A stretch of 64,000 bases of DNA from Anaerolinea sp. (GTDB taxonomy: Bacteria; Chloroflexota; Anaerolineae; Anaerolineales; Villigracilaceae). Positions 1 through 64,000 of this stretch are shown here, one piece after another. Below the pieces are notes generated by a model. That model did no database searches, was not told the origin of the DNA, and saw nothing but the letters and a program-made list of their open reading frames with translations. The position numbers and the translations under genes were made by a program. The stretch is taken from positions 1-64,000 of the forward strand of contig DYID01000007.1 of NCBI GenBank assembly GCA_020723805.1. The letters are read 5' to 3'. Numbering within the stretch: position 1 is the first letter of the stretch; each line of letters starts with the position of its first letter.

Positions 1-62
1 GAGACGTCCCTTTTGTGTTGTCAATGTTCTATTTTCTCAACTGCGTAAGTACTGTAATTTAA

Positions 63-91
63 TTGACTCATCACTTTCCATGTGGTAATAT
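63..91 (+). promoter_or_regulatory. Promoter of the metK riboswitch transcript
   Basis: A TTGACT -35 box (63-68) and a TAATAT -10 box (86-91) are separated by 17 bp. Transcription would start near 98, about 20 bases before the riboswitch. The spacing and the position directly before a SAM riboswitch support the call. Confidence 0.65.
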
Positions 92-120
92 CCATCGCAA
101 TTCAATAGCCCCAAAAGGCG

Positions 121-244
121 CTCTTATCCAGAGAGGCGGAGGGAACGGCCCTGTGATGCCTCGACAACCTCTCAGCAATGGTTCTCATTAGACCACGCTG
201 AAAAGGTGCCAATTCCGACAGACGGATGTTCTGGGAGATGAGAG
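121..244 (+). ncRNA. SAM-I (S-box) riboswitch
   Basis: The opening CTCTTATCCAGAGAGGCGGA, the GGCCCTGTGATGCC block, a CGACAACC block, the GGTGCCAATTCC block and the closing GAGATGAGAG match the SAM-I consensus in order and spacing. The first and last bases pair to close P1. It lies directly before metK, the SAM synthetase gene, which is the classical target: high SAM would close the aptamer and stop expression. The identification rests on motif order; no covariance search was run. Confidence 0.95.
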
Positions 245-261
245 GGCTGACTGCAAACACG

Positions 262-300
262 CAATTGCCCTTTCTGCACGTCTGAAGGGGCAATTTTATT
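262..300 (+). terminator. Probable expression-platform terminator of the SAM riboswitch
   Basis: An AATTGCCC arm (263-270) pairs with GGGCAATT ending at 295, followed by TTATTTC. It sits between the aptamer and the metK ribosome-binding site AAGGAG (305-310), where an intrinsic terminator is expected. The U tract is weak, so sequestration at the translation level is a possible alternative. Confidence 0.6.
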
Positions 301-321
301 TCTCAAGGAGACCCACACACA

Positions 322-1533
322 ATGAGCAACACTTTCATGACCGCCCCTAAACTGATGTTCACCTCCGAATCAGTTTCCGAAGGGCACCCCGATAAAATCT
401 GCGACCAAATTTCGGACGCCGTGCTGGACGCCTGCCTCGAACAGGACCCGCGCTCCCGTGTCGCCTGCGAAACCGCCACCAAGACCGGCTTCGTTGCGCT
501 GCTCGGTGAAATCACCACCAAAGCCGTCATCAACTACGATGAACTGGCGCGCAAGGTCATCACCGAAATCGGTTATGACTCGAGCGAAAAAGGCTTCGAC
601 GGCAATTCCTGCGGCGTGCTGGTCGCCATCGCCAAACAATCCGGCGACATCGCCATGGGCGTGGACAAGGCGCTCGAAGCCAAAGCCGGCGAAATGACCG
701 ATGAGGAAGTCGAGTCCATCGGCGCCGGCGACCAGGGCATGATGTTCGGTTTTGCCTGCAACGAGACCCCCACCCTCATGCCGCTGCCCATTTACCTTGC
801 CCACAAACTCACCCGCCGCCAAAGCGAACTGCGCAAGAGCGGAGCCATCCCCTGGCTGCGCCCCGACGCCAAGAGCCAGGTGACCATCGAATACTCCCGC
901 GGCAAACCTGTCCGCGTGGACACCGTCCTCATCTCCACCCAGCACGCGCCGGATGTTTCGCAAGCCGAAATCACCGAAATCGTCACCGAACAAATCATCA
1001 TGCCCACTCTGCCCGAAGGCATGGTGGACAAGAACCTCAAGATTTACGTCAACCCGACCGGGCGCTTCGTCGTCGGCGGACCGATGGGCGACGCCGGCGT
1101 GACCGGACGCAAAATCATCGTGGATACCTACGGCGGCATGGGACGCCACGGCGGCGGCGCCTTCAGCGGCAAAGACCCCACCAAAGTGGACCGCTCCGCC
1201 GCTTACGCCGCGCGCTACGTTGCCAAGAACCTCGTCGCCGCCGGCATCGCCGACCGCGTCGAAGTTCAGGTTGCCTACGCCATCGGCGTGGCGCATCCGC
1301 TCTCCATCAACGTGGAGACCTTCGGCACCGCCAAAATCTCCGATGACCATATCATCGCCCTCATTCACGACCACTTCGACCTGCGCCCCGGCGCCATCAT
1401 CCGCGACCTGGGACTGCGCAAGCCCATCTACCGCAAGACTGCCGCCTACGGTCACTTTGGGCGCGACGACATCGAATTCCCCTGGGAGCGCACCGACAAA
1501 GCGGATGCCCTTCGCAGCGCCGCCGGACTGTAA
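322..1533 (+). CDS. metK: S-adenosylmethionine synthetase
   Basis: Makes S-adenosylmethionine from methionine and ATP in the cytosol, releasing phosphate and pyrophosphate. The 403-residue product is full length for the family. It has the GHPDK motif (21-25), the GAGDQG ATP-site motif (134-139) and the [10 protein letters not shown] phosphate-binding loop (277-286). AAGGAG lies 11 bases before the ATG; a second in-frame ATG 15 bp on (MTAPKLMF) is a less likely start. The gene is preceded by a SAM-I riboswitch and followed by its own terminator, so it is probably transcribed alone under feedback control by its product. Confidence 0.97.
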
Positions 1534-1551
1534 CCTTCCTCCTTCCTGCAA

Positions 1552-1590
1552 GCAACGGACAAACCAGAAAACGGTTTGTCCGTTTGCTTT
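1552..1590 (+). terminator. metK terminator
   Basis: A nearly perfect 14-bp stem formed by 1552-1565 and 1573-1587, with a short A-rich loop, starts 18 bases after the metK stop and is followed by a short T run. Confidence 0.75.
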
Positions 1591-1610
1591 AACCGACCAG
1601 GGACCTTTTT

Positions 1611-1688
1611 ATGCGAAACGTCCCGAAGGTTCTCGCAAATTGTGCCTATTTTCCAGCCAAACCTTCGGGACGGTGTGTAACATCAGTT
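1611..1688 (-). repeat. Dispersed palindromic element, type 1 (copy 1)
   Basis: Read on the minus strand it begins AACTGATGTTACACACCG and carries the CCCGAAGG / CCTTCGGG arms around GTTTGGCTGGAAAATAGG, the same interior as the copies at 39041 and 54811. It lies between the metK terminator and the thioesterase gene. One end (near 1611) has decayed. It is likely a small non-autonomous element with terminal inverted repeats. Confidence 0.8.
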
Positions 1689-1757
1689 GATAAAAGAGAA
1701 TTCTGCGGGCTCTGTGGCAAAGAAAAAGACGTATGGTAAACTCATGACGAGCAAAAC

Positions 1758-2234
1758 ATGACCGAAACACTCGCCCCCAAAACCATGCGCGCCTCGCGCG
1801 TGACCATCTCCCAACTCATGCACCCCGAACATGCCAACCTGCTGGGCAACGTCCACGGCGGCTGGATCATGAAACTGGTGGACGAAGCCGGCGCGCTCGC
1901 CTGTATGCGCCATGCCCAGAAAAAGGTCGTCACCGTTGCCATTGACTCGATGACCTTCCGCGAACCCATCCGCATCGGCGACCTGATCATCCTCAACGCT
2001 GAAGTCACCTACACTGGGCGCACCTCCATGGAAGCCGAAGTGCAGGTGCTGGCAGAGAACCCCATCACCGGCGAGCGCACGCACACCAACACCGCCTGGC
2101 TCGTCTATGTCGCCCTCGACGACGAAGGCAAGCCCGCCCCCGTCCCTCCGCTCAAAGCCGAAACGGACGATGAAAAACGCAAAATGACCGAAGCCCTTCA
2201 ACGTCAGGAACGCCGCTTGCAGCAGAAAAAATGA
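1758..2234 (+). CDS. Acyl-CoA thioesterase, hotdog fold (YciA type)
   Basis: Predicted to hydrolyse acyl-CoA to free acid and CoA. The 158-residue product has the single hotdog domain of the YciA/cytosolic thioesterase family: NVHGGWIMKLVDEAGA (about 31-46) is the helix with the conserved Gly and Asp, and TVAIDSMTFREPIRIGDL (about 59-76) is the strand region. The tail after residue 140 is charged and lacks a domain. Its TGA overlaps the ATG of the next gene by 4 bp, so it starts a translationally coupled run of five overlapping genes. Substrate range cannot be read from sequence. Confidence 0.88.
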   Translation: MTETLAPKTMRASRVTISQLMHPEHANLLGNVHGGWIMKLVDEAGALACMRHAQKKVVTVAIDSMTFREPIRIGDLIILNAEVTYTGRTSMEAEVQVLAENPITGERTHTNTAWLVYVALDDEGKPAPVPPLKAETDDEKRKMTEALQRQERRLQQKK

Positions 2235-3463
2235 CCACCCCCGAACTTCCTCCCCTCGACCTGCCGCCCGAACCGAAGGAACGCGTGGCGCATCCCATCC
2301 GCAGCCTGCGCGAACTGATTGACTACGTCGCCGGCAAATCGCTCCCGCCTCTGCCCCCCGACGACGGACGCATCACCGAACCCACACCTTTCCCCTTCCT
2401 CGCCATCGTCGGGCAGACGGAGATGAAACTCGCCCTGCTGCTGGGGCTCATCAACCCCAATGTCGGCGGGATTCTCCTCATCGGTCCGCGCGGCACGGCA
2501 AAGACCACCGCCGTCCGCAGTCTGCTCAAACTGCTCCCGCAGGTGGAACGCAGCACCTGTTTCTACGGCTGTCTCCCGGAAGACATCGAACTTGGCGGCA
2601 TAGACGCCGTCTGCCCTGATTGCGCCAAAAAATACGGCGAAGGGATTCCTCTCACCGCCCCCGACCCGGTGCGACTGGTGGAACTGCCGCTCAACGCCCG
2701 CCTCGAAGACGTGGTCGGCGGGATAGACGAGCACGCCGCCGCTCATCACCGCATGAGGGTCCGCCGCGGCATCCTCGCCCAGGCAGATCGCAACATCCTC
2801 TACATTGACGAAATCAACCTGCTCAGCGATGAAATCGTTGATTCCATCCTCGACGCCGCCGCACAAGGCTCCTACACCGTGCGGCGCGGTCCACTGGCAG
2901 CGACCTACCGCTCGCGCTTCGTCCTTATCGGCTCGATGAACCCCGAAGAGGGACGCCTGCGTCCGCAAATCCTCGACCGTTTCGGTCTGCGCGTCATCGT
3001 GCGCGGACTGGAGGATGCCAGCCAAAGACTGGAAGCGTACCGCCGCGTCAATGCCTATCTGGCGAATCCGCGTCAGATGATTGCCCAGTTTTCGGCGGAG
3101 ATGGAAGCGGCGGCGGCGGAGATCAAGTCGGCGCGCGAGCGCGTGAAAACCGTCCGCCTGCCGGATGAAGTCGCTCATCCCGCCATTCAACTGGTACAAA
3201 AAATGGGCGTGGATTCCCTGCGCGCCGAAATCACCTGGTTCGAAGCCGCCCGCGCCTACGCCGCCGCCGACAACCGCGACGAAGTGACCCTTGCCGACCT
3301 CAAAGCCGTCGCGCCGATGGCGCTGCGCCTGCGCCGCTCCTCGTACATGACCGAGTACTTCAAAGGGCAACAGGGCGAAGAACGCGAAATGCAAACCCTG
3401 CTCGAAGAATTCGGCAAAAAGAAACGCGCGGCAAAGACATCAAAGAAACCCCAACGCAAATGA
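2231..3463 (+). CDS. AAA+ ATPase of the magnesium/cobalt-chelatase subunit I family
   Basis: A 410-residue AAA+ protein with Walker A GPRGTAKTT (85-93), Walker B ILYIDEINLL (about 189-198, acidic pair D193-E194) and the ChlI-type insert. Between them lie four cysteines (C110, C114, C128, C131) in a CFYGC...CPDC arrangement that could bind metal. BchI/ChlI proteins power insertion of Mg into protoporphyrin, but no ChlD or ChlH partner is present here and the downstream genes are unrelated. It may be a stand-alone MoxR/ChlI-type chaperone ATPase. It overlaps the genes on both sides by 4 bp. Confidence 0.85.
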   Translation: MTTPELPPLDLPPEPKERVAHPIRSLRELIDYVAGKSLPPLPPDDGRITEPTPFPFLAIVGQTEMKLALLLGLINPNVGGILLIGPRGTAKTTAVRSLLKLLPQVERSTCFYGCLPEDIELGGIDAVCPDCAKKYGEGIPLTAPDPVRLVELPLNARLEDVVGGIDEHAAAHHRMRVRRGILAQADRNILYIDEINLLSDEIVDSILDAAAQGSYTVRRGPLAATYRSRFVLIGSMNPEEGRLRPQILDRFGLRVIVRGLEDASQRLEAYRRVNAYLANPRQMIAQFSAEMEAAAAEIKSARERVKTVRLPDEVAHPAIQLVQKMGVDSLRAEITWFEAARAYAAADNRDEVTLADLKAVAPMALRLRRSSYMTEYFKGQQGEEREMQTLLEEFGKKKRAAKTSKKPQRK

Positions 3464-4089
3464 CCCAGCCGAAAATCCCCAACCCCGCCTACCGCATCGA
3501 AACCGAACGCCTCGTCATTCGCTGCTACCAACCTTCCGATACACAACTGCTGGCGAATTCCATCCTCGAAAGCCTCGACCACCTCAAACCCTGGATGCCC
3601 TGGGCGCACGACGAACCGCGTCCCTTCAATGTGCGGCTTCAGGGCGTGCAGCGCTTTCGCGGCCGGTTCGACATGCAGGAAGATTACATCTATGGCATCT
3701 TCAATCCCGAAGAGACCCGCCTGCTCGGCGGTACGGGTCTGCACACGCGCATCGGTGAACAGCAGTTGGAAATCGGCTACTGGATTCACAAGGACTACAC
3801 CGGGCGCGGCTTGATCACAGAAACCGCCACCGCGCTTATCAAGGTTGCCTTCGAAATCATCCACGTCCACCGCATCGAAATTCACTGCGACCCGCGCAAC
3901 CATGCCTCCGCCGCTATCCCGCGCAAACTCGGCTTCACGCACGAAGGCACCCTGCGGAAAAAAACGCCCTTCCTGAACGGCTGGAGCGACTCGATGATTT
4001 GGGGACTGCTCGAAGAGGAATACCCCGCCAGTCCGGCGGCGCAGGCAAAGATCAAGGTCTTCGACGCCTTCGGCACCCCGCTCTTATGA
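3460..4089 (+). CDS. GNAT N-acetyltransferase (RimJ/RimL type)
   Basis: The 209-residue protein has the GNAT fold: an N-terminal strand ETERLVIRCYQPSD (about 13-26), the acetyl-CoA loop around IHKDYTGRGLITETATALI (about 109-127) and HRIEIHCDPRNHASAAIPRKLGF (about 137-159), typical of RimJ/RimL enzymes that acetylate ribosomal-protein N-termini or small amines. The target is unknown. The ATG overlaps the previous stop by 4 bp and its own TGA overlaps the next ATG. Confidence 0.88.
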   Translation: MTQPKIPNPAYRIETERLVIRCYQPSDTQLLANSILESLDHLKPWMPWAHDEPRPFNVRLQGVQRFRGRFDMQEDYIYGIFNPEETRLLGGTGLHTRIGEQQLEIGYWIHKDYTGRGLITETATALIKVAFEIIHVHRIEIHCDPRNHASAAIPRKLGFTHEGTLRKKTPFLNGWSDSMIWGLLEEEYPASPAAQAKIKVFDAFGTPLL

Positions 4090-5696
4090 CCTCCGCCTTC
4101 AAACGCATCGCCGAAAAACCCATCCTCCTGCTCCTCGCCGTCAACATCCTTGCCGGTCTGTTGACCTACCGCGATTACGGCACCGCCTGGGACGAGCCGC
4201 TCTTCTACAGTTATGCCGACGCACTCGGCTACGCCTACTCGCCGAAGGAATGGTTCAGCGGTCACTTCGACCTCTACAACTCCTATGGCGCCAGCGCCGA
4301 CGACCACAAAAACCGCGGACCCGCCTACCTCTTCCTTGCCCGCAACTTCGTCTATGGACTGAAAGCGCTCGGCGCCGACTCCGCCGAAGCCTGGCACCTC
4401 GTCAATTTCCTTTTCTTCCAACTCGGCATTTACCTGCTCTACCGCTTCGCCCGCCGCTGGATGGACAAACCCGCCGCCTTCTTTACCGCTGTCTTCTTCA
4501 CCTTCCAGCCCCTGCTGTGGGAACACGCCTTCATCAACCCCAAAGACCCGCCCTTTCTGACGTTCTTCCTTGGCGCCATCTGTTTCGGCTTCGAAATGGT
4601 GGACGCCGCCGCATCGGGCGCGAAGAACGCCGCCCGCAAGATGCTTCTGGCGGCGTTCTTCCTCGGCATCGCCACCTCCATCCGCGTGCTGGGACCGTTC
4701 GCCGGTCTGCTGGTCTTCCTCTACTTCCTCTCGAAACCCAGCCTGCGCAGGGATAAAACCGCCTGGCGCACGTTCTTCCTTTACGGCTTTACATCGGTTG
4801 CGATCATGCTGGCGACCTGGCCCTACCTGTGGGAAAACCCCATCCGCAATTTTTTCGGCGTCCTGCGTTTCATGTCCGATAACCCTACCGAACTGGGCTT
4901 GCTGTTCGAGGGCGAGATTTACCGCGCCAACAACCTGCCGCTTCACTACTTCCCCTTCATGCTCACCTTCACCCTGACCGAACCCGCCATCCCGCTCTCC
5001 GTGCTGGGGGTGATGCTTGGGTTTTGGAAAATATTCAGGGGCGACGCGCCCAGTCCCCAGATCCGAAAAGACCGGGCGGTTTCGCTGGCGTTGACGCTGG
5101 TGTGGTTTCTCACCCTGCTGGCATACATCCTCCTCCGCCGCCCGTCCATGTACGACGGCATCCGCCACTTCCTGTTCATCCTGCCGCCGGTGTTCGTCTT
5201 CATCGGGTTGGCGTATGAGGTCATCGTCACGCAAGCCGCCGCCCTGCTGGCACGGCTGAACATTTCATCGCTTTGGTTGTACGCTCTCACCGGCGTGGTG
5301 CTGCTCGTCCCCGGTTTGTACGGCATCTTCAAACTTCATCCCTACGAATATACGTATTACAATTTCTACATCGGCGGCACCAGCCGCGCCTTCCGCACCT
5401 ACGAGACCGACTACTGGCTCACCTGCTACAAAGACGCCGTGCAGGCGCTCAACGAAAAAGTGGACTCGCCCGTCAGGCTGTTCGTCAAACGCGAGGCGTA
5501 TCTGGCGGAGCCGTTTGCAGACGAAAACGTGCAAATTTTTTCGCTGCACGACCCATCGGTGGAAATCCGCTCCGGCGATTATGTGCTTGCCAACTCGCGC
5601 ACCAACGATAACCTGACCACTTACCCCAAAGAGCCAATCGTGATTGAAATCTCACGCGTCGGCGCAAAGTTCTGCACCATCCGGCAAATCCCATGA
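4086..5696 (+). CDS. GT39-like membrane glycosyltransferase (PMT/ArnT type)
   Basis: A 536-residue polytopic protein with roughly ten hydrophobic segments. After the first membrane segment comes DYGTAWDEPLF (about 29-39), the acidic first-loop motif of GT-C enzymes of the PMT/ArnT class; INPKDPPFLTFF (about 147-158) is a second family hallmark. Such enzymes transfer a sugar from a lipid-phosphate donor to protein or lipid outside the membrane. The start at 4086 overlaps the GNAT stop; an upstream in-frame extension to 3999 would lie wholly inside the GNAT gene and is rejected. The acceptor is unknown. Confidence 0.82.
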   Translation: MTSAFKRIAEKPILLLLAVNILAGLLTYRDYGTAWDEPLFYSYADALGYAYSPKEWFSGHFDLYNSYGASADDHKNRGPAYLFLARNFVYGLKALGADSAEAWHLVNFLFFQLGIYLLYRFARRWMDKPAAFFTAVFFTFQPLLWEHAFINPKDPPFLTFFLGAICFGFEMVDAAASGAKNAARKMLLAAFFLGIATSIRVLGPFAGLLVFLYFLSKPSLRRDKTAWRTFFLYGFTSVAIMLATWPYLWENPIRNFFGVLRFMSDNPTELGLLFEGEIYRANNLPLHYFPFMLTFTLTEPAIPLSVLGVMLGFWKIFRGDAPSPQIRKDRAVSLALTLVWFLTLLAYILLRRPSMYDGIRHFLFILPPVFVFIGLAYEVIVTQAAALLARLNISSLWLYALTGVVLLVPGLYGIFKLHPYEYTYYNFYIGGTSRAFRTYETDYWLTCYKDAVQALNEKVDSPVRLFVKREAYLAEPFADENVQIFSLHDPSVEIRSGDYVLANSRTNDNLTTYPKEPIVIEISRVGAKFCTIRQIP

Positions 5697-6691
5697 CCAC
5701 ACACAAGGAACGCATCCAAGCCAGCCTGCAAGGCGAAATCATTGACCGCCCGCCTGTGGCGTTGTGGCGGCATTTCCCCGTGGACGACCAAACGCCGGGC
5801 ACGCTTGCCCAAGCCACGCTCCACTTTCAACGCACCTACGACTTCGACCTCGTCAAAGTGACGCCTGCCTCTTCGTTTTGCTTGAAGGACTGGGGCGTGG
5901 AGGACGAATGGCGGGGTCACACCGAAGGGACGCGCCAATACACCAAACGCGTCATTCACGGACCTCGGGACTGGGAACGCCTCCCCCTGCTCGACCCCAC
6001 CTCCCGGCATCTCGCCGCGCAATTGGAATGCCTGCGCCTGATCCGCGCCGAACTCGACCCGCAGACTCCCCTGCTCCAAACGGTCTTCAGCCCGCTGGCG
6101 CAGGCGAAGAACCTGGCTGGCAGTGAGACTTTGCTTGCGCATCTGCGGCTCTACCCCGAAGCCGTGCTGAAAGGACTCGCCGTCATCGCCGAGACCACCC
6201 GCCGCTTCGTGGAAGCCTCTCTCGAGACCGGCATAGACGGCGTGTTCTACGCCGTTCAACACGCGCAAGCCAGTCTGCTCTCGCTCGAGGAGTATCGAAC
6301 CTTTGGTTTGCCGAACGACCTCAAGGCGCTCGAACCGGCGCGGGGATTGTGGTGCAACCTGCTTCACCTGCACGGAAGCGATGTGTATTTCTCCCTGCTT
6401 CCTGCTTTCGACTTCCCCATCGTCAACTGGCATGACCGCGAAACGCCTCCGTCTCTGGCAGAGGCGCAGGAGGGATTCGCGGGCGTCGTCTGCGGAGGCA
6501 TGAGGCAGGATACGCTCGTGTACGGGAATCAGGCTGAAGTCCAGAAAGAAGCGGCAGATGCCCTTCAGCAGACGGGCGGCAAACGCTTCCTCCTCGGCAC
6601 GGGATGCGTGGTCCCGGTCATTGCGCCGCATGGCAATCTCACCGCGGCGCGGCAAGTTCCCCTCTCCTTTCAGGAGAAGGGTCAGGGGTGA
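5693..6691 (+). CDS. Uroporphyrinogen decarboxylase family protein, not HemE proper
   Basis: The 332-residue product has the UroD/MtaA barrel pattern: DRPPVALWRHFPVDDQ near residue 18, YDFDLVKVTP, GIDGVFYAVQHAQ mid-protein and a C-terminal GCVVPVIAPHGNLTAAR. HemE itself has RPPVW.MRQAGRY, which is absent, so a corrinoid methyltransferase-like or uncharacterised role is more likely than haem synthesis. The last ten residues (PLSFQEKGQG) are encoded by an in-frame copy of a dispersed CTCACCCC...GGAGAGG repeat, so the original C-terminus may have been replaced. It overlaps its upstream neighbour by 4 bp. Confidence 0.82.
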   Translation: MTTHKERIQASLQGEIIDRPPVALWRHFPVDDQTPGTLAQATLHFQRTYDFDLVKVTPASSFCLKDWGVEDEWRGHTEGTRQYTKRVIHGPRDWERLPLLDPTSRHLAAQLECLRLIRAELDPQTPLLQTVFSPLAQAKNLAGSETLLAHLRLYPEAVLKGLAVIAETTRRFVEASLETGIDGVFYAVQHAQASLLSLEEYRTFGLPNDLKALEPARGLWCNLLHLHGSDVYFSLLPAFDFPIVNWHDRETPPSLAEAQEGFAGVVCGGMRQDTLVYGNQAEVQKEAADALQQTGGKRFLLGTGCVVPVIAPHGNLTAARQVPLSFQEKGQG

Positions 6692-6693
6692 GG
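6659..6693 (+). repeat. GC-rich dispersed repeat overlapping the end of the UroD-like gene
   Basis: CCCCTCTCCTTTCAGGAGAA followed by GGGTCAGGGGTGAG is the reverse complement of the repeat at 13494-13529 and related to the inner part of 39235-39327. It supplies the last codons and the stop of the UroD-like gene. Confidence 0.7.
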
Positions 6694-6697
6694 TCGC

Positions 6698-7270
6698 ATG
6701 AGTTTAAGAGTCATTGCTGGCAAAGCGAAGGGACGCAAGTTGAAGTCGGTGGAGGGCGACACGACCCGTCCCATCACCGACCGCGTGAAGGAGGCGTTGT
6801 TCAACATCCTCGGCTCGGATGTGATTGATTCGAGCTGGTGGGATTTGTTCGGCGGCACGGGCGCGGTGGGCATCGAGGCGTTGAGCCGCGGCGCGGCGTT
6901 CGTGCGCTTCACCGACTTGAACCGCACGCCTGTCGAGGTTATCAAGGAAAATCTCAAGCACTGCAAGTTCGAGTCGCAGGCGGAGGTGCGCCGCGCGGAT
7001 GCGTTCGCCTATCTCTCGGCAGAGCCCGACCGAAGGTTCGAGTACATCTACATCGCCCCGCCGCAATACAAGGAGATGTGGGCGAAGGCGCTCGAACTGC
7101 TGGACGAAAACCCCGACTGGCTGGCGGAGGACGGCTGGGTCATCGTGCAGATTGCGCCGAGGGAATACCAGACTTCCACACCCGCCCTCGAGAACCTGGA
7201 GGAGATAGACCAGCGGAAATACGGCAGCACCCTGCTGGTCTTTTACCAGCGGAAAGAAAAGACCGTGTAG
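6698..7270 (+). CDS. rsmD: 16S rRNA (guanine-N2)-methyltransferase RsmD family
   Basis: Predicted to methylate G966 of 16S rRNA using SAM. The 190-residue protein starts with MSLRVIAGKAKGRKL, has the RsmD signature RPITDRVKEALFNILG (24-39) and SAM motif I WWDLFGGTGAVGIEALSRGA (47-66). The catalytic motif IV, usually DPPY, reads APPQY (120-124), with the acidic residue replaced by Ala. This may be a lineage variant or mean altered activity. The gene starts 6 bases after the UroD-like stop with GTGAGG as ribosome-binding site. Confidence 0.88.
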   Translation: MSLRVIAGKAKGRKLKSVEGDTTRPITDRVKEALFNILGSDVIDSSWWDLFGGTGAVGIEALSRGAAFVRFTDLNRTPVEVIKENLKHCKFESQAEVRRADAFAYLSAEPDRRFEYIYIAPPQYKEMWAKALELLDENPDWLAEDGWVIVQIAPREYQTSTPALENLEEIDQRKYGSTLLVFYQRKEKTV

Positions 7271-7305
7271 TATGCGCTCTCTAGCGCAATCGAGAAGGAG
7301 GCAGC

Positions 7306-7794
7306 ATGGACATCCAAATCGTAAAAATCGAAAAACCCGAAGTCATCAACTTCATCCTCGGGCAGTCGCACTTCATCAAAACCGTGGAAGACATTCACGA
7401 GGCGCTGGTCACCTCGGTGCCGGGCATCAAGTTTGGGCTGGCGTTTTGCGAGGCGTCGGGGGAATGTCTCGTGCGGTGGACGGGGACGGACGAAGCGATG
7501 ATCGAACTGGCAAAGAAGAACGCCCTGGCAATCGGTGCGGGGCATTCGTTCATCGTCTTTTTGGGCGAGGGGTTCTATCCCATCAATGTGCTGAACGCGG
7601 TCAAAAACGTGCCGGAGGTGGCGCGCATCTTCTGCGCCACCGCCAACCCGGTCGAGGTGCTGGTTGCCCAAACTGAGCAGGGACGCGGCATCCTGGGCGT
7701 GGTGGACGGCTTCCCGCCGAAGGGTGTGGAGGACGAAAACGGCATTGCCTGGCGCAAGAGTCTCCTGCGCAGGTTTGGTTACAAGATTGCGTAG
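7306..7794 (+). CDS. Adenosine-specific kinase (DUF355 family)
   Basis: The 162-residue protein matches the small adenosine-specific kinase family across its length: VINFILGQSHFIKTVEDIHE (14-33), FCEASGECLVRWTG (about 48-61), GAGHSFIVFLGEGFYP (about 77-92) and the C-terminal RGILGVVDGFPPKG. Archaeal members bind adenosine and AMP. GAAGGAGG is 6 bases before the ATG. It is separated from rsmD by 35 bp and could share its transcript. The role is likely nucleoside salvage, inferred from the family only. Confidence 0.85.
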   Translation: MDIQIVKIEKPEVINFILGQSHFIKTVEDIHEALVTSVPGIKFGLAFCEASGECLVRWTGTDEAMIELAKKNALAIGAGHSFIVFLGEGFYPINVLNAVKNVPEVARIFCATANPVEVLVAQTEQGRGILGVVDGFPPKGVEDENGIAWRKSLLRRFGYKIA

Positions 7795-7896
7795 GTTTTA
7801 TCCGCCAGCCTTCACGAATTTTGGCATGGCAACGCCCGTCCGCCTTGCAAAATCAATGTAGTTTTCACACCCCCAAAACAACGGGGATCGTCATGC

Positions 7897-7902
7897 TACA
7901 AT
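7897..7902 (+). promoter_or_regulatory. Probable -10 box before the cNMP-domain kinase gene
   Basis: TGCTACAAT (7894-7902) is an extended -10 element 26 bp before the chosen ATG at 7929. This makes the longer in-frame start at 7821 unlikely. Confidence 0.5.
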
Positions 7903-7928
7903 GGTACAAGCAACCTTCGGAGAACGCC

Positions 7929-9095
7929 ATGACTACTCACCGCGCTCCTTCCCGCATCATCCCGCGTGCATTTCCGGGCATCAAAGCGGATGAAATCGAA
8001 GAATTGATTGCCCACAGCAAGGTGCGTTCCTACGCACCCGGCGCCGTGTTGTGCCAGGAAAACGCCGTCGAAGATACGTTCTACATGATCCTCGAAGGCG
8101 AAGTGGAAGTCACCAAGGTCATCAACAACGCCGACAGGCGGCTGCTCAAAACACTGGGAGCGGGGGATTTCTTCGGCGAGATGGCGCTCATTCACAACGC
8201 GCCGCGCGCCGCCACCGTCACTGCCCGCACTGCCCTCACCACCCTCGAACTCGACAAAGCCTCCTTCGACCGCGTCCTCAAAAACTCCACCAGCATTGCC
8301 ATGGCAATGGTCAGCGAAATCAGCGACCGCCTGCGCTCGAACGACCAAATGGCGGTGGAAGACCTGCGCATGCGCGCCGGCGAACTCGCGCAGGCGTATC
8401 AAAAACTCGCCGAGCAGGAACTTGCCCGCCGCGAGTTTCTCACCAACGTCGCCCACGAACTCCGCACGCCGCTCATGGTGGCGCTCGGCTATCTGCAAAT
8501 GATTCAGAACGGCGTCTTGAGCGGCGACCAGTTATCGGCGGGGATCGAAACGATTTCCCGCAACATCCAGCAGATCGCCACGCTCGTCAACGACATCCTC
8601 TTCCTGCAGGAGTTGGACCTCGTCCTGCCCGATTTTCAGAAAGTGGATATGAATGAGGTGGCGCGGGCGGTGGTCGAACATTATGAAGAGAAAGCCCGTG
8701 AGCGCGGCGTCTTCCTGCGCTTCACCCCGACCCCGAACCTGCCTCCCGCCTGGGGGGATTTCAAATCGCTCGAACGGGCGCTCATGGCGCTGGTGGATAA
8801 CGCCATCAAGTTCAGCCCCAAAGGCGGCGATGTGGATATTCGCATCATCGCCGAACCCGAGACCCTGCTCGTTGACGTGCACGATCACGGCATCGGCATC
8901 CCCAAAGAAAACTTGCGCAAAATCTTCGACCGCTTCTATCATCTCGACAGACACGAGGAGAATCTCTTCGGCGGCATCGGGCTGGGACTCGCCATCACGC
9001 GCCAGGTCATCGAACAGCATCACGGCTCACTCGAAGTGGTGAGCGATCCCCAGCATGGAACCACGTTTACCATCATCCTGAATCGCGCAAAATAA
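7929..9095 (+). CDS. Histidine kinase with N-terminal cyclic-nucleotide-binding domain
   Basis: A 388-residue soluble sensor kinase. Residues about 12-125 form a cNMP-binding domain with the phosphate cassette FFGEMALIHNAPRAATV (81-97), including the canonical Arg93. A coiled segment (about 130-170) leads to the H-box FLTNVAHELRTPL (H176), and the ATPase domain shows an N-box (VDNAIKFSP), DHGIGIP and GGIGLGLAI. No membrane segment or receiver partner is present. The start at 7929 follows CGGAGA by 5 bases. A paralogue with the same layout lies at 54996. The nucleotide sensed is unknown. Confidence 0.9.
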   Translation: MTTHRAPSRIIPRAFPGIKADEIEELIAHSKVRSYAPGAVLCQENAVEDTFYMILEGEVEVTKVINNADRRLLKTLGAGDFFGEMALIHNAPRAATVTARTALTTLELDKASFDRVLKNSTSIAMAMVSEISDRLRSNDQMAVEDLRMRAGELAQAYQKLAEQELARREFLTNVAHELRTPLMVALGYLQMIQNGVLSGDQLSAGIETISRNIQQIATLVNDILFLQELDLVLPDFQKVDMNEVARAVVEHYEEKARERGVFLRFTPTPNLPPAWGDFKSLERALMALVDNAIKFSPKGGDVDIRIIAEPETLLVDVHDHGIGIPKENLRKIFDRFYHLDRHEENLFGGIGLGLAITRQVIEQHHGSLEVVSDPQHGTTFTIILNRAK

Positions 9096-9219
9096 AGCTG
9101 GGCGCCCGCCTGAGCGGGTGCAAGACCCCCAGTCATCAAATCCATACCCTTGGTAAAATAAATCAACACGGATATTAATTGTGCTCATCTCTTTCCATCG
9201 CCAAGCCCGACAATAATGC

Positions 9220-9225
9220 TATAAT
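9220..9225 (+). promoter_or_regulatory. -10 box of the AF2212-like/protease pair
   Basis: TATAAT lies 18 bp before the ATG at 9244, with GAGGT (9234-9238) between them as ribosome-binding site. The transcript would have a leader of about 12 bases. Confidence 0.55.
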
Positions 9226-9243
9226 CGCCCTGCGAGGTAAACT

Positions 9244-9447
9244 ATGACGCTCACCACTTATGAAGGCATTGTGGAAAAAGGCAGGATCCGTCTAAAGACC
9301 GGTATCCGCCTGCCTGAGAAGGCGAAAGTATACGTCATTGTCCCTGACTTGCAGGTGGAGAAGAAGAAAACCGTCCGCGTCCACACACCGCGTCTCGCCA
9401 ATCGCAAACAGGCTGGCGATTTTATAATGAAAGTGGACAAGGCATAG
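9244..9447 (+). CDS. Small AF2212/AbrB-like protein
   Basis: A 67-residue protein whose N-terminal half (YEGIVEKGRIRL, then LPEKAKVYVIVPD) has the beta-strand pattern of the DUF104/AF2212-like and AbrB-like antitoxin families. The C-terminal half is basic. It is followed 4 bases later by a retropepsin-like gene and the two share one promoter. In several lineages such small proteins sit beside toxin or protease genes; whether this one acts as an antitoxin, a DNA-binding autoregulator or a protease partner cannot be told from sequence. Confidence 0.65.
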   Translation: MTLTTYEGIVEKGRIRLKTGIRLPEKAKVYVIVPDLQVEKKKTVRVHTPRLANRKQAGDFIMKVDKA

Positions 9448-9451
9448 TGTC

Positions 9452-9835
9452 ATGCCAAAGTACGACGCTGAGAATTTTGATCCGCCTGCACCGGTGGCAT
9501 ACGTCACTTTAAGACATCCTGCAACCGGCATTTCCGTATCTGAGGTACCCATGTTGATTGACACGGGCGCAGATGTCACTTTGCTTCCAATTCCATGTAT
9601 CAAGGGACTTGACCTGGAACCAGATGTGGACGACATCTACGAAGTACAAGGGTTCAGCGGGGAATCGCAATTTGTGGGTTCGACACATCTGGAAATGATC
9701 TTTCTGGGCAGAAAGTTTACTGGCAAGTTTTTGCTGATTGATCAACCGATGGGGATACTTGGCAGAAACATTTTAAATTCCGTGCCGCTTTTGTTCGATG
9801 GTCCGCGCTCAAAATGGGAAGAATATAAGCGGTAG
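9452..9835 (+). CDS. Retropepsin-like (clan AA) aspartic protease
   Basis: A 127-residue protein with the single-domain aspartic protease motif MLIDTGADVTLLP (34-46; catalytic Asp37), a flap-like segment (FSGESQFVGSTHLEMIF) and the second family motif GILGRNILN near residue 106. Proteins of this size act as homodimers. It has no signal peptide. It starts 4 bases after the small AF2212-like gene and lacks its own ribosome-binding site, so it is translationally coupled. No viral or transposon gene is nearby, so it is not part of a retroelement. Confidence 0.82.
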   Translation: MPKYDAENFDPPAPVAYVTLRHPATGISVSEVPMLIDTGADVTLLPIPCIKGLDLEPDVDDIYEVQGFSGESQFVGSTHLEMIFLGRKFTGKFLLIDQPMGILGRNILNSVPLLFDGPRSKWEEYKR

Positions 9836-9861
9836 CCTCACCGTTTTTTTCATCCAAATCA

Positions 9862-10356
9862 TTATTCCCCAAACACCACCCTCAACTTTCCTTCGTCATC
9901 GTAAAAGGAGCGGGCGCTGAAAGGAGCGTCGCCCCGCTTCATCGCATGGATTTTGCCCAACAGCACGGGCAGGTCTTCCACGGTTGGCAGTGCATTGATG
10001 CGCTCGAAGGGAATCCATTCCGCCAGCCCTTCCCGCGAGGGCTGCGGCTCGCCTTCCCCTTCCCCGCTGAAGAGATACAACGCGATCCCTGTTTCGCCGG
10101 CGTCCACCATCAGCGTGCCGCACAGCCATAACTCTGCTGTAAGCCCCGTTTCTTCGAGCAGCTCACGCTTTGCCGCCGAGAGTACGTCTTCCCCGCGTTC
10201 CACATGCCCGCCGAGACCGTTGTACTTGTTCGCCCACAGGCGTTTGGTCGGTGCGCCTTTGAGCAGTAAATACGAATCCCCGCGCCGCAAAAAAATGGCG
10301 GTGCGGGGAATGACGGTGTATCTATCCTTCGTTACGCCTTGGTCGGAGAGAGGCAC
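9862..10356 (-). CDS. NUDIX hydrolase
   Basis: A 164-residue protein with the full NUDIX box: G at GGHVERGEDVLSAAKRELLE then ETGL (about 50-73), matching GX5EX7REUXEEXGU. NUDIX enzymes hydrolyse nucleoside diphosphates linked to another group; MutT-like cleansing of oxidised nucleotides is one option. The start is GTG with GAGGG upstream. It runs convergent to the protease gene, with 26 bp between the two stops. Confidence 0.88.
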   Translation of the reverse strand: MPLSDQGVTKDRYTVIPRTAIFLRRGDSYLLLKGAPTKRLWANKYNGLGGHVERGEDVLSAAKRELLEETGLTAELWLCGTLMVDAGETGIALYLFSGEGEGEPQPSREGLAEWIPFERINALPTVEDLPVLLGKIHAMKRGDAPFSARSFYDDEGKLRVVFGE

Positions 10357-10369
10357 AAAACCCTCATTT

Positions 10370-10447
10370 GGACACGGATCACGCGGACGGTATGGAATTG
10401 TCCGAGGAAAAACGGAAAAAGCCGTGATGTCCGTGAAATCCGTGTCC
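10370..10447. repeat. Inverted repeat between NUDIX and aldolase genes
   Basis: GGACACGGAT (10370-10379) is the exact inverse of ATCCGTGTCC (10438-10447), around a secondary hairpin (CCGTGATGTCC). It resembles the CACGGATTTCACG family at 49441-49506. It lies just past the aldolase stop on the minus strand but has no U tract. Confidence 0.6.
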
Positions 10448-10457
10448 CAAAGATCGG

Positions 10458-11522
10458 TTACGCCACCGTGATGCTCTTATCCAAATACACATCCTGGATG
10501 GTGTTGAGCAGTTTCACGCCCTCCGCCATCGGTCGCTGGAAGGCTTTGCGCCCGGAGATAAGCCCCATGCCGCCGGCGCGTTTGTTGATGACCGCCGTCG
10601 CCGCGGCTTCGGCAAAATCGTTCGCGCCGGAGGCGCCGCCGCTGTTGATCAGCCCGATGCGCCCCATGTAATTGTTCGCCACCTGATAGCGGCACAGGTC
10701 AATGGGATGGTCGCTGGTCAGTTCGGTGTAGATGCGCTTGTCGTGCTTGCCGTAGGAACTGTCGCCGGTGTTCAGAGCGAGATAGCCGCCGTTGTTCTCC
10801 GGCAGTTTCTGCTTGATGATGTCCGCTTCGAGCGTGACGCCGAGATGATTCGCCTGCCCGGTCAAATCCGCCGAGACGTGGTAATCCTTGTCCTTTTTGA
10901 AGGCGGGGTTGCGCAGATAGCACCACAGGATGGTCGCCATGCCGAGTTGATGCGCGAGGGCGAAGGCTTCGGCGATTTCGATGAGCTCACGATGCGAATC
11001 TTCCGAACCGAAGTAGATGGTCGCACCGACCGCCGCTGCGCCCATGTCGTATGCCTGCTCCACCGTTCCGAACAAAATCTGCTCGAAATTGTTCGGATAG
11101 GTCAGCAGTTCGTTGTGGTTGATTTTGACGATGAACGGAATTTTGTGGGCATACTTGCGGGACATGACGCCCAGCACGCCAAACGTGGACGCGACTGCAT
11201 TGCAACCGCCCTCGATGGCAAGTTCGATGATTTTTTCCGGGTCGAAGTAATCGGGGTTCTTGGCAAAACTGGCGCCGCCCGAATGCTCGATGCCCTGATC
11301 CACCGGCAGGATCGAGAGGTAGCCCGTCCCGCCGAGGCGACCGTGATTGTACATTCGCTGCAGATTGCCGAGCACACGGTTGTTGCGATCCGACTGCGCA
11401 AAGATGCGGTCCACGAAATCGGGTCCCGGCAAATGCAGGCGCTCCTTGGGAATCTTGGGCGAGTTGAATCCAAGCAGGTATTCCGCCTTGTCGCCCAGCA
11501 GGGATTGAATATCTGTCGTCAT
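10458..11522 (-). CDS. fbaB: Class I fructose-bisphosphate aldolase (DhnA/FbaB type)
   Basis: Cleaves fructose-1,6-bisphosphate to dihydroxyacetone phosphate and glyceraldehyde-3-phosphate. The 354-residue product has the DhnA-type signatures [15 protein letters not shown] (about 67-81), [12 protein letters not shown] (about 132-143), [10 protein letters not shown] and the phosphate-binding [15 protein letters not shown] segment near the C-terminus. The start at 11522 follows AAGGAGTG; an ORF extension to 11618 has no family similarity. Its operon is a single gene. It may serve glycolysis or gluconeogenesis. Confidence 0.9.
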
Positions 11523-11634
11523 GGCTGCACTCCTTGAGCGGCGCACTTTCACGCCGCCAATCATTTGATATGGTTTCGGCGGAGGGCTTCGCCCCCAAAC
11601 TTCAGCGAACCGCTCCAATTTGAAAACCTGTTTC

Positions 11635-11664
11635 TTGATTATAACCAGAAAGTACGGCTATAAT
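11635..11664 (+). promoter_or_regulatory. Promoter of the 11751 gene
   Basis: TTGATT (11635-11640) and TATAAT (11659-11664) are separated by 18 bp. The leader before the ATG at 11751 would be about 80 bases. Confidence 0.6.
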
Positions 11665-11750
11665 GGGTTTGTGCGACAAAACCGAGCGGCGCCCGTATAT
11701 CATCGCAGCGCAATTGCGCCATCCTTGCTACGCTTCGACAGGAGATTCCC

Positions 11751-12275
11751 ATGAGTGACTTCTTTGAAAAAGTAACCAACATGCAGGACCCGTTCAAAAA
11801 ACTGGCGTCCTACATTCCCGGCTTTGGCGGGTACGTGGAACGGCAGCACCGGCGTGACGCCGACAAACTCCTGCGGGATACGGTCGCACGCCGCTTCGAG
11901 GAACAATGGCAGCGCACCTCCCAATTACAGGAAGAGATGGTCGGCAATGGCATGATCGCCTACGTGGATGACATGGAAAAAGCCGCCATCCAACTGCGCA
12001 CCTTCATTGACCGCATCCGCACTGCGCCGCGCGGCTACTCGGGCTTGTTCGACGCGGTCAAGATCAACGAAAAGGAACTCGAAGCCGTCTACCAATTCGA
12101 TGCGGCGTTCTTCGACCTCGCCGAACAGGTGGCGCGCGCCAACGACAACGTGGAAGCCAGCATGGGCGACGAAGCCGCCTTGCCCGCCGCCATCCGCAAC
12201 CTCATCACCCTGGCGCGTCTTGCCAACGAAACCTACGACAAACGTACCGAAGCCATAACGGGCTCCACCTCATAA
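11751..12275 (+). CDS. Conserved hypothetical helical protein
   Basis: The 174-residue product is not recognised. It is almost entirely amphipathic helix by composition, with an N-terminal YIPGFGGYVERQHRRDADKL stretch and two longer helical segments (about 40-95 and 105-165), rich in Glu, Arg and Ala. No signal peptide, membrane segment or cysteine is present. AGGAGATT lies 4 bases before the ATG. It precedes the molybdenum hydroxylase genes by 36 bp and could be cotranscribed with them, though nothing in the protein points to cofactor work. Confidence 0.75.
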   Translation: MSDFFEKVTNMQDPFKKLASYIPGFGGYVERQHRRDADKLLRDTVARRFEEQWQRTSQLQEEMVGNGMIAYVDDMEKAAIQLRTFIDRIRTAPRGYSGLFDAVKINEKELEAVYQFDAAFFDLAEQVARANDNVEASMGDEAALPAAIRNLITLARLANETYDKRTEAITGSTS

Positions 12276-12311
12276 ACCAACGGGGCAACACCCCCATTTG
12301 CAAATTTCTCT

Positions 12312-13760
12312 ATGTGGCACAACTACATCAACGCAACCACAATTGACGAAGCGCTGGCTGTGCTAGCCGAACAGGGGGAGCGCGCCCGCCTCATCGCCGG
12401 CGGCACCGACCTCATCCTCGAACTCGAACGCGGCGTCCGCAAAGGCATTCACACCCTCATAGACATCTCGCGCATCCCCCGCCTCGACCAGATCACTCTG
12501 GACGAAGACGGCATCATCCACCTCGGCGCGCTCGTGACGCACAACCACTGCGTCGCATCGAAACTCATCCGTGAGCGGGCGGCGCCTCTGGCGCGGGCGG
12601 CGTGGGAAGTGGGCGCGCCGCAGATTCGCAACCGCGGCACGGTGGCAGGCAACCTCATCACCGCCTCGCCCGCCAACGACACCATCACCCCGCTCATGGC
12701 GCTCGACGCATCCGTCACCCTCGCCTCCATCCGCGGCAAACGCACCGTTCCCCTCAAAGACTTCTACACCGGCGTCCGCAAAACGGTGATGCAGCCCGAT
12801 GAAATGCTCGTCGAGATTTCCTTCCCGGCGATGAAAGAGACACAGCGCGGGACGTTCATCAAACTGGCGCTGCGCCGCGCCCAGGCAATCTCGGTCGTCA
12901 ACGCGGCGGTCATCCTTAATCTGGAGGCGGATACTGTTCAATCCGCCTCGATCACGCTGGGAGCGGTTGCCCCCACCATCATCCACGCCCCCGAAGCGGA
13001 AGCGTTCCTCCGCGGCAAGCCGCTCACCGACGATGTCATCGAGGAAGCCGCCCGCCTGACGATGGAAGCCGCCCGTCCGATTGACGACATTCGCGGTTCC
13101 GCCGCCTACCGCCGCGAAATGGTGCGCGTTTGCACCCGGCGCGGGCTGAGGTCACTGCGCGATGGGGCGACTCAGGCTCAGGTCCCGCAAGAGGCGGTGT
13201 TGTTGTGGGGAAATGAGGCGTCAAAGGTCGAAAGTCAAAGGGTGGAATTTCCCGCCAATCCCATTGAGACAACGGTCAACGGCAAAAAATACACGGTCAA
13301 CAGTGGATATGAAAAGACCCTGCTGCGCTTCCTGCGCGAAGACCTCGGTCTGACCGGCACCAAGGAAGGCTGCGCCGAAGGCGAGTGCGGCGCATGTACC
13401 GTCTTCCTCGACGGCAAGGCAGTGATGGCATGTCTCGTCCCTGCGCCGCGCGCGCACGGAGCCGAGATTGTCACGGTAGAGGGTCTGGCGGACCTCACCC
13501 CCGCCCCCTCTTCTAAAGGAGAGGAGAGATTGCATCCGGTGCAGGAGGCGTTCATTGAGGATGGCGCGGTGCAGTGCGGGTATTGCACGCCGGGTTTCAT
13601 CATGTCGGCGGCAAAATTGCTGGAGGAAAAGCCCAACCCCACGCGGGAGGAGATCGAGCAGGCGATTACCGGTAATCTGTGCCGCTGCACGGGCTATTAC
13701 AAGATTGTGCAGGCAATCGAACATGCGGCGCAAAGGAAGGTGAGCCATGGGCAAGTATAG
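12312..13760 (+). CDS. Molybdenum hydroxylase FAD-binding and 2Fe-2S subunits fused in one protein
   Basis: Electron-transfer subunit of a xanthine dehydrogenase-type enzyme. Residues 1-285 are the FAD-binding (CoxM-like) domain with LIAGGTDLI (about 28-36) and [20 protein letters not shown] (about 110-129). Residues about 315-475 are the CoxS-like domain with a plant-type cluster (C354, C359, C362, C374) and a second cluster (C422, C425, C457, C459). The linker at 303-312 is encoded by a dispersed GTCAAAGGTCGAAAGTC repeat, and a second repeat adds about a dozen residues ([11 protein letters not shown] region) before LHPVQ. The large subunit is at 14279. Confidence 0.9.
13219..13243. repeat. 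Dispersed GTCAAAGGTC-type repeat inside the FAD/2Fe-2S gene
   Basis: GTCAAAGGTCGAAAGTCAAA at 13221-13240 matches intergenic copies at 31681-31731 and 58280-58345. It falls in frame exactly at the junction of the two fused domains. Confidence 0.75.
13494..13529. repeat. CTCACCCC...GGAGAGG repeat inside the 2Fe-2S domain
   Basis: CTCACCCCCGCCCCCTCTTC then TAAAGGAGAGGAGAG is an in-frame copy of the repeat at 6659-6693 (opposite orientation). It adds residues between GLAD and LHPVQ that most CoxS proteins lack. Confidence 0.7.
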
Positions 13761-14166
13761 TTCGCGGGTTGTCAAACCCTCGATGCCAAAACGCAACACG
13801 GTCAATCCGTATATGCGCGGCATCGGCTGTCTGCTGATGATCATTGTGCCGGTCTTTTCCTACGGCGTGGGCGATTGGCTCGCCGGGCAGGGATTTGGTT
13901 ACCCGGTCATCCCGCGCGAATGGTACGGACCCATCGTCTTCCCGACCTGGCTGTCGAATTTGGCAGGCTTGAGCGTCCTGCTGCAATTTTTGGGACGCAT
14001 CCCGCACCTGCCCGCCACGCTGGCGATTGCCGTCGTCACGATGATCATCGTTGGCGGCATCATGTCGGTCATATTTGGGTGGATGTACTCGCTGCTCGCT
14101 CCATCGCAATATGGACCGATGGATATTCCGCCGCCGCGTGTCAAGACCAGGAAATACAAACGCTGA
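13747..14166 (+). CDS. Small membrane protein of unknown function in the molybdenum hydroxylase locus
   Basis: A 139-residue protein with a basic N-terminus and three likely membrane segments (about 23-43, 67-85 and 90-117), ending in a basic Pro-rich tail. No family is recognised. It overlaps the end of the FAD/2Fe-2S gene by 14 bp, so translation is coupled, and it is followed by the large-subunit gene. It may be unrelated to the enzyme or tether it to the membrane; the latter is only inference from position. Confidence 0.72.
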
Positions 14167-14278
14167 ATCAACAGATGGCACACAGTTTATTTGCGCCGCC
14201 ACAAGGTGAGCAAAGCATACCCAGCATTCTCTAACTCACAAACACAACGGATGTTTGAGCAATAGACAAATAAAAACC

Positions 14279-16468
14279 ATGACCACTTACAACAGCATTG
14301 GCAAATCCCTTCCGCGCGTGGATGCACGCGGCAAAGTAACCGGAGAAACGCCCTACGCCGGCGACCTTTCGATGCCGGGCATGCTGCACATGAAGGTTCT
14401 GTTTGCCGGGCGTCCCCACGCACGCATCAAGTCCATTGACACCCGCAGGGCGGAAGCCGCGCCCGGCGTGGTCGCGGTGTTCACGGCAAAGGATGTGCCG
14501 GTCAACGAGTATGGCTTGCAGTGGCAGGACCAGCCTGTCCTGTGCGGACCCGGCTCTTCGAAGCCCGGTGCAGACGTGGTCCGCTTTGTTGGGGACCAGG
14601 TGGCAGTCGTCGTGGCGGAAAGCGAAGCGCAAGCCGCGGCGGCGGTGAAGTTGATCGAAGTCGAGTACGAAGACCTGCCCGTGGTCACCGATCCGCTCGA
14701 GGCGATGAAGCCCGGCGCGCCGCGCGTCCACGAAGAGATTGGGGATTCGAACATCTGCGTCCATTACAAAATCCGCAAAGGGAACGTGGACGAGGCGTTT
14801 GCCAAAGCAGATGTCATCGTCGAAAGCGAATACCGCACGCCCGTGCAGGAACACGCCTATCTCCAGCCGGAAGCCGGGCTGGCATACATTGACGATGAGG
14901 GGCGCATCACGGTCGTTTGCGGCGGGCAATGGACGCACGAAGACCGGGAACAAATCGCTCATGCGTTGGGCTTGCCAGAAGACCATGTGCGTGTGATCTA
15001 TCCCGCCATCGGCGGCGCGTTTGGCGGACGCGAGGATATGTCGGTGCAGATTATTCTGGCGCTGGCGGCGTGGAAGCTGCGAAAACCGGTGCGCATCATC
15101 TGGTCGCGGCAGGAGTCCATCATCGGGCATGGCAAACGGCACGCGGTCATTTTGCGCGCCAAATGGGGCGCAACGAAAGACGGCAAGGTCATCGCCATCG
15201 AAAACGAAATCATCGGCGATGGCGGCGCGTACATGTACACCACCAACAAGGTGCTGGGCAACTCCACCATTACCTCGACCGGTCCGTACTTTATCCCCAA
15301 CGTGAAAACGGACGTGTACGGCGTCTATACCAACAACGTCCCCGGCGCGGCGTTCCGCGGATTTGGCGCACCGCAGGCATTGTTCATGGCAGAAATGCAG
15401 ATGAACAAACTCGCCGAAAAACTGGGCATGGACCCGGTGGAGTTCCGCTTGAAGAACGCGCTCAAGGACGGCGATACGATGGGGGTCGGCACGCCTTCGC
15501 CCAGCCCGGTCAGTGTGATACAGTGCATCGAGGCGGCGAGGGAGAAATTTGGATGGAAAGAGGGAAAGAGGAAAGAGAAAGGTAATGGTTCGCATTTGAA
15601 ACGCGGACGAGGCTTTGCAGCAGGGTTCAAGAACATCGGTTTTTCGTTCGGTTATCAAGAGAACTGCTGGGCAAAGATCGAACTACGCGGCAAGGCAGAA
15701 GTGGACGAGGCAATTCTCTATCACGCCAGCGCCGAGGTCGGGCAGGGAACGCACACCGTCATGACGCAGATGGCGGCGGAGGCGCTGGGTCTTCCGCTGG
15801 AAAAAGTGCGGCTGGTCGCCTCCGACACGGCGGTGACAGGCAATTCCGGCTCGGTCTCTGCCTCGCGCATGACCTTCATGTCGGGCAACGCCATCCGCGG
15901 CGCGGCGGAGGTTGCGCTCAGGAAATGGAAGGCGGAGGAACGCCCGGCGGTGGGCGAATTCAAGTACCTCGCCCCGCGCACCACCAACTTCGAGCCTGAA
16001 ACCGGCTACTCGACTCCCAACTTCGCCTATGCCTGGGTCGCCCAAGCCGCCGAAGTGGAAGTGGACACCGAAACCGGTCACGTGCGCGTCCTGCGCTTCG
16101 TCTCTGCCGACGATGTGGGGCAGGCAATCAACCCCGCCCTCGTGCAGGGACAGGTGGAAGGCGCGGTCGTGCAGGCGCAGGGGTACGCCATTCAGGAAGA
16201 GTACAAGACGAAGGACGGCTACGTCCTCACCGACCAACTCAGCACCTACCTCATCCCCACCGTGCTGGACATTCCCGAAAAGGTCGAGACCGTCCTCGTG
16301 GAAGTGCGCGACCCGAACGGACCCTGGGGCGCGCGCGGCGTGGGCGAACTGCCCTACCTGCCCGTCGCTCCCGCCATCGCCGCCGCCATCCACGACGCCA
16401 CAGGTGTTTGGATCAACGAGTTCCCGTTCACACCGGAGCGCGTGCTGCGCGCGCTGGGAAAAATTTAA
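14279..16468 (+). CDS. Xanthine dehydrogenase-type molybdopterin-binding large subunit
   Basis: The catalytic subunit (729 residues) of a molybdenum hydroxylase. It opens with GKSLPRVDARGKVTGETPYAG, the usual start of the CoxL/XdhA N-terminal domain. GGAFGGRED (about 243-251), VPGAAFRGFGAPQ, the cofactor-binding EVGQGTHTVMTQMAAEALG and the C-terminal GARGVGE with its conserved catalytic Glu follow in order. The AYxCSFR loop of Mo-CO dehydrogenase is absent (AFRGFG instead), so a purine, aldehyde or aromatic substrate is more likely than CO. The start at 14279 is preferred over a TTG 24 bp earlier. Confidence 0.9.
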   Translation: MTTYNSIGKSLPRVDARGKVTGETPYAGDLSMPGMLHMKVLFAGRPHARIKSIDTRRAEAAPGVVAVFTAKDVPVNEYGLQWQDQPVLCGPGSSKPGADVVRFVGDQVAVVVAESEAQAAAAVKLIEVEYEDLPVVTDPLEAMKPGAPRVHEEIGDSNICVHYKIRKGNVDEAFAKADVIVESEYRTPVQEHAYLQPEAGLAYIDDEGRITVVCGGQWTHEDREQIAHALGLPEDHVRVIYPAIGGAFGGREDMSVQIILALAAWKLRKPVRIIWSRQESIIGHGKRHAVILRAKWGATKDGKVIAIENEIIGDGGAYMYTTNKVLGNSTITSTGPYFIPNVKTDVYGVYTNNVPGAAFRGFGAPQALFMAEMQMNKLAEKLGMDPVEFRLKNALKDGDTMGVGTPSPSPVSVIQCIEAAREKFGWKEGKRKEKGNGSHLKRGRGFAAGFKNIGFSFGYQENCWAKIELRGKAEVDEAILYHASAEVGQGTHTVMTQMAAEALGLPLEKVRLVASDTAVTGNSGSVSASRMTFMSGNAIRGAAEVALRKWKAEERPAVGEFKYLAPRTTNFEPETGYSTPNFAYAWVAQAAEVEVDTETGHVRVLRFVSADDVGQAINPALVQGQVEGAVVQAQGYAIQEEYKTKDGYVLTDQLSTYLIPTVLDIPEKVETVLVEVRDPNGPWGARGVGELPYLPVAPAIAAAIHDATGVWINEFPFTPERVLRALGKI

Positions 16469-16476
16469 TTCATCGC

Positions 16477-16502
16477 AGGGGCAGGGTTCCTCTGCCCCTT
16501 TT
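16477..16502 (+). terminator. Terminator after the molybdenum hydroxylase large subunit
   Basis: GGGGCAG (16478-16484) pairs with CTGCCCC (16492-16498), followed by TTTTATT. Confidence 0.75.
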
Positions 16503-16533
16503 ATTGGGCGGGAGAACCCCGCCTCTCCAAATC

Positions 16534-17415
16534 ATGCCTTTTCCCCTCTTCGAAACCAAACCCTTGAACGACGAAGCCCGCAAACTTGCGGGCGGTTCGT
16601 TCGTTACGCTGACCGACGGCATCACCCACTACGAATTGTCGAACCCCGAGGGCAGGCAAACCGTCGTCCTCGTTCACGGCTTTTCCGTCCCCTATTTCAT
16701 CTTCGACCCCACCTTCGACTTCCTCACCCAACACAGATTCTGCACCCTGCGCTACGACCTCTTCGGGCGCGGATTTTCGGACCGCCCACGCCTGCGCTAC
16801 AACATGGACCTCTTCGTCCGTCAACTGCATGACCTTCTGGATGCGCTGCGCTTCAACCGACCCGTGAGCCTGATCGGGCTTTCGATGGGCGGACCCATCG
16901 CTGCGACCTTTACCGCCCGTCACCCAGAACGGGTCAAGTCCCTCACGTTGATTGACCCGGCGGGAGCAAGGGCAATCTCCCTTTCGCCGATGCTCAAGGC
17001 GATGAAACTGCCCGGGCTGGCGGAAGCAGTTTTCGGTCTGGTGGGAAGCGAGAGTTTGCTCAAGAGTGCGGCAAAGGATTTCTTCGATCCCGAGCTGGTG
17101 GGAATGTTCCTCGATAAGTACAAAGTCCAGATGCAATACAAGGGCTTCAAACGCGCCATCCTTTCGACCATCCGCAACAACATGCTGGGGTCGTTCATCG
17201 AGGCATATCAAGCGGTTGGAAACATGGACAAGCCCGTCCTGCTGGTTTGGGGGCGGAACGATACGACGGTTCCCTTCGTCCATAGTGACGACCTGCGCGC
17301 CGCCATGCCGCAGGCAGAATTTCACGTCATCGAGGACTGCGGGCATATCCCGCACTACGAGAAGCCCGGCGAGTTCAACCCGATTTTGTTGGAGTTCCTC
17401 AAAAAGAATGCGTAA
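16534..17415 (+). CDS. Alpha/beta hydrolase
   Basis: A 293-residue protein with the alpha/beta-hydrolase fold. It has the oxyanion-hole motif VLVHGFSVP (about 45-53), the nucleophile elbow GLSMGG (Ser near 112), an acid in WGRNDTTVPF and the catalytic His in EDCGHIPHYEKP near the C-terminus. The start at 16534 lies after the preceding terminator; the in-frame extension to 16408 would run back into the large-subunit gene. No signal peptide. The substrate is not predictable. Confidence 0.88.
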   Translation: MPFPLFETKPLNDEARKLAGGSFVTLTDGITHYELSNPEGRQTVVLVHGFSVPYFIFDPTFDFLTQHRFCTLRYDLFGRGFSDRPRLRYNMDLFVRQLHDLLDALRFNRPVSLIGLSMGGPIAATFTARHPERVKSLTLIDPAGARAISLSPMLKAMKLPGLAEAVFGLVGSESLLKSAAKDFFDPELVGMFLDKYKVQMQYKGFKRAILSTIRNNMLGSFIEAYQAVGNMDKPVLLVWGRNDTTVPFVHSDDLRAAMPQAEFHVIEDCGHIPHYEKPGEFNPILLEFLKKNA

Positions 17416-17457
17416 ACGGCGCTCTCTTGCGCCGAACAGGCTCGCAAGGCAAACATT

Positions 17458-17949
17458 ATGAACAAACAAGACATCACTCTGCTTTACAAGTACAATCAAT
17501 GGGCGAACGCAAAAATCCTGAACGCCGCCGCCAGCGTGACCACCGAACAGTTTCTTGCGCCCGCTTCCTTTCCGCATGGAGGCTTGCGCGGGACGCTTAC
17601 GCATACGCTGTTTGCCGAATGGATTTGGCGTTTGCGCTGGGAGGGACATTCACCGGCAGCAAGACTCAAACCCGAAGACTTCCCCACCTTCGACGCACTG
17701 CGGACGCGCTGGGCGGAGGAGGAAAAGCGGCTCATGGCGTTTGTGGATAGTCTGACGGACGAACGCCTGAACAGCCGTTTCTCCTACAAGTCCACGCAGG
17801 GCGAGCCATATGAGAGAATCCTGTGGCACACGATGGTTCACCTCGTCAATCACGGCACGCAGCACCGCGCCGAAGCCGCCGCACTGCTCACGGACTTTGG
17901 TCACTCGCCCGGCGATGTTGACTTCGTCTATTTTTTGAACGAGATGTGA
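17458..17949 (+). CDS. DinB family protein
   Basis: A 163-residue four-helix protein of the DinB/YfiT metal-binding superfamily. It starts LLYKYNQWANAKIL (8-21) and has the His-triad candidates H49 (in LTHTLFAEW) and H132/H136 (in MVHLVNHGTQHRAEAA), spaced as in family members that bind a divalent metal. Related proteins act as thiol-dependent transferases or are DNA-damage induced; no such role is shown here. It lies 42 bp after the hydrolase on the same strand. Confidence 0.88.
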   Translation: MNKQDITLLYKYNQWANAKILNAAASVTTEQFLAPASFPHGGLRGTLTHTLFAEWIWRLRWEGHSPAARLKPEDFPTFDALRTRWAEEEKRLMAFVDSLTDERLNSRFSYKSTQGEPYERILWHTMVHLVNHGTQHRAEAAALLTDFGHSPGDVDFVYFLNEM

Positions 17950-17958
17950 AATATATTT

Positions 17959-18073
17959 CTCACCGCAAAGGCGCGAAGACCGCCAAAAGCCCCAACAAAG
18001 AGATCCAGGTTCTGATGTCTTTTTGACAACGGATTGAACTTCCTTCGCGTTCTTGGCGTCTTCGCGGTAAAAG
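17959..18073. repeat. Dispersed repeat with CACCGCAAAGGCGCGAAGAC ends
   Basis: CTCACCGCAAAGGCGCGAAG at the left end is inverted as CTTGGCGTCTTCGCGGTAAA at the right end, with an unrelated stretch between. It fills the gap between the DinB and DUF1361 genes. This sort of palindromic intergenic repeat is widespread in related genomes. Confidence 0.6.
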
Positions 18074-18120
18074 GCTTATTTTCCCAGTAGTTTCATCAGC
18101 GAAATCTGTGGCAGAAAATC

Positions 18121-18870
18121 ATGTTCAATCGACTCCGTAACTTCTTCATCCGCAACCGCTATCACATTGCGGTCTTCAGCCTGCTCAACCTTGCCTGCGC
18201 CGTGTGCATCGCTCTGGTGGCGGCGCGCGTGGTGTACACTGAATCGGGCAGACATCTTGGCTTGATTTGGAATCTCTTCCTGGCGTGGATTCCCTTCATC
18301 CTTGCCTACCTCGCCCATGCCGTGTCGTGGCGGCGCATCTGGCTGTATCTGGTCATCCCGTTCGTCGCCTTCTTCTGGCTGATTTTCTTCCCCAACGCGC
18401 CCTACATGCTCACCGACCTGCAGGACCTCGCCCGCGCCTCCAGTGGCGCGCCGCTCTGGTATGACGTGATCATCGTCGTCTGGTGTTCGTGGACAGCCAT
18501 GCTTCTGGGCGTGGTCTCGCTCTACCTCATGCAGGACATCGTCATGCGCACGTTCGGGCGTTTCCTCGGCTGGACGTTCGTCTTCGTCATTTCGGGGTTG
18601 AGCAGTTTCGGCATGTACATCGGTCGCTTCGTGCGCCTCAACTCATGGGACATCCTGCAGAACCCCGCCGAAACCGCCATGAATATCCTCGGTCTGGTCA
18701 TTGACCCCAGCCGCAGGCTTGCCGCGTTTACTTTTCTGTACGCGTTCTTCTTCCTGTTCGTCTATCTCCTGTTGTATTCGTTTGGTCACCTTCTGCAGGA
18801 ACAGACGGTCAGGGCGAAGGCGCTCCCCGAACAAATCGAACCCACGCAGAAAACCCATGCCCAAAGATAA
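18121..18870 (+). CDS. DUF1361 integral membrane protein
   Basis: A 249-residue protein with about seven membrane segments. The family signatures FFPNAPYMLTDLQDL (about 89-103) and GRFVRLNSWDIL (about 168-179) match DUF1361. Function is unknown. It overlaps the yqeB-like gene downstream by 14 bp, so the two are coupled. Confidence 0.85.
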   Translation: MFNRLRNFFIRNRYHIAVFSLLNLACAVCIALVAARVVYTESGRHLGLIWNLFLAWIPFILAYLAHAVSWRRIWLYLVIPFVAFFWLIFFPNAPYMLTDLQDLARASSGAPLWYDVIIVVWCSWTAMLLGVVSLYLMQDIVMRTFGRFLGWTFVFVISGLSSFGMYIGRFVRLNSWDILQNPAETAMNILGLVIDPSRRLAAFTFLYAFFFLFVYLLLYSFGHLLQEQTVRAKALPEQIEPTQKTHAQR

Positions 18871-19669
18871 TCTTGTGCTGGTACGCGGCGGCGGCGATCT
18901 GGCGACGGGTGTTGTGCTCCGCCTGCATCGGTCTGGCATCGGCGTCGTCGTTACCGAACTTCCTCAACCGCTGGCAGTGCGGCGCACGGTCTCGTTTGCG
19001 GAGGCGGTCTATGAAGGGACGTGGGAAGTCGAAGGGGTGAGGGCGAGGCTGGTCGAAGCAGATCAACTGTCGGCGGCGCTGGAGGCGGATGAAATCCCGG
19101 TGCTGATTGATCCTCAGGCAAATATCCTGCTTTCTTCTTTCCTCTTTCTTGTGGTAGTGGACGCCCGTTTGACGAAACAACCGCCTGCCCCCCTCCCCAT
19201 TCCCGTCCCGCTTCATATCGGACTTGGACCTGGGTTCACCGCAGGGAGCAATTGCCACGCTGTCATCGAAACCCGCCGCAGTCACACGCTGGGACGTGTG
19301 ATTTGGCACGGAACGACTCAACCCGACAGCGGCGAACCCGAAGGCGACCCGCGCCGCGTGCTGCGTGCGAGCGGTGATGGGGTGCTGCTGGGCGTGAAAA
19401 GAATCGGCGAGCATGTGGAGGAGGGGGAAGTGGTGGCAGTGATTAGTGATCAGTTATCAGTGATCAGTCCGCTGGCGGGGGTGTTGCGAGGGATTGTTCA
19501 CGACGGCTTGACGGTGAAGCAGGGGATGAAAATCGGCGACGTGGACCCGCGGAACGACCCGTCGTATTGTTATCTGGTGTCGGACAAGGCGCTTGCCATC
19601 GGCGGAGGGGTGCTGGAGGCGATGCTGTCGAAACAGGAGATACGAGAGAAACTGTTTGGCGGGAGGTAG
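18857..19669 (+). CDS. yqeB: YqeB/EF2563 family molybdenum hydroxylase accessory protein
   Basis: A 270-residue protein of the EF2563/YqeB family linked to selenium-dependent molybdenum hydroxylases. It begins LVLVRGGGDLATGVVLRLHR (6-25), has LIDPQANI and VVDARLTK (mid-protein) and the GLGPGFTAGSNCHAVIETRR segment. It probably helps mature the hydroxylase encoded at 12312-16468, inferred from the family and proximity. Residues VISDQLSVIS come from an in-frame AGTGATCAGTTATCAGTGATCAG-type repeat. Its start overlaps the DUF1361 gene. Confidence 0.85.
   Translation: MPKDNLVLVRGGGDLATGVVLRLHRSGIGVVVTELPQPLAVRRTVSFAEAVYEGTWEVEGVRARLVEADQLSAALEADEIPVLIDPQANILLSSFLFLVVVDARLTKQPPAPLPIPVPLHIGLGPGFTAGSNCHAVIETRRSHTLGRVIWHGTTQPDSGEPEGDPRRVLRASGDGVLLGVKRIGEHVEEGEVVAVISDQLSVISPLAGVLRGIVHDGLTVKQGMKIGDVDPRNDPSYCYLVSDKALAIGGGVLEAMLSKQEIREKLFGGR
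19441..19471. repeat. GATCAGTTATCAGTGATCAG-type repeat inside yqeB
   Basis: Tandem GTGATTAGTGATCAGTTATC and AGTGATCAGT units encode ISDQLSVIS in frame. The low-complexity unit differs in composition from the surrounding coding sequence. No second full copy occurs in the window, so assignment to a dispersed family rests on its form. Confidence 0.5.
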
Positions 19670-19692
19670 CGGAGATGTATATTGGCTGAAGG

Positions 19693-19712
19693 CACGAGAT
19701 AAATCTCGCGCC
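19693..19712. repeat. Core of a type 2 palindromic element (relic)
   Basis: CGAGATAAATCTCG (19695-19708) is the same palindromic core as in the elements at 29164 and 62802. Terminal repeats are not visible here. It lies 25 bp after the yqeB stop. Confidence 0.6.
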
Positions 19713-19780
19713 AACTTGTATAAGGCATGTAACCAAAATCCGCTTGCAGGGACGGGGATTTGGGCGTATTCTTATCTCAA

Positions 19781-20707
19781 ATGACCCTTGAGACTGCCCT
19801 GCGCCCGCCGTTTTCCCTGCCGCGCCTGCTCCGCGCTCATGCCGACGAGCCTGAGCAGAAGTATCACTGGCTGGGAAAGGACAGCGAACCTCCGCGCGAG
19901 AGCCAGCCGCCGTCTGGTTTAGGAGAGCGAAAACCGGAAGGGGAGAAGTCCAAATATCGCCCGCTTGGCAGTATCACATTGGGGGAGGTGGAGCAGGCAA
20001 TGGGGTTGTTCGAGGCGCAGCTCATCCCCGCGCATGACCACTGGATCGCCAAAAATCATTTCTGCACCCTGCCCCTCAAGCGGATTCGGGACGGGCGTCC
20101 GCCGCTGATTTTCGGATACGTCACCGCCTGCTTCCCCAGCGACGGTCACATCGAGAACGTGGAAGACCTCGAACTGCTCTTCCCGCACAGGGATGCCCCG
20201 CCCGACCTGCTCCGTCTGCACAAGGATGACATCAGCCTGTATTCGGACAGGCATGCGCAAAGTCATTACCTGCGGGTGCAGGTCAAGGGGGCGGCAGAAG
20301 ACGAAGCGGAATTTGCAGGCTCGGAGGAAATGTTCCATGCCAACGGATTCCAGCTCGACTTCGACCGCGGCTATTATAACCTGCTCGACATGAACGAGCA
20401 GAATCAATCCGCCCATCCACACCTGTATGTGATTGGCTCACGCTGGCTGGCGGCTGTTCCTCCTTCGACGTATTTCGAGGTCATAAGCAAACTGAAAGAA
20501 ATGCTCGGCTGGGGAAAGGTCATCGTCAACTATCACCCCGGCTGGCTGCCCACGGAAATCCACACGCTGAACCGCGCGCTGGGTCTGAAGTACAAACTCA
20601 CGAAACACTACCTGACCGAACCCGAAGACCCCCAACAAACCGCGGTTCTTGTGGCACGCACCTTCAAGGATTTGCTTGGCAATGGATGGGCTCGAGCGGA
20701 TCAATAA
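19781..20707 (+). CDS. Hypothetical protein, unrecognised
   Basis: The 308-residue product is not recognised. It looks soluble, with no signal peptide or long hydrophobic stretch. It has a charged low-complexity segment near residues 45-57 (GLGERKPEGEKSK) and a better-ordered region after residue 75 rich in His, Asp and aromatic residues. A -10-like TATTCT (19767-19772) ends 8 bp before the ATG, suggesting a leaderless message; the ORF runs upstream to 19760 without support. Its TAA stop is also the first three bases of a terminal inverted repeat. Confidence 0.72.
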   Translation: MTLETALRPPFSLPRLLRAHADEPEQKYHWLGKDSEPPRESQPPSGLGERKPEGEKSKYRPLGSITLGEVEQAMGLFEAQLIPAHDHWIAKNHFCTLPLKRIRDGRPPLIFGYVTACFPSDGHIENVEDLELLFPHRDAPPDLLRLHKDDISLYSDRHAQSHYLRVQVKGAAEDEAEFAGSEEMFHANGFQLDFDRGYYNLLDMNEQNQSAHPHLYVIGSRWLAAVPPSTYFEVISKLKEMLGWGKVIVNYHPGWLPTEIHTLNRALGLKYKLTKHYLTEPEDPQQTAVLVARTFKDLLGNGWARADQ

Positions 20708-20770
20708 CTCACCTGAGGCGGTAGAACAAGATTTATCTCGTCTTTCCGCGCGATATAAATGCCGCCGTAC
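20705..20770. repeat. Degenerate type 2 palindromic element starting at a stop codon
   Basis: It begins TAACTCACC, the terminal repeat found at 62802 and (inverted) at 29252. ATTTATCTCG and CGATATAAAT follow as imperfect arms of the type 2 core. The far terminus is decayed. The first TAA is the stop of the 19781 gene. Confidence 0.6.
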
Positions 20771-20795
20771 GAATAAAGCGCGCAACATCAGTCAA

Positions 20796-20831
20796 TAAAA
20801 AAGCAGAGACGGCATGGTCTCTGCTTTTTAT
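20796..20831. terminator. Bidirectional terminator between convergent genes
   Basis: AAAAAGCAGAGAC (20798-20810) pairs with GTCTCTGCTTTTT ending near 20829. The A run on one side and the T run on the other let it serve both the 19781 gene and the amylopullulanase gene. Confidence 0.85.
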
Positions 20832-20866
20832 TGCCGGCTTAACGCCCGTCAATTCGAGATGAGCGA

Positions 20867-20888
20867 GGGGACGTTAGAGAACGTCCCC
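20867..20888. repeat. GGACGTT/AACGTCC palindrome
   Basis: A perfect 22-bp palindrome apart from its TAGA/TCTA-type centre, with arms GGGGACGTT and AACGTCCCC. A second copy with arms GCGGACGTT/AACGTCCGC is at 38780-38801. Both lie just past a coding region's end. Confidence 0.65.
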
Positions 20889-20903
20889 TACGCTTTACTG
20901 TTG

Positions 20904-23900
20904 CTAATTCCCGCACGGACTGACGTTGCGCCAGTTGAGCACGGTATCGTTCACGTTCATCGTTCCCGTGCCGCCATAAACGAGGGTCAGTTGGCGGTTG
21001 GCGATTTCGTCACAACTTGCACCCTTCTCCACGTAATCCCATGAACCAAGCGTGTACTTGTATTCGATGGAGGTAGATTCCTTGCCGGTCAGGGTGATGG
21101 TCCAGGTGGTGGCGTTGAGGCGGGTTAACACCACACCGCCCGGATTCCATTCGGGCAAGCCGCCGTCGAGGCGGTTGAGCGTGCCGGCGATGTACACGGA
21201 GAAACCGGTTGCGTCGGTGCTGGCAGGGACGGTGACAGTAAAGACAACAGTGACCGTCCGCAGTTCGGCGGTGGCAGAGACTTCATTGGAGTAGCCGGAG
21301 CGGTTGAAGGACTCGTCCAGCGCGCGGACAACGTAATAGTAAGTGGCGGCTTCCATGACCGAGGTGTCGGTGTAGGTGGTTCCGGTCACGCGGGCGATCT
21401 GGGTGTAGGGTCCGCCGGAGGCGGCGGAGCGCAGGACTTCGTAACCGTAGAGGCTTGGGTCGCCGGTGACGGGATTCCACGTCAGGTTGATGCCAGCCGG
21501 GGAGGCAGAGACAACCGTCAGTCCGGTGGGAGGCGCAGGCGGGGTGAGGTCGCCGCTGGGGTTCACGGTCATTTTGCCAGCCTGGGCGGAGTCGTATCCG
21601 TTGCCAATCCCGTCGAGATCAGCATAAACCCAGTCGTAGCCGCCCGAGGTCGAGTAGCGGAAGGCGTAGTCGTAACTGCCGACCGCTTCGGGCAACATGC
21701 TGGCTTTGAACTCGTCGTTGTTGCCGGCGTCCACGTTGAAGGAGGCGTCGTACCACGTCCAGGCGGGGTTGCCGTTCGGGTTGCTGTTTGCGGGACCGAA
21801 GCCGAGTTGGGCGCGCAGGTTGGGAGTGGGACCTGGCTGATTGGTGTAGCCGTCAATCCAAACCTGACCGTACACCGTTTCGGTGCGGTTGATTGCGCTG
21901 ATGGTGTGCGTGATGGTGGGGGGCCATTGCAGGTTTGCCCAGCCGATGGCAAGGCGCGGCAGGGCGCGGACTTCGTTGGAGTATTTGCTCTCGTTGCCGG
22001 CGGCGTCGAGCGAGGTGACCACGTAGAAGTAAGGTTGAGCGTTCCGCAGACCACTGTCGGTGTAGGATGTACCGGTCAGGGGAGCGCTGTTGAGTTTGAC
22101 CCAGCCGCCGCCGCTGACGGGACTGCGATAGAGGTTGTAGCCCGCCGCGCCGGAGACAGCGTCCCATGCCAGGCTGACGGTGGCATCGCCTTCATTGGTG
22201 ACGCGCAGGTTTGCCGGGGCGGGAGCCGCCTTCAGGTCAATGATGTGAGTGAGGAATAGGGCTGCGCTGAGGGGTCCGATCGAGCCGTGGACTGCGCCGT
22301 CGGTCACGGTCAGGGACGCGCTGGAACCTGTTCCCACGGCATACGCCCGGTACAGGCTGACGCCGTTTGGCAGGTAGCCGGCAACGGGGATGACGCTCGT
22401 CTGGCTCTGTCCACTGCGGTTGATGATAACCAGCGCAGCTTGCCTTTCCGTCTTGCGTCCGTAAACGACCACGCCGGAGGCATCGTCTGCCAGCAGGACT
22501 TTGAAGTCGCCGTTGACAAGGACATCGTTCGCACTGCGGAGTGAATTGAGGGTCTGGTAGTGAGCGAACATTGCGGTATCGGGCGAACCGCCTTTGTCGA
22601 GCCAAGGGTAGGTGCGGCGGTCGTCCGGGTCGTCATCGCCGGTGAGACCGACCTCGTCGCCATAGAAGACCGTCGGCGCGCCGGGCACGGTGAATTGGAT
22701 GAGCGAGGCGATGCGCTGACGCTGTTTGCCTTCCGCGAGGTTGGCGGCGTTGAATTCCTTGTCCGCGCGGTTCTGGTCGCCGGGGGTCAGCGCCCACAGG
22801 ATGCGCTCGGTGTCGTGGCTGTCGAGCAGGTTCATGAGCGAGTAATAGGCGGCGTCTGGATAGTCCTCACGGATGGATTCGAGGCGGGAGGCAAATTCGG
22901 AGGGCGTGAGGATGCGTCCGCTGTCGCCGAAGCCCTTCGAGTCGAAGTTGGTGGTGGAGAGCAAGCCAAGCACCGCATCGCGCAGACGGTAGTTCATGGT
23001 GGTGTCGGCGCGGTCGCCGCGCAGCATACGCAGGATGGTCGAATCTTTTTGCCAGGTTTCGCTGATGATGATGGCGTCGGGCTTGGTTTGCTTCACTTCG
23101 GCGCGGAAGGTTTCCCAGTAGCCGTTCGGGAAGGAGGGGTCGCCCATCACGTCCATGCGCCAGCCGCCGGCGCCCCGTTTCAGCCAGTAATTGGTCACGC
23201 TGTCGTCGTTCGTCAGGAAGTATTGCTGGACGGCAGGCAGGGACTTGTTGATGACGGGAATCGAGTCGAAGCCGAACCAGGAGTCGTAGTTGGCGGAATT
23301 GGGCAAGCCTGCACTGCCGACGCAGGCGCCGGTGCCCGGCGTCACGTCATGGAAGTAGAACCAGTTGCGGTACGGCGAAGTAAGTGACTCGCAGGCTCCG
23401 ACCGTGGCGTAATGATGGTAGCGGTCGAAGATGGGGCTGTCGGACGACATGTGGTTGAACACACCGTCGAGGACGATCTTCATGCCGCGCTGTTCGGCAT
23501 GTTTGACGAGGTTCTCCCAATCCTTTTGCGTGCCGAAGTATGGGTCAATTTTGTAGTAGTCCTGCGTATCGTAGCCGTGATTGGAACCGCCATCGAAGAT
23601 GGGGTTGAAGTACAACGTATTGACGCCCAGCGATTGCAGGTAATCGAGATATTGATCCACGCCCTTCAGGTCGCCGCCGAAGTAGTCGCGTCCGCGCGGA
23701 CCCTCGATGGTGGGACTCCAATCGGGAGGCGTCGCATCGAACCGCCAGGGACAGGTGGTCGCGGCATCCGTATAGCCGCGGCAATAGCCCTCGGGCAGTG
23801 TGTTCCACGAGAGTTTGAGGACCGGGTCGTCGTAACGGATGTCGCCGGTCTTGGGGTTGTTATTGGCACGCCCGTCGCGGAAGCGGTCGGGAAAGATCTG

Positions 23901-25700
23901 GTAGATGCTGGCGCTCTTTGCCCAACTGGGAGCGGTGAAAGCGGGGTCATAGAACATCAGGGCGTAACTGTTGTCCACGAGATTGTCGGTGACGCTCCCC
24001 AAGCCGCCGTCCAACGCGGCGGTGTTGTCGGCGTAGTAGTTGGTGTCTGTGCCGTCATAGACGATGAAGCGGTACCAAAGGTTGTTGGGCGAGGTCTCCC
24101 TGAGGGATGCCTGCCAGAAATCGCACGAGAACTGTTCGAGACCCGGCTGGTAGCACGAAACATCGGTCGCGGCGGGGGTCATCGGGAGGATGCGCTGTGC
24201 GCCGGCATTGAGGTCGTAAACGCGCAGGGAAACGCCGGTCACGTCGTTGTGGAAGGTTCGGAAGCGGATCAGGACCTCGGTCCCGGCAGGAACCGCGCCG
24301 CCCGGCGTGCGATAGAGCAGGTCGCGCGAGTCATGGCGCAAGCCATCCCAGGCGATGTCGTTGTCGGGCGCGAATCCTGCCTGGATGGTGAGGATCTTGG
24401 TCGAGGCGTTGTAAGTGAACGTCACTTTTGCGCCGTTGAACGGCACGAAGAACGGAATGTTGGCTCCGCCCGGCGCGCCGCCCTGACCGTAGTTTTCGTC
24501 CCAACTTTCGTTGATTGCCACCTTGCCTTCGTAACTCCCGGCGGGCAGGGCGGTTGTCTCGAAAGTATAGATGCCATCTTCATCGGGGTCTTGCAGCCAC
24601 GAGCGCAAACAAGAGGGATCCCAGTCGCCGGCGCAGCCTAATTCGGACTGGAAGTTGCCGGGCACCACCGCAATGACCGAACGTTTGTTGTCGGTAATCC
24701 ACTTGCTCTTCGGGTCGAAATAAAATTTGACGGATGAGCCGTCGGTAGTCAGAGGGATGTTCGCGCCGTCACGCGCGGCGAAGCGACCATAGTTTTCCGC
24801 CCAACTGTTGTTCAACGCGACCTTGTACTCGTATCCGCCTGCGGGAACGGTGAAGGTGCGCTGATAGACATCGTCTTCGGCGTCATAAACAAGATTGGTG
24901 GCGGAACAAGTCGGGTCCCAGTCTCCCGCGCATCCCAACTCAGACTGCAAACTGCCCACCAGCGTCACAGGCGTGACCGCCGCCTGAACCTGAATCTCCA
25001 ACACGTGGGTGGTTGAGTTGTAGGTGAAAATGACACGGTCGCCGTTCGAGGGGATGGTGAAGGCGTAGTTTGCGCCGTTCTGCACGCCGCCCTGACCGTA
25101 GTTCACGTCCCAACTTTCGTTGAGCGCTACCTTGGCTTCATAGTTGCCGGCGGGAATCGCCGTGGTCTGGAAGGAATAGTTGCCGTCGCCGTCGGGGTCC
25201 TGAAGCCAGGAGCGCAGACAGGAGGGGTCCCAATCGCCGGGGCAGCCCAACTCCGATTGGAAACTGCCCGGAGCGACCGCAATGACCGCGTTCTGATTGC
25301 TGGTGATCCAATGGGTGGCATGGGAGTAATAGAACTTGACCGATGTGCCTGCCGCCAGGTTGAGCGGGATGTTGGCGCCATTTTGGATGGCATTCGCGCC
25401 GTAGTTCTCGTCCCAACTGCCGTTGAGGGCGGCTTTGTATTCCCAACTCCCGGCAGGGACGGTCCATGTCCCCTGCCAGACGGTATCTGCCGCGTCGTAG
25501 GTCAGGAACGTGGCGGCACAAGAGGGGTCCCAATCCCCGGCGCACCCCAATTCTGATTGCAAAGACCCGACAACAGTGACAGTTGCCGGGTCTGGGGTGT
25601 GATCTGCGAGTGCGGGAATGGGGGAAACGAGTTGAGCAAGTATTGCCAAAAGGCTCACCCCCGTGAAAAACCATTGACGGACATTTGCTTTGATGTTCAT
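20904..25700 (-). CDS. Secreted multimodular amylopullulanase (GH13)
   Basis: A 1598-residue extracellular starch-degrading enzyme. A signal peptide ending ...PALA (1-32) precedes four X25-like modules (41-135, 145-240, 245-335, 345-440) in an A-B-A-B order. A GH13 N-terminal domain (447-590) follows, then the catalytic barrel (595-1060) with DGVFNH (745-750), GWRMDV (nucleophile D850), SETW (acid/base E881) and DSHD (D963). After it come FN3 (1158-1248), an unassigned beta domain (1250-1380), FN3 (1387-1478) and a CBM20-like starch-binding domain (1482-1598). The start at 25700 follows GAGGAG; an extension to 25937 is rejected. Confidence 0.92.
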   Translation of the reverse strand: MNIKANVRQWFFTGVSLLAILAQLVSPIPALADHTPDPATVTVVGSLQSELGCAGDWDPSCAATFLTYDAADTVWQGTWTVPAGSWEYKAALNGSWDENYGANAIQNGANIPLNLAAGTSVKFYYSHATHWITSNQNAVIAVAPGSFQSELGCPGDWDPSCLRSWLQDPDGDGNYSFQTTAIPAGNYEAKVALNESWDVNYGQGGVQNGANYAFTIPSNGDRVIFTYNSTTHVLEIQVQAAVTPVTLVGSLQSELGCAGDWDPTCSATNLVYDAEDDVYQRTFTVPAGGYEYKVALNNSWAENYGRFAARDGANIPLTTDGSSVKFYFDPKSKWITDNKRSVIAVVPGNFQSELGCAGDWDPSCLRSWLQDPDEDGIYTFETTALPAGSYEGKVAINESWDENYGQGGAPGGANIPFFVPFNGAKVTFTYNASTKILTIQAGFAPDNDIAWDGLRHDSRDLLYRTPGGAVPAGTEVLIRFRTFHNDVTGVSLRVYDLNAGAQRILPMTPAATDVSCYQPGLEQFSCDFWQASLRETSPNNLWYRFIVYDGTDTNYYADNTAALDGGLGSVTDNLVDNSYALMFYDPAFTAPSWAKSASIYQIFPDRFRDGRANNNPKTGDIRYDDPVLKLSWNTLPEGYCRGYTDAATTCPWRFDATPPDWSPTIEGPRGRDYFGGDLKGVDQYLDYLQSLGVNTLYFNPIFDGGSNHGYDTQDYYKIDPYFGTQKDWENLVKHAEQRGMKIVLDGVFNHMSSDSPIFDRYHHYATVGACESLTSPYRNWFYFHDVTPGTGACVGSAGLPNSANYDSWFGFDSIPVINKSLPAVQQYFLTNDDSVTNYWLKRGAGGWRMDVMGDPSFPNGYWETFRAEVKQTKPDAIIISETWQKDSTILRMLRGDRADTTMNYRLRDAVLGLLSTTNFDSKGFGDSGRILTPSEFASRLESIREDYPDAAYYSLMNLLDSHDTERILWALTPGDQNRADKEFNAANLAEGKQRQRIASLIQFTVPGAPTVFYGDEVGLTGDDDPDDRRTYPWLDKGGSPDTAMFAHYQTLNSLRSANDVLVNGDFKVLLADDASGVVVYGRKTERQAALVIINRSGQSQTSVIPVAGYLPNGVSLYRAYAVGTGSSASLTVTDGAVHGSIGPLSAALFLTHIIDLKAAPAPANLRVTNEGDATVSLAWDAVSGAAGYNLYRSPVSGGGWVKLNSAPLTGTSYTDSGLRNAQPYFYVVTSLDAAGNESKYSNEVRALPRLAIGWANLQWPPTITHTISAINRTETVYGQVWIDGYTNQPGPTPNLRAQLGFGPANSNPNGNPAWTWYDASFNVDAGNNDEFKASMLPEAVGSYDYAFRYSTSGGYDWVYADLDGIGNGYDSAQAGKMTVNPSGDLTPPAPPTGLTVVSASPAGINLTWNPVTGDPSLYGYEVLRSAASGGPYTQIARVTGTTYTDTSVMEAATYYYVVRALDESFNRSGYSNEVSATAELRTVTVVFTVTVPASTDATGFSVYIAGTLNRLDGGLPEWNPGGVVLTRLNATTWTITLTGKESTSIEYKYTLGSWDYVEKGASCDEIANRQLTLVYGGTGTMNVNDTVLNWRNVSPCGN

Positions 25701-25902
25701 AGATATTCTCCTCGATATCCAACAAAATGGTTTGGCTGCGGTCGCCGCTCGAATGAACTGCTGTTTGTATGCTCTTCCGCGCCGCCTGCCACGATAGTCA
25801 CCGAAGCAAAGCGGAGCGGGAGAGCGGCTATGCCAGAACCGGTCCCTCATTATCCACAATGTTTCGGGCAGCAACATAAGCGGCTTATGAAGCGCAAATT
25901 TC

Positions 25903-25947
25903 ATTTTACCCGCGCAGAAACGAATGTCAATATACAAAACATTTTGT
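25903..25947 (-). promoter_or_regulatory. Promoter and possible operator of the amylopullulanase gene
   Basis: On the minus strand TTGACA (25930-25925) and TAAAAT (25908-25903) are 16 bp apart. Just upstream is ACAAAACATTTTGT (25934-25947) with perfect 6-base arms, a plausible regulator site, for example for a sugar-responsive repressor or activator. The leader to the ATG would be about 195 bases, and I see no structured RNA in it. Confidence 0.6.
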
Positions 25948-26008
25948 GTAACTTTTTCTCACCGACAAAGTTCAAGACAATAGACGCGGGAGGCGTATGA
26001 AAAACCAC

Positions 26009-26037
26009 TTGCAAGAGAACCGTTTTGGTTGTATGCT
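26009..26037 (+). promoter_or_regulatory. Promoter of the small basic protein gene
   Basis: TTGCAA (26009-26014) and TATGCT (26032-26037) are separated by 17 bp, diverging from the amylopullulanase promoter. Confidence 0.55.
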
Positions 26038-26088
26038 AAAGACGGTCGTTTCAGTGGATCTCGAATCAGTTGCAGAAAGGAGCACCTT

Positions 26089-26226
26089 ATGAGTCACTCC
26101 GGCAAGAGAGATAAAGAGCAAAAAGAAAAGAAGAAGAAAGCCAAATACACCATCAAGGAGAAGAGGAAACTGAAACAGGAAAAACACCAGCAAACTCAAA
26201 AAACACACGTCACCATTCCCGGATAG
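26089..26226 (+). CDS. Small lysine-rich protein (45 aa)
   Basis: A 45-residue protein, about 40% Lys/Arg, starting MSHSGKRDKEQKEKKKKAKY and ending VTIPG. It has GAAAGGAG 6 bases before the ATG, its own promoter and a strong terminator, so it is very likely a real gene rather than a chance frame. The charge suggests nucleic acid or ribosome binding; there is no recognisable domain. Confidence 0.75.
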   Translation: MSHSGKRDKEQKEKKKKAKYTIKEKRKLKQEKHQQTQKTHVTIPG

Positions 26227-26244
26227 GGAATACGGTGAAAAATG

Positions 26245-26274
26245 TCGAGCCGGGAGACTGCCCGGCTCGATTTC
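26245..26274 (+). terminator. Terminator of the small basic protein gene
   Basis: TCGAGCCGGG (26245-26254) pairs perfectly with CCCGGCTCGA (26261-26270), followed by TTTCATT. Confidence 0.85.
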
Positions 26275-26422
26275 ATTGTGGGGATAAAACCGTCCGCCTC
26301 AACGCGGACCCGAAACCTGCTTCCGCCCAGGCAGCCTCCCCAATCCCTGACGGAGTCATCCATAATTCCTCCACAAAGGGTTGATATAGTTTGAGCATAA
26401 ACCAACCAACGGAGGCTGTATC

Positions 26423-27232
26423 ATGAATCGCAACGAAGTCATAATCGAGGCAGACGAACTGTTGACCAAACTGGGCAGTGAAAACATCCGCATCTACGAT
26501 GCTTCCATCGTGGACGATATGTATCAACAGGGGCACATCCCCGGCGCAGCGTTCTTCGACCACGAAAAGTTTTCCGACCCCAATAAAGCCTACGAGTATA
26601 TGCTGCTGCCTGATGACAAACTTGCCGCACAGATTGGAGAGATCGGCATCTCGAACGATACGGAAGTGGTCGTGTATGCCTGCGGGATGCTCCCCTACGC
26701 CGCCCGCGCCTGGTGGGTGCTCCGTTACGCGGGTCACAAGAACGTGCGCATCCTCAACGGAGGGCTGTCCGCGTGGAAGAATGCCGGGGGGACGGTCGAG
26801 CAGGCTGCCCGTCAGTATGAAGCGGCGGTTTTTCATCCAATGTTCAGAGCGGGTATGTTCGCCGATAAAGAGGAAGTCATGGAGGCGCTCAAGGACAGCG
26901 AAATCTCTGTGGTGGATGTATTGCCTCTCGAAAGTTACGAGGGCGCACACATCACAGGCTCCACCTGTCTCTCTTCCATGGACTTGATGCAAGGCTTGGA
27001 TTACTTCCTGCCGAATGACAAACTCGCCCTGCGCTTGCAGGAAAAAGCCGGTTACAAACGCATCATCACCTACTGCGGCGGCGGCATCGCGGCGACGATC
27101 AATGCGATAGCGCACCTCCTGATCGGACAGGAAAACGTCGCCGTGTACGACGGCTCGCTGTTCGAATGGATGGGAGAGGGTCTGCCCGTTACAGGAAACG
27201 GCAAATGGGAGATCTGGAAACAGCCAGCCTAG
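26423..27232 (+). CDS. Sulfurtransferase with two rhodanese domains
   Basis: A 269-residue tandem rhodanese of the thiosulfate or 3-mercaptopyruvate sulfurtransferase type. The N-terminal domain (about 5-125) has IRIYDAS, HIPGAAFFDHEKF and LNGGLSAWKNAGG. The C-terminal domain has VVDVLPLESYEGAHITGS and an active-site loop CGGGIAAT (C218). The N-terminal domain also keeps a cysteine (C87) at the equivalent place, which many paralogues have lost. ACGGAGG lies 8 bases before the ATG. A weak -10 (TATAGT, 26385-26390) is upstream. Confidence 0.88.
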   Translation: MNRNEVIIEADELLTKLGSENIRIYDASIVDDMYQQGHIPGAAFFDHEKFSDPNKAYEYMLLPDDKLAAQIGEIGISNDTEVVVYACGMLPYAARAWWVLRYAGHKNVRILNGGLSAWKNAGGTVEQAARQYEAAVFHPMFRAGMFADKEEVMEALKDSEISVVDVLPLESYEGAHITGSTCLSSMDLMQGLDYFLPNDKLALRLQEKAGYKRIITYCGGGIAATINAIAHLLIGQENVAVYDGSLFEWMGEGLPVTGNGKWEIWKQPA

Positions 27233-27262
27233 CGGAACCAACACGCGCGCCGCGTTCTACTT

Positions 27263-27268
27263 TATACT
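27263..27268 (+). promoter_or_regulatory. -10 box of a leaderless response-regulator message
   Basis: TATACT ends 6 bp before the ATG at 27275 and no ribosome-binding site is present, so the message probably starts at or next to the start codon. Confidence 0.5.
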
Positions 27269-27274
27269 TCGCCC

Positions 27275-27952
27275 ATGCCTTCCCTCATCCTCGTCGTTGA
27301 TGACGAACCCAGGGTTGCCCGCCTCGCGCGTGACTATTTGGAAAAGAACGGCTTCCGCGTGCTGACGGCGGGCGACGGTCAATCTGCGCTGACCCTTGCC
27401 CGCCGCGAAAAACCCGACCTCATCATCCTCGACCTGATGCTCCCGCAGATGGACGGGCGCGAAGTCTGCCGCATCCTCAGGCGTGAAAGCGATGTGCCTA
27501 TCATCATGCTTACCGCACTCTCGGAGGAGATTGACCAGGTGACCGGTCTCGAAATCGGCGCGGACGATTACATCACCAAACCGTTTTCCGTCCGCGCATT
27601 GGTGGCGCGTGTGCGGGCGCTCCTGCGCCGCACACGCGGCGAAGTGAGAGCCCCAGGCATCGTCCGCGCAGGCAGGCTGGAGATTGACGCGGAAAAATAC
27701 ACGGTCACGTATCACGGCGCACCGCTCAAACTCACCCCGAACGAATTCAAACTCCTGCATCTGCTAGCCAGCCGCGCAGGTCAAATCTTCACCCGTGAAC
27801 AACTGCTCGAAGACCTGCACGGCGCGGCATCCAGCCTCGACCGCAGTGTGGACTCGCACATCAAGAATTTGAGAAAGAAACTCGAAGCCGCCTCGGGCGA
27901 ATCCATGATCGAGACGGTTTACGGCGTCGGTTATCGTTTTATAGAGAAGTAA
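27275..27952 (+). CDS. OmpR-family response regulator
   Basis: A 225-residue regulator. The receiver domain (1-120) has DDE at 9-11, the phosphoacceptor D53 in LIILDLMLP, T in MLTAL and K in DDYITKPF. The C-terminal winged helix (about 130-225) ends with TVYGVGYRF, typical of OmpR/PhoB proteins. The histidine kinase gene follows 32 bp later, forming a two-component system. The signal is unknown. Confidence 0.93.
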   Translation: MPSLILVVDDEPRVARLARDYLEKNGFRVLTAGDGQSALTLARREKPDLIILDLMLPQMDGREVCRILRRESDVPIIMLTALSEEIDQVTGLEIGADDYITKPFSVRALVARVRALLRRTRGEVRAPGIVRAGRLEIDAEKYTVTYHGAPLKLTPNEFKLLHLLASRAGQIFTREQLLEDLHGAASSLDRSVDSHIKNLRKKLEAASGESMIETVYGVGYRFIEK

Positions 27953-27968
27953 TTGGTAATTACCAACC
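27952..27968. repeat. GGTAATTACC-type repeat between regulator and kinase genes
   Basis: TAATTGGTAATTACCAACC contains a GGTAATTACC palindrome and shares the AATTACCAATTAC unit found in frame in the kinase gene at 28805-28831. Confidence 0.5.
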
Positions 27969-27984
27969 TTCCCCCCCACCATCC

Positions 27985-29040
27985 ATGTCCAACAATCCTC
28001 CCTCCAAAACGCGCCGTGTCAGCCGCGCGCTGGCGTTCACCCTCTTTTTTGTCCTCGCCGCTGTTATTTTCGTTGGAGGCGCAGCGGCAATCCTTTATCT
28101 CCTCTTTTCACAATACTCCGGCGTCCAGAACATTTGGCTTCTCATCTGTGGTGCGCCCATCGCTCTGATAACCATCCTCCTTGTCACCATCTTCAATCTG
28201 TACACCCGCTTTGGCAAACCGCTCGAAGAACTCTTCAACACAATCAACAAAATCGAGGCAGGCAACCTCTCCGCCCGCGTGCCGGAAAACAAATCCGACA
28301 TGTTCAGCGATCTGATCAAGCGCTTCAACAAAATGGTGGGCGAACTCGAACGCGCCGAGCAGCAACGCCGCAACCTCACCGCCGACATCGCCCATGAACT
28401 CCGCAATCCGCTTCACATCATTCAGGGCAACCTCGAAGGCGTCCTCGACGGCGTCTATCAGCCCACGCCGGAACATATCAACGCCACATTGGAAGAGACT
28501 CGTCTGCTCACCCGCCTTGTCAACGACCTGCAGACCCTCTCCCTCGCCGAAACGGGACAACTCCCGCTTCACCCTACCCGCTTCCTGCTCGCCGACTTGA
28601 TGGCGGATCTCACCTCGAGTTTTACCTCCCAAGCCGCCTCCCTCGGCATTGACCTGCAAACCCATCTCGCCGACCCCAACCTCGAACTCACCGCCGACTA
28701 CGACCGGCTGAACCAGGTCCTCTCCAACCTGATTTCAAACGCCCTGCGTCACACTCCCTCCGGCGGAACCGTATCCATCCAAACCGAATCAATCGAAGGC
28801 AACTCCAATTACCAATTACAAATTACCATTCGCGATACAGGCGCGGGAATCGCGTCAGAAGATCTTCCGTTCATCTTCGACCGTTTCTGGCGCGGCGACA
28901 AATCGCGCACCGAGCGGACTCACAGCGGACTGGGGCTGGCGATCACCAAACAACTCGTCCATGCACACGGCGGAACCATTGACGCGCAAAGCGAGTTGGG
29001 CAAAGGCACAACCTTCACCATCGCATTGCCAGGTAATTAA
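27985..29040 (+). CDS. HAMP-domain sensor histidine kinase
   Basis: A 351-residue membrane sensor kinase: membrane segments about 15-40 and 49-72 with almost no extracellular loop, HAMP about 73-125, H-box DIAHELRNPL (H137), N-box LISNALRHTP, then DTGAGI and GLGLAI ATP-binding motifs. The tiny loop suggests sensing in or at the membrane. Residues encoded by 28805-28831 (SNYQLQITI region) come from a dispersed AATTACC repeat in frame. Its TAA stop is the first three bases of an element terminus. Confidence 0.92.
   Translation: MSNNPPSKTRRVSRALAFTLFFVLAAVIFVGGAAAILYLLFSQYSGVQNIWLLICGAPIALITILLVTIFNLYTRFGKPLEELFNTINKIEAGNLSARVPENKSDMFSDLIKRFNKMVGELERAEQQRRNLTADIAHELRNPLHIIQGNLEGVLDGVYQPTPEHINATLEETRLLTRLVNDLQTLSLAETGQLPLHPTRFLLADLMADLTSSFTSQAASLGIDLQTHLADPNLELTADYDRLNQVLSNLISNALRHTPSGGTVSIQTESIEGNSNYQLQITIRDTGAGIASEDLPFIFDRFWRGDKSRTERTHSGLGLAITKQLVHAHGGTIDAQSELGKGTTFTIALPGN
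28805..28831. repeat. AATTACCAATTACAAATTACC-type repeat inside the kinase gene
   Basis: CAATTACCAATTACAAATTA is AT-rich in an otherwise GC-rich gene and encodes SNYQLQIT in frame, just before the DTGAGI motif. It is related to 27952-27968. Confidence 0.55.
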
Positions 29041-29118
29041 CTGATGTTACGCACCGTCCCGAAGGTTTTAGCGCGTAACAAGGCTCTTTTCAGAGAACCT
29101 TCGGGACGTTCTGAATTA
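29038..29118. repeat. Type 1 palindromic element (copy 2)
   Basis: It starts TAACTGATGTTACGCACCG, with CCCGAAGG and CCTTCGGG arms, but the middle differs from the other copies and the right terminus is lost. The first TAA is the kinase stop codon. Confidence 0.8.
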
Positions 29119-29163
29119 AAAAACTCCCGAAGCCTTATCCGCTTCGAGAGATGCAATTTAATT

Positions 29164-29252
29164 TCTGATGTTACGCAGTTTTCTCGTAAGGTGACATTTA
29201 TGTCGCCCAAAAATACGAGATAAATCTCGCGCTACCGCGTAAGGTGAGTTAA
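29164..29252. repeat. Type 2 palindromic element (copy 1)
   Basis: Left end CTGATGTTACGCAG, a core TACGAGATAAATCTCGCG (palindromic CGAGATAAATCTCG) and right end CCGCGTAAGGTGAGTTA, the inverse of TAACTCACCTTACGC. On the minus strand the terminal TAA is the stop codon of the cytochrome gene. Confidence 0.8.
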
Positions 29253-30148
29253 TTTGTGAACTGCGGCAAGTTCGGAAGGGATTGCAGGTACAACCAGATG
29301 GCTTGCAACTCCTCATCATAGAAATTGCGATAATCCTTCCAGGGCATTTCATCCGATAGTTCGTGTCCGCTCGGTGTGACGCCGGTTCGAAGCGTCTGAA
29401 TAAACTGCTCCTCCGTCCAAAAACTAAGTTCGCCGCCGGGCGTCAGATTGGGAGAAATCCAGGTTTTGGTCGGGTCGGGGGATTTCGCGCCGTTCAGTTG
29501 CGGTCCATGACAGATGCGGCAATCGTTCGTATTCACCAGATATTCACCATAAGCCGCGGTCGCACCGCGCTGCGGGGCAGTCACTTGAACATCATGGCTG
29601 ACGTACTCCACGGGCAGTTTTGGCAACACACCCGCGGCATATAGGATCGTTGCCAGCGGCGTGAAGTTCTTGCCTTGCGTCACGCGGTCCACCGGCGGGA
29701 TGGTTTTCACATACGCGATAATCGCCGCCAAATCTTCGTCGCTGAGGTAAGCGGTGGATGCAACGGCGGGCATGAAGAGCGGCTCGCCGGTGGGTCTGAC
29801 GCCGTGGCGAATGGCACGGACAAAGTCTTCTGTTGTAAAGTCGCTGCCGATGCCGCCTTCACCCGATGTCAGATTGGCGGTGTCAATTGAGCCGAGAGCC
29901 GGATCGTTGAACCAGCCAATGATTCCCCCAAGGTCCGCTCCGTGACAGCCCTGGCAGAGCGTTTCCACGCGATGCTTCCCAAATTCGATGCTGGCGGCAT
30001 CGGTGGGCAACGTAAGGTTTGAAGGTTCGAAATCATAATGTTTCGTAAGGCGGGCATTCCCTATCAGAAATAGCACAATCGCAGCAAGCAGAATAACCCC
30101 AACCAGGGAGCCAAGAACAATCCCAAGCCATTTGAACACCTTTTTCAT
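29249..30148 (-). CDS. Membrane-anchored dihaem cytochrome c
   Basis: A 299-residue protein with an uncleaved N-terminal anchor (about 8-31) and two c-type haem sites, CQGCH (65-69) and CRICH (210-214), each in its own domain. M126 in LFMPAVAST and a Met near DEMPWKDY are likely axial ligands. It would pass electrons on the outer face of the membrane. AGGAGATT precedes the ATG at 30148; the longer frame to 30223 is not supported. The stop codon lies inside the terminal repeat of a type 2 element. Confidence 0.9.
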   Translation of the reverse strand: MKKVFKWLGIVLGSLVGVILLAAIVLFLIGNARLTKHYDFEPSNLTLPTDAASIEFGKHRVETLCQGCHGADLGGIIGWFNDPALGSIDTANLTSGEGGIGSDFTTEDFVRAIRHGVRPTGEPLFMPAVASTAYLSDEDLAAIIAYVKTIPPVDRVTQGKNFTPLATILYAAGVLPKLPVEYVSHDVQVTAPQRGATAAYGEYLVNTNDCRICHGPQLNGAKSPDPTKTWISPNLTPGGELSFWTEEQFIQTLRTGVTPSGHELSDEMPWKDYRNFYDEELQAIWLYLQSLPNLPQFTN

Positions 30149-30257
30149 AAAATAATCTCCTTTGGCAAACAATAAGATGAGCAGTGCCGCTACTCTGCCG
30201 CAAAGTTTACCATTCTTATCCAAATTTAAGCAAAGCGGCTACTCCCTTTTTGCCATA

Positions 30258-30297
30258 ATGAAAAACTCCCAAAGTCTTTTCGACTTCGGGAGTTTTC
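30258..30297 (-). terminator. Citrate synthase terminator
   Basis: ACTCCCAAAGTC and GACTTCGGGAGT form the stem; on the minus strand it is followed by a five-T run. Confidence 0.8.
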
Positions 30298-30325
30298 GTG
30301 TTTGGAGTTAATCCACAACAGCGTG

Positions 30326-31645
30326 TCAATTCGCCGGTTGTTTTGCCTTCGCCACAATGTCTTCGAGCATCTTCGTAGTCAGCGACTTCGGACGCTCGAT
30401 GGGCCAGCCGAGAGCGCGCGCCCAAACGTAATTGGCGGTGACGCCAAGGGCGCGACCAACGCCGAACAAGACGGTGTAGAAGTCGAACTCGCGCACACCA
30501 TAGTGATATTGCAGCGTGCCGCTGATGGCGTCCACGTTGGGGGCGGGGTTCTTCGCCTTACCCTGCTCGCGCAACACCTGCGGAACTACCTCGAAGACCA
30601 AATCAGCCAGGCGGACGAGGTCGTCCTGGGGGAAGTTTTTCTTCGCAAATTCCATCTGCGCGGTGAAGCGCGGATCCGGCACGCGCAAGACGGCATGACC
30701 GTAACCGGGGATGACGTGCCCGCTGTTGAGGGTATCCCAGGCATATTTGTAGAGGTCTTCGCGCGAAGGCACGCCGCCGAACTTCTTATGCACATCCAAC
30801 AGCCAGCCAAGACATTCCTGATTTGCCAGCCCATGCAGAGGACCCGCTAGGGCGTTCAGCGCGGCGGAAAAGGCGTAGTAGGCGTCCGAAAGTGTGGAGC
30901 CAGCCAAATGCATGGCATGAGCCGAGGCGTTGCCGGATTCGTGGTCAGAGTGCAGGATGAAGTACAGGCGGGCGAGGTCGGCATAGCCTTTTTTGTCCTC
31001 CACCTTCATCATGCGGGCAAAGTTCATGCCGTAATCCTGCCGCGGGTTGTACTTCAACTTTTTGGTCTCGCCGAAGTACTTCATGCGGTAGATGAAGGCG
31101 GCAAGGAGCGGCAGTTTGGCGGTCAGGTTCAGGCTGTCTTCCAATGCGGCTTCCCAATAGACATCCTTTTTCATCTCGTGATACTTTGCCGCAAACACCG
31201 AACTATTCTGCAGGGCAAGCACCGCCTGCGAGAAGAGCGTCATCGGATGCGTTTCCTTCGGCATGGACTTGAGCATCTTATAGACGTAGTCGGGAATCTC
31301 GGCGCGGCGCGCCCACTCGGCTTCGACTTCCATCGCCTGTTCACGGGTCGGCACTTCGCCCACCATGAGCAGGTAATACAAACCGCCGACCAGCGGCATT
31401 TTGCCGCCGCGCGCTTTGGGCAGAGCCTTCAGCACTTCGGGAATGGACATGCCGCGAAAGCGGATGCCCTCGGCAGGGTCCACATACGAAATATCGGTCA
31501 CCAGCGCCTTGACATCGCGCATCCCGCCGACGACCTGACCCACCGTCACCTGATCCACAACCACATCGGCATGTTCTTTGGCAAGCGCCTTCATCCGTTC
31601 ACGCCAGGCAGGAAGTTGTGCGGCAATCTTTTCATGCAAAATCAT
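30326..31645 (-). CDS. gltA: Citrate synthase, eukaryote-type (type I)
   Basis: Condenses oxaloacetate and acetyl-CoA to citrate. The 439-residue protein has the three catalytic motifs of the mitochondrial-type enzyme: LHSDHESGNASAH (first His), VIPGYGHAVLRVPDPRF (second His) and NVDAISGTLQYHYG (Asp). The N-terminus is long like mitochondrial forms and unlike short hexameric bacterial GltA. AAAGGAGA lies before the ATG at 31645. It is followed by malate dehydrogenase upstream on the same strand, so two TCA-cycle genes are adjacent. Confidence 0.93.
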   Translation of the reverse strand: MILHEKIAAQLPAWRERMKALAKEHADVVVDQVTVGQVVGGMRDVKALVTDISYVDPAEGIRFRGMSIPEVLKALPKARGGKMPLVGGLYYLLMVGEVPTREQAMEVEAEWARRAEIPDYVYKMLKSMPKETHPMTLFSQAVLALQNSSVFAAKYHEMKKDVYWEAALEDSLNLTAKLPLLAAFIYRMKYFGETKKLKYNPRQDYGMNFARMMKVEDKKGYADLARLYFILHSDHESGNASAHAMHLAGSTLSDAYYAFSAALNALAGPLHGLANQECLGWLLDVHKKFGGVPSREDLYKYAWDTLNSGHVIPGYGHAVLRVPDPRFTAQMEFAKKNFPQDDLVRLADLVFEVVPQVLREQGKAKNPAPNVDAISGTLQYHYGVREFDFYTVLFGVGRALGVTANYVWARALGWPIERPKSLTTKMLEDIVAKAKQPAN

Positions 31646-31680
31646 GGGATGTTCTCCTTTGGAGTAGTACAAAGATAGCG

Positions 31681-31731
31681 GTCAAAAGTTGAAAGTCAAA
31701 AGTCGTATTTGACCTTTGACTTTCAACCTTC
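31681..31731. repeat. GTCAAAAGTTGAAAGTC palindromic repeat
   Basis: GTCAAAAGTTGAAAGTCAAA is inverted as TTTGACCTTTGACTTTCAAC. It fills the gap between citrate synthase and malate dehydrogenase. Related copies are at 58280-58345 and inside the gene at 13219. Confidence 0.7.
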
Positions 31732-31744
31732 AAATCCTGGATTT

Positions 31745-32680
31745 TTATAACGAAACCAACTTCTTCAGCGCCTCGTGCGTTTCCTTCACCGCCGCAGCGG
31801 ATTTTTCGAGCATGGCTTTTTCCGCATCATCCAGCGTGTACTCGATGATTTTTTCCATGCCGTTCGCGCCGAGCATCACCGGCACGCCGAAGAACATATC
31901 GCGCAAGCCATATTCGCCATCCATGTAGGCGGCGCATGGCACAATCAGTTTTTTGTTCTTGAGAATGGCTTCCGCCATTTGAGCGCAAGCGGCAGAAGGC
32001 GCATAGAACGCGGAGCCGGTCTTGAGCAGGTTGACGATCTCGCCGCCGCCCTTGCGCGTGCGGTTGACGATTGCCTCCAGGCGGTCGGCAGGCAGATATT
32101 CCCGAAGCGGGATACCGGCGATGTTCGAATGGCGCGTCAGCGGCACCATCTCGTCGCCATGACCGCCCAGCACGTAGCAGTCAATGTTTTCCACACTCAC
32201 GCCGGTCTCCATCGCCACAAAAGCGCGCATGCGGGCGGAATCCAAAATCCCCGCCTGCCCCACTACGCGGTTGCGCGGCAGACCGGTTTTCTTCATCGTC
32301 AGGTATGCCATTGTGTCGAGCGGGTTGGTCAGCACGATGTAGAACGCATCCGGCGAATACTTCAACGTCTCTGTTGCGGCTTTCCCCACGATCTCGGCAT
32401 TGGCAGACAACAAATCATCACGGCTCATTCCCGGCTTGCGCGGCAAGCCCGCCGTGATGATGATGATGTCCGAGCCTTTGGTGGCGGCGTAGTCGTTCGC
32501 GCCTACAATCTCCACATCCTTACCGATAATCGGCATCGCTTCCAGCATGTCGAGCGCCTTGCCCTGCGGCATTCCCTCCACCACATCCACCAGAACCAGG
32601 TCCGCCAGTTCGCGCTCAGCCAGCCAGTGCGCCGTAGTTGCGCCGGTCATGCCGGCGCCAATAATGGAAATCTTCTTCAT
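31745..32680 (-). CDS. mdh: Malate dehydrogenase (LDH-like)
   Basis: Oxidises malate to oxaloacetate with NAD. The 311-residue protein has the nucleotide fold GAGMTGATTAHWLAE (8-22), VVGQAGILDSARMRAFVA and the catalytic His in GGHGDEMVPLTRHS. The arginine pair PRKPGMSRDDL fits malate rather than lactate. GGAGGATCC precedes the ATG at 32680. It likely shares a transcript with citrate synthase, though a palindromic repeat lies between. Confidence 0.93.
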   Translation of the reverse strand: MKKISIIGAGMTGATTAHWLAERELADLVLVDVVEGMPQGKALDMLEAMPIIGKDVEIVGANDYAATKGSDIIIITAGLPRKPGMSRDDLLSANAEIVGKAATETLKYSPDAFYIVLTNPLDTMAYLTMKKTGLPRNRVVGQAGILDSARMRAFVAMETGVSVENIDCYVLGGHGDEMVPLTRHSNIAGIPLREYLPADRLEAIVNRTRKGGGEIVNLLKTGSAFYAPSAACAQMAEAILKNKKLIVPCAAYMDGEYGLRDMFFGVPVMLGANGMEKIIEYTLDDAEKAMLEKSAAAVKETHEALKKLVSL

Positions 32681-32782
32681 GGATCCTCCAGATGATACGA
32701 TGTGTACAAATTTTATCCGAAAACCATCGCGGACAAAGTACAATTTGTCATCGGTTTGACGTGACTGACTACAGACAAGAAA

Positions 32783-32808
32783 ACGGTGACGCCTCTGGGC
32801 GTCACCGT
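32783..32808 (-). terminator. Thioredoxin reductase terminator
   Basis: ACGGTGACGCC and GGCGTCACCGT form an 11-bp stem; on the minus strand it is followed by TTTTCTTGT. Confidence 0.8.
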
Positions 32809-32825
32809 CCGCTTCATTCCTGACC

Positions 32826-33767
32826 TTATTCCGATTCTGCTTCGAGGAGCCTTGTCGCCGAAATTGCCGCCGCCGCTCCCATCCCCGCCGAGGTGATCAC
32901 CTGACGGAAATGCGGGTCTGCCGCCTCGCCCGCCGCAAACACCCCGCGGACGTTCGTCTCCATCTTTTCGTTGACCTTGATGTAGCCCAGGTCGGTCATC
33001 TCCAACTGTCCCTTGAACATTTGCGTATTGGGCGTGTGACCGATGAAGATGAAGAGACCATCGGTCTCCAGCGTGGATTCCTCGCCGGTCTTCACGTTTC
33101 GGAGTTTCACGCCTTCGAGTTTATCCGTGCCAATCGCCTCGGTGACCACCGTATCCCAGATGAACTTGATCTTCGGGTGGCTCATGGCGTGCTTCTGGAG
33201 AATGGCGCCGGCGCGCAAGGTGTCGCGGCGGTGAATGATGGTCACGGATGAGGCATAGCGCGTGATAAAGAGCCCCTCTTCGAGGGCGCTGTCACCGCCG
33301 CCCACCACTACGACTTTCTTGTCCTTGAAAAACCAGCCGTCGCAGGTGGCGCAATACGACACGCCGCGCCCGGTCAATTCCGCTTCGCCGGGGATGTTGA
33401 GGTGGTTCGGGCTGGCGCCGGTGGCAATGATGAGCACATCGGCAAGGTACTCGCCGTTATCGGTCGTCACGCGGAAGGGGCGCTTCGAGAGGTCCACCGC
33501 GTTCGCCGTATCGAACTCGGTCACCGCGCCGAAGCGTTCCGCCTGCTTCTGGAACAACTCACCCAGTTCGGCGCCGCCCACCCCATCCGGAAAGCCCGGA
33601 TAATTCTCGATGGTATATGTCAGCGCCGCCTGACCGCCCAACTGCGTCCCGGTCAGCACCACCGGCTGAAGTTCCGCACGCGCGGCATAAAGCGCGGCGG
33701 CATAGCCGGTCGGTCCCGAACCCAAAATCAATACTTTGACGTGTTTTGCGTTTCCGTTATCAGACAT
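32826..33767 (-). CDS. trxB: Thioredoxin reductase
   Basis: Reduces thioredoxin with NADPH through FAD. The 313-residue protein has the FAD site GSGPTGYAAALYAARA (about 17-32), the redox pair CATC (in SYCATCDGWFF), the NADPH site VVVGGGDSALEEG and the C-terminal GVFAAGEAAD FAD motif. There are no neighbours in the same transcript. Confidence 0.94.
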   Translation of the reverse strand: MSDNGNAKHVKVLILGSGPTGYAAALYAARAELQPVVLTGTQLGGQAALTYTIENYPGFPDGVGGAELGELFQKQAERFGAVTEFDTANAVDLSKRPFRVTTDNGEYLADVLIIATGASPNHLNIPGEAELTGRGVSYCATCDGWFFKDKKVVVVGGGDSALEEGLFITRYASSVTIIHRRDTLRAGAILQKHAMSHPKIKFIWDTVVTEAIGTDKLEGVKLRNVKTGEESTLETDGLFIFIGHTPNTQMFKGQLEMTDLGYIKVNEKMETNVRGVFAAGEAADPHFRQVITSAGMGAAAAISATRLLEAESE

Positions 33768-33900
33768 TCTCTATTCCTCGTTGTAAAGGCGTTTCCGCCC
33801 GAAATTTCGCGTGAGCCGTAGTTGAGACAACATTCACCAACCATTCATTACGGCTCGCCTTCCTTTGGATGCACAGGGAAGCAAAAAGTTGCGGCAAACG

Positions 33901-35181
33901 CTATTCCTTCACCCGCTCCAGTTTCGCGCCCAGCGCCTGCAATTTCTTGTCCACATCCTGATAGCCGCGCTCGATCTGACCGATGTTGCGCACCACCGAA
34001 GTGCCCTTTGCCGCCAGCGCCGCCAACAGCAGCGACATACCCGCGCGGATGTCGGGGCTCTCCAAATTTTCGCCGTAGAGTTGATTCGGTCCCTGCACGA
34101 GACAGCGGTACGGGTCGCACAGGATGATGCGCGCGCCCATGCCCACCAGTTTATCGGTAAAGTACATGCGCCCGGAAAACATCCAGTCGTGGAACATGAT
34201 CGAGCCGCTGGCTTGCGTGGCAACCGTGATGGCAATGCTGATCAGGTCGGTTGGGAAGGCGGGCCAAACGTTGGTCTTGACTTCGGGGATTGCGCCATCG
34301 AGGTCAGGCACGATGCGGAGTTCCTGGTCGGCTGGCACGATGATGTCGTCACCTTCCACATTCCAGCGCACGCCCATCCGCTCGAAAACATGGGCAATCA
34401 TGCCCAGGTTTTCCACCCCGGCGTTTTTGATGCGCACCGTGCCGTGCGTCACCGCCGCCGCACCGACGAAACTGATCACCTCCAGGTAATCAGGTCCAAT
34501 CGTGAACTCGCCGCCGTGCAATTTTGGTACGCCGCGAATGCGGAGGGTATTCGAGCCAATCTCCTCGATCTGTGCGCCAAGTGTGTTCAGGAAATGGCAC
34601 AATTCCTGAACATGCGGCTCGGATGCGGCGTTGCGGATGACCGTCTCCCCTTTTGCCGTGACCGCCGCCATGATGGCGTTTTCCGTCGCCGTGACACTGG
34701 CTTCATCCATCAGAAAATCCGCGCCGCGCAGACCATTGGACTTGAACGTGAAGCCGCGATCATACTGCACATCCACACCGAGCGCGCGCAAGGCAAGGAT
34801 GTGCGTATCGAGGCGGCGGCGTCCGATCACGTCGCCGCCGGGCGGAGGCAGTTTGAAATTGCCCACCCGCGCCGACATCGGTCCCGCCACGAGGATGGAA
34901 GCACGGATGCGGCGGCAAAGGTCTGGGTCGAGGTCCGCCGGTCTCAGGTCCCGGGCAGTGATGCGCCACGAAGTGGCGTCCAATTCCTCCACCTGTGCGC
35001 CGAGGCTTTCGACCAGATGCCGCATCACCGAGACATCCTTGATGCGCGGCACGTTCCGCAAAATGACAGGTTCTTCGGTCAGCAAACATGCGGCGACCAG
35101 GGGCAGGGCGGCATTCTTGTTTCCTGCGGGCGTCACTTCGCCGTTCAGCGGCGTCCCGCCTTCGATGATAAATTTTTCCAT
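33901..35181 (-). CDS. murA: UDP-N-acetylglucosamine 1-carboxyvinyltransferase with Asp at the fosfomycin site
   Basis: First committed step of peptidoglycan synthesis: adds enolpyruvate from PEP to UDP-GlcNAc. The 426-residue protein has GGTPLNGEVTPAGNKNAALP (8-27) and RASILVAGPMSARVG (93-107). The active-site loop reads PPPGGDVIGRRRLDTH: the usual Cys115 is Asp117 here (codon 34831-34833). Cys-to-Asp enzymes are active and resist fosfomycin. AGGAG is 6 bases before the ATG at 35181; the ATG two codons earlier is too close to it. Confidence 0.93.
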   Translation of the reverse strand: MEKFIIEGGTPLNGEVTPAGNKNAALPLVAACLLTEEPVILRNVPRIKDVSVMRHLVESLGAQVEELDATSWRITARDLRPADLDPDLCRRIRASILVAGPMSARVGNFKLPPPGGDVIGRRRLDTHILALRALGVDVQYDRGFTFKSNGLRGADFLMDEASVTATENAIMAAVTAKGETVIRNAASEPHVQELCHFLNTLGAQIEEIGSNTLRIRGVPKLHGGEFTIGPDYLEVISFVGAAAVTHGTVRIKNAGVENLGMIAHVFERMGVRWNVEGDDIIVPADQELRIVPDLDGAIPEVKTNVWPAFPTDLISIAITVATQASGSIMFHDWMFSGRMYFTDKLVGMGARIILCDPYRCLVQGPNQLYGENLESPDIRAGMSLLLAALAAKGTSVVRNIGQIERGYQDVDKKLQALGAKLERVKE

Positions 35182-35294
35182 GTTCATCTCCTGGGGATTT
35201 TCCCAAAGATTGTAAGGCAGTTCACAAACTCCCGCAAGCACATTACAGTTGACTTACATGAGAAGTAACGGAAGACGCCCCCTCCGCTTTCGAC

Positions 35295-35300
35295 TATAAT
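35295..35300 (+). promoter_or_regulatory. -10 box of a leaderless prepilin peptidase message
   Basis: TATAAT ends 7 bp before the ATG at 35308; the expected start point falls on the start codon and no ribosome-binding site is present. Confidence 0.6.
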
Positions 35301-35307
35301 ACAAACG

Positions 35308-36096
35308 ATGCAGTTCGAATGGCTCGTTCCCGTCCTTCTTGGCTGGCTGGCGGGTCTGCTGGTAAATTACCTCTCCGATGTGTTGCCCATCACCCGCCGC
35401 CTGAGTCAGCCTGCCTGTCCCCGTTGTCAGACGCCCTTTTCCTGGACAGATTATTTGACCCTGCGCGCCTGCCGCAACTGCGGGACGCGGCGGAGTCTGC
35501 GCACGTGGGTTGTGCTGATTCTCGCCGCCGCTTCTTTTCTGTACCTGTGGCTGTTTCCCCGTCCCGGGCTGGGTCTGCCCCTCAGCCTGATCGTCCTCAC
35601 CTACTTCGGCGTCATCATCGTCATTGACCTTGAACATCGCCTCATCCTGTTCCCTACCGTCATCGCCGGCGCCGTGCTTGGTTTGATTGTCGGCACCTAT
35701 CTTTTCAGCAAACAGGATGGCATCCTCAGCGGTTTACTCACGTCCGTTTTGGGCGGAGTGGCTGGTTTCGTCATCATGTTCCTTTTTTACAAACTGGGCG
35801 AGGTGGTCGCCCGTTACCGTGCCCGCAAGATGCGCGCGGCAGGACAGGCGGAAGATGACGAGGAAGCCCTCGGCGGCGGAGACGTGTATCTGAGCGGCGT
35901 GCTTGGGCTAATGCTCGGCTGGCCCAACGTCATTTTGGGCATCACCGCCGGGGCATTGGTGGGAGGCGTGGTCGGTCTGCTGGCAGTCATCGCCTACCTC
36001 ATCCAGCGGCGCTACGCTGAAAACAGTCTGATGACCTTCATCCCCTACGGTCCCTCGCTCGTGTTGGGAGCGTTTTACATTTTGTACTTCTTTTGA
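35308..36096 (+). CDS. A24 prepilin peptidase
   Basis: Cleaves and usually methylates type IV pilin-like precursors in the inner membrane. The 262-residue protein has about seven membrane segments, a zinc-ribbon-like CPRC...CRNC (C37, C40, C55, C58), and the two catalytic aspartates D107 (VIDLEHR) and D192 (GGGDVYL). The Cys pairs and methylase-like loop suggest a bifunctional PilD type. It stands just before the TadE-like genes, whose products are likely substrates. Confidence 0.9.
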   Translation: MQFEWLVPVLLGWLAGLLVNYLSDVLPITRRLSQPACPRCQTPFSWTDYLTLRACRNCGTRRSLRTWVVLILAAASFLYLWLFPRPGLGLPLSLIVLTYFGVIIVIDLEHRLILFPTVIAGAVLGLIVGTYLFSKQDGILSGLLTSVLGGVAGFVIMFLFYKLGEVVARYRARKMRAAGQAEDDEEALGGGDVYLSGVLGLMLGWPNVILGITAGALVGGVVGLLAVIAYLIQRRYAENSLMTFIPYGPSLVLGAFYILYFF

Positions 36097-36204
36097 TTTA
36101 CAAAAGTGTAAACCCAGGCGCTCGAGTTTAGTACGAATGTCTTATTGGACTGGACAACCGAGCCGTTAAACTAGAAACAGGACTACTAGAGAACAGGAAC
36201 GACC

Positions 36205-38271
36205 ATGAACCTCTTGAAATTCAATCCCCAAAAGAGCAAAGGACAGGCAGTCGTCGAGTTTGCCTTTGTCCTGCCAATTTTGCTGTTGGTGGTCTATGGC
36301 TTGATCGAAACCGGCCGGCTATTATTTATTTATTCCTCGGTGAATAATGCCACGCGCCAAGCCGCACGCTATGGCTCGACCTCCGGCACCAATAACGCCG
36401 GCGTACTGCATTACCAAGACTGTGACGGAATTCGACAACAAGCAAAAGCCAGCGACTTTCTCAATGTCATCAACCCAGCAGATATTGTCATCACCTATGA
36501 TCGCGGTCCAGGCACAGCATCCTACGATACCTGCAACGGCTCAGTGGACACCGGCGTGAAACCCTCCCAAGGGGACCGGGTCGTAGTAAGCGTTCAAGCC
36601 GATTACAACACCATCGTTCCCAACATTGTGCCGATCCTTTCGCGAACCAAGGCGCGCGGGAATCCCATTGCCGCTACAAGTTCACGTACCCTGCTGTTGA
36701 AAGTTGATATTCAACCACCGAAGGAAATCACCATTACAAAGATTACCTCCGATCAGCCTGACGCCTCTGTGCCGGGGGAGTTGGTGGAGGTCAAGGTTGA
36801 TGTCACCGGCGACAAGACCGCCCCGACCGGCACCGTAGAAATCACCGGCGCAGACCAGAATTGTACTATCACACTTGTCGCCGGTGCCGGCAAAATAAGT
36901 TCCGGCAGCTGCTTTGTGCGGTTCAACTCCATCGGCGATAAGACCATCACCGCCACCTACACCGGCGACGCCAAGCACGATCCCAGCGATGACACCGAAG
37001 ACCACACCGTCTGGGCGCCCACGACGATAACTTTGACCACCTCCCCCAACCCGTCGCTCATCAACACGTCGGCTACTCTCAGTGTCAGCGTGACCAGCGC
37101 CTACGGAACGCCCACCGGCACGGTGGAAGTCACCATGGGCGGCACTTCGCTCTGCACCATCACACTCTCCAACGGGACAGGCACCTGCACGTACACCTTC
37201 ACCAGCGACGGCGATAAAATCTTGACCGCCGCTTATAACAGCGACAGCCGTTTTTTCAAGCCAAGTAACATCACCCACACTCATAGGGTATTCCTGCCCG
37301 GCGTAACCACCACCAGCATCACCACGTCGCCTTCGCCTTCCCAGGTCAATCAACAGGTGACTATTACCGTGAATGTCACCAGCACTTCCACACCCACCGG
37401 CACGGTGGCAGTGACCACCGGTGGGACGCCAGTCTGCAACATCACCCTCTCCGGCGGGACCGGCACCTGCACCACCACCTTTAGCACCGTCGGCACCCGC
37501 ACATTGACGGCAACCTACACGCCCGATTCGCCATACTTCTTGGGTAGCAGCGGTAGTGTCAGTCACACCGTGCAACTGCCGGCTACCATTACCACTCTCA
37601 CCACCACCAATACGCCGCCCTACCTAGTCGGGCAAACCATCACCTTGAACGTGACCGTTGGAAATGCGCCCGGCGGCTCCACTGTCACCCCCACAGGCAC
37701 AGTGACCATCAGCGGGCAGAGTTCGGGCTGTGCAACGCCCATCACGCTGGTCAACGGCTCCGGCACCTGCACTGTGACCTTCAGCACACCCGGCTCTAAA
37801 ACGCTCACCGCCACCTACAGCGGCGACGCCGGTCACGCCGCCAGCACCGGCACATTGACCCTCAATGTGACCACCTCGGCAGTGACAGGATGCAACACCG
37901 TTACGCTCGGTCTGCTGCGGCAAAGCGGCGGCGCCATGGTCGTCACCATCAACAATCCGCTCACCGAGTTCCTGCAAATCGCCAATGTGAGCGTCACTTG
38001 GAACCACGACAAGGGTCACCAAACCGGCGCCGACAAGACCCTGCGCCTGCAAAGCGCCAGCCTGGGCAGTGTCTTTTGGACGGGCAATGAAAGCGGACCT
38101 ACCTACACCATCACACCATCCTCCGCCATTTTCATCCCGCCCGGCTCGTCCACGCTGACATTCACCTTCCATCAAGTCTTCGACCGCTGGGATGATACGG
38201 AACAGGTGACCATCAATCTATCCACACCCGGCTGCGAAACTGTCGTCCTGTTCCAGAACCGGCATGAATAA
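36205..38271 (+). CDS. TadE-like pseudopilin fused to Ig-like repeats
   Basis: A 688-residue surface protein. The N-terminus KGQAVVEFAFVLPILLLVVY is a TadE-like membrane helix (about 18-38) with the conserved Glu19. After the TadE region come four Ig-like (Big_3_5) repeats of roughly 90 residues from about 171 to 560, each with a TPTGTV...TGTC...TATYT pattern, and a C-terminal beta domain (about 565-688). TadE minor pilins are usually under 250 residues, so the Ig repeats make it adhesin-like. Ser/Thr richness is marked. No ribosome-binding site stronger than AACAGG is seen. Confidence 0.85.
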   Translation: MNLLKFNPQKSKGQAVVEFAFVLPILLLVVYGLIETGRLLFIYSSVNNATRQAARYGSTSGTNNAGVLHYQDCDGIRQQAKASDFLNVINPADIVITYDRGPGTASYDTCNGSVDTGVKPSQGDRVVVSVQADYNTIVPNIVPILSRTKARGNPIAATSSRTLLLKVDIQPPKEITITKITSDQPDASVPGELVEVKVDVTGDKTAPTGTVEITGADQNCTITLVAGAGKISSGSCFVRFNSIGDKTITATYTGDAKHDPSDDTEDHTVWAPTTITLTTSPNPSLINTSATLSVSVTSAYGTPTGTVEVTMGGTSLCTITLSNGTGTCTYTFTSDGDKILTAAYNSDSRFFKPSNITHTHRVFLPGVTTTSITTSPSPSQVNQQVTITVNVTSTSTPTGTVAVTTGGTPVCNITLSGGTGTCTTTFSTVGTRTLTATYTPDSPYFLGSSGSVSHTVQLPATITTLTTTNTPPYLVGQTITLNVTVGNAPGGSTVTPTGTVTISGQSSGCATPITLVNGSGTCTVTFSTPGSKTLTATYSGDAGHAASTGTLTLNVTTSAVTGCNTVTLGLLRQSGGAMVVTINNPLTEFLQIANVSVTWNHDKGHQTGADKTLRLQSASLGSVFWTGNESGPTYTITPSSAIFIPPGSSTLTFTFHQVFDRWDDTEQVTINLSTPGCETVVLFQNRHE

Positions 38272-38286
38272 AAGCGAGTGTGTCAA

Positions 38287-38760
38287 ATGAAAACACAGCG
38301 TCCTGAACGCGGTCAATCCCTGGTCGAATTTAGCATCAGCCTGGTGGTGATTCTCTTCCTGCTGGCAGGAGCGATGGAATTCGGTCTCGCGCTTTTCCAA
38401 TACATCCAATTGCGCGACGCCGCACAGGAGGGTGCAGTTTATGGTTCGATTTGTCCCATCGAATCAAAGATTGTTGCCCGCGTGCGCGCCCATTCGACAT
38501 CCCCTGTTAATCTTTCGGTTACCAGCGGCCCCGATGCTGTCAATGTCATCGTACAAGGCAGGGAGGGGACATCAAACACATCCAAGCAGATTAGCGCAGT
38601 GAAGGTTGGCGATGGCGTTTATGTGGAAGTATCTTACAACCACAAGGTCTTCATGCCGTTTGCCACCCTGTTTACCGGCGGGTCGAATACGATTACCATC
38701 CGCGCATCAGTGACGAATACCGTCATCAACAACGACAAGACCAAAGCATCCTGCCAGTAA
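38287..38760 (+). CDS. TadE-like minor pilin
   Basis: A 157-residue protein starting MKTQRPERGQSLVEFSISLV, the GQSLVEF TadE signature with the conserved Glu and one membrane helix (about 14-36). The remainder is a compact beta-rich domain. It starts 16 bases after the Ig-repeat TadE gene, so the two are cotranscribed. A GTG 9 bp earlier is an alternative start. No Tad ATPase or secretin gene is in the window. Confidence 0.85.
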   Translation: MKTQRPERGQSLVEFSISLVVILFLLAGAMEFGLALFQYIQLRDAAQEGAVYGSICPIESKIVARVRAHSTSPVNLSVTSGPDAVNVIVQGREGTSNTSKQISAVKVGDGVYVEVSYNHKVFMPFATLFTGGSNTITIRASVTNTVINNDKTKASCQ

Positions 38761-38779
38761 GCTAACAAGTTGTGGCGCA

Positions 38780-38801
38780 GCGGACGTTCTCTAACGTCCG
38801 C
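38780..38801. repeat. GGACGTT/AACGTCC palindrome (second copy)
   Basis: Arms GCGGACGTT and AACGTCCGC around CTCT; related to 20867-20888. It lies 20 bp after the TadE stop. Confidence 0.6.
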
Positions 38802-38836
38802 TCAACCCTGCGCCGGAAATGTCAGTCAAAACCACA

Positions 38837-38872
38837 AAAAGAGCCTCCACATGCGTGCGAGGCTCTTTCTTT
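38837..38872 (+). terminator. Terminator of the TadE operon
   Basis: AAAGAGCCTC (38837-38846) pairs with GAGGCTCTTT ending near 38870, followed by CTTTAAC. Confidence 0.8.
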
Positions 38873-38925
38873 AACAGCCAGGAATGTTTCGAAAAACATG
38901 AAAGCCGCATCTTTGACACATCGGG

Positions 38926-38931
38926 TATAAT
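38926..38931 (+). promoter_or_regulatory. -10 box of the glmS transcript
   Basis: TATAAT lies about 55 bp before the predicted ribozyme cleavage site and past the TadE terminator. No -35 box at normal spacing is clear: TTGACA at 38913-38918 is only 7 bp away. Confidence 0.5.
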
Positions 38932-39040
38932 CCCGTCGCATATTTTTCGTGCGGAGGTGAAACGGCACATTTTCACGGGAAAGACAGCGCATGGACCTTA
39001 GTCTGATAGTCGGTGAGTCTGGAGTCTAATAGTCTTATAG

Positions 39041-39130
39041 TAACTGATGTTACGCACCGTCCCGAAGGTTTGGCTGGAAAATAGGCATAATTTGCGAGAG
39101 CCTTCGGGACGTTTCGCGTAAGGTGAGTTA
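39041..39130. repeat. Type 1 palindromic element, complete, within ribozyme P1
   Basis: A 90-bp element with terminal repeats TAACTGATGTTACGC (39041-39055) and GCGTAAGGTGAGTTA (39116-39130), and CCCGAAGG/CCTTCGGG arms inside. It is the best-preserved copy and shows both ends. Confidence 0.85.
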
Positions 39131-39234
39131 TAGTAAATATCACAAAACAATGAGACTATAAGACCATAGACTGTAAGGCTATAAGACTAAAGTTGACGAG
39201 GATAAGGGTTCTCCACCGCGAGGTGGAGTTAACT

Positions 39235-39327
39235 ACCTCTCCCAACCCCACCCGCCCTGACGGCCCCCCCCCGTTCCCTCTCCTGCAGGAGAGAGAACGG
39301 GAGGGATGGGGTGAGGAAGTGAGAGGT
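39235..39327. repeat. GC-rich repeat between ribozyme P2 and core loop
   Basis: CCTCTCCCAACCCCACCCGC at the left is mirrored by GGGAGGGATGGGGTGAGGAA at the right around TCTCCTGCAGGAGA. It includes a run of ten C. It belongs with the CTCACCCC...GGAGAGG family at 6659 and 13494. A separate CTCCACC/GGTGGAG hairpin (39211-39227) precedes it. Confidence 0.7.
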
Positions 39328-39461
39328 CAGGAAAATCGAAAGATCAGCGGAAGCCCTTCGGGCGCGCCATCGCCCGTTCTCTTTCCCTCCGAACAAAGGA
39401 CCCTGTCACAACGCCGCGCGGGAAACCGTGCGGACAAAAAAACAGGGAATGGCAACACATC

Positions 39462-39527
39462 GTATCGAGTTTCAGGTTTCAGGTGTCACATTTTTTCACC
39501 TGATACTTGATACTTGGTATCTGAAAC
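39462..39527. repeat. GTATCGAGTTTCAGG/CTTGGTATCTGAAAC repeat
   Basis: TTTCAGGTGTCAC and CACCTGATACTTG form inverted arms around a T run. It lies between the ribozyme and the glmS ribosome-binding site; it might fold into a stem that affects expression. Confidence 0.55.
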
Positions 39528-39547
39528 TTTCTTTTCGGAGGAATCCC

Positions 39548-41389
39548 ATGTGTGGAATCGTAGGCTATATCGGACCGCGCGACGCGGTGCCGGTTATTAT
39601 CAACGGCTTGAAACGGCTCGAGTACCGCGGCTATGACTCGGCAGGCGTCGCTGTTTTGAGCGGAGATCAAATCGAGGTCAGGAGAGACGCGGGAAAGTTA
39701 TCCCAGTTGATTGACCTGGTGTCAAAGTCGCCCATCGCCGGCGCGCCGGGCATCGGTCATACGCGCTGGGCAACGCACGGAGCGCCGTCTGCGCGCAACG
39801 CCCACCCGCACCTCGGGCAGACCAAACGCGTGGTCGTCGTCCAAAACGGCATCGTCGAAAACTTCCTCGAACTCAAGGACGAACTGACCGCCGAAGGCGT
39901 GGAGTTTCAATCGGAGACCGACACCGAAACCATCGTGCATCTCGTGGAGCATTATCTTGCCACCGGCGTGGGGCTGGTGGAAGCCGCGCGAAAGACATTC
40001 AACGACATTCAAGGCGCAAACGTGGTAGTGCTGATGTCTGCCGATGAGCCGGACAAGATCGTGACGGCGCGCATCGGCAACGCCGGCGGCGTGGTGATTG
40101 GTTTGGGAGAGGGCGAGAACTTCGTCGCCAGCGACATTCCCGCCATCATGGAACACACGCGCGATGTCATCTTTTTGGAATCGCGGCAAATGGCAGTGGT
40201 GACGCGCGATTCGGTCAGCGTGGAAACGCTCGACGGCGCAAAAATCAAGCCGCAGGTTCACACCGTTTCGTGGGACCCGGTGGCGGCGGAGAAAGGCGAA
40301 TACCGCCACTTCATGCAAAAGGAAATCCACGAACAATCGCGCGCCCTCAGCGACACCCTGGCTGGGCGTGTGGACTTTGCCAACGGAAAAATCCGCCTGC
40401 CCGACCTCAACCTAACCGAGGAACTGGCGAAGAAAATCGAACGGATTTACATCACCGCCTGCGGCACCGCCGCTTATGCCGGCATGGTGGGCAAATACCT
40501 CATCGAAAAGATTGCCCGCATCCCCGTCGAAGTGGTGATCGGCTCGGAATTTCGTTACAGCGACCCCATTCTGAACGACCGCACGGTGGTCCTCGCGATT
40601 TCACAATCGGGCGAAACCGCAGACACTCTCGCCGCGATGGAAGAGGGACGCCGCAAAGGCGCAATTTTGTGGAGCATCGTCAATGCGATTGGCTCGCAAG
40701 CCATGCGCATTGCCGACGGATTCATCTCGATGCAAACCGGACCCGAAATCGGCGTCGCCTCGACCAAAGCCTTCACCGCCCCGCTGGTGGATCAGTACAT
40801 GCTGGCGATCCTGCTCGCCGACCTGCGCGGCACGCTCGACGACAAAACCCGCCGCGCGCTCGTCGCCGACCTGCGCCTCATCCCGGACCTGGTGGGACGC
40901 ACCCTCGAACGCGAAAGCGAAGTCGAAGCCGTCGCCCACATCCTCAAAGACATCCGCAACTGCCTGTACCTCGGACGCGGCATCAACATGCCCATCGCCT
41001 ACGAAGGCGCGTTGAAGTTGAAGGAGATTTCCTACATCCATGCCGAGGGCTACCCGGCGGGCGAAATGAAACACGGTCCCATCGCGCTGATTGACGAACA
41101 CATGCCCGTCCTGTGCCTCGCGCCAAAAGACCCCTGGCACGAAAAGATGATCTCGCAAATTCAACAGGCAAAGGCACGCGGAGGCAAAGTGATTGCCGTC
41201 GCAACAGACGGGGACGAATTGGTCAAAGGCATGGCTGACCATGTCCTCTGGGTTCCCGAAACGCCGTGGATGCTCTCGCCGGTCGTCACCGTGATTCCGC
41301 TCCAACTGCTGGCGTATCACATTGCCGCCCTGCGCGGGCTGGATGTGGATCAGCCGCGGAATCTCGCCAAAAGCGTCACAGTGGAGTAA
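39548..41389 (+). CDS. glmS: Glutamine-fructose-6-phosphate aminotransferase
   Basis: Makes glucosamine-6-phosphate, the entry to cell-wall amino sugars. The 613-residue protein has the N-terminal glutaminase domain starting MCGIVGYIGPRDAVPVIING (C2 nucleophile after Met removal), HTRWATHGAPS (about 71-81), and two SIS sugar-isomerase domains (ITACGTAAYAG; ISQSGETADTLAA; the C-terminal ends in PRNLAKSVTVE). CGGAGG lies 7 bases before the ATG; a frame extending to 39428 overlaps the ribozyme and is rejected. The leader carries the interrupted glmS ribozyme, so feedback by its product is expected. Confidence 0.96.
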   Translation: MCGIVGYIGPRDAVPVIINGLKRLEYRGYDSAGVAVLSGDQIEVRRDAGKLSQLIDLVSKSPIAGAPGIGHTRWATHGAPSARNAHPHLGQTKRVVVVQNGIVENFLELKDELTAEGVEFQSETDTETIVHLVEHYLATGVGLVEAARKTFNDIQGANVVVLMSADEPDKIVTARIGNAGGVVIGLGEGENFVASDIPAIMEHTRDVIFLESRQMAVVTRDSVSVETLDGAKIKPQVHTVSWDPVAAEKGEYRHFMQKEIHEQSRALSDTLAGRVDFANGKIRLPDLNLTEELAKKIERIYITACGTAAYAGMVGKYLIEKIARIPVEVVIGSEFRYSDPILNDRTVVLAISQSGETADTLAAMEEGRRKGAILWSIVNAIGSQAMRIADGFISMQTGPEIGVASTKAFTAPLVDQYMLAILLADLRGTLDDKTRRALVADLRLIPDLVGRTLERESEVEAVAHILKDIRNCLYLGRGINMPIAYEGALKLKEISYIHAEGYPAGEMKHGPIALIDEHMPVLCLAPKDPWHEKMISQIQQAKARGGKVIAVATDGDELVKGMADHVLWVPETPWMLSPVVTVIPLQLLAYHIAALRGLDVDQPRNLAKSVTVE

Positions 41390-41392
41390 CAG

Positions 41393-41441
41393 GTACAGGT
41401 CACGTTTGAAGCGCTGGATGTGCATCGAGCGTGACCTGTAC
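41393..41441. terminator. Possible hairpin terminator of glmS
   Basis: GTACAGGTCACG (41393-41404) pairs perfectly with CGTGACCTGTAC (41430-41441) just after the glmS stop. It has no T run, so it may be a 3'-end stabiliser or Rho-dependent site instead. Confidence 0.45.
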
Positions 41442-41646
41442 GATTCATCGCATCTCCATCTAGTACCTTTAGGGGAGGATACATATCAATACTGTTGGGG
41501 ACTGGGTGGTTGAAATTTGCGGGATTGGGCTTAAAATAAAAGAAATCTCGCCGAACCCACGAGAAGGTAGAGCCGCAGGTTATTATTTATTTTTTGGTTT
41601 TGCCCTATTTTTTTCAGGCTCTCAGGCAAAGAAAAGGAGTTCAAAC

Positions 41647-43116
41647 ATGAAAGGGTTCAATTCGCAAAAAGGACAGGCGCTCATCCTAATTGTTTTTGGG
41701 ATTGTAGCGCTGATTGGTTTTACCGCTCTGGCAGTGGACGGTGGGCGGGTCTTTTCGGACCGCCGTAACGCGCAAAACGCCGCCGACACTTCTGCCCTCG
41801 CGGCGGCATGGAAATATATTGATTCGAGAAACGACAGAACGGCGGCAATCACGGAAGGGACGCAGCGCGCTGGAAGCAATGGTTATCAAACCGACGCAGA
41901 CAGCACGGTGGAAGTTGTCTTCTGTGACACGGTAAAAGGCACCGCCAATGAGTGTAAGTTGCCCAACGGCGTCAACCCGGCAGAATTCGTCCGCGTTCGC
42001 ATCACATCTATCGTTCCCATGACCTTCGGGCGCGTGCTCGGGCGGGATCAGGTCACGAACGTCGTCGAAGCGCTTGCGCGCATCAATGGCACGCTGGAAG
42101 CCGGTCCATTCACCGCCGGGGCAGGGTTGTATTCCACCAAGAGAGGCAATTACAACGATTGTTTCAAAGTACTGGGCAGCGCCGGGCTCGGACTTCATGA
42201 TACAGGCATCTTCGTCAACTGCAGCGGCAGCGACGCGCTGAGTTTTGGCGGTTCTGCCGATCTTTACATGGACGCCAACGCCCAGGTGGTCGGCTGTTCA
42301 GACGATCAAGATTTCCCCATTGACGGCACCGGCAAAATTGACTGCGGTGCGACCGAACAATATGTGGATGAAAACACCTTCGCCAACGTCCCCACTACTC
42401 TGCCTCGACCCACCTGCTCCACGCCGGGTAGTCACGACAGCACCAACAATGTCATGTATCCCGGCGCGTTCACCAGCAAAACCCTCAGACGTGATACCGT
42501 CTTTATGCCTGGCATTTATTGCTTCAGCGGATCGTTGAGCCTCATTGCCGGTGCAAACATCAGCGCCACAGGTCCTGTGAAACTGGTCCTGTCGGACAGC
42601 CTGGAAATCAAAGGCAACAACAATCAATTTACAGACCTCGAAATCTATGCCTACAATTCAGATTTCTCCGTTGCCGCCCAGGGCGTTCTGAACGCCAACC
42701 GTATGCGCTTCTTTGGCGAAAAGAATAGTTCCTTCAGCGTGCAGGCGCAGGGCGTACTCAACTCCGCGGATATTTATATCTATTCTGAAACAGGGCAAAT
42801 TGACATTCAAGCCGGCGCCGCTGTGGACATCACCGCCCCGCCTCAGGGAGACACCTTTGGCGGCTTGCTGATGTACATGCCTTGGAACAATCCCAACGAC
42901 TTCATGCTGAACGGCGGTACGGGCAGCATTTGGCGCGGCACCGTCCTGATGCCCGGCGCCGAGGTAACGTACAACGGCAGTTCTGGCTTCAAGCTTTACG
43001 GTCAGGTCATTGCTGAAACCTTCAAAATCAACGGTAACACCGGCGGCGACATCTACTACGATTCCGACTATGTCTATTCCCCGCCGCCCGCCCCCAGTGT
43101 CGAGATACAAAAATAA
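41647..43116 (+). CDS. TadG-like pilus assembly protein
   Basis: A 489-residue protein starting MKGFNSQKGQALILIVFGIV, a TadG/TadE-type N-terminal helix (about 9-31) followed by AVDGGRVFSDRRNAQNAADTSALAAAW, the classical TadG (Flp pilus) motif. The rest, from about 140, is a beta-rich domain with repeated Ala/Gly/Asn motifs (FSVAAQGVLNANRM; FSVQAQGVLNSADI) resembling a polymer-forming or beta-helix domain. AAAAGGAG is 7 bases before the ATG at 41647; a longer frame to 41506 has no support. It probably anchors a surface filament. Confidence 0.82.
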   Translation: MKGFNSQKGQALILIVFGIVALIGFTALAVDGGRVFSDRRNAQNAADTSALAAAWKYIDSRNDRTAAITEGTQRAGSNGYQTDADSTVEVVFCDTVKGTANECKLPNGVNPAEFVRVRITSIVPMTFGRVLGRDQVTNVVEALARINGTLEAGPFTAGAGLYSTKRGNYNDCFKVLGSAGLGLHDTGIFVNCSGSDALSFGGSADLYMDANAQVVGCSDDQDFPIDGTGKIDCGATEQYVDENTFANVPTTLPRPTCSTPGSHDSTNNVMYPGAFTSKTLRRDTVFMPGIYCFSGSLSLIAGANISATGPVKLVLSDSLEIKGNNNQFTDLEIYAYNSDFSVAAQGVLNANRMRFFGEKNSSFSVQAQGVLNSADIYIYSETGQIDIQAGAAVDITAPPQGDTFGGLLMYMPWNNPNDFMLNGGTGSIWRGTVLMPGAEVTYNGSSGFKLYGQVIAETFKINGNTGGDIYYDSDYVYSPPPAPSVEIQK

Positions 43117-43173
43117 CCGTTTGTAACCTTTTCTAATCTTAAATGTTTACCTTACCTTTCTGAAATTCGTACA

Positions 43174-43218
43174 ATAGAGATGCCTGATCTGGCATTAGGC
43201 ATCTCTATTTCTTTATTT
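43174..43218 (+). terminator. Terminator of the TadG-like gene
   Basis: AGAGATGCC (43176-43184) pairs with GGCATCTCT (43198-43206), followed by ATTTCTTTATTT. A TACAAT -10-like box (43170-43175) directly before the stem may belong to the next gene. Confidence 0.8.
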
Positions 43219-43243
43219 AGCAAGTGTAAGAAGAGGAGACAAT

Positions 43244-46200
43244 ATGACCAAAACGTTACGCACATTTTTCCTTTCTTTTTCCATTCTGGCATTCCTGCTG
43301 TTCAGCACCATCGGCACGACCACCGTCTATGCCGATGACGGCAGCGGGACCGACCCCTCAGCGGCTGAAACCACCACGCCAACGGAGGAAACCCAGCCGG
43401 AAGAACCAGTGACGGATGATGCTTCTCCGCCGGCTGAGGAAACCCCGCCAATAGTGGAAACGCCTGCGCCCACCGAAGAAACCCTGCCGGCAGAACCTCC
43501 CGTCACAGAAGAGACGGCACCGCTTGAAACCGTCGAAGTCATTCTCGAACAGGTGCCGGACAATACCACAGTGACCGTCCTCAACACCGAAGGCGAAGCG
43601 CTCCCGCTCGTCTCGCAGGAAGCCGCCGCCACCATCGCCGCAGGCTATGATCCCATCTGGTGTCCGGCGGGTCAGGTTCCTACCCCCGGCGAGAACGGCT
43701 GCACTCAATCCTTCAGCAGTTTCGACGAACTGCTCGCCTTCCTCAAAGCCAATGAAGGCAGCGCCGCCTATCAGCAGGCAGGCACCATCTACATCCAGCA
43801 GGGCAATTACATGGGCGGAGAATCCACTATTGACTTCAACGCCTACAACTTCACCCAATTCAACAACTACGATCTGACCCTGCAGGGCGGATGGGACACC
43901 ACCTACCAGCCCTCCAACGGCGCCCCGACCTTCACCACCACCAACTTCAACGTCCCCATCATCATCGGTTCCAGTTCCAACCCCTGGGCTGGCTCGCTGA
44001 CCCTGAACAACATCTTCATCTCCGGCGTCTCCGACCAAACCGCCCTGACGCTCTACTCAGCGGGCGACATCAACCTCAACGATGTCGAGGTCACCAACTC
44101 CCAATCTGGCGCCAGCCTGCACGCCGGACAGGATGTCAACGTCCAGCGCTCGAAGTTCAACAACAACGGCTCAGGCAATGTCGAAGACCCGGTTGGTAAA
44201 GGTCTGGAAGTGGTCAGCGGCGGTGCGGTCACGCTTGCCTCCGTCGAAGCGAACCACAACCAAATCTACGGAGCCGACATTCAGGCAGTCGGAAACGTCA
44301 CCGTCACCAACGGCTTCTTCAACAGCAACCAGGGCTACTACTACCTGAACGGCTGGGTCTATGAAGGCTATGGCTTGAAGATCGTCACCAGCGGAAACGT
44401 CAGCCTGAGTAGCGTCACCGCCGACGACAACTACCTGTTCGGCGCTCACCTCGAAGGCGCGCTGGTAAACGTCTCCAACAGTTCCTTCAGCGACAACCAG
44501 TCCGACTGGCATGAACATTCGACGGGTTCCGGCTTGAAGATCGTTGCCACCAACGATGTGACCCTCGCCGCTGTCACCGCCAACAACAACCAGATTTTCG
44601 GCGCAGACATTCAGTCTTCCGGCGAGGTCAACATAAACGATAGTTTCTTCAACGGAAACAAGTCCTACACCTACTCGCAAGAAGGCGAAAAGAGTTACTA
44701 CGGTTACGGGCTTCACATCTTCACCACCGACGACATCTCCCTCATCAATGTCGAAGCCACCGACAACTACCTCTACGGCGCACTGCTCGAAGCCAACGAC
44801 GTTGCCATTGATACCGCCAACTTCAGCAACAACGGTTCCGGCGACGCGCTCGCCCTGACCGGCTACGGTCTGAAAGTTGTCAGCGAAAACGACGTCGCCA
44901 TCATCCGCGTGACCGCCAACAACAACCAGAAATTCGGCGCGGACATTCAAGCCACCGGCGCGGTTGCCATTCAGGCATCCTTCTTCAACGGGCAAATCGC
45001 CTACTACCACGACTACTTCACTGGCGAAATCCTCCAACGCGACGGCGGTTACGGTCTGCGGGTGGTCACCCTCGGTCCCATCGCTCTCAAAGATGTCGAA
45101 GCGCAGGGTAACTACCTCTATGGTGCCTATCTGGCAGGCGGAAACACAGCGGTCGAAAACAGCGTGTTCGCCAACAACGGCTCGGGCGTCATCACCGACC
45201 CGACCGGCTACGGCTTGATGATCAACAGCACCGACAAGGTGGTACTCATCGGCGTCAACGCCAGCAACAACCAAACCTTCGGCGCAGACATCCAGGCGGT
45301 GAAGGCAGTCACCATCCTCAACTCCTTCTTCTCCGGTCACCAGACGGTTACCTTCTCCCCCTGCCTTGGCTTGACCTTCTACGGCTACGGTCTGACCGTC
45401 AATACGCAGGACAACATCACCCTGAACGGGGTGCAAGCCAACTTCAACAACCTGTGGGGCGCCAGCCTGACCGGCAAGAACGTCACCGTCTACAACAGCC
45501 AATTCAACAACAACGTGTCGGACTCGAACATCTTCATTGACGACACCGGCTTGATCATCAACGCCAGCGGCTACGTGGACATCTTCCGCGTCGAAGCGAA
45601 AGAGAACCGCCTGATCGGAGCCACCATCAACGCCCAGGGCGATGTCTTCATCACCGACAGCACCTTCACCGACAACCGCGGCTACACCTGCGTGTACAAC
45701 TGGTGTCCCGAAGGGAGCATCACCTACCACGGCTTTGGCTTGCAGGTTACCACGCCGGGCACCATCGAACTTTCCGGCGTCAACGCCAGCAACAACAATC
45801 TGTTCGGCGCGGAACTGAACGGCAGCACCATCCTGGTCGAAAACAGCATCTTCGACAACAACCGCTTCGGCAATGGGCTCACCGTCAACGCCACCGACAA
45901 CGTCACGCTGACCAACGTTACAGCCACCAACAACGGCGGCAACGGGGCGGAAGTCAACGGCGTCTGCCAGAAGATTGTGCAGGTCAACGGCGGCACCTAC
46001 GCAGATAACGCCCTCTACGGGCTCAAGGTCCTCAACGCCACCCTCAACCTCGACGGCGCACAGACCTTTGCCAACAACGGCTCCGGCAACGTCTTCACCG
46101 ACACAAGCACCTGCGTGATCGTTCCCACCGTTACCACCGTCATTGCCAGCGCGCCTGCCGGCAGCCAGGGAACGACGCCCCTCACAACGTCCACGTCATC

Positions 46201-46327
46201 CCAGAGTCCTCAAATCGAAAAGAAGAGCAAAAATACAAACGTGGACAAAAAATCCAAAAACAAAAAGGTCTCCGCCAAGAAAGCCAACAAAAAAGCAGTG
46301 GTGAAATTCCGCCGCGCCGCAAAGTAA
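43244..46327 (+). CDS. Large secreted beta-helix repeat protein
   Basis: A 1027-residue secreted protein. A signal peptide (about 1-31, ending ...TTTVYADD) is followed by a Thr/Pro/Glu-rich segment (about 35-100) and a parallel beta-helix of roughly 15 repeats from about 150 to 980. The repeats carry a recurring GVNASNNQTFGADIQ or DNYLYGALLE unit, with Asn ladders such as FNNNGSG. The C-terminal 45 residues are very basic (KKSKNTNVDKKSKNKKVSAK), which may bind the envelope's acidic polymers. No sorting motif or anchor is visible. GAGGAGAC precedes the ATG. It could be an adhesin, or a carbohydrate-processing protein without a visible catalytic motif. Confidence 0.88.
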   Translation: MTKTLRTFFLSFSILAFLLFSTIGTTTVYADDGSGTDPSAAETTTPTEETQPEEPVTDDASPPAEETPPIVETPAPTEETLPAEPPVTEETAPLETVEVILEQVPDNTTVTVLNTEGEALPLVSQEAAATIAAGYDPIWCPAGQVPTPGENGCTQSFSSFDELLAFLKANEGSAAYQQAGTIYIQQGNYMGGESTIDFNAYNFTQFNNYDLTLQGGWDTTYQPSNGAPTFTTTNFNVPIIIGSSSNPWAGSLTLNNIFISGVSDQTALTLYSAGDINLNDVEVTNSQSGASLHAGQDVNVQRSKFNNNGSGNVEDPVGKGLEVVSGGAVTLASVEANHNQIYGADIQAVGNVTVTNGFFNSNQGYYYLNGWVYEGYGLKIVTSGNVSLSSVTADDNYLFGAHLEGALVNVSNSSFSDNQSDWHEHSTGSGLKIVATNDVTLAAVTANNNQIFGADIQSSGEVNINDSFFNGNKSYTYSQEGEKSYYGYGLHIFTTDDISLINVEATDNYLYGALLEANDVAIDTANFSNNGSGDALALTGYGLKVVSENDVAIIRVTANNNQKFGADIQATGAVAIQASFFNGQIAYYHDYFTGEILQRDGGYGLRVVTLGPIALKDVEAQGNYLYGAYLAGGNTAVENSVFANNGSGVITDPTGYGLMINSTDKVVLIGVNASNNQTFGADIQAVKAVTILNSFFSGHQTVTFSPCLGLTFYGYGLTVNTQDNITLNGVQANFNNLWGASLTGKNVTVYNSQFNNNVSDSNIFIDDTGLIINASGYVDIFRVEAKENRLIGATINAQGDVFITDSTFTDNRGYTCVYNWCPEGSITYHGFGLQVTTPGTIELSGVNASNNNLFGAELNGSTILVENSIFDNNRFGNGLTVNATDNVTLTNVTATNNGGNGAEVNGVCQKIVQVNGGTYADNALYGLKVLNATLNLDGAQTFANNGSGNVFTDTSTCVIVPTVTTVIASAPAGSQGTTPLTTSTSSQSPQIEKKSKNTNVDKKSKNKKVSAKKANKKAVVKFRRAAK

Positions 46328-46353
46328 CAGACACTGCTTCCCGCTATGTATAA

Positions 46354-46386
46354 TTGAGGAACAGCCCCGGCTGTTCCTCAATTTCT
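46354..46386 (+). terminator. Terminator after the beta-helix gene
   Basis: TTGAGGAACAGCC and GGCTGTTCCTCAA form a 13-bp stem with a CC loop, followed by TTTCTT. A TATAAT (46349-46354) overlaps its left edge and may be the -10 of the lipoprotein gene, which would put the hairpin at the start of that message. Confidence 0.85.
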
Positions 46387-46401
46387 TGTAAGGACAATCT
46401 C

Positions 46402-46959
46402 ATGACATTCAAATCCCGCGCTCTCACCGCTGTCCTGTTCCTGCTGACACTCTCACTGCTCTCCGCCTGTGTCACCTCTCCTGCCGCGGCGACCCCGCTT
46501 CCATCTCCCCAAATCGAATACATTGTCGTCACCGCCACTCCGCCGCCTGCCACATCCACGCCCGATCCCTGCGCCCCTGAAAACATCGAAGCGGAGGTAC
46601 AGAAAATACATGCCTACATGCGCGAATTCGACGACGCTTCCACCCTCGCCGCCAACCGCCCCCGCGAAGAACTCGCCGCCTCCATCGCTGACCTCCAACG
46701 GATTCGCCGCGCCGCCGAGGACCAGCCCACCCCCTCCTGCCTCGCCACCCTCAAACTCTATCAGGTCTCTCACATGAACACCGTCATCAACACGTTGATT
46801 GCCTTCATGGGCGGAGCCAACCAGGCAACTGTGGACCAGGGCATTGCCCTGGCGCGCGACCAGCACGACCGTTACACCCTTGAACTGGCACGCCTGCTGG
46901 GCATCACGGTCGAGCCGGCTGCCACCATCGTTTCTCCATCCCAGACACCTAGTCCATAA
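46402..46959 (+). CDS. Hypothetical lipoprotein
   Basis: A 185-residue protein with a lipoprotein signal peptide: MTFKSRALTAVLFLLTLSLL then the lipobox LSAC (C23). A Pro/Thr-rich spacer (about 24-57) leads to a helical domain (about 60-165) and a second low-complexity end. No family is recognised. TAAGGAC is weak as a ribosome-binding site. It is placed on the outside of the cytoplasmic membrane. Confidence 0.78.
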   Translation: MTFKSRALTAVLFLLTLSLLSACVTSPAAATPLPSPQIEYIVVTATPPPATSTPDPCAPENIEAEVQKIHAYMREFDDASTLAANRPREELAASIADLQRIRRAAEDQPTPSCLATLKLYQVSHMNTVINTLIAFMGGANQATVDQGIALARDQHDRYTLELARLLGITVEPAATIVSPSQTPSP

Positions 46960-46997
46960 ATCCGTTTTGAAGACCCTTTACCCAGGAGACCATATTC

Positions 46998-47429
46998 ATG
47001 CGCCCCGATTGGGACTCCTACTTCATGAAAATCGCCTCTGCCGTCTCCGAACGCAGCACCTGTGACCGCGCCTTCGTCGGCTGTGTGCTCGTGCGGGAGA
47101 AACGCATCCTCACCACAGGCTTCAACGGCTCGCCCGCCGGGCAGGCGCATTGTGACGAGGCGGGGCATCTGCTGGTGGACGGGCATTGCGTCCGCACCAT
47201 CCACGCCGAAATGAACGCCATTATCCAGGCGGCGCTGCATGGCGTTTCCACCAAAGGCGCAATCTGCTATGTGACTCACCTGCCCTGCATCCACTGCACC
47301 AAGGCGCTTATCAACGCCGGCATCACGCGCATCGTGTACAGCGTCGCTTACCGCGTGGATGAAAACGCCGTGAACTTTCTCAAGGCGGCAAACATCGAAG
47401 TGGTGCAAAAGGAATTCATTCCAGAATAA
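46998..47429 (+). CDS. dCMP deaminase family protein
   Basis: A 143-residue zinc deaminase of the dCMP deaminase/ComE type. The zinc site is HAEMNAI (69-75: His69, Glu71 as the proton shuttle) with PCIHC (96-100: C97, C100), and the N-terminal CDRAFVGCVLV is family-typical. It would convert dCMP to dUMP for dTMP supply. CAGGAGAC lies 10 bases before the ATG. It has a terminator shared with the convergent PspC gene. Confidence 0.9.
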   Translation: MRPDWDSYFMKIASAVSERSTCDRAFVGCVLVREKRILTTGFNGSPAGQAHCDEAGHLLVDGHCVRTIHAEMNAIIQAALHGVSTKGAICYVTHLPCIHCTKALINAGITRIVYSVAYRVDENAVNFLKAANIEVVQKEFIPE

Positions 47430-47443
47430 AACGTTGGGAAAGC

Positions 47444-47483
47444 AAAAAGCCGCACGGAAAATCCCACCCGTGCGGCTTTCATT
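47444..47483. terminator. Bidirectional terminator
   Basis: AAAGCCGCACGG (47446-47457) pairs with CCGTGCGGCTTT (47468-47479), flanked by an A run on the left and CATTTATTTT on the right. Confidence 0.85.
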
Positions 47484-47499
47484 TATTTTGACATGCCGT

Positions 47500-47697
47500 T
47501 TATTCGCTTGGGATGACCATCCACAAAATCAGGTAAATCAACAAGCCCGGCACCCCGCCCGGAATAAAGGCAATGATCATGGCGAGGCGGAACCAGAACG
47601 AACGGATGCCGAAAAACTCAGCCAGCCCGCCGCACACGCCGGCAATCACGCGATTGCTCCTGGAGCGCCGCAAGGCTCTCTTTTGATTGGTTGTCAT
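47500..47697 (-). CDS. PspC-domain protein
   Basis: A 65-residue membrane protein. After a basic start (MTTNQKRALRRSRSNRV) comes VIAGVCGGLAEFFGI, the PspC hallmark, and two hydrophobic segments (about 31-41 and 45-62). PspC proteins act in envelope stress. AAAGGAGTT is 5 bases before the ATG at 47697; the longer frame to 47859 has no family similarity. Confidence 0.88.
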   Translation of the reverse strand: MTTNQKRALRRSRSNRVIAGVCGGLAEFFGIRSFWFRLAMIIAFIPGGVPGLLIYLILWMVIPSE

Positions 47698-47921
47698 TTG
47701 CAACTCCTTTCTCGCAGTCTCAACTCTCTCTACGCCGGGATTCCGAAAAAGTAGCGGCGGGGAAAAGGCAAATTGCGGCGGGGCAGGTTCCAGGTCCATG
47801 CAGAAGCGGAAATGCGTTCCGCTGTACAACCCGCAGGGGGAACGGGTACAATACGTCAACTTTGGGCGTCATGCGCGTCCAAAGTCCAAACTACCCGCGC
47901 GGTATAAAACACTATGATAGC

Positions 47922-49339
47922 ATGCCCTATTCCAACCATGTCCGACCTGCCTCGCGCAAAGCCCTTTCCGATGTAATTCACGCTCCCTTCTGGCTCGACG
48001 ACCCGCTTCACCCCGCCCCCCAACCCACCCTTACAACCCAAACCTCCACCGACCTGCTCGTCATCGGCGCGGGATTCTCCGGCTTGTGGACCGCCCTGCT
48101 CGCCCGCGAGGAAAACCCCAACCGCGAAATCGTCATTCTCGAAGCCGGCGAAGCCGCCCACGCCGCCAGTGGACGCAACGGCGGCTTCCTTGACGCCTCG
48201 CTCACGCACGGCTTCGCAAACGGACTCGCCCGCTGGCGGCGCGAACTGCCGACCCTGCTCGCGCTGGGCATCCAAAACCTGAACGAAATCGAAGCCGCGC
48301 TGGCGCGTTACAACATCGAATGTGATTACCTTCGCTCCGGCGACCTCAACGTGGCAACCGACCCCCTCACCACATCGCCGAAATGCGCCAGGAACAGACG
48401 CAAGCCGCCTCATTCGGCTTGAACTTTGAACTGTTGGAACGCGAACAGGTTCAGAGCCTTATTCGCTCGCCCTTGTTCATCGCCGGTCTGAAAAGGCCCG
48501 ACGTTGCGTTGGTCAACCCTGCCCGCCTGGCATGGGGATTACGCCGGGCTTGCCTCGACCTCGGCATACGGCTTTACGAGAACTCCCCCGTCACCAAACT
48601 GGAGGAGGACGGCAACTTCGTCCTCGCCCGCACCCCACACGGATGTGTTCGCGCCGCGCGTGTGGCGCTTGCCACCAACGCCTTTCCTCCCCTGCTCAAA
48701 CGGCTCTCGTACTACGTTGTGCCGGTCTATGACTACGTTTTGATGACCGAGCCGCTCACCCCTGCCCAGCGCGAATCCATCGGCTGGCGCGGACGCGAGG
48801 GCGTCAGTGACGCCAGCCGCCAGTTCCACTACACCCGCACCACTGCCGACGGACGCATCCTGTGGGGCGGCTATGACGCCGTCTATTATTGGAACAACGG
48901 CTTCGGTCCGCACTTGGAAACCTCACAGCGTGAGTTCGAGCGTCTTGCCGAACACTTCTTCCAGGCATTTCCCCAACTCGAAGGCGTCCGCTTCAGTCAC
49001 GCTTGGGGCGGTGCCATAGATACTTGCTCGCGCTTCGCCCCCTTTTGGGGGACCGCTCACGGCGGTAAAACCGCCTACTCGCTGGGCTTCACCGGCTTGG
49101 GCGTCGGCGCGACGCGCTTTGGCGCGAAGGTCATGCTCGACCTGCTCGACGGCAGGCAAACCGAACGCACCGCCCTCGACTTCGTCCGCACCCAACCGCT
49201 GCCCTTCCCCCCAGAACCACTGCGTTCTATTGGCATCCACCTCACCCGCTGGTCCATGGATCAAGCGGACCGCAATGGCGGGCGCGAAAATCTCTGGCTT
49301 CGAGTCATGAACAGACTGGGATTGGGTTTCGACAGTTAA
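47922..49339 (+). pseudogene. FAD-dependent amine/amino-acid oxidoreductase, frameshifted
   Basis: A DAO-type flavoprotein split by one frameshift. The first part (47922-48422) has the FAD motif DLLVIGAGFSGLWTALLARE and AHAASGRNGGFLDASL; the second (48383-49339) has the substrate-domain and C-terminal GFTGLGVGATRFGAK segments. Adding one C to the run of five at 48362-48366 restores ...GDLNVATD-PP-HHIAEMRQEQTQ without a stop. The rest has no damage, so the event is recent, a sequencing error, or an error at a slippery run. Family members include PuuB-like oxidoreductases. The start at 47922 follows TATGAT by 3 bp, but an upstream TATAAA also fits. Confidence 0.82.
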
Positions 49340-49438
49340 GGCTGGGAGTGTCCAATGCCGTGGGCTTAGCCACAGAGGGCGCAGGGATTTTGAGATTTTT
49401 CGGCTCTACCGTTTTTAACGGGAAAACCCAAAAACCTT

Positions 49439-49506
49439 AGCCACGGATTTCACGAATTCACACGGATTGTCTAAAAAATTCGTGAAAATCCGTGTAAATT
49501 CGTGGC
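49439..49506. repeat. CACGGATTTCACGAATTC inverted repeat
   Basis: CCACGGATTTCACGAATTCA (49441-49460) is inverted as TTCGTGAAAATCCGTG and AAATTCGTGG. Together with the CACAGAGGGCGCAGGG stretch just before it, it fills most of the 291-bp gap after the oxidoreductase; the rest (49510-49630) holds a loose CAGAGATCTCTG palindrome and no gene. Confidence 0.7.
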
Positions 49507-49630
49507 ATAGAATCTTACTCACGAGGCATAATCCCGCCAGAAACGGGAGAACCGATTTTTCTCAGAGATCTCTGTGGCAGAAAAATCTTTAGCCCGTTCT
49601 TTTAGACACCCTCTTAACACTCACCCCTGA

Positions 49631-50212
49631 TCAGCGCACGAGAAACACAAACGGGCAGGCGTGTTTAGGCGTGTCGGGTCGCGCCTCGCGCACGACCGGG
49701 CGCGCCGCCAGCAGAGAGAGCAGGCTCGCATCCATCTCGCACAACTCAGGATGCCCGCCCACCACCGCCGCATACGGACAATGCCCAAACAGCACGCGCG
49801 GACCCTCCGCCCCCGCCTCCCAATGCGCGTGATAATGCATTTGATTCAACTTCTCGATGAGGAGATTCAACCGCTTCGCAACGGGCTGACCGGCTACACT
49901 GATCTCCCCCGCCAGACGCTTCGCCAACGCCTCCACCCGGACCGAGGAACGGGCCTCCGCCAAAAGAGCCTCGCTCAACGCCGACAAATTATCGCCCAGC
50001 GCCGCCCGCGGCAGCGAATAGACCTTCTCCGGTCTGCCGCGCCCCTCCCCCCTCTGCACCGCCTCCACTTCCAGCCGTCCCTCCGCCGCCAGCACCCGCA
50101 GGTGATGCCGCACCGTCTCAGCAGACATCTTCAACCCGCGTGCAATCTCCCGCGCCGAAGCCGTGCGGCTTTTGCTGATGTAATGGAGAACTTTCTGGCG
50201 GGCAGTGGGCAT
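49631..50212 (-). CDS. SufR-like iron-sulfur-sensing transcriptional regulator
   Basis: A 193-residue regulator. The N-terminal winged helix (about 5-70) reads SAREIARGLKMSAETVRHHL and then a GRPEKVYSL wing. The C-terminal domain has three cysteines, C145, C158 and C186, spaced as in SufR (C-X12-C, then 27 residues), where they hold a 4Fe-4S cluster; the fourth Cys of the SufR pattern is absent. SufR represses iron-sulfur assembly genes. Its divergent neighbour is iscX, followed by Nuo iron-sulfur subunits and Mrp, so local targets are likely. Confidence 0.82.
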   Translation of the reverse strand: MPTARQKVLHYISKSRTASAREIARGLKMSAETVRHHLRVLAAEGRLEVEAVQRGEGRGRPEKVYSLPRAALGDNLSALSEALLAEARSSVRVEALAKRLAGEISVAGQPVAKRLNLLIEKLNQMHYHAHWEAGAEGPRVLFGHCPYAAVVGGHPELCEMDASLLSLLAARPVVREARPDTPKHACPFVFLVR

Positions 50213-50348
50213 GAGATTCGCTTTCGGGGTGAAAAAGGCGGTTCGAAACCGTAGCAGGCGTCGGCGGGGAATGAAGCGGGGTTGTCATCCCGCAGGCATG
50301 ATTATACTCACTTTCCCATTTTTACAAAAATATTTTTACGCAATTCGG

Positions 50349-50376
50349 TTGACGTCGCCGCATCCACAGGTATAAT
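50349..50376 (+). promoter_or_regulatory. Promoter of the iscX-nuo operon
   Basis: TTGACG (50349-50354) and TATAAT (50371-50376) are 16 bp apart. It diverges from the SufR-like gene, so the regulator could act here. Confidence 0.65.
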
Positions 50377-50419
50377 CGAAACTCGTGACGGAAAGCACCA
50401 ATTACCATTTACTTATCTC

Positions 50420-50629
50420 ATGACCCTCACCTGGGAATCCACCTACGCCATCGCGCTGGAACTCCGCCGGCGGCACCCGCACATCAACATCGAAGAGGTT
50501 AGCCTGCGGCAAATCTACGAGTGGACCCTGCAACTGCCGGAATTCGAGGATGATCCCGCTCTCGCAAACGACGACATCCTTTACGCAATCTACCAAGACT
50601 GGTTCGAGGAGAACATTCATGGACAATGA
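50420..50629 (+). CDS. iscX: IscX family iron-sulfur assembly protein
   Basis: A 69-residue acidic protein matching IscX/YfhJ over its whole length: [20 protein letters not shown] (3-22), [19 protein letters not shown] and [17 protein letters not shown]. In other bacteria IscX binds iron and the desulfurase IscS. It overlaps nuoB by 11 bp. A frame extending to 50282 is not supported. The link to iron-sulfur subunits just downstream fits its role. Confidence 0.85.
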
Positions 50630-51260
50630 AAAACTAAACCTCCCGCAATACGACATTCCCGATGACATGCAGAATGTCGTTGCCATCACCACACTCGACC
50701 GCCTCTACAACTGGGGGCGGCGTTCGTCGGTGTGGCCCCTCATGTTCGGTCTCGCCTGCTGCGCCATCGAAATGATCGCCGCCCAAGCCGCCCGCTACGA
50801 CATGGCACGCTTCGGCATGGAAGTCATGCGCCCCACCCCGCGCCAGGCAGACCTGATGCTCGTCTCCGGCACCGTTACTAAAAAGATGGTGCCAGCCATC
50901 GTGCGCCTCTACAATCAAATGCCCGAGCCCAAATACGTCGTCGCCATGGGCGCCTGCGCCTCCGGCGGTGGTCCCTTCAAGGAGGGTTACAACGTCGTGG
51001 CTGGCATTGACAAATTCATCCCGGTGGACGTGTACATCCCCGGCTGTCCTCCCACCCCGCAGGCGCTGATTGCAGGTCTCATCAAACTTCAGGAAAAGAT
51101 TGACAAAGAATCGCTCAAGAAAGTGCGCTGGTACCGCAAGGGACCCGATGCGGTGGAAATCCCCGTTCCCATTTTGGGACCCGACCTGATTGACCCCCGC
51201 CGCAGCGCTGAAATCAAGCAGATTGCTGCCACACTTGCAGTCAAGGAAGGTGCTTCATGA
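50619..51260 (+). CDS. nuoB: NADH-quinone oxidoreductase subunit B
   Basis: Carries cluster N2 of complex I at the membrane junction. The 213-residue protein has the four ligands: C47 and C48 in [10 protein letters not shown]113 in GACASGGG and C143 in [17 protein letters not shown] precedes the ATG, which lies inside the iscX gene. It overlaps nuoCD by 4 bp, so the proteins are made together. Confidence 0.94.
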
Positions 51261-52999
51261 CCGCCACCGCCTCCACCCAGACCGTTGACCTGGTCGCCCG
51301 TTTTCCGGGCATCGTCACCGCTGAGACCCGTCCCGGCTACTCCGGCTTCATCGTCGAAAAGGACAAACTCGTCGAAGTCGCCACCGCCATCCGCGACGAA
51401 TTCGGCTACGACCTGCTGACCGCCGTCACCGCGGTGGACTACCTCCCCGAAGGCAAAATGGAGGTGGTCTATCACGCCTACAAGACCACCGGCGGACCCG
51501 GGCTCGTCTTCCGCGTGCAAGTTCCGCGCGTGGATCCCATCGAAGTGCCGTCCCTCATCAACGTCTACCCCGGCGCCGACCTGCAGGAGCGCGAAGCCTG
51601 GGACCTGATGGGCATCCGCTTCACCGGTCATCCCGACCTGCGCCGCATCCTCATGTGGGAAGGCTTCGAGGGACACCCCCTGCGCAAGGACTGGAAGGAA
51701 CCCTTCTATGAAGAGGATGCCAAGCCCTTCAAGAGCCGCTGGCCCGAAGGCAGGCACGTTTCGGCGGAGGACAGGAATCCGTACAAGGACAATCTGAAGT
51801 TCCCCGAAAACTTCGACCCTGAAAAATGGATTCCCGATAACGACAACATGCTGTACCAGTCCCTCAAGCGCTATACCGTGAAGAACGAAAACGGCTTGGA
51901 GACCGACCACATTGTCGTCAACATGGGACCGCAACACCCATCCACGCATGGCGTGTTCCGTGCCGCCATCACCCTCGAAGGTGAGACCATCGTCGGGCTG
52001 AAACCGGTCGTCGGCTACCTGCACCGCAACCACGACAAAATCGGCGAGCGCAACACCTTCCTGCAAAACATGCCCTACACCGACCGCCTCGACTACTTCA
52101 ACTCGATGAGCAACAACCTTGCCTATGCCATCACCGTCGAGAAACTGATGGGCATCCCGGTGGCGGAACGCGCCGAGTACATCCGCGTCATCATGGCGGA
52201 ACTCAGCCGTATCCAGAACCACCTCGTCTTCATCGGTATGCTGCTCAACGACCTGGGCGCCATGTACACCCCTGCCCTGTATGCCTTCGAGGAACGCGAA
52301 CTCATCCTCGACGTGTTCGAAGCGGTCTCCGGCGCGCGCATGATGTGCAACTACCTGCGCTTCGGCGGCGTGGTGCGCGACATCCCGCCCTATGTGATGC
52401 AGAAAATCAAAGACTTGGTCTTCGACCGCCTGCCCGCCAAAACCGACGAAATGGACCGCCTCCTCACCGAAAACGAGGTGCTGGTTGCCCGTCTCAAGGG
52501 CGTGCCGGTCATTGACGCCGAAAACGCCATCAAATATTCGGTCACGGGTCCCGTCCTGCGCGCCGCGGGCGTGCCGTATGACATCCGCCGCGCCGACCCC
52601 TACAGCATCTACGACCGCTTCGACTTCGATGTGGCGGTTCGCTACAACGGCGACCTGTACGACAACTACCTCATCCGCCTCGACGAAATCCGCCAGTCTC
52701 TGCGCATCCTTCAGCAGGCGGTCAAGCAGATTCCCGATGGACCGATCAACTCCCAGAAACCGCAGTACCAGGTTCGGGTCCCGGCAGGCGAGGCGTATGG
52801 GCGCATCGAGTCGCCGAAGGGTGAGTTGGCGTTCTACGTCGTCTCGAACGGCAAACCCAATCCGTGGCGTTATCATGTGCGTCCCGCCTCATTCGTCAAT
52901 ATCACGTGTCTGGAAAAAATTTGTATTGGCGCCAAGATTGCAGACTTTGTAGCCCTGCTCGGCGTGCTGGACATTGTGATGGGCGAATTGGATCGCTAA
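51257..52999 (+). CDS. nuoCD: NADH-quinone oxidoreductase subunits C and D fused
   Basis: A 580-residue fusion of NuoC (about 1-170, with [20 protein letters not shown] and [19 protein letters not shown]) and NuoD (about 190-580, with [25 protein letters not shown] and the quinone-site segments). The C-terminal [18 protein letters not shown] and [19 protein letters not shown] motifs are intact. NuoCD fusions occur in several phyla. The ATG overlaps nuoB by 4 bp. nuoA, H and J-N are not in the window. Confidence 0.94.
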
Positions 53000-53014
53000 A
53001 AGGAGAACTTAAAC

Positions 53015-53632
53015 ATGTACGGAAAAGGCATACTCAAAGGTCTGGGCGTCACCTGGAAGCGGTTCTGGAACACCTACCTCGAAGATATTTCCTGGCTGTT
53101 GAGCGGCAAGAAGCGCTATTTCACCGAAGAGGGCGTGAAGCACCGCGCCAGCAAACATGCGCGCGGCATTTTCACCGTGCAATACCCGGAAGAACGGCTG
53201 ATTCTGCCGGAAGAATTCCGCTATGTGCCGTTCCTGGTCTATGACGAGGGAGAGGGCGGGAAGAAGGAAGTGCGCTGTACCTCCTGCGGCATCTGCGCCA
53301 AAGTCTGCCCGCCGCAGTGCATCTGGATTGTGCGCTCGAACGACCCGAACACCGGGCGTCCCATCCCCGAACCGACCGAGTTCTACATTGACATGGACAT
53401 CTGCATGAACTGCGGCTTCTGCGCCGAATACTGCCCGTTCGACGCCATCAAGATGGACCATGATTTCGAAATCGCCTCCTACGGGCGGAACGTGTATAAT
53501 CTCGAAAAATTGCTCAAGCCGGCTTCGTATTACGCGAGCATCCGCCCGGAGAATTATGCCCGGGAAGAGGAAGCCCGCAAGGCAAAGGAAGCGGCAAAGG
53601 CGGCGAAGACTGCCGCCAAGCCGGCGGCATAA
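53015..53632 (+). CDS. nuoI: NADH-quinone oxidoreductase subunit I
   Basis: A 205-residue ferredoxin-like subunit with two 4Fe-4S sites: CTSCGICAKVCPP and CMNCGFCAEYCPF (each CXXCXXCXXXC). It passes electrons towards NuoB. AAAAGGAGA precedes the ATG. The C-terminal tail is Ala/Lys-rich (EARKAKEAAKAAKTAAKPAA) and longer than usual, with no known role. It closes the iscX-nuoB-nuoCD-nuoI operon. Confidence 0.93.
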   Translation: MYGKGILKGLGVTWKRFWNTYLEDISWLLSGKKRYFTEEGVKHRASKHARGIFTVQYPEERLILPEEFRYVPFLVYDEGEGGKKEVRCTSCGICAKVCPPQCIWIVRSNDPNTGRPIPEPTEFYIDMDICMNCGFCAEYCPFDAIKMDHDFEIASYGRNVYNLEKLLKPASYYASIRPENYAREEEARKAKEAAKAAKTAAKPAA

Positions 53633-53636
53633 CCTG

Positions 53637-53710
53637 CCGCAAAGCACACACAGGGGCACAAATGTGTTGCACGGCTGCACTTTGTGCCCTTTGCGTTTAA
53701 GAATTTTTTG
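53637..53710 (+). terminator. Repeat hairpin after nuoI, likely a terminator
   Basis: GCCGCAAAG...GGGCACAAA and TTTGTGCCCTTTGCG form a nested stem, followed by TTTAAGAATTTTTTGG. It resembles a dispersed repeat that may act as terminator before mrp. Confidence 0.6.
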
Positions 53711-53725
53711 GACAGGTAGATTGGA

Positions 53726-54805
53726 ATGACAAATCAACTTACAAAAGAAGCAGTATTGGCGGCGCTCAGCAAGGTGCAGGAACCCGAACTGCATCAGGAC
53801 TTGGTCACGCTGAATATGATCCGCGAGCTGGACATTCAGGGCGACAAGGTCTCGTTTACCGTTATGCTCACCACACCCGCCTGCCCCCTGCGCGGACAGA
53901 TTGAAAAGGAAGCGCGGCAGGCGGTCATGGCGCTGGGCGGCGTGAAGGAAGTTGCCATCAAAATGGACTCGGATGTTCCCAATGACGGGCGCATGCGCGG
54001 GCTGGTCAACATGCCCATCCGCAACGCCATCGCTGTCGGTTCGGGCAAGGGCGGCGTGGGCAAATCCACTGTTTCGGTCAACCTGGCAGTGGCACTGGCA
54101 AAGGCTGGCGCGCGCGTCGGCTTGATGGACGCGGACATTTACGGTCCCAACATCCCCACCATGCTCGGCGTGGAAAAACTCCCTCCGCCGCAGGGTCAAA
54201 AACTCATCCCCGCGCAGGCATACGGCATCAAGATGATCTCGATGGGGCTGCTGGTCAAGCCCGGTCAACCGCTCATCTGGCGCGGACCGATGCTCAACTC
54301 GGCAATTCGTCAGTTTTTGGGCGATGTGGAATGGGGCGAACTCGATTATCTGATCGTTGACCTGCCGCCCGGCACCGGCGACGCGGCGCTCTCGCTGGCG
54401 CAGGCGCTGCCCCTCAGCGGAGCGGTCATTGTCACCCTGCCGCAACTGGTCTCGCTCGAAGACGCCGGGCGCGGATTGAACATGTTCCGCACGCTGGAAG
54501 TGCCGATACTGGGCATCATCGAAAACATGTCCTACCTCGACCTGCCCGACGGCACGCGCATGGACATCTTCGGTTCGGGCGGCGGCGAACAACTGGCGCT
54601 GGCAACCCGTGCGGCGTTCCTCGGCAAAGTGCCCATTGACCAGAACGTGCGCATCGGCGGCGACAGCGGCAAGCCCATCGTGGTCACTCACCCCGATTCC
54701 CCCGCCGCCAAAGCCCTGACCGAAATCGCGCAGAAAATTGCGGCGCAGGTCAGTGTGGCGGCGCTCAGCGCCAAGAACGAAATGCCCATCAATATCGTGG
54801 AGTAG
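53726..54805 (+). CDS. mrp: Mrp/NBP35-type iron-sulfur carrier ATPase lacking the CXXC motif
   Basis: A 359-residue P-loop ATPase. A MIP18-like DUF59 domain (1-95) precedes the ATPase with the deviant Walker A GSGKGGVGKST (105-115), MDADIYGPN (134-142) and VDLPPGTGD (211-219). The usual C-terminal CXXC after ENMS, which holds the bridging cluster in Mrp/NBP35, reads YLDLPDGTRMDIFG (270-283) here with no cysteine; the only Cys (PACPLR, 51-56) is in the DUF59 domain. Such forms are known in some bacteria but the cluster-carrying role needs other ligands. It follows the nuo operon. Confidence 0.88.
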   Translation: MTNQLTKEAVLAALSKVQEPELHQDLVTLNMIRELDIQGDKVSFTVMLTTPACPLRGQIEKEARQAVMALGGVKEVAIKMDSDVPNDGRMRGLVNMPIRNAIAVGSGKGGVGKSTVSVNLAVALAKAGARVGLMDADIYGPNIPTMLGVEKLPPPQGQKLIPAQAYGIKMISMGLLVKPGQPLIWRGPMLNSAIRQFLGDVEWGELDYLIVDLPPGTGDAALSLAQALPLSGAVIVTLPQLVSLEDAGRGLNMFRTLEVPILGIIENMSYLDLPDGTRMDIFGSGGGEQLALATRAAFLGKVPIDQNVRIGGDSGKPIVVTHPDSPAAKALTEIAQKIAAQVSVAALSAKNEMPINIVE

Positions 54806-54810
54806 AACGC

Positions 54811-54884
54811 TTGCATACGCACCGTCCCGAAGGTTTGGCTGGAAAATAGGCGCAATTTGCGAGAACCTTCGGGACGTTTCGCGT
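54811..54884. repeat. Type 1 palindromic element (copy 4)
   Basis: TTGCATACGCACCGTCCCGA opens it, and the middle GTTTGGCTGGAAAATAGG and CCTTCGGGACGTTTCGCG match the copy at 39041. The terminal repeats are degraded. It starts 6 bp after the mrp stop. Confidence 0.8.
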
Positions 54885-54887
54885 CAG

Positions 54888-54917
54888 AGACCCGCCAGCC
54901 GAGCGGGTCTTTTTTTT
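54888..54917 (+). terminator. mrp terminator
   Basis: AGACCCGC (54888-54895) pairs with GCGGGTCT (54903-54910), followed by eight T. The palindromic element sits between this and the mrp stop codon. Confidence 0.9.
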
Positions 54918-54980
54918 CACATACAAAACTGCAAATCCATTTGCAATCGAGTTGTTGTATTTGATGCGCGAAGAGGTGGA

Positions 54981-54986
54981 TATACT
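54981..54986 (+). promoter_or_regulatory. -10 box of a near-leaderless histidine kinase message
   Basis: TATACT ends 9 bp before the ATG at 54996; the start point would lie within a few bases of the start codon. Confidence 0.5.
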
Positions 54987-54995
54987 CTTTTCAAC

Positions 54996-56234
54996 ATGGA
55001 CGCCACCTCTTCCTACGACAAAATTTCCCTCCTGCGGCTGGCATTCAAAGGGCTGGACGACCGCGAACTGCAGGACATGGCGGCTCTCACCGAAATCCGC
55101 ACCTACCCGCCCGGTCATGTGCTATGCCATGAAGGCGCCTACGAAGAGGTGTTTTACATTGTCGCCGACGGCAACGCCGAAATCACCAAGAAAATGATCG
55201 AAGGCGAGGAAGACCGTCTCCTGCGCGTGGCGCGGCGGGGTGACATGGTAGGCGAAATGGCTTTGATTCAAAACGCGCCGCGCGCCGCCACCGTGCGCAC
55301 CCTCACCGAATGCACCGTGCTGGAGATGGAAAAGCGGGATTTCGAAACCATCCTCAGCCGCAGTCCACACATGGCAATGGACATCATCCGCATCACCCTG
55401 GACCGCATCCGCGCCAACGACCAGACGATGATCGAGGAACTGCAAAAATCCAACAAGGTTCTCCGTCAATTGGACCGCAACAAAATGGAATTCATCCAGG
55501 TTGCCGCGCACGAACTTCGCACCCCGCTGACGGTTCTGAACGGCTACGCCAACGTCCTGCGCGCCATGTCGGGGAATGAAACAAACGCCGCGATGGAAGA
55601 GGTGGTTCAGGGCATCCTCAAAGGGACGGAACGAATCCACGAGGTGGTCAACCTGATGCTGGATGTGAGCCGCATCGGCACTGAGACCTTGAAAATTGCC
55701 GTCGTCCCTGTCCCCCTGAAGCGCATCATAGACGACCTGATTCACAATTTCGAGAAAGCTGCCTCGGAGCGGAAAATCCGCATTTATGCCCAGCACGCCG
55801 AAGGAGTGCCCATCATCAACGGCGACCCGGGCTTAATCCAGAAGGCGCTCTATCAGTTGATCATCAACGCCATCAAATACTCGCCCGACGGAAGCATGAT
55901 CCTCGTCACCACGCGCCCGGTGCGAATGAACGATGGAGCGCCCGGCGTCGAAGTGGCGGTGAGGGACCGAGGCATCGGCATAGACGCCGAACATCTCGAA
56001 CTCATCTTCGAAAAGTTCTACCAGGTGGGCAGTGTGGACCTGCACTCCTCCGGCAAGACCAGTTACAAGGGCGGCGGACCGGGGCTGGGACTCGCCATCG
56101 TCAAAGGCGTGGCGCGGGCGCACGGCGGCAAAACCTGGGCGGAAAGCGCCGGTCATGACGAAGTCAACTTTACCGGCAGCACCTTCTACCTGCAACTCCC
56201 CGTTGATCCACCCAAGCCCAACAGCGAAAAATAA
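54996..56234 (+). CDS. Histidine kinase with N-terminal cyclic-nucleotide-binding domain (paralogue)
   Basis: A 412-residue soluble kinase with the same layout as the 7929 gene: cNMP domain (about 10-130) with GEMALIQNAPRAATV (86-100, Arg96), a helical stalk, H-box FIQVAAHELRTPL (H172) and ATPase motifs (INAIKYSP, DRGIGI, GPGLGLAIV). A few extra residues lie between DRGIGI and GLGLAI. No receiver partner is adjacent. The ORF runs upstream to 54738 through the mrp gene and terminator, so 54996 is the start. Confidence 0.9.
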   Translation: MDATSSYDKISLLRLAFKGLDDRELQDMAALTEIRTYPPGHVLCHEGAYEEVFYIVADGNAEITKKMIEGEEDRLLRVARRGDMVGEMALIQNAPRAATVRTLTECTVLEMEKRDFETILSRSPHMAMDIIRITLDRIRANDQTMIEELQKSNKVLRQLDRNKMEFIQVAAHELRTPLTVLNGYANVLRAMSGNETNAAMEEVVQGILKGTERIHEVVNLMLDVSRIGTETLKIAVVPVPLKRIIDDLIHNFEKAASERKIRIYAQHAEGVPIINGDPGLIQKALYQLIINAIKYSPDGSMILVTTRPVRMNDGAPGVEVAVRDRGIGIDAEHLELIFEKFYQVGSVDLHSSGKTSYKGGGPGLGLAIVKGVARAHGGKTWAESAGHDEVNFTGSTFYLQLPVDPPKPNSEK

Positions 56235-56236
56235 AA

Positions 56237-56464
56237 TCAGTTCCAGCCGCCCGTCCGCTTACGGTTGCGGATTTCATCCATGAGGGCATCGAGCATCTCC
56301 ACGTAGGAGGCGCGGTTGACAGGTCCCTGCTGGGTGGCTTTTTCCTCCAGTTTGGACAGCAGATACACCATCCACGAAAGCCAGGTGCGCGGGTTGTCAT
56401 ACGCCTGAACGATTTCGCGGACGGCGTCTTCGAGAATCTCGCGAATATTGTCGTCTCTGCTCAT
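56237..56464 (-). CDS. Small conserved hypothetical protein
   Basis: A 75-residue helical, charged protein (MSRDDNIREILEDAVREIVQ...), unrecognised. AGAGGAGA precedes the ATG at 56464. It has no membrane segment or cysteine. It is convergent with the kinase gene, with 2 bp between stops. Confidence 0.7.
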   Translation of the reverse strand: MSRDDNIREILEDAVREIVQAYDNPRTWLSWMVYLLSKLEEKATQQGPVNRASYVEMLDALMDEIRNRKRTGGWN

Positions 56465-56588
56465 GCTGGTCTCCTCTCATCGTGGAATTTTTTTTCATTG
56501 TAGCACGCCGGGATGTCGTTTTCTGCCTGTTCCCTTGATTATGATGATTGGCGGCATCCCGCACGCGAAGATGAAAAACCACATACGG

Positions 56589-56594
56589 TATAAT
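56589..56594 (+). promoter_or_regulatory. -10 box of a leaderless RicT-like gene message
   Basis: TATAAT ends 8 bp before the ATG at 56603, placing the start point on or next to the start codon; no ribosome-binding site is present. Confidence 0.6.
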
Positions 56595-56602
56595 TCCCCG
56601 TC

Positions 56603-57532
56603 ATGGACAAACAAATTATCGGCGTACGCTTTACCAAAGTTGGAAAAATTTACCATTTCGATTCCTCCGCCATCCCAGATGTGGAAATCGGCGAACATGT
56701 CATCGTGGATACCTCCCGCGGCAAACACCTCGGCGAGGTGGTGCAAAAATTGAGGGAACTGCCTCCCCCGCCGGAAGGCGGCTGGAGGTCCGTGGAGAGA
56801 CGCGCCACCCCGCGCGACCTGCTCCTGCTCCAGTCGTGGCAGTCCAAACAAACCGAAGCCATGATCAACTGCCGCGCCCGCGCCGCTGAACTCGGTCTCA
56901 AGGACATCAAAATCGTCGCCGCCGAATACAACTACGACGGCACGCGCCTTGCCTTCCTGTTCAGCACCGAGAGCGAAGAAAAGGTGGACCTCAAATCGCT
57001 CAAAAAGGACATGAGCGACCTCTATCCCAACACCCACATCGAAATGCGGCAGATTGGTCCGCGCGACGTGGCGAAACTGCTCGGCGGCATGGGCGCCTGC
57101 GGCATCGAAACCCGCTGCTGTTCCAAATTCCTGACCGAATTCTCGCCCATCTCCATCAAAATGGCAAAGGAACAAGGCATCTCGCTCACGCCCGAGGAAA
57201 TCACCGGCATGTGCGGACGCCTGCGCTGCTGTCTCATCTACGAGTACGAGCAATATGTTGAAGCCCGCAAGCAGCTGCCCAAGCGCAACAAACGTGTCGT
57301 CACACCCAAGGGCGAGGGCAAAGTGATTGACGTCCTCCCCATGAGCAACCAGATCATCGTCCAGATCGAAGACGCGGAAGGCAAGCGCATGCGCGAGACC
57401 TTCTCCCGTGACGACATCCAGCCCTGGGACGAACTCGAGGCGCTGCGGCGCAAATCCGAAGCCCCCTGCGACAGGCACAACACAGGCGGATGCACCTGCG
57501 GCAAGAAAAGCCCCCTCAACCGGGACAACTGA
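56603..57532 (+). CDS. PSP1-domain protein (RicT/YaaT-like)
   Basis: A 309-residue protein with the PSP1 domain (about 1-120) and a C-terminal Cys-rich region typical of RicT: GMGACGIETRCCSKFL and GMCGRLRCCLIYEYEQY, with a final CDRHNTGGCTCG. In Bacillus subtilis RicT is part of a complex with iron-sulfur centres that affects RNA processing and sporulation. Here the neighbours do not point to a pathway. The promoter and start codon are almost adjacent. Confidence 0.88.
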   Translation: MDKQIIGVRFTKVGKIYHFDSSAIPDVEIGEHVIVDTSRGKHLGEVVQKLRELPPPPEGGWRSVERRATPRDLLLLQSWQSKQTEAMINCRARAAELGLKDIKIVAAEYNYDGTRLAFLFSTESEEKVDLKSLKKDMSDLYPNTHIEMRQIGPRDVAKLLGGMGACGIETRCCSKFLTEFSPISIKMAKEQGISLTPEEITGMCGRLRCCLIYEYEQYVEARKQLPKRNKRVVTPKGEGKVIDVLPMSNQIIVQIEDAEGKRMRETFSRDDIQPWDELEALRRKSEAPCDRHNTGGCTCGKKSPLNRDN

Positions 57533-57556
57533 CCCCTCCAACGCGGAACTTGAAAC

Positions 57557-58279
57557 GTGGCACTCGAAACCTGGAACACCCCTCAACACATCCTCGTCAT
57601 TCTCGCCCACCCCGATGACCCCGAATTCTTCTGCGGAGCGACCCTCGCCAAATGGGCGCGTGAGGGACACCACATCACCTACCTCCTGCTCACCTGCGGC
57701 GACAAGGGCTTCAACCCCACCACCGACCCCGCCATGACACCCGACCGGCTGTGCGCCATTCGCCACGAGGAACAGTACGCCGCGGCAAAAGTCATCGGCG
57801 CACAGGCGGTTCACATTCTCGACCATCCCGACGGCTACCTCATCCCCGACCTGAACCTGCGCCGTGAAGTCGTCCGCGAAATCCGCCGCCACAAACCCGA
57901 CATCCTCGTCACCTGTGACCCCCAAAACCTGTTCGCCGCCTACGGCATTAACCACCCCGACCACCGCGCCGCCGGGCAGGTCGTACTGGACGCCGTCTTC
58001 CCTGCCGCTGGCAACCCGGTCTACTTCCCTGAACTGCTCGAAGAAGGCTTTCAACCCCACATGCCGAAAGAAGTCTGGTGCTCACTGACCCTGCAGCCCA
58101 ACGTGACGCTGGATGTCACCGACACGTGGGAAATCAAAATTCAGGCAATCCTTCAGCACAAGACGCAGGTGCAAGACCCCGCCAAACTCATCGAACGCTT
58201 CAAATCCCGCCGCACCGAAGACAGCACCGAAGAAAATCCGCGCTACGAAGAAAAATTCAGGGTCGTAAAATACAACTGA
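57557..58279 (+). CDS. PIG-L family deacetylase
   Basis: A 240-residue zinc deacetylase of the PIG-L/LmbE family. The metal motif AHPDDPEFFCG (about 17-27) and the downstream NHPDH (about 133-137) give the His/Asp/Asp and His ligands. Substrates in the family include N-acetylglucosamine conjugates such as mycothiol or bacillithiol precursors. The GTG start at 57557 lies within an AACTTGAAACGTGG-like repeat, so the exact start is uncertain. It follows the PSP1 gene by 24 bp. Confidence 0.88.
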   Translation: MALETWNTPQHILVILAHPDDPEFFCGATLAKWAREGHHITYLLLTCGDKGFNPTTDPAMTPDRLCAIRHEEQYAAAKVIGAQAVHILDHPDGYLIPDLNLRREVVREIRRHKPDILVTCDPQNLFAAYGINHPDHRAAGQVVLDAVFPAAGNPVYFPELLEEGFQPHMPKEVWCSLTLQPNVTLDVTDTWEIKIQAILQHKTQVQDPAKLIERFKSRRTEDSTEENPRYEEKFRVVKYN

Positions 58280-58345
58280 GTCGAAAGTCAAACGTCAAAA
58301 GTCACAGACCTTCGACGTTTGACTTTCGACTTTTGACCTTTGACG
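58280..58345. repeat. GTCGAAAGTCAAACGTC palindromic repeat
   Basis: AGTCGAAAGTCAAACGTCAA is inverted as TCGACGTTTGACTTTCGACT and related to 31681-31731 and 13219-13243. It lies right after the deacetylase stop and may work as a hairpin. Confidence 0.7.
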
Positions 58346-58384
58346 ATTTATATTTTCATATACTCCTCAAAAAGGAATTAACCG

Positions 58385-59575
58385 ATGATAGATTTCCTCC
58401 AACAAGCCCAAGACCTCTTCCCCTACACCCAAGCCCTGCGCCGCGACTTTCATCGTCACCCCGAACTCGGCTTCCAGGAAATCCGCACCAGCGGCATTGT
58501 CGCCAGAGAACTCGAAGCGCTCGGCATCGAAGTCACCAAAGGCGTCGGCAAGACGGGCGTGGTCGGCTACCTCGAAGGCGGCAGACCGGGTCCCACCATC
58601 CTGCTCCGCTTCGACATGGACGCCCTCCCCATCACCGAAGAGACCGGCGCGGAATACGCTTCCACCCACGCCGGCGTCATGCACGCCTGCGGACACGACG
58701 GTCACACCGCCATCGGCTTGACCGTCGCCAAAATCCTCAACGAACACAAAAGCGAACTGGCGGGCAGCATCAAATTCTGCTTTCAACCCTCCGAAGAAGG
58801 CACGAACGGCGAAGAGGTCGGCGGCGCATTGATGATGATGCGCGACGGCGTGCTCGAATCGCCCAAGGTCGAAAAGACTCTTGCCCTGCACCTGTGGAAC
58901 GACAAACCCCTCGGCTGGATTCACGTCGCCAAAGGACCCGTCATGGCGGGCGCCGAACTCTTCAAGGTTCAACTCACAGGCAAAGGTGGTCATGGAGCCG
59001 CCCCCGACACCACCATAGACCCGGTCGTCTGCGCCGCGCACATCGCCACCGCACTGCAAACCATCGTCGCGCGCAACGTGCCGCCCCTCAAGCCTGCCGT
59101 CGTCAGCGTCACCTCCATCCACGCCGGCACCGCCTTCAACATCATCCCGCAGACCGCCGAACTCAACGGCACCATCCGCACCTTCGACCCCGAAGTCCGC
59201 CGCCTCGTCCTCGAACGCTTCCGCGAAATCGTCACGGGCATCGCCTCGTCCATGGGATGCGCCGCCGAAATTTCCCTCCAGCAAGTCACCGCCCCCGTCA
59301 TCAACAACGAAGCAGTTGCCGCCAGCGTCCAACGCTCGGCGCAGGCGGTCTTCCCCGAAACCCCCATCGCCGACTACGCCTACCTCACCATGGGCGCCGA
59401 AGACATGGGCTGGATGCAGGAAAAAGTGGACGGCTGTTACTTCTTCATCGGCTCAGCCAACGCCGAAAAGAACCTCAACTACAACCATCACCACCCCAAA
59501 TTCGACTTCGACGAACGGGCGCTCATTCACGGCGTTGCGCTGATGGCAACCGCCGCCGCAGACCTCCTCAAGTGA
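58385..59575 (+). CDS. M20 family amidohydrolase/carboxypeptidase
   Basis: A 396-residue metallohydrolase of the hippurate hydrolase/N-acyl amino-acid amidohydrolase type. The N-terminal RDFHRHPELGFQE (about 20-32), the metal motif MHACGHDGHTA (about 99-109), the FQPSEEG catalytic Glu motif and the C-terminal HHPKFDFDE match the family. It would remove acyl groups from amino acids or peptides. AAAAAGGA precedes the ATG. It overlaps the next gene by 4 bp. Confidence 0.92.
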   Translation: MIDFLQQAQDLFPYTQALRRDFHRHPELGFQEIRTSGIVARELEALGIEVTKGVGKTGVVGYLEGGRPGPTILLRFDMDALPITEETGAEYASTHAGVMHACGHDGHTAIGLTVAKILNEHKSELAGSIKFCFQPSEEGTNGEEVGGALMMMRDGVLESPKVEKTLALHLWNDKPLGWIHVAKGPVMAGAELFKVQLTGKGGHGAAPDTTIDPVVCAAHIATALQTIVARNVPPLKPAVVSVTSIHAGTAFNIIPQTAELNGTIRTFDPEVRRLVLERFREIVTGIASSMGCAAEISLQQVTAPVINNEAVAASVQRSAQAVFPETPIADYAYLTMGAEDMGWMQEKVDGCYFFIGSANAEKNLNYNHHHPKFDFDERALIHGVALMATAAADLLK

Positions 59576-60132
59576 AGACGAAACTTACGCTTCTCTTTCT
59601 GACCCTCGTCCTGGGCGCGTGCTCCCGGGCTGTTTCCACGCCTCAAGTTTTACCTCCTCAACTCCCCACCGATACCGTCCCTCCGCCCGCACAGGACGCA
59701 ACGTCTGCTCCATGCGCCTACCAATGGGCATATCGAGACCTGCCCGACCTCACCGCCCAATTCAACGGGATGGTTCAATCCATCATCCCCAACTCCGCCT
59801 CCCGCGCCATAGCCTTTGGCGAAAACTGCGTTTCCGCAGACGGACAAGTCGCCGCCTTTGCCGTCCTCGAAACCGACTTCTACGTCACCGTGACCGTCGA
59901 AGCGCTCGACGACTACGAAACCTTTGGGAACTGGCTCTACGAAGTCATGCTGATTGTGGACGGTATCCCGCCCGAAGACCTGGCAGGTCCACAGCCTGGC
60001 TTTGTCGAATTCAGGTTCGAGAAAAGCCCTGCCGAAAACATCACCTTCCGCGTGCCGATTCAGGGATACTTCGAAACGGCAGGCGAAAAAACAGGGGAAG
60101 AGTTATTCCGTTTGTTTTACACCACGCCGTAA
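59572..60132 (+). CDS. Hypothetical lipoprotein
   Basis: A 186-residue protein starting with GTG that overlaps the amidohydrolase stop (GTGA). The signal VKTKLTLLFLTLVLGAC ends in the lipobox LGAC (C17), and a Pro/Thr spacer follows. The body (about 45-186) is a mixed domain without a known family. It is likely anchored outside the cytoplasmic membrane. Confidence 0.75.
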   Translation: MKTKLTLLFLTLVLGACSRAVSTPQVLPPQLPTDTVPPPAQDATSAPCAYQWAYRDLPDLTAQFNGMVQSIIPNSASRAIAFGENCVSADGQVAAFAVLETDFYVTVTVEALDDYETFGNWLYEVMLIVDGIPPEDLAGPQPGFVEFRFEKSPAENITFRVPIQGYFETAGEKTGEELFRLFYTTP

Positions 60133-60343
60133 ACTCTCCAGCGTGCGGGAGAATATGTTGTTGCGCATGTCCGCAATATCGGCAAAATCCATGCCTTCGG
60201 GGCGCTGAATTAGCCCTCCCCCACGGGGAAATGGCAGGGTTATAATCATCACATCGTCCAAAAGACCGCTCCGGCTGGCGGTGCATCTTTGAAAAAAAAA
60301 CTTTTTCGACAGATTCATTGGGCGGCCACCTCGACAAGGAGGC

Positions 60344-60997
60344 ATGATGTCTTGGACAGTGACCATTATAAATAAGATGCGTTATGTCTATGTCTTATTT
60401 TTATTGTGTACTGTTCTTATCGCATGTGCGTCAGAGACACAACCCGCACCTCCTTTGAGCACCCCAACGTTTGACAGCGGTTTGCAAACGCCTCTGCCTG
60501 TTTTGGGAACGGCTGCAACTTCACCAGAAACAATAAGCGAGTATCTGGTAACGACGTTTGGAGTAAGCGCCTATGGAGGCAAGGTATTCTGTTCCTACCA
60601 ATTAATGGGTTATGAAAAAGAAAATGAAGAGCGGGCAAATCTATATCTGTGGGTCCAGTGTCAAGAATTTTACGTTGACCAAGAGAGTGTGTTGAGAGCA
60701 GGATCGGGGATAAGTTTACCTGTTGTCATATATTTGCTCAGAAACGACGCAGGGTATCAGATTGTCGAAAGTCAACACCCTGGAGAGGGGGAAGCTTATG
60801 CAAACGACGTTCGCAAATTGTTCCCCCAAAACCTATGGACAACAATTTTTCCCAATCCAGATGAAACGCCCCCTTATGATTCCTATAACACGCGAGCCGA
60901 AGTGCTCTACAACTTGAATCAACAATCGGCATTGCTGTCCTTTCTACTGTCCGAGGGTGGGGAATGGAATATTGCCATTCCTCTCCCTGTCCCATAA
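60344..60997 (+). CDS. Hypothetical lipoprotein of atypical composition
   Basis: A 217-residue protein whose GC content is clearly below its neighbours', a sign of different origin. The lipobox is LIAC (C28). Start choice is open: AAGGAGG is 1 base before the ATG at 60344 and 4 before the ATG at 60347; an ATG at 60377 (MRYVYVLFLLCTVLIAC) gives the most typical signal peptide and follows TATAAA by a few bases. The domain after residue 60 is unrecognised. Confidence 0.72.
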   Translation: MMSWTVTIINKMRYVYVLFLLCTVLIACASETQPAPPLSTPTFDSGLQTPLPVLGTAATSPETISEYLVTTFGVSAYGGKVFCSYQLMGYEKENEERANLYLWVQCQEFYVDQESVLRAGSGISLPVVIYLLRNDAGYQIVESQHPGEGEAYANDVRKLFPQNLWTTIFPNPDETPPYDSYNTRAEVLYNLNQQSALLSFLLSEGGEWNIAIPLPVP

Positions 60998-61057
60998 TCT
61001 CAATGCCGCCCACCGATTAACAGCAGTGTCAAGGGTAGAATGCAGAATTGGACGAAG

Positions 61058-61099
61058 AAAGTCCCGAGCCCAGCAAAAGGCAGCGGGACTTTTTCTTTT
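61058..61099 (+). terminator. Terminator after the lipoprotein gene
   Basis: AAAGTCCCG (61058-61066) pairs with CGGGACTTT (61084-61092), followed by TTCTTTT. The following 61100-61278 holds no gene that I can support. Confidence 0.8.
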
Positions 61100-61278
61100 C
61101 AGGGTGGTTTTGCCAGCGGTAGGCAAACTATCCGAAGCAGGATCAGCCGTCCCGTAGGAAGGAGGCGGTTGGGGCTGCGGTCAATGCCGAAGTGGGAGAC
61201 AAGGCTCCAGTCTTTTTCGCATCCCATTCACAGCGAGCATCCTTAACTCCCAAACTGCCTACGCGCAGAATTATCGCC

Positions 61279-61327
61279 TTGACAAATCCTGCCCTCTATC
61301 ATATATTTCGTTTAGTAATTACTAAAC
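61279..61327 (+). promoter_or_regulatory. Promoter and operator of the GbsR-type operon
   Basis: TTGACA (61279-61284) and TATATT (61302-61307) are 17 bp apart. Directly downstream lies a perfect 18-bp palindrome, GTTTAGTAATTACTAAAC (61310-61327), at the expected transcription start. A dimeric regulator bound there would block transcription, so the gene at 61349 is probably self-repressed. Confidence 0.75.
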
Positions 61328-61348
61328 ACACATAACAAAAGAACAACC

Positions 61349-61873
61349 ATGGCAACTACACTTTCTCAAATCAAAAGGGATTTCGTCGAAGGGCTTAGCC
61401 AGATCAGCCGCTTTTGGGGCTTCCCCAAAGGGATGGGCGCCATCTTCGCCGTGCTATATCTCTCCCCCACTGCCCTGTCTCTGGACGAGATTGTGGAAAG
61501 GACGGGGCTGACGAAAGGCGCGGTCAGTACGGAGGTGCGCACGCTGGCGCGGATGGGACTGGTGCATCGCTCCACGAAACTCGGCGACCGCAAGGATTAT
61601 TACGCCGCCGAAACGGATTTCTACGCCGCCATCCGCTCGATTTTGCAGGAACGGCAAAACTCGGAGTTCGACCACGCCGTGCGTTCGGTGAAAGAGACGC
61701 TGACGAGGCTGGAGGAAAACTGGGTGGAAAACGAAGAGTGGAATTTCGTCTATGAGCGGGTGAAGGCTCTGCAGGAGTTTTTCGACGCGATTGACAGTTT
61801 GGCAAAGGCGGTCATTCGGCTGGAGAGTTTGGGGCTCTCGAATGTGACGAAGATTTTGAATGTGTTGAAATGA
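61349..61873 (+). CDS. GbsR/MarR family transcriptional regulator
   Basis: A 174-residue winged-helix regulator. MGAIFAVLYLSPTALSLDEIVERTGLTKGAVS (about 29-60) is the helix-turn-helix, TKLGDRKDYYAAETDFY the wing and the start of the dimer helix, and the C-terminal coiled helices match GbsR proteins. It likely binds the palindrome 22 bp upstream. Its TGA overlaps the first candidate ATG of the downstream oxidoreductase frame, so it probably controls that gene. Confidence 0.88.
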   Translation: MATTLSQIKRDFVEGLSQISRFWGFPKGMGAIFAVLYLSPTALSLDEIVERTGLTKGAVSTEVRTLARMGLVHRSTKLGDRKDYYAAETDFYAAIRSILQERQNSEFDHAVRSVKETLTRLEENWVENEEWNFVYERVKALQEFFDAIDSLAKAVIRLESLGLSNVTKILNVLK

Positions 61874-61884
61874 TTGGAGACAAA

Positions 61885-62787
61885 ATGAAAATCGCAGTGA
61901 CAGGCGCGTTTAGTTATTCAGGCAAGTACATCGCCAGGCGGCTCGTGGAACGCGGCGAGCAGGTCATCACGTTGACGGGTCATCCGAACCGCCCCAATCC
62001 TTTCGGCGGGAAGGTCAAAGCCTACCCGCTGAATTTCGACGAAGCGGGTATGACCCAATCTCTGCGCGGCGTGGACGTGCTGGTCAACACCTATTGGGTG
62101 CGGTTCGACAAGGGGGAGAACACCCAGCCGCGCGCGGTTGAGAACACCCGCAAACTGGTCCATGCTGCCAAAGCCGCGGGTGTGAAGCGGATTGTGCATA
62201 TCAGCATCGCCAATCCGTCGGCGGATTCGCCTTTGCCGTATTACTGGGGCAAAGCGGCGAACGAGAAAGCAGTCATCGAGTCGGGGCTGTCGTATGCCAT
62301 CCTGCGCCCCACCGTGCTTTACGGCGGCGAAGATGTCCTTATCAACAACATTGCCTTTTTCCTGCGGCGCTTCCCCGTGTTTTTCATCCCTGGCGATGGG
62401 TCCTATGGGATTCAGCCCGTCCATGTGGAGGATTTGGCGGACCTGGCGGTGGAGGCTGTGTACAGCAGGGAGAACTACGTGATTGACGCAGTCGGACCCG
62501 ATCGTTACACGTTCAAGGAACTGGTGCAGCTGGTCGGCGAAACCATCGGGGCGAGGCGACCATTGATTTCGGTCCCGCCGCGGCTGGCGTTGTTTGCGGC
62601 GCAAGTCATCAGTCTGTTCGTGAGGGACGTGGTGTTGACCCCCGAGGAGGTGGAAGGATTGATGGCTAACCTGCTGGTTTCCAAAGAACCGCCGCGCGGC
62701 AAGACGCTGTTCAAGGATTGGCTGAACGACAATTGGAAAAACGTCGGCGTCAGATATGCCTCTGAATTGAAAAGGCATTACGCATGA
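61885..62787 (+). CDS. NAD(P)-binding epimerase/NDUFA9-like protein
   Basis: A 300-residue Rossmann-fold protein of the atypical SDR type. It has GAFSYSGKYIARRLV (7-21) in place of the usual GXXGXXG, HISIANPSADSPLPYYWGKA around the active region and YAILRPTVLYGGEDVL. The start at 61885 is 6 bases after TTGGAG; the ATG at 61870 overlaps the regulator's stop. The regulator upstream likely controls it. The substrate is unknown. Confidence 0.86.
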   Translation: MKIAVTGAFSYSGKYIARRLVERGEQVITLTGHPNRPNPFGGKVKAYPLNFDEAGMTQSLRGVDVLVNTYWVRFDKGENTQPRAVENTRKLVHAAKAAGVKRIVHISIANPSADSPLPYYWGKAANEKAVIESGLSYAILRPTVLYGGEDVLINNIAFFLRRFPVFFIPGDGSYGIQPVHVEDLADLAVEAVYSRENYVIDAVGPDRYTFKELVQLVGETIGARRPLISVPPRLALFAAQVISLFVRDVVLTPEEVEGLMANLLVSKEPPRGKTLFKDWLNDNWKNVGVRYASELKRHYA

Positions 62788-62801
62788 AACCACAGACTGA
62801 C

Positions 62802-62913
62802 TAACTCACCATATGCAGTTTCTTCACAGCGCAACACATTGTCCCCGAATGGGGTTTATGTCGCCTGAAAACGCGAGATAAATCTCGCGTTACCGCGTAA
62901 CATGAGTGGCTAA
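62802..62913. repeat. Type 2 palindromic element (copy 2)
   Basis: It opens TAACTCACCATATGCAG, has GGTTTATGTCGCC and the core CGCGAGATAAATCTCGCG and closes GCGTAACATGAGTGGCTA. The core is identical to the one at 29164. On the minus strand the terminal TAG is the stop codon of the next gene. The interior 62815-62855 has no further structure I can name. Confidence 0.8.
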
Positions 62914-63512
62914 CCGATTTCCACTACCCCGCTGCATTTGGGACTGTCCATACACCCGTAATACTTTCTCCCGGCGTCAGGTCCGTTGCGGTGGATGCGC
63001 AGAACCATCATTTTCCCGCAGAGGGGGCACATTGGGACAGAGTCGGTTTCGGTCGAGGCGCGAAGCGGTCCCGTTTCCCGAACTTTCAGGACGGCAAGTT
63101 TGATCAATTCTTCCAGGTCGTCCTCCGAGTATGTGTCGTTCGAAGGGACATGTACCAGCGGCAGACCGGCGCTCAGGAAGAGGTCTTCCATGAACTGATC
63201 GGCTTCGCGGGTTTCATTGCGGCTAATCGGTTTGACCAACTCGACACCGATGGCGGGTTTGAACTTCTCCGGCTCGCAGAGCAAAAAGTCCACATGCTTG
63301 CGAAAAAATTTGTGGAAGAAATGCACGTTTTCGTTCGGGCGGACGATGTAGAAAATATCGGTGAGCGCCACCTTCGGGCAGACGACGTAATGTCCCCCTG
63401 CCATTTTCTGCAGGACGCGCAGCAACGCCAGTTCAGGCGCGGAGAGGAACGGCTCCCGCAGGCGATAAGGCAGACGGTCGAAAGGCTTGAGCGGCGGCTT
63501 GCGTTCGGGCAT
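62910..63512 (-). CDS. DUF2726 protein with C-terminal zinc ribbon
   Basis: A 200-residue protein. The DUF2726 region (about 20-145) has LSAPELALLRVLQKM and LLCEPEKFKPAIGVELVKP, a nuclease-like fold by family. The C-terminal 45 residues form a topoisomerase-type zinc finger (CPLCGK...YYGCMDSPKCSG). A role in nucleic acid binding or cleavage is likely but not shown. The stop codon is the end of a type 2 element. Confidence 0.82.
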   Translation of the reverse strand: MPERKPPLKPFDRLPYRLREPFLSAPELALLRVLQKMAGGHYVVCPKVALTDIFYIVRPNENVHFFHKFFRKHVDFLLCEPEKFKPAIGVELVKPISRNETREADQFMEDLFLSAGLPLVHVPSNDTYSEDDLEELIKLAVLKVRETGPLRASTETDSVPMCPLCGKMMVLRIHRNGPDAGRKYYGCMDSPKCSGVVEIG

Positions 63513-63597
63513 TTGGATTTCTCAACCCATTATAGCAGGCGGGGTTACGCCGTTCGCTTCAACTTCATGACGTTGGGCTGGTGCGCCGGCTGGAAGT

Positions 63598-64000
63598 TTA
63601 GGTGGAGGCTGGAGGCGGGTCGAGCAGCGCCTTGAGCAAGGCTTTTTCTTCCGCTTCCGTTTTCACTTCCCCATCCAGCCAGGCATTGCGGAGACGGCGC
63701 AGGATGACGGCATAGCGCGGTCCCGGTTCCACGCCGAGGGCTTTCAGATCATCTCCGTTGAGGTGTGGTTTGATGTAACGCCACTTCGAGATGTATTCAT
63801 CGAAGCATTCCTTCACGCGCGGGTCTTTTGCCGCGTACCCCACCGCTTCGACAGCGGCGAGGGGATAGGACTCCAGTCGTTCGACGCATTGGCTCGGCTT
63901 CAGCCCGATAAAAGACGACTGAGCGGCATACATTTTCGAGACGGCAAACAACGAAGCGAGCAGGTCTGCGGTGAAGTGGAGGCGGTCGTTCAACGCCGAC
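63598..64000 (-). CDS. CCA-adding tRNA nucleotidyltransferase, C-terminal part
   Basis: The 3' end of a gene that runs past the window (its 5' end lies beyond 64000). The 134 codons visible, up to LLKALLDPPPAST, match the C-terminal helical body of class II tRNA nucleotidyltransferases, notably LNGDDLKALGVEPGPRYAVI and LRNAWLDGEVKTEAEEKAL. The catalytic head is outside the window, so the call rests on the tail alone. Confidence 0.72.
   Translation of the reverse strand, partial: SALNDRLHFTADLLASLFAVSKMYAAQSSFIGLKPSQCVERLESYPLAAVEAVGYAAKDPRVKECFDEYISKWRYIKPHLNGDDLKALGVEPGPRYAVILRRLRNAWLDGEVKTEAEEKALLKALLDPPPAST

Follow-up and report, generated by a model that had tools for sequence, protein, structure and literature searches.

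Introduction

The SAM and preQ1 riboswitches act by a ligand-dependent exchange of strands over the Shine-Dalgarno sequence or a terminator, and in the Clostridioides difficile system, where a c-di-GMP riboswitch is combined with a group I intron, a ribozyme reaction alters the access to the ribosome binding site. The glmS ribozyme, according to excerpts of PMC10907184, PMC10043782 and PMC13273304, acts by cleavage and decay, and not through an expression platform; in the excerpt of the last of these papers (June 2026), glmS variants that might have an expression platform were sought by covariation, and no covarying overlap was found. No prior report of a glmS ribozyme in Anaerolineae was found in the literature searched.

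Here, a glmS ribozyme is considered that lies in the window, i.e., the whole analysed stretch of 64,000 nucleotides of an Anaerolinea sp. genome (contig DYID01000007.1, assembly GCA_020723805.1), together with its counterparts in the class. If the interpretation proposed below is true, the glmS ribozyme in Anaerolineae is a riboswitch switched by its own cut.

Identity and Organization of the Ribozyme

A complete glmS ribozyme motif occupies positions 38977–39453 (all features are given on the + strand) ahead of glmS (39548–41389, ATG at 39548), which encodes a protein of 613 aa with SIS and glutamine amidotransferase domains. The sequence-only reading made earlier of this DNA had claimed all parts of such a ribozyme in order, each paired, upstream of glmS, and this was borne out, as every listed part was located in the window and the gene starts 3′ of the ribozyme. 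The conserved elements A/GCG (cut at the slash), GACGAGG, AUCGA and CxGCGG follow one another in this order and are accompanied by P1 and P2; P3, P3.1 and P4 with its tetraloop are all present as well.

The cleavage-site segment AGCGCATG (38986–38993, cut between 38986 and 38987) is followed by P1 of 201 nt (38994–39194), whose arms 38994–39003 and 39185–39194 form 9 of 10 pairs by eye, by the core GACGAGG (39195–39201) and by the P2 5′ strand AAGGG (39204–39208), which covaries with its partner. After two additional hairpins comes the core loop AAAATCGAAAGATCAGCGG (39332–39350, with ATCGA at 39335–39339 and TCAGCGG at 39344–39350), containing the 3′ strands of P2.1 and P2.2, and then the P2 3′ strand CCCTT (39354–39358), P3 (39359–39376) and P4 (39401–39447), the latter with an inner GAAA-capped stem at 39414–39433. 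The P3 loop GCCAT (39366–39370) can pair with ATGGC (39449–39453) to give the P3.1 pseudoknot, and CGA of GACGAGG pairs, by homology, with TCG (39336–39338) as P2.1. Inspection of the sequence revealed a palindromic repeat-like hairpin (39469–39527) between the ribozyme and the Shine-Dalgarno region. A possible −10 box, TATAAT (38926–38931), was recognized by pattern only; TTGACA at 38913 is not its −35 box because the spacing is too short. Elsewhere in the window, a SAM riboswitch (S box) was found at 121–244 with 77.8 bits, above the Rfam cut-off.

The Rfam model RF00234, applied to a 661-base stretch with the insertions retained, gave a match (20.3 bits, E 0.015) that falls below the gathering cut-off of 37; the genome-wide search gave 13.2 bits at the window ribozyme (E 1.77). 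In relatives that lack the P1 insert, the scores are 22.6 (G014), 33.3 (G006) and 42.5 bits (G003, above the cut-off), and among the 61 genomes of the relatives search a match at E ≤1 was obtained in 50 and a score above the cut-off in 9. The covariance model R1, built from alignment A1 of 29 natural leaders with short loops, gives 104.3 bits in the window (E 1.7e-20), covering model positions 17–169 only; the match begins at 39165, inside P1, and the cut-site segment, which is outside it, was placed by motif. A search of 298 Anaerolineae genomes with R1 found the form that it describes in 181. A further RF00234 match, L001 (13.3 bits), was tried as a second ribozyme and rejected, since the stretch inspected has no core motif.

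GlmS is present in 56 of the 61 genomes, and the ribozyme motif stands in 49 of the 53 assessable glmS leaders of the window genome and its relatives (G022, G027 and G040, where glmS starts off-contig, are left out of the 53), so that the comparison with homologous leaders, also suggested earlier, came out in favour of the ribozyme. Its core is absent from the assessable glmS leaders of G002, G010, G034 and G056. In the glmS leaders of loci L041, L047, L062 and L064 the ribozyme core was not found, and two of them, L041 and L047 from the genus of the window genome, retain CGGAGG before the start. Judged by its sequence, the element belongs to a Chloroflexota subtype of the glmS ribozyme, and its catalytic activity is putative.

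Catalytic Core

A at position 5, together with UCAGCGG in the core loop, had been taken as a possible sign of a changed or weakened core. This is unsupported: among 132 leaders, positions 5 and 53 are A/A in 100, C/G in 26, C/A in 5 and T/G in 1 (at the level of families, A/A in 32 and C/G in 17), and a weakening peculiar to the window genome was rejected on these counts. The A5/A53 combination is the common state of the class and fits the bulge-shifted P2.2 of PMC7125110, whose numbering is used here. In that paper, a P2.2 with U6 paired to A53 and A5 bulged was deduced from double mutants, A6U had about 1.5 times the activity of the consensus, and single changes at position 5 or 53 of the core construct were mostly harmful. 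The segment AGCGCATG would provide the 5′ strand of such a P2.2 in the window, where the pairs C2-G56, G3-C55, C4-G54, U6-A53 and G7-C52 are possible, as is, from the letters alone, the CGA/UCG pairing of P2.1. Leaders with A53 have U6 in 89 cases out of 105, and 84 of these 89 have A5; U6 is missing in the other 16, and the shifted pair does not fit there. The P3.1 pairing score is 5.23 vs. 4.68 ± 0.075 for reshuffled partners (n = 128). Inserts of tens of bases inside the core loop, between AUCGA and UCAGCGG, were observed in L069 and L076 (G044 and G057), both sampled members of one family.

Helix P0 across the Cut Site

Just 5′ of the cut, GGGAAAGA (38977–38984) pairs with UCUUUCCC located 3′ of P3, and the 3′ strand of this helix, P0, reads TCTTTCCC at 39380–39387; the two strands covary. 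In the RF00234 consensus, nothing is paired 5′ of the cut, and P3 is separated from P4 by 4 unpaired positions; relative to this model, P0 is an addition of the Anaerolineae leaders.

The mean best pairing of P0 is 7.35 vs. 6.14 ± 0.09 for reshuffled partners (n = 131), with a score of at least 6 in 117 leaders and below 6 in 14. With one leader per family (45), it is 7.34 vs. 6.14 ± 0.16, the maximum of 300 reshuffles being 6.61, and with all 135 leaders kept it is 7.26 vs. 6.12 ± 0.09, with a reshuffled maximum of 6.46. A flank 28–40 nt upstream gave 4.92 (n = 77). In the parser's own windows, 119 leaders reach score 6 with 73 distinct helices. The parser at first weighed P0 when choosing cut sites; on retesting without P0, the sites picked were identical in 135 of 135 leaders. 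These statistics are based on permutation and family sampling and are not tree-based. RNAalifold missed P0 because the columns of P0 and P3 were wrongly placed by MAFFT, and the helix was tested, apart from that alignment, by scripts with reshuffled partners. The class search supplied 90 fetched loci, from which 5 repeats of known leaders were removed; the remaining 85 were parsed except L197 and L210. The misparsed leaders G106, G112 and G218 were dropped, as was G071 in the P0 and later tests, and all were restored in the test with 135 leaders.

The Strand Facing the glmS Shine-Dalgarno Sequence

The 3′ strand of P0 overlaps CCUCCGAA, a pairing partner of the glmS Shine-Dalgarno sequence UUCGGAGG. 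The stretch CCTCCGAA (39386–39393), consisting of the end of this strand and the following bases and sharing 2 nt with it, pairs with the Shine-Dalgarno region TTCGGAGG at 39534–39541. Over 116 leaders, the score of the strand with the Shine-Dalgarno sequence is 6.13 vs. 5.33 ± 0.08 after reshuffling (maximum of 300, 5.62). CCTCC occurs in 82 of these leaders, GGAGG in 105 and both in 81, and in 34 CCTCC is absent from the stretch searched.

Covariation was followed beyond these motifs. The base 3′ of CCTCC and the base 5′ of GGAGG form a Watson-Crick pair in 59 of the 81 leaders (A-T 24, T-A 18, G-C 17) and another combination in 22. With one leader per family (33), the value for this flanking pair is 0.569 vs. 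0.311 ± 0.074 (0/500). The tree-aware test on the GlmS tree, which includes the 68 of 81 leaders with at least 45 GlmS residues, gave 51/68 for the flanking pair vs. 20.1 ± 8.9 expected under independent evolution and 46/68 for the next pair vs. 25.2 ± 5.8, both 0/1000.

P0 and the helix with the Shine-Dalgarno sequence use one or more of the same bases in 78 of the 79 leaders where both are strong, i.e., aptamer and platform have a strand in common, with covariation. Where 2 or 3 nt are shared, as in 44 of the 79, trimmed helices could coexist. In our opinion, it is rather probable that the Anaerolineae subtype of the glmS ribozyme carries an expression platform, whose direction and dependence on cleavage we infer.

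A Sister Subtype Facing a Terminator

A second ribozyme of the window genome was found by R1 at C31:178-393 (L223, 178–393) with 77.3 bits. Its cut-site segment AGCGGCTG is followed by CCCTTCC, later by GGAAGGG, a terminator, an ada-like gene and an EamA-like transporter gene, the transporter being recognized by eye. It belongs to a subtype with 14 loci in the window genome and its relatives, whose strand targets a segment upstream of the terminator: L223 (178–393), L086, L087, L088, L026, L143, L178, L204, L221, L229, L231, L233, L234 and L236, most of them with the cut site AGCGGCTG. These loci were chosen, and their terminator-like hairpins named, by eye, and they are to be taken as a chosen set. 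There were 18 second-copy loci, of which nine remained unparsed; three of the parsed ones (G287b, G307b and G299) were left out of the set.

A clear run of T follows the hairpin in 12 of the 14 loci and is lacking in G048 and G060b. The strand pairs with a GGAAGGG-type segment in 13 of the 14 by script; in G093 the script chose another helix, and the match CCCCTCC/GGAGGGG was seen by eye. The genes that follow are glnA-like in 6 loci, ada-like in 2, EamA-like in 2 and without assigned identity in 4; the glnA-like calls were made by eye, with Pfam PF03951 found in both that were tested (G040 and G048), the ada-like identity was tested in 1 of 2, and the EamA-like calls are by eye. At L150, L155, L165, L184 and L192, the ribozyme precedes an aminotransferase-like gene (by eye) or an unassigned one, and the strand matches a Shine-Dalgarno sequence; the short start of the aminotransferase-like gene gave no Pfam match. 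A glmS-type ribozyme was also observed before glnA-like genes at L224 and L225 (G307 and G287); on inspection by eye, neither a terminator nor a CCTCC strand was evident there.

The Proposed Switch

We propose that cleavage removes the 5′ strand of P0 and that the freed strand shuts expression; both the direction and the dependence on cleavage are what we infer. As long as the RNA is uncut, the folded ribozyme would hold P0, which would form before the Shine-Dalgarno sequence is transcribed, so that the strand would be occupied and glmS translated. Glucosamine-6-phosphate would cause cleavage, the 5′ fragment with the 5′ strand of P0 would depart, and the freed strand would cover the Shine-Dalgarno sequence and stop the translation of glmS. 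The freed strand of the sister subtype would pair with GGAAGGGC upstream of the terminator, and termination would be favoured. Whether such a riboswitch, with the cut as the switch and a freed strand that shuts the Shine-Dalgarno sequence or favours a terminator, extends over the class is a question on which we consider yes and no evenly balanced.

Folding was calculated with ViennaRNA for secondary structure only, pseudoknots, tertiary structure and the order of folding being outside the model. Across 114 leaders, the Shine-Dalgarno sequence is predicted to be unpaired with a value of 0.237 before and 0.165 after the cut (lower in 62 leaders, higher in 12). With a shuffled 5′ flank the value is 0.185; of the 114 leaders, 55 have a higher value with the native flank and 23 a lower one. 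As 0.185 still differs from 0.165, the effect is not all due to P0. The predicted effect of cleavage on the exposure of the Shine-Dalgarno sequence is thus modest. For the terminator set, the calculated change on cleavage is from 0.96 to 0.97 for the terminator, and strand pairing is 0.69 in both states. The helix with the Shine-Dalgarno sequence already has a probability of 0.99 in the uncut RNA of the window, where forcing P0 is 2.3 kcal/mol worse, i.e., folding at equilibrium favours the closed state, and therefore the switch would need a P0 held by the ribozyme and the order of transcription.

The same prediction that the window Shine-Dalgarno sequence is paired both cut and uncut suits a simpler explanation, which we regard as possible but doubtful: an ordinary glmS ribozyme, whose cut leaves a 5′-OH and leads to decay by RNase J, with P0 only stabilizing the fold and the helix between the strand and the Shine-Dalgarno sequence serving as a constitutive damper, perhaps stacked on P0. 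RNase J (TIGR00649) was found in 21 of 21 genomes, and the overlap of just 2 or 3 nt in the 44 leaders mentioned above would also be compatible with a damper. This explanation, however, does not account well for the bases shared by the two pairings in nearly all strong leaders (78/79), for a strand that faces the terminator region in the sister subtype, and for the opening of the Shine-Dalgarno sequence by the native 5′ flank relative to the shuffled one.

Repeats in the Hairpin Tips

The span from GACGAGG to ATCGA in the window is 140 nt and contains the GCGA-capped hairpin a (39211–39228) and hairpin b (39235–39327). RNAalifold on A1, an alignment without the longer leaders and without G044 and G057, whose core loops carry inserts, supports P1, P2 and both hairpins; of the 27 pairs predicted, 21 show compensatory changes. 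Hairpin a covaries, and the base of hairpin b, ACCTCTC/GAGAGGT, is a covarying stem of the class, its tip being a GC-rich palindrome; among 50 trimmed leaders, G035 and G045 have one hairpin here rather than two. By these comparisons, hairpins a and b are ancestral in the class Anaerolineae (Chloroflexota). The sequence-only reading had interpreted these stems as a repeat insertion. As the stems covary and are common to the class, what was supposed to be a second insertion is a pair of old helices, in which the GC-rich tip of hairpin b alone is particular and repeat-like, and a recent repeat invasion between P2 and the core was rejected because of this covariation. The GC-rich dispersed repeat reported before the core loop holds in so far as the palindrome core of hairpin b occurs at 5 sites in the window genome, the ribozyme site included; its dispersal is weak, BLAST with the hairpin b sequence matching only itself and its own inverted copy. 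A further copy of the palindrome core, with one mismatch, lies at 13506–13523 of the window.

The outer part of P1 consists of heptad-type repeats with AGTC each 7–8 nt, a pattern with 38 matches in the window genome vs. 2 for the reversed control. Nested within is a MITE of 86 bp (39043–39128), which has terminal inverted repeats, an 8-bp target duplication TTATAGTA (39035–39042 and 39128–39135; base 39128 may be assigned to either the MITE or the duplication) and many copies: the 25-nt pattern with at most 3 mismatches gave 56 matches in the window genome, i.e., 55 sites besides the ribozyme P1, and 0 for the reversed control. The mobile-type element of 90 bp noticed earlier in the P1 loop is therefore real in this slightly shorter form. 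The MITE end is matched at two more sites of the window, 29041–29065 and 1662–1686.

Most likely, the repeats lengthen P1 and the hairpin b tip as neutral additions to these helices. P1 is at least 57 nt long in 18 of 52 parsed leaders, and ten of these 18 have a heptad-like P1, seven of them in the genus of the window genome, which would be expected if the repeat-filled tips were functional, e.g., in protein binding or in slowing the folding of P1 so that cleavage awaits the transcription of glmS. Such a role is nevertheless very unlikely, as P1 is plain (21 nt) in G014, whose GlmS is 97% identical and thus the closest among the relatives searched, as well as in several congeners, and the MITE pattern occurs at the 55 other sites. 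Less likely still is a decaying ribozyme, disabled in the window genome by its long P1 (201 nt) and its GC-rich insert: the RF00234 score under the cut-off, the closest relative without a MITE-bearing P1 and the four assessable leaders without any ribozyme agree with it, but the core, P3, P3.1, P4, P0 and Shine-Dalgarno pairings of the window are intact, the inserts are at hairpin tips and are hairpins themselves, and a long P1 is met in the 18 leaders just mentioned.

Distribution and Comparison with Known Systems

The exact core pattern was found in at least 120 stretches of named genomes, and among the 80 matches listed, 77 carry the label Chloroflexota or that of a taxon belonging to this phylum; the named strain Bellilinea caldifistulae GOMI-1 (Anaerolineae) is among the matches listed. 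The three other labels among these 80 are a Fibrobacteria record, a Spirochaetaceae bin and a Paludibacter bin. The motif precedes a glmS-like start in the last two, and the 150 bases before the core-pattern match in the Fibrobacteria record contain no GACGAGG.

A covarying overlap in many families of this lineage, with two kinds of target, glnA and other genes placed behind a glmS-type ribozyme, and natural pairs with and without repeat insertions at the tips of ribozyme hairpins give these RNAs their significance. To our knowledge, a cleavage-triggered strand exchange such as the one proposed here is known from no other natural ribozyme.

With the RF00234 glmS ribozyme of Bacillus and Thermoanaerobacter, the Anaerolineae form has in common the cleavage core, P1, P2, P2.1, P2.2, P3, P3.1, P4 and the place before glmS; it differs in P0, the two stems that separate P2 from the core loop, the A5/A53 state with a probably shifted bulge and the covarying partner in the Shine-Dalgarno or terminator region. 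The glmS variants of Deinococcus-Thermus treated by McCown in 2011 reportedly have extra stems in the core and an altered periphery, a likeness to the Anaerolineae form. STRR repeats are reported to occur in cyanobacterial RNase P RNA. An excerpt of PMC3488679 describes degenerate heptads that pair into a hairpin in P6b of the tRNA-Leu group I intron of Nostoc. Both are cases of short tandem repeats in a catalytic RNA, as in P1 of the window, although in other ribozymes and another phylum, whereas the window P1 has a MITE nested in a repeat hairpin. The Clostridioides difficile system relies on splicing with a separate aptamer, and for Anaerolineae a self-cleavage dependent on glucosamine-6-phosphate is proposed. 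Finally, the trigger in the SAM and preQ1 riboswitches is the folding of the aptamer, whereas in the glmS ribozyme of Anaerolineae it would be the loss of the cut strand.
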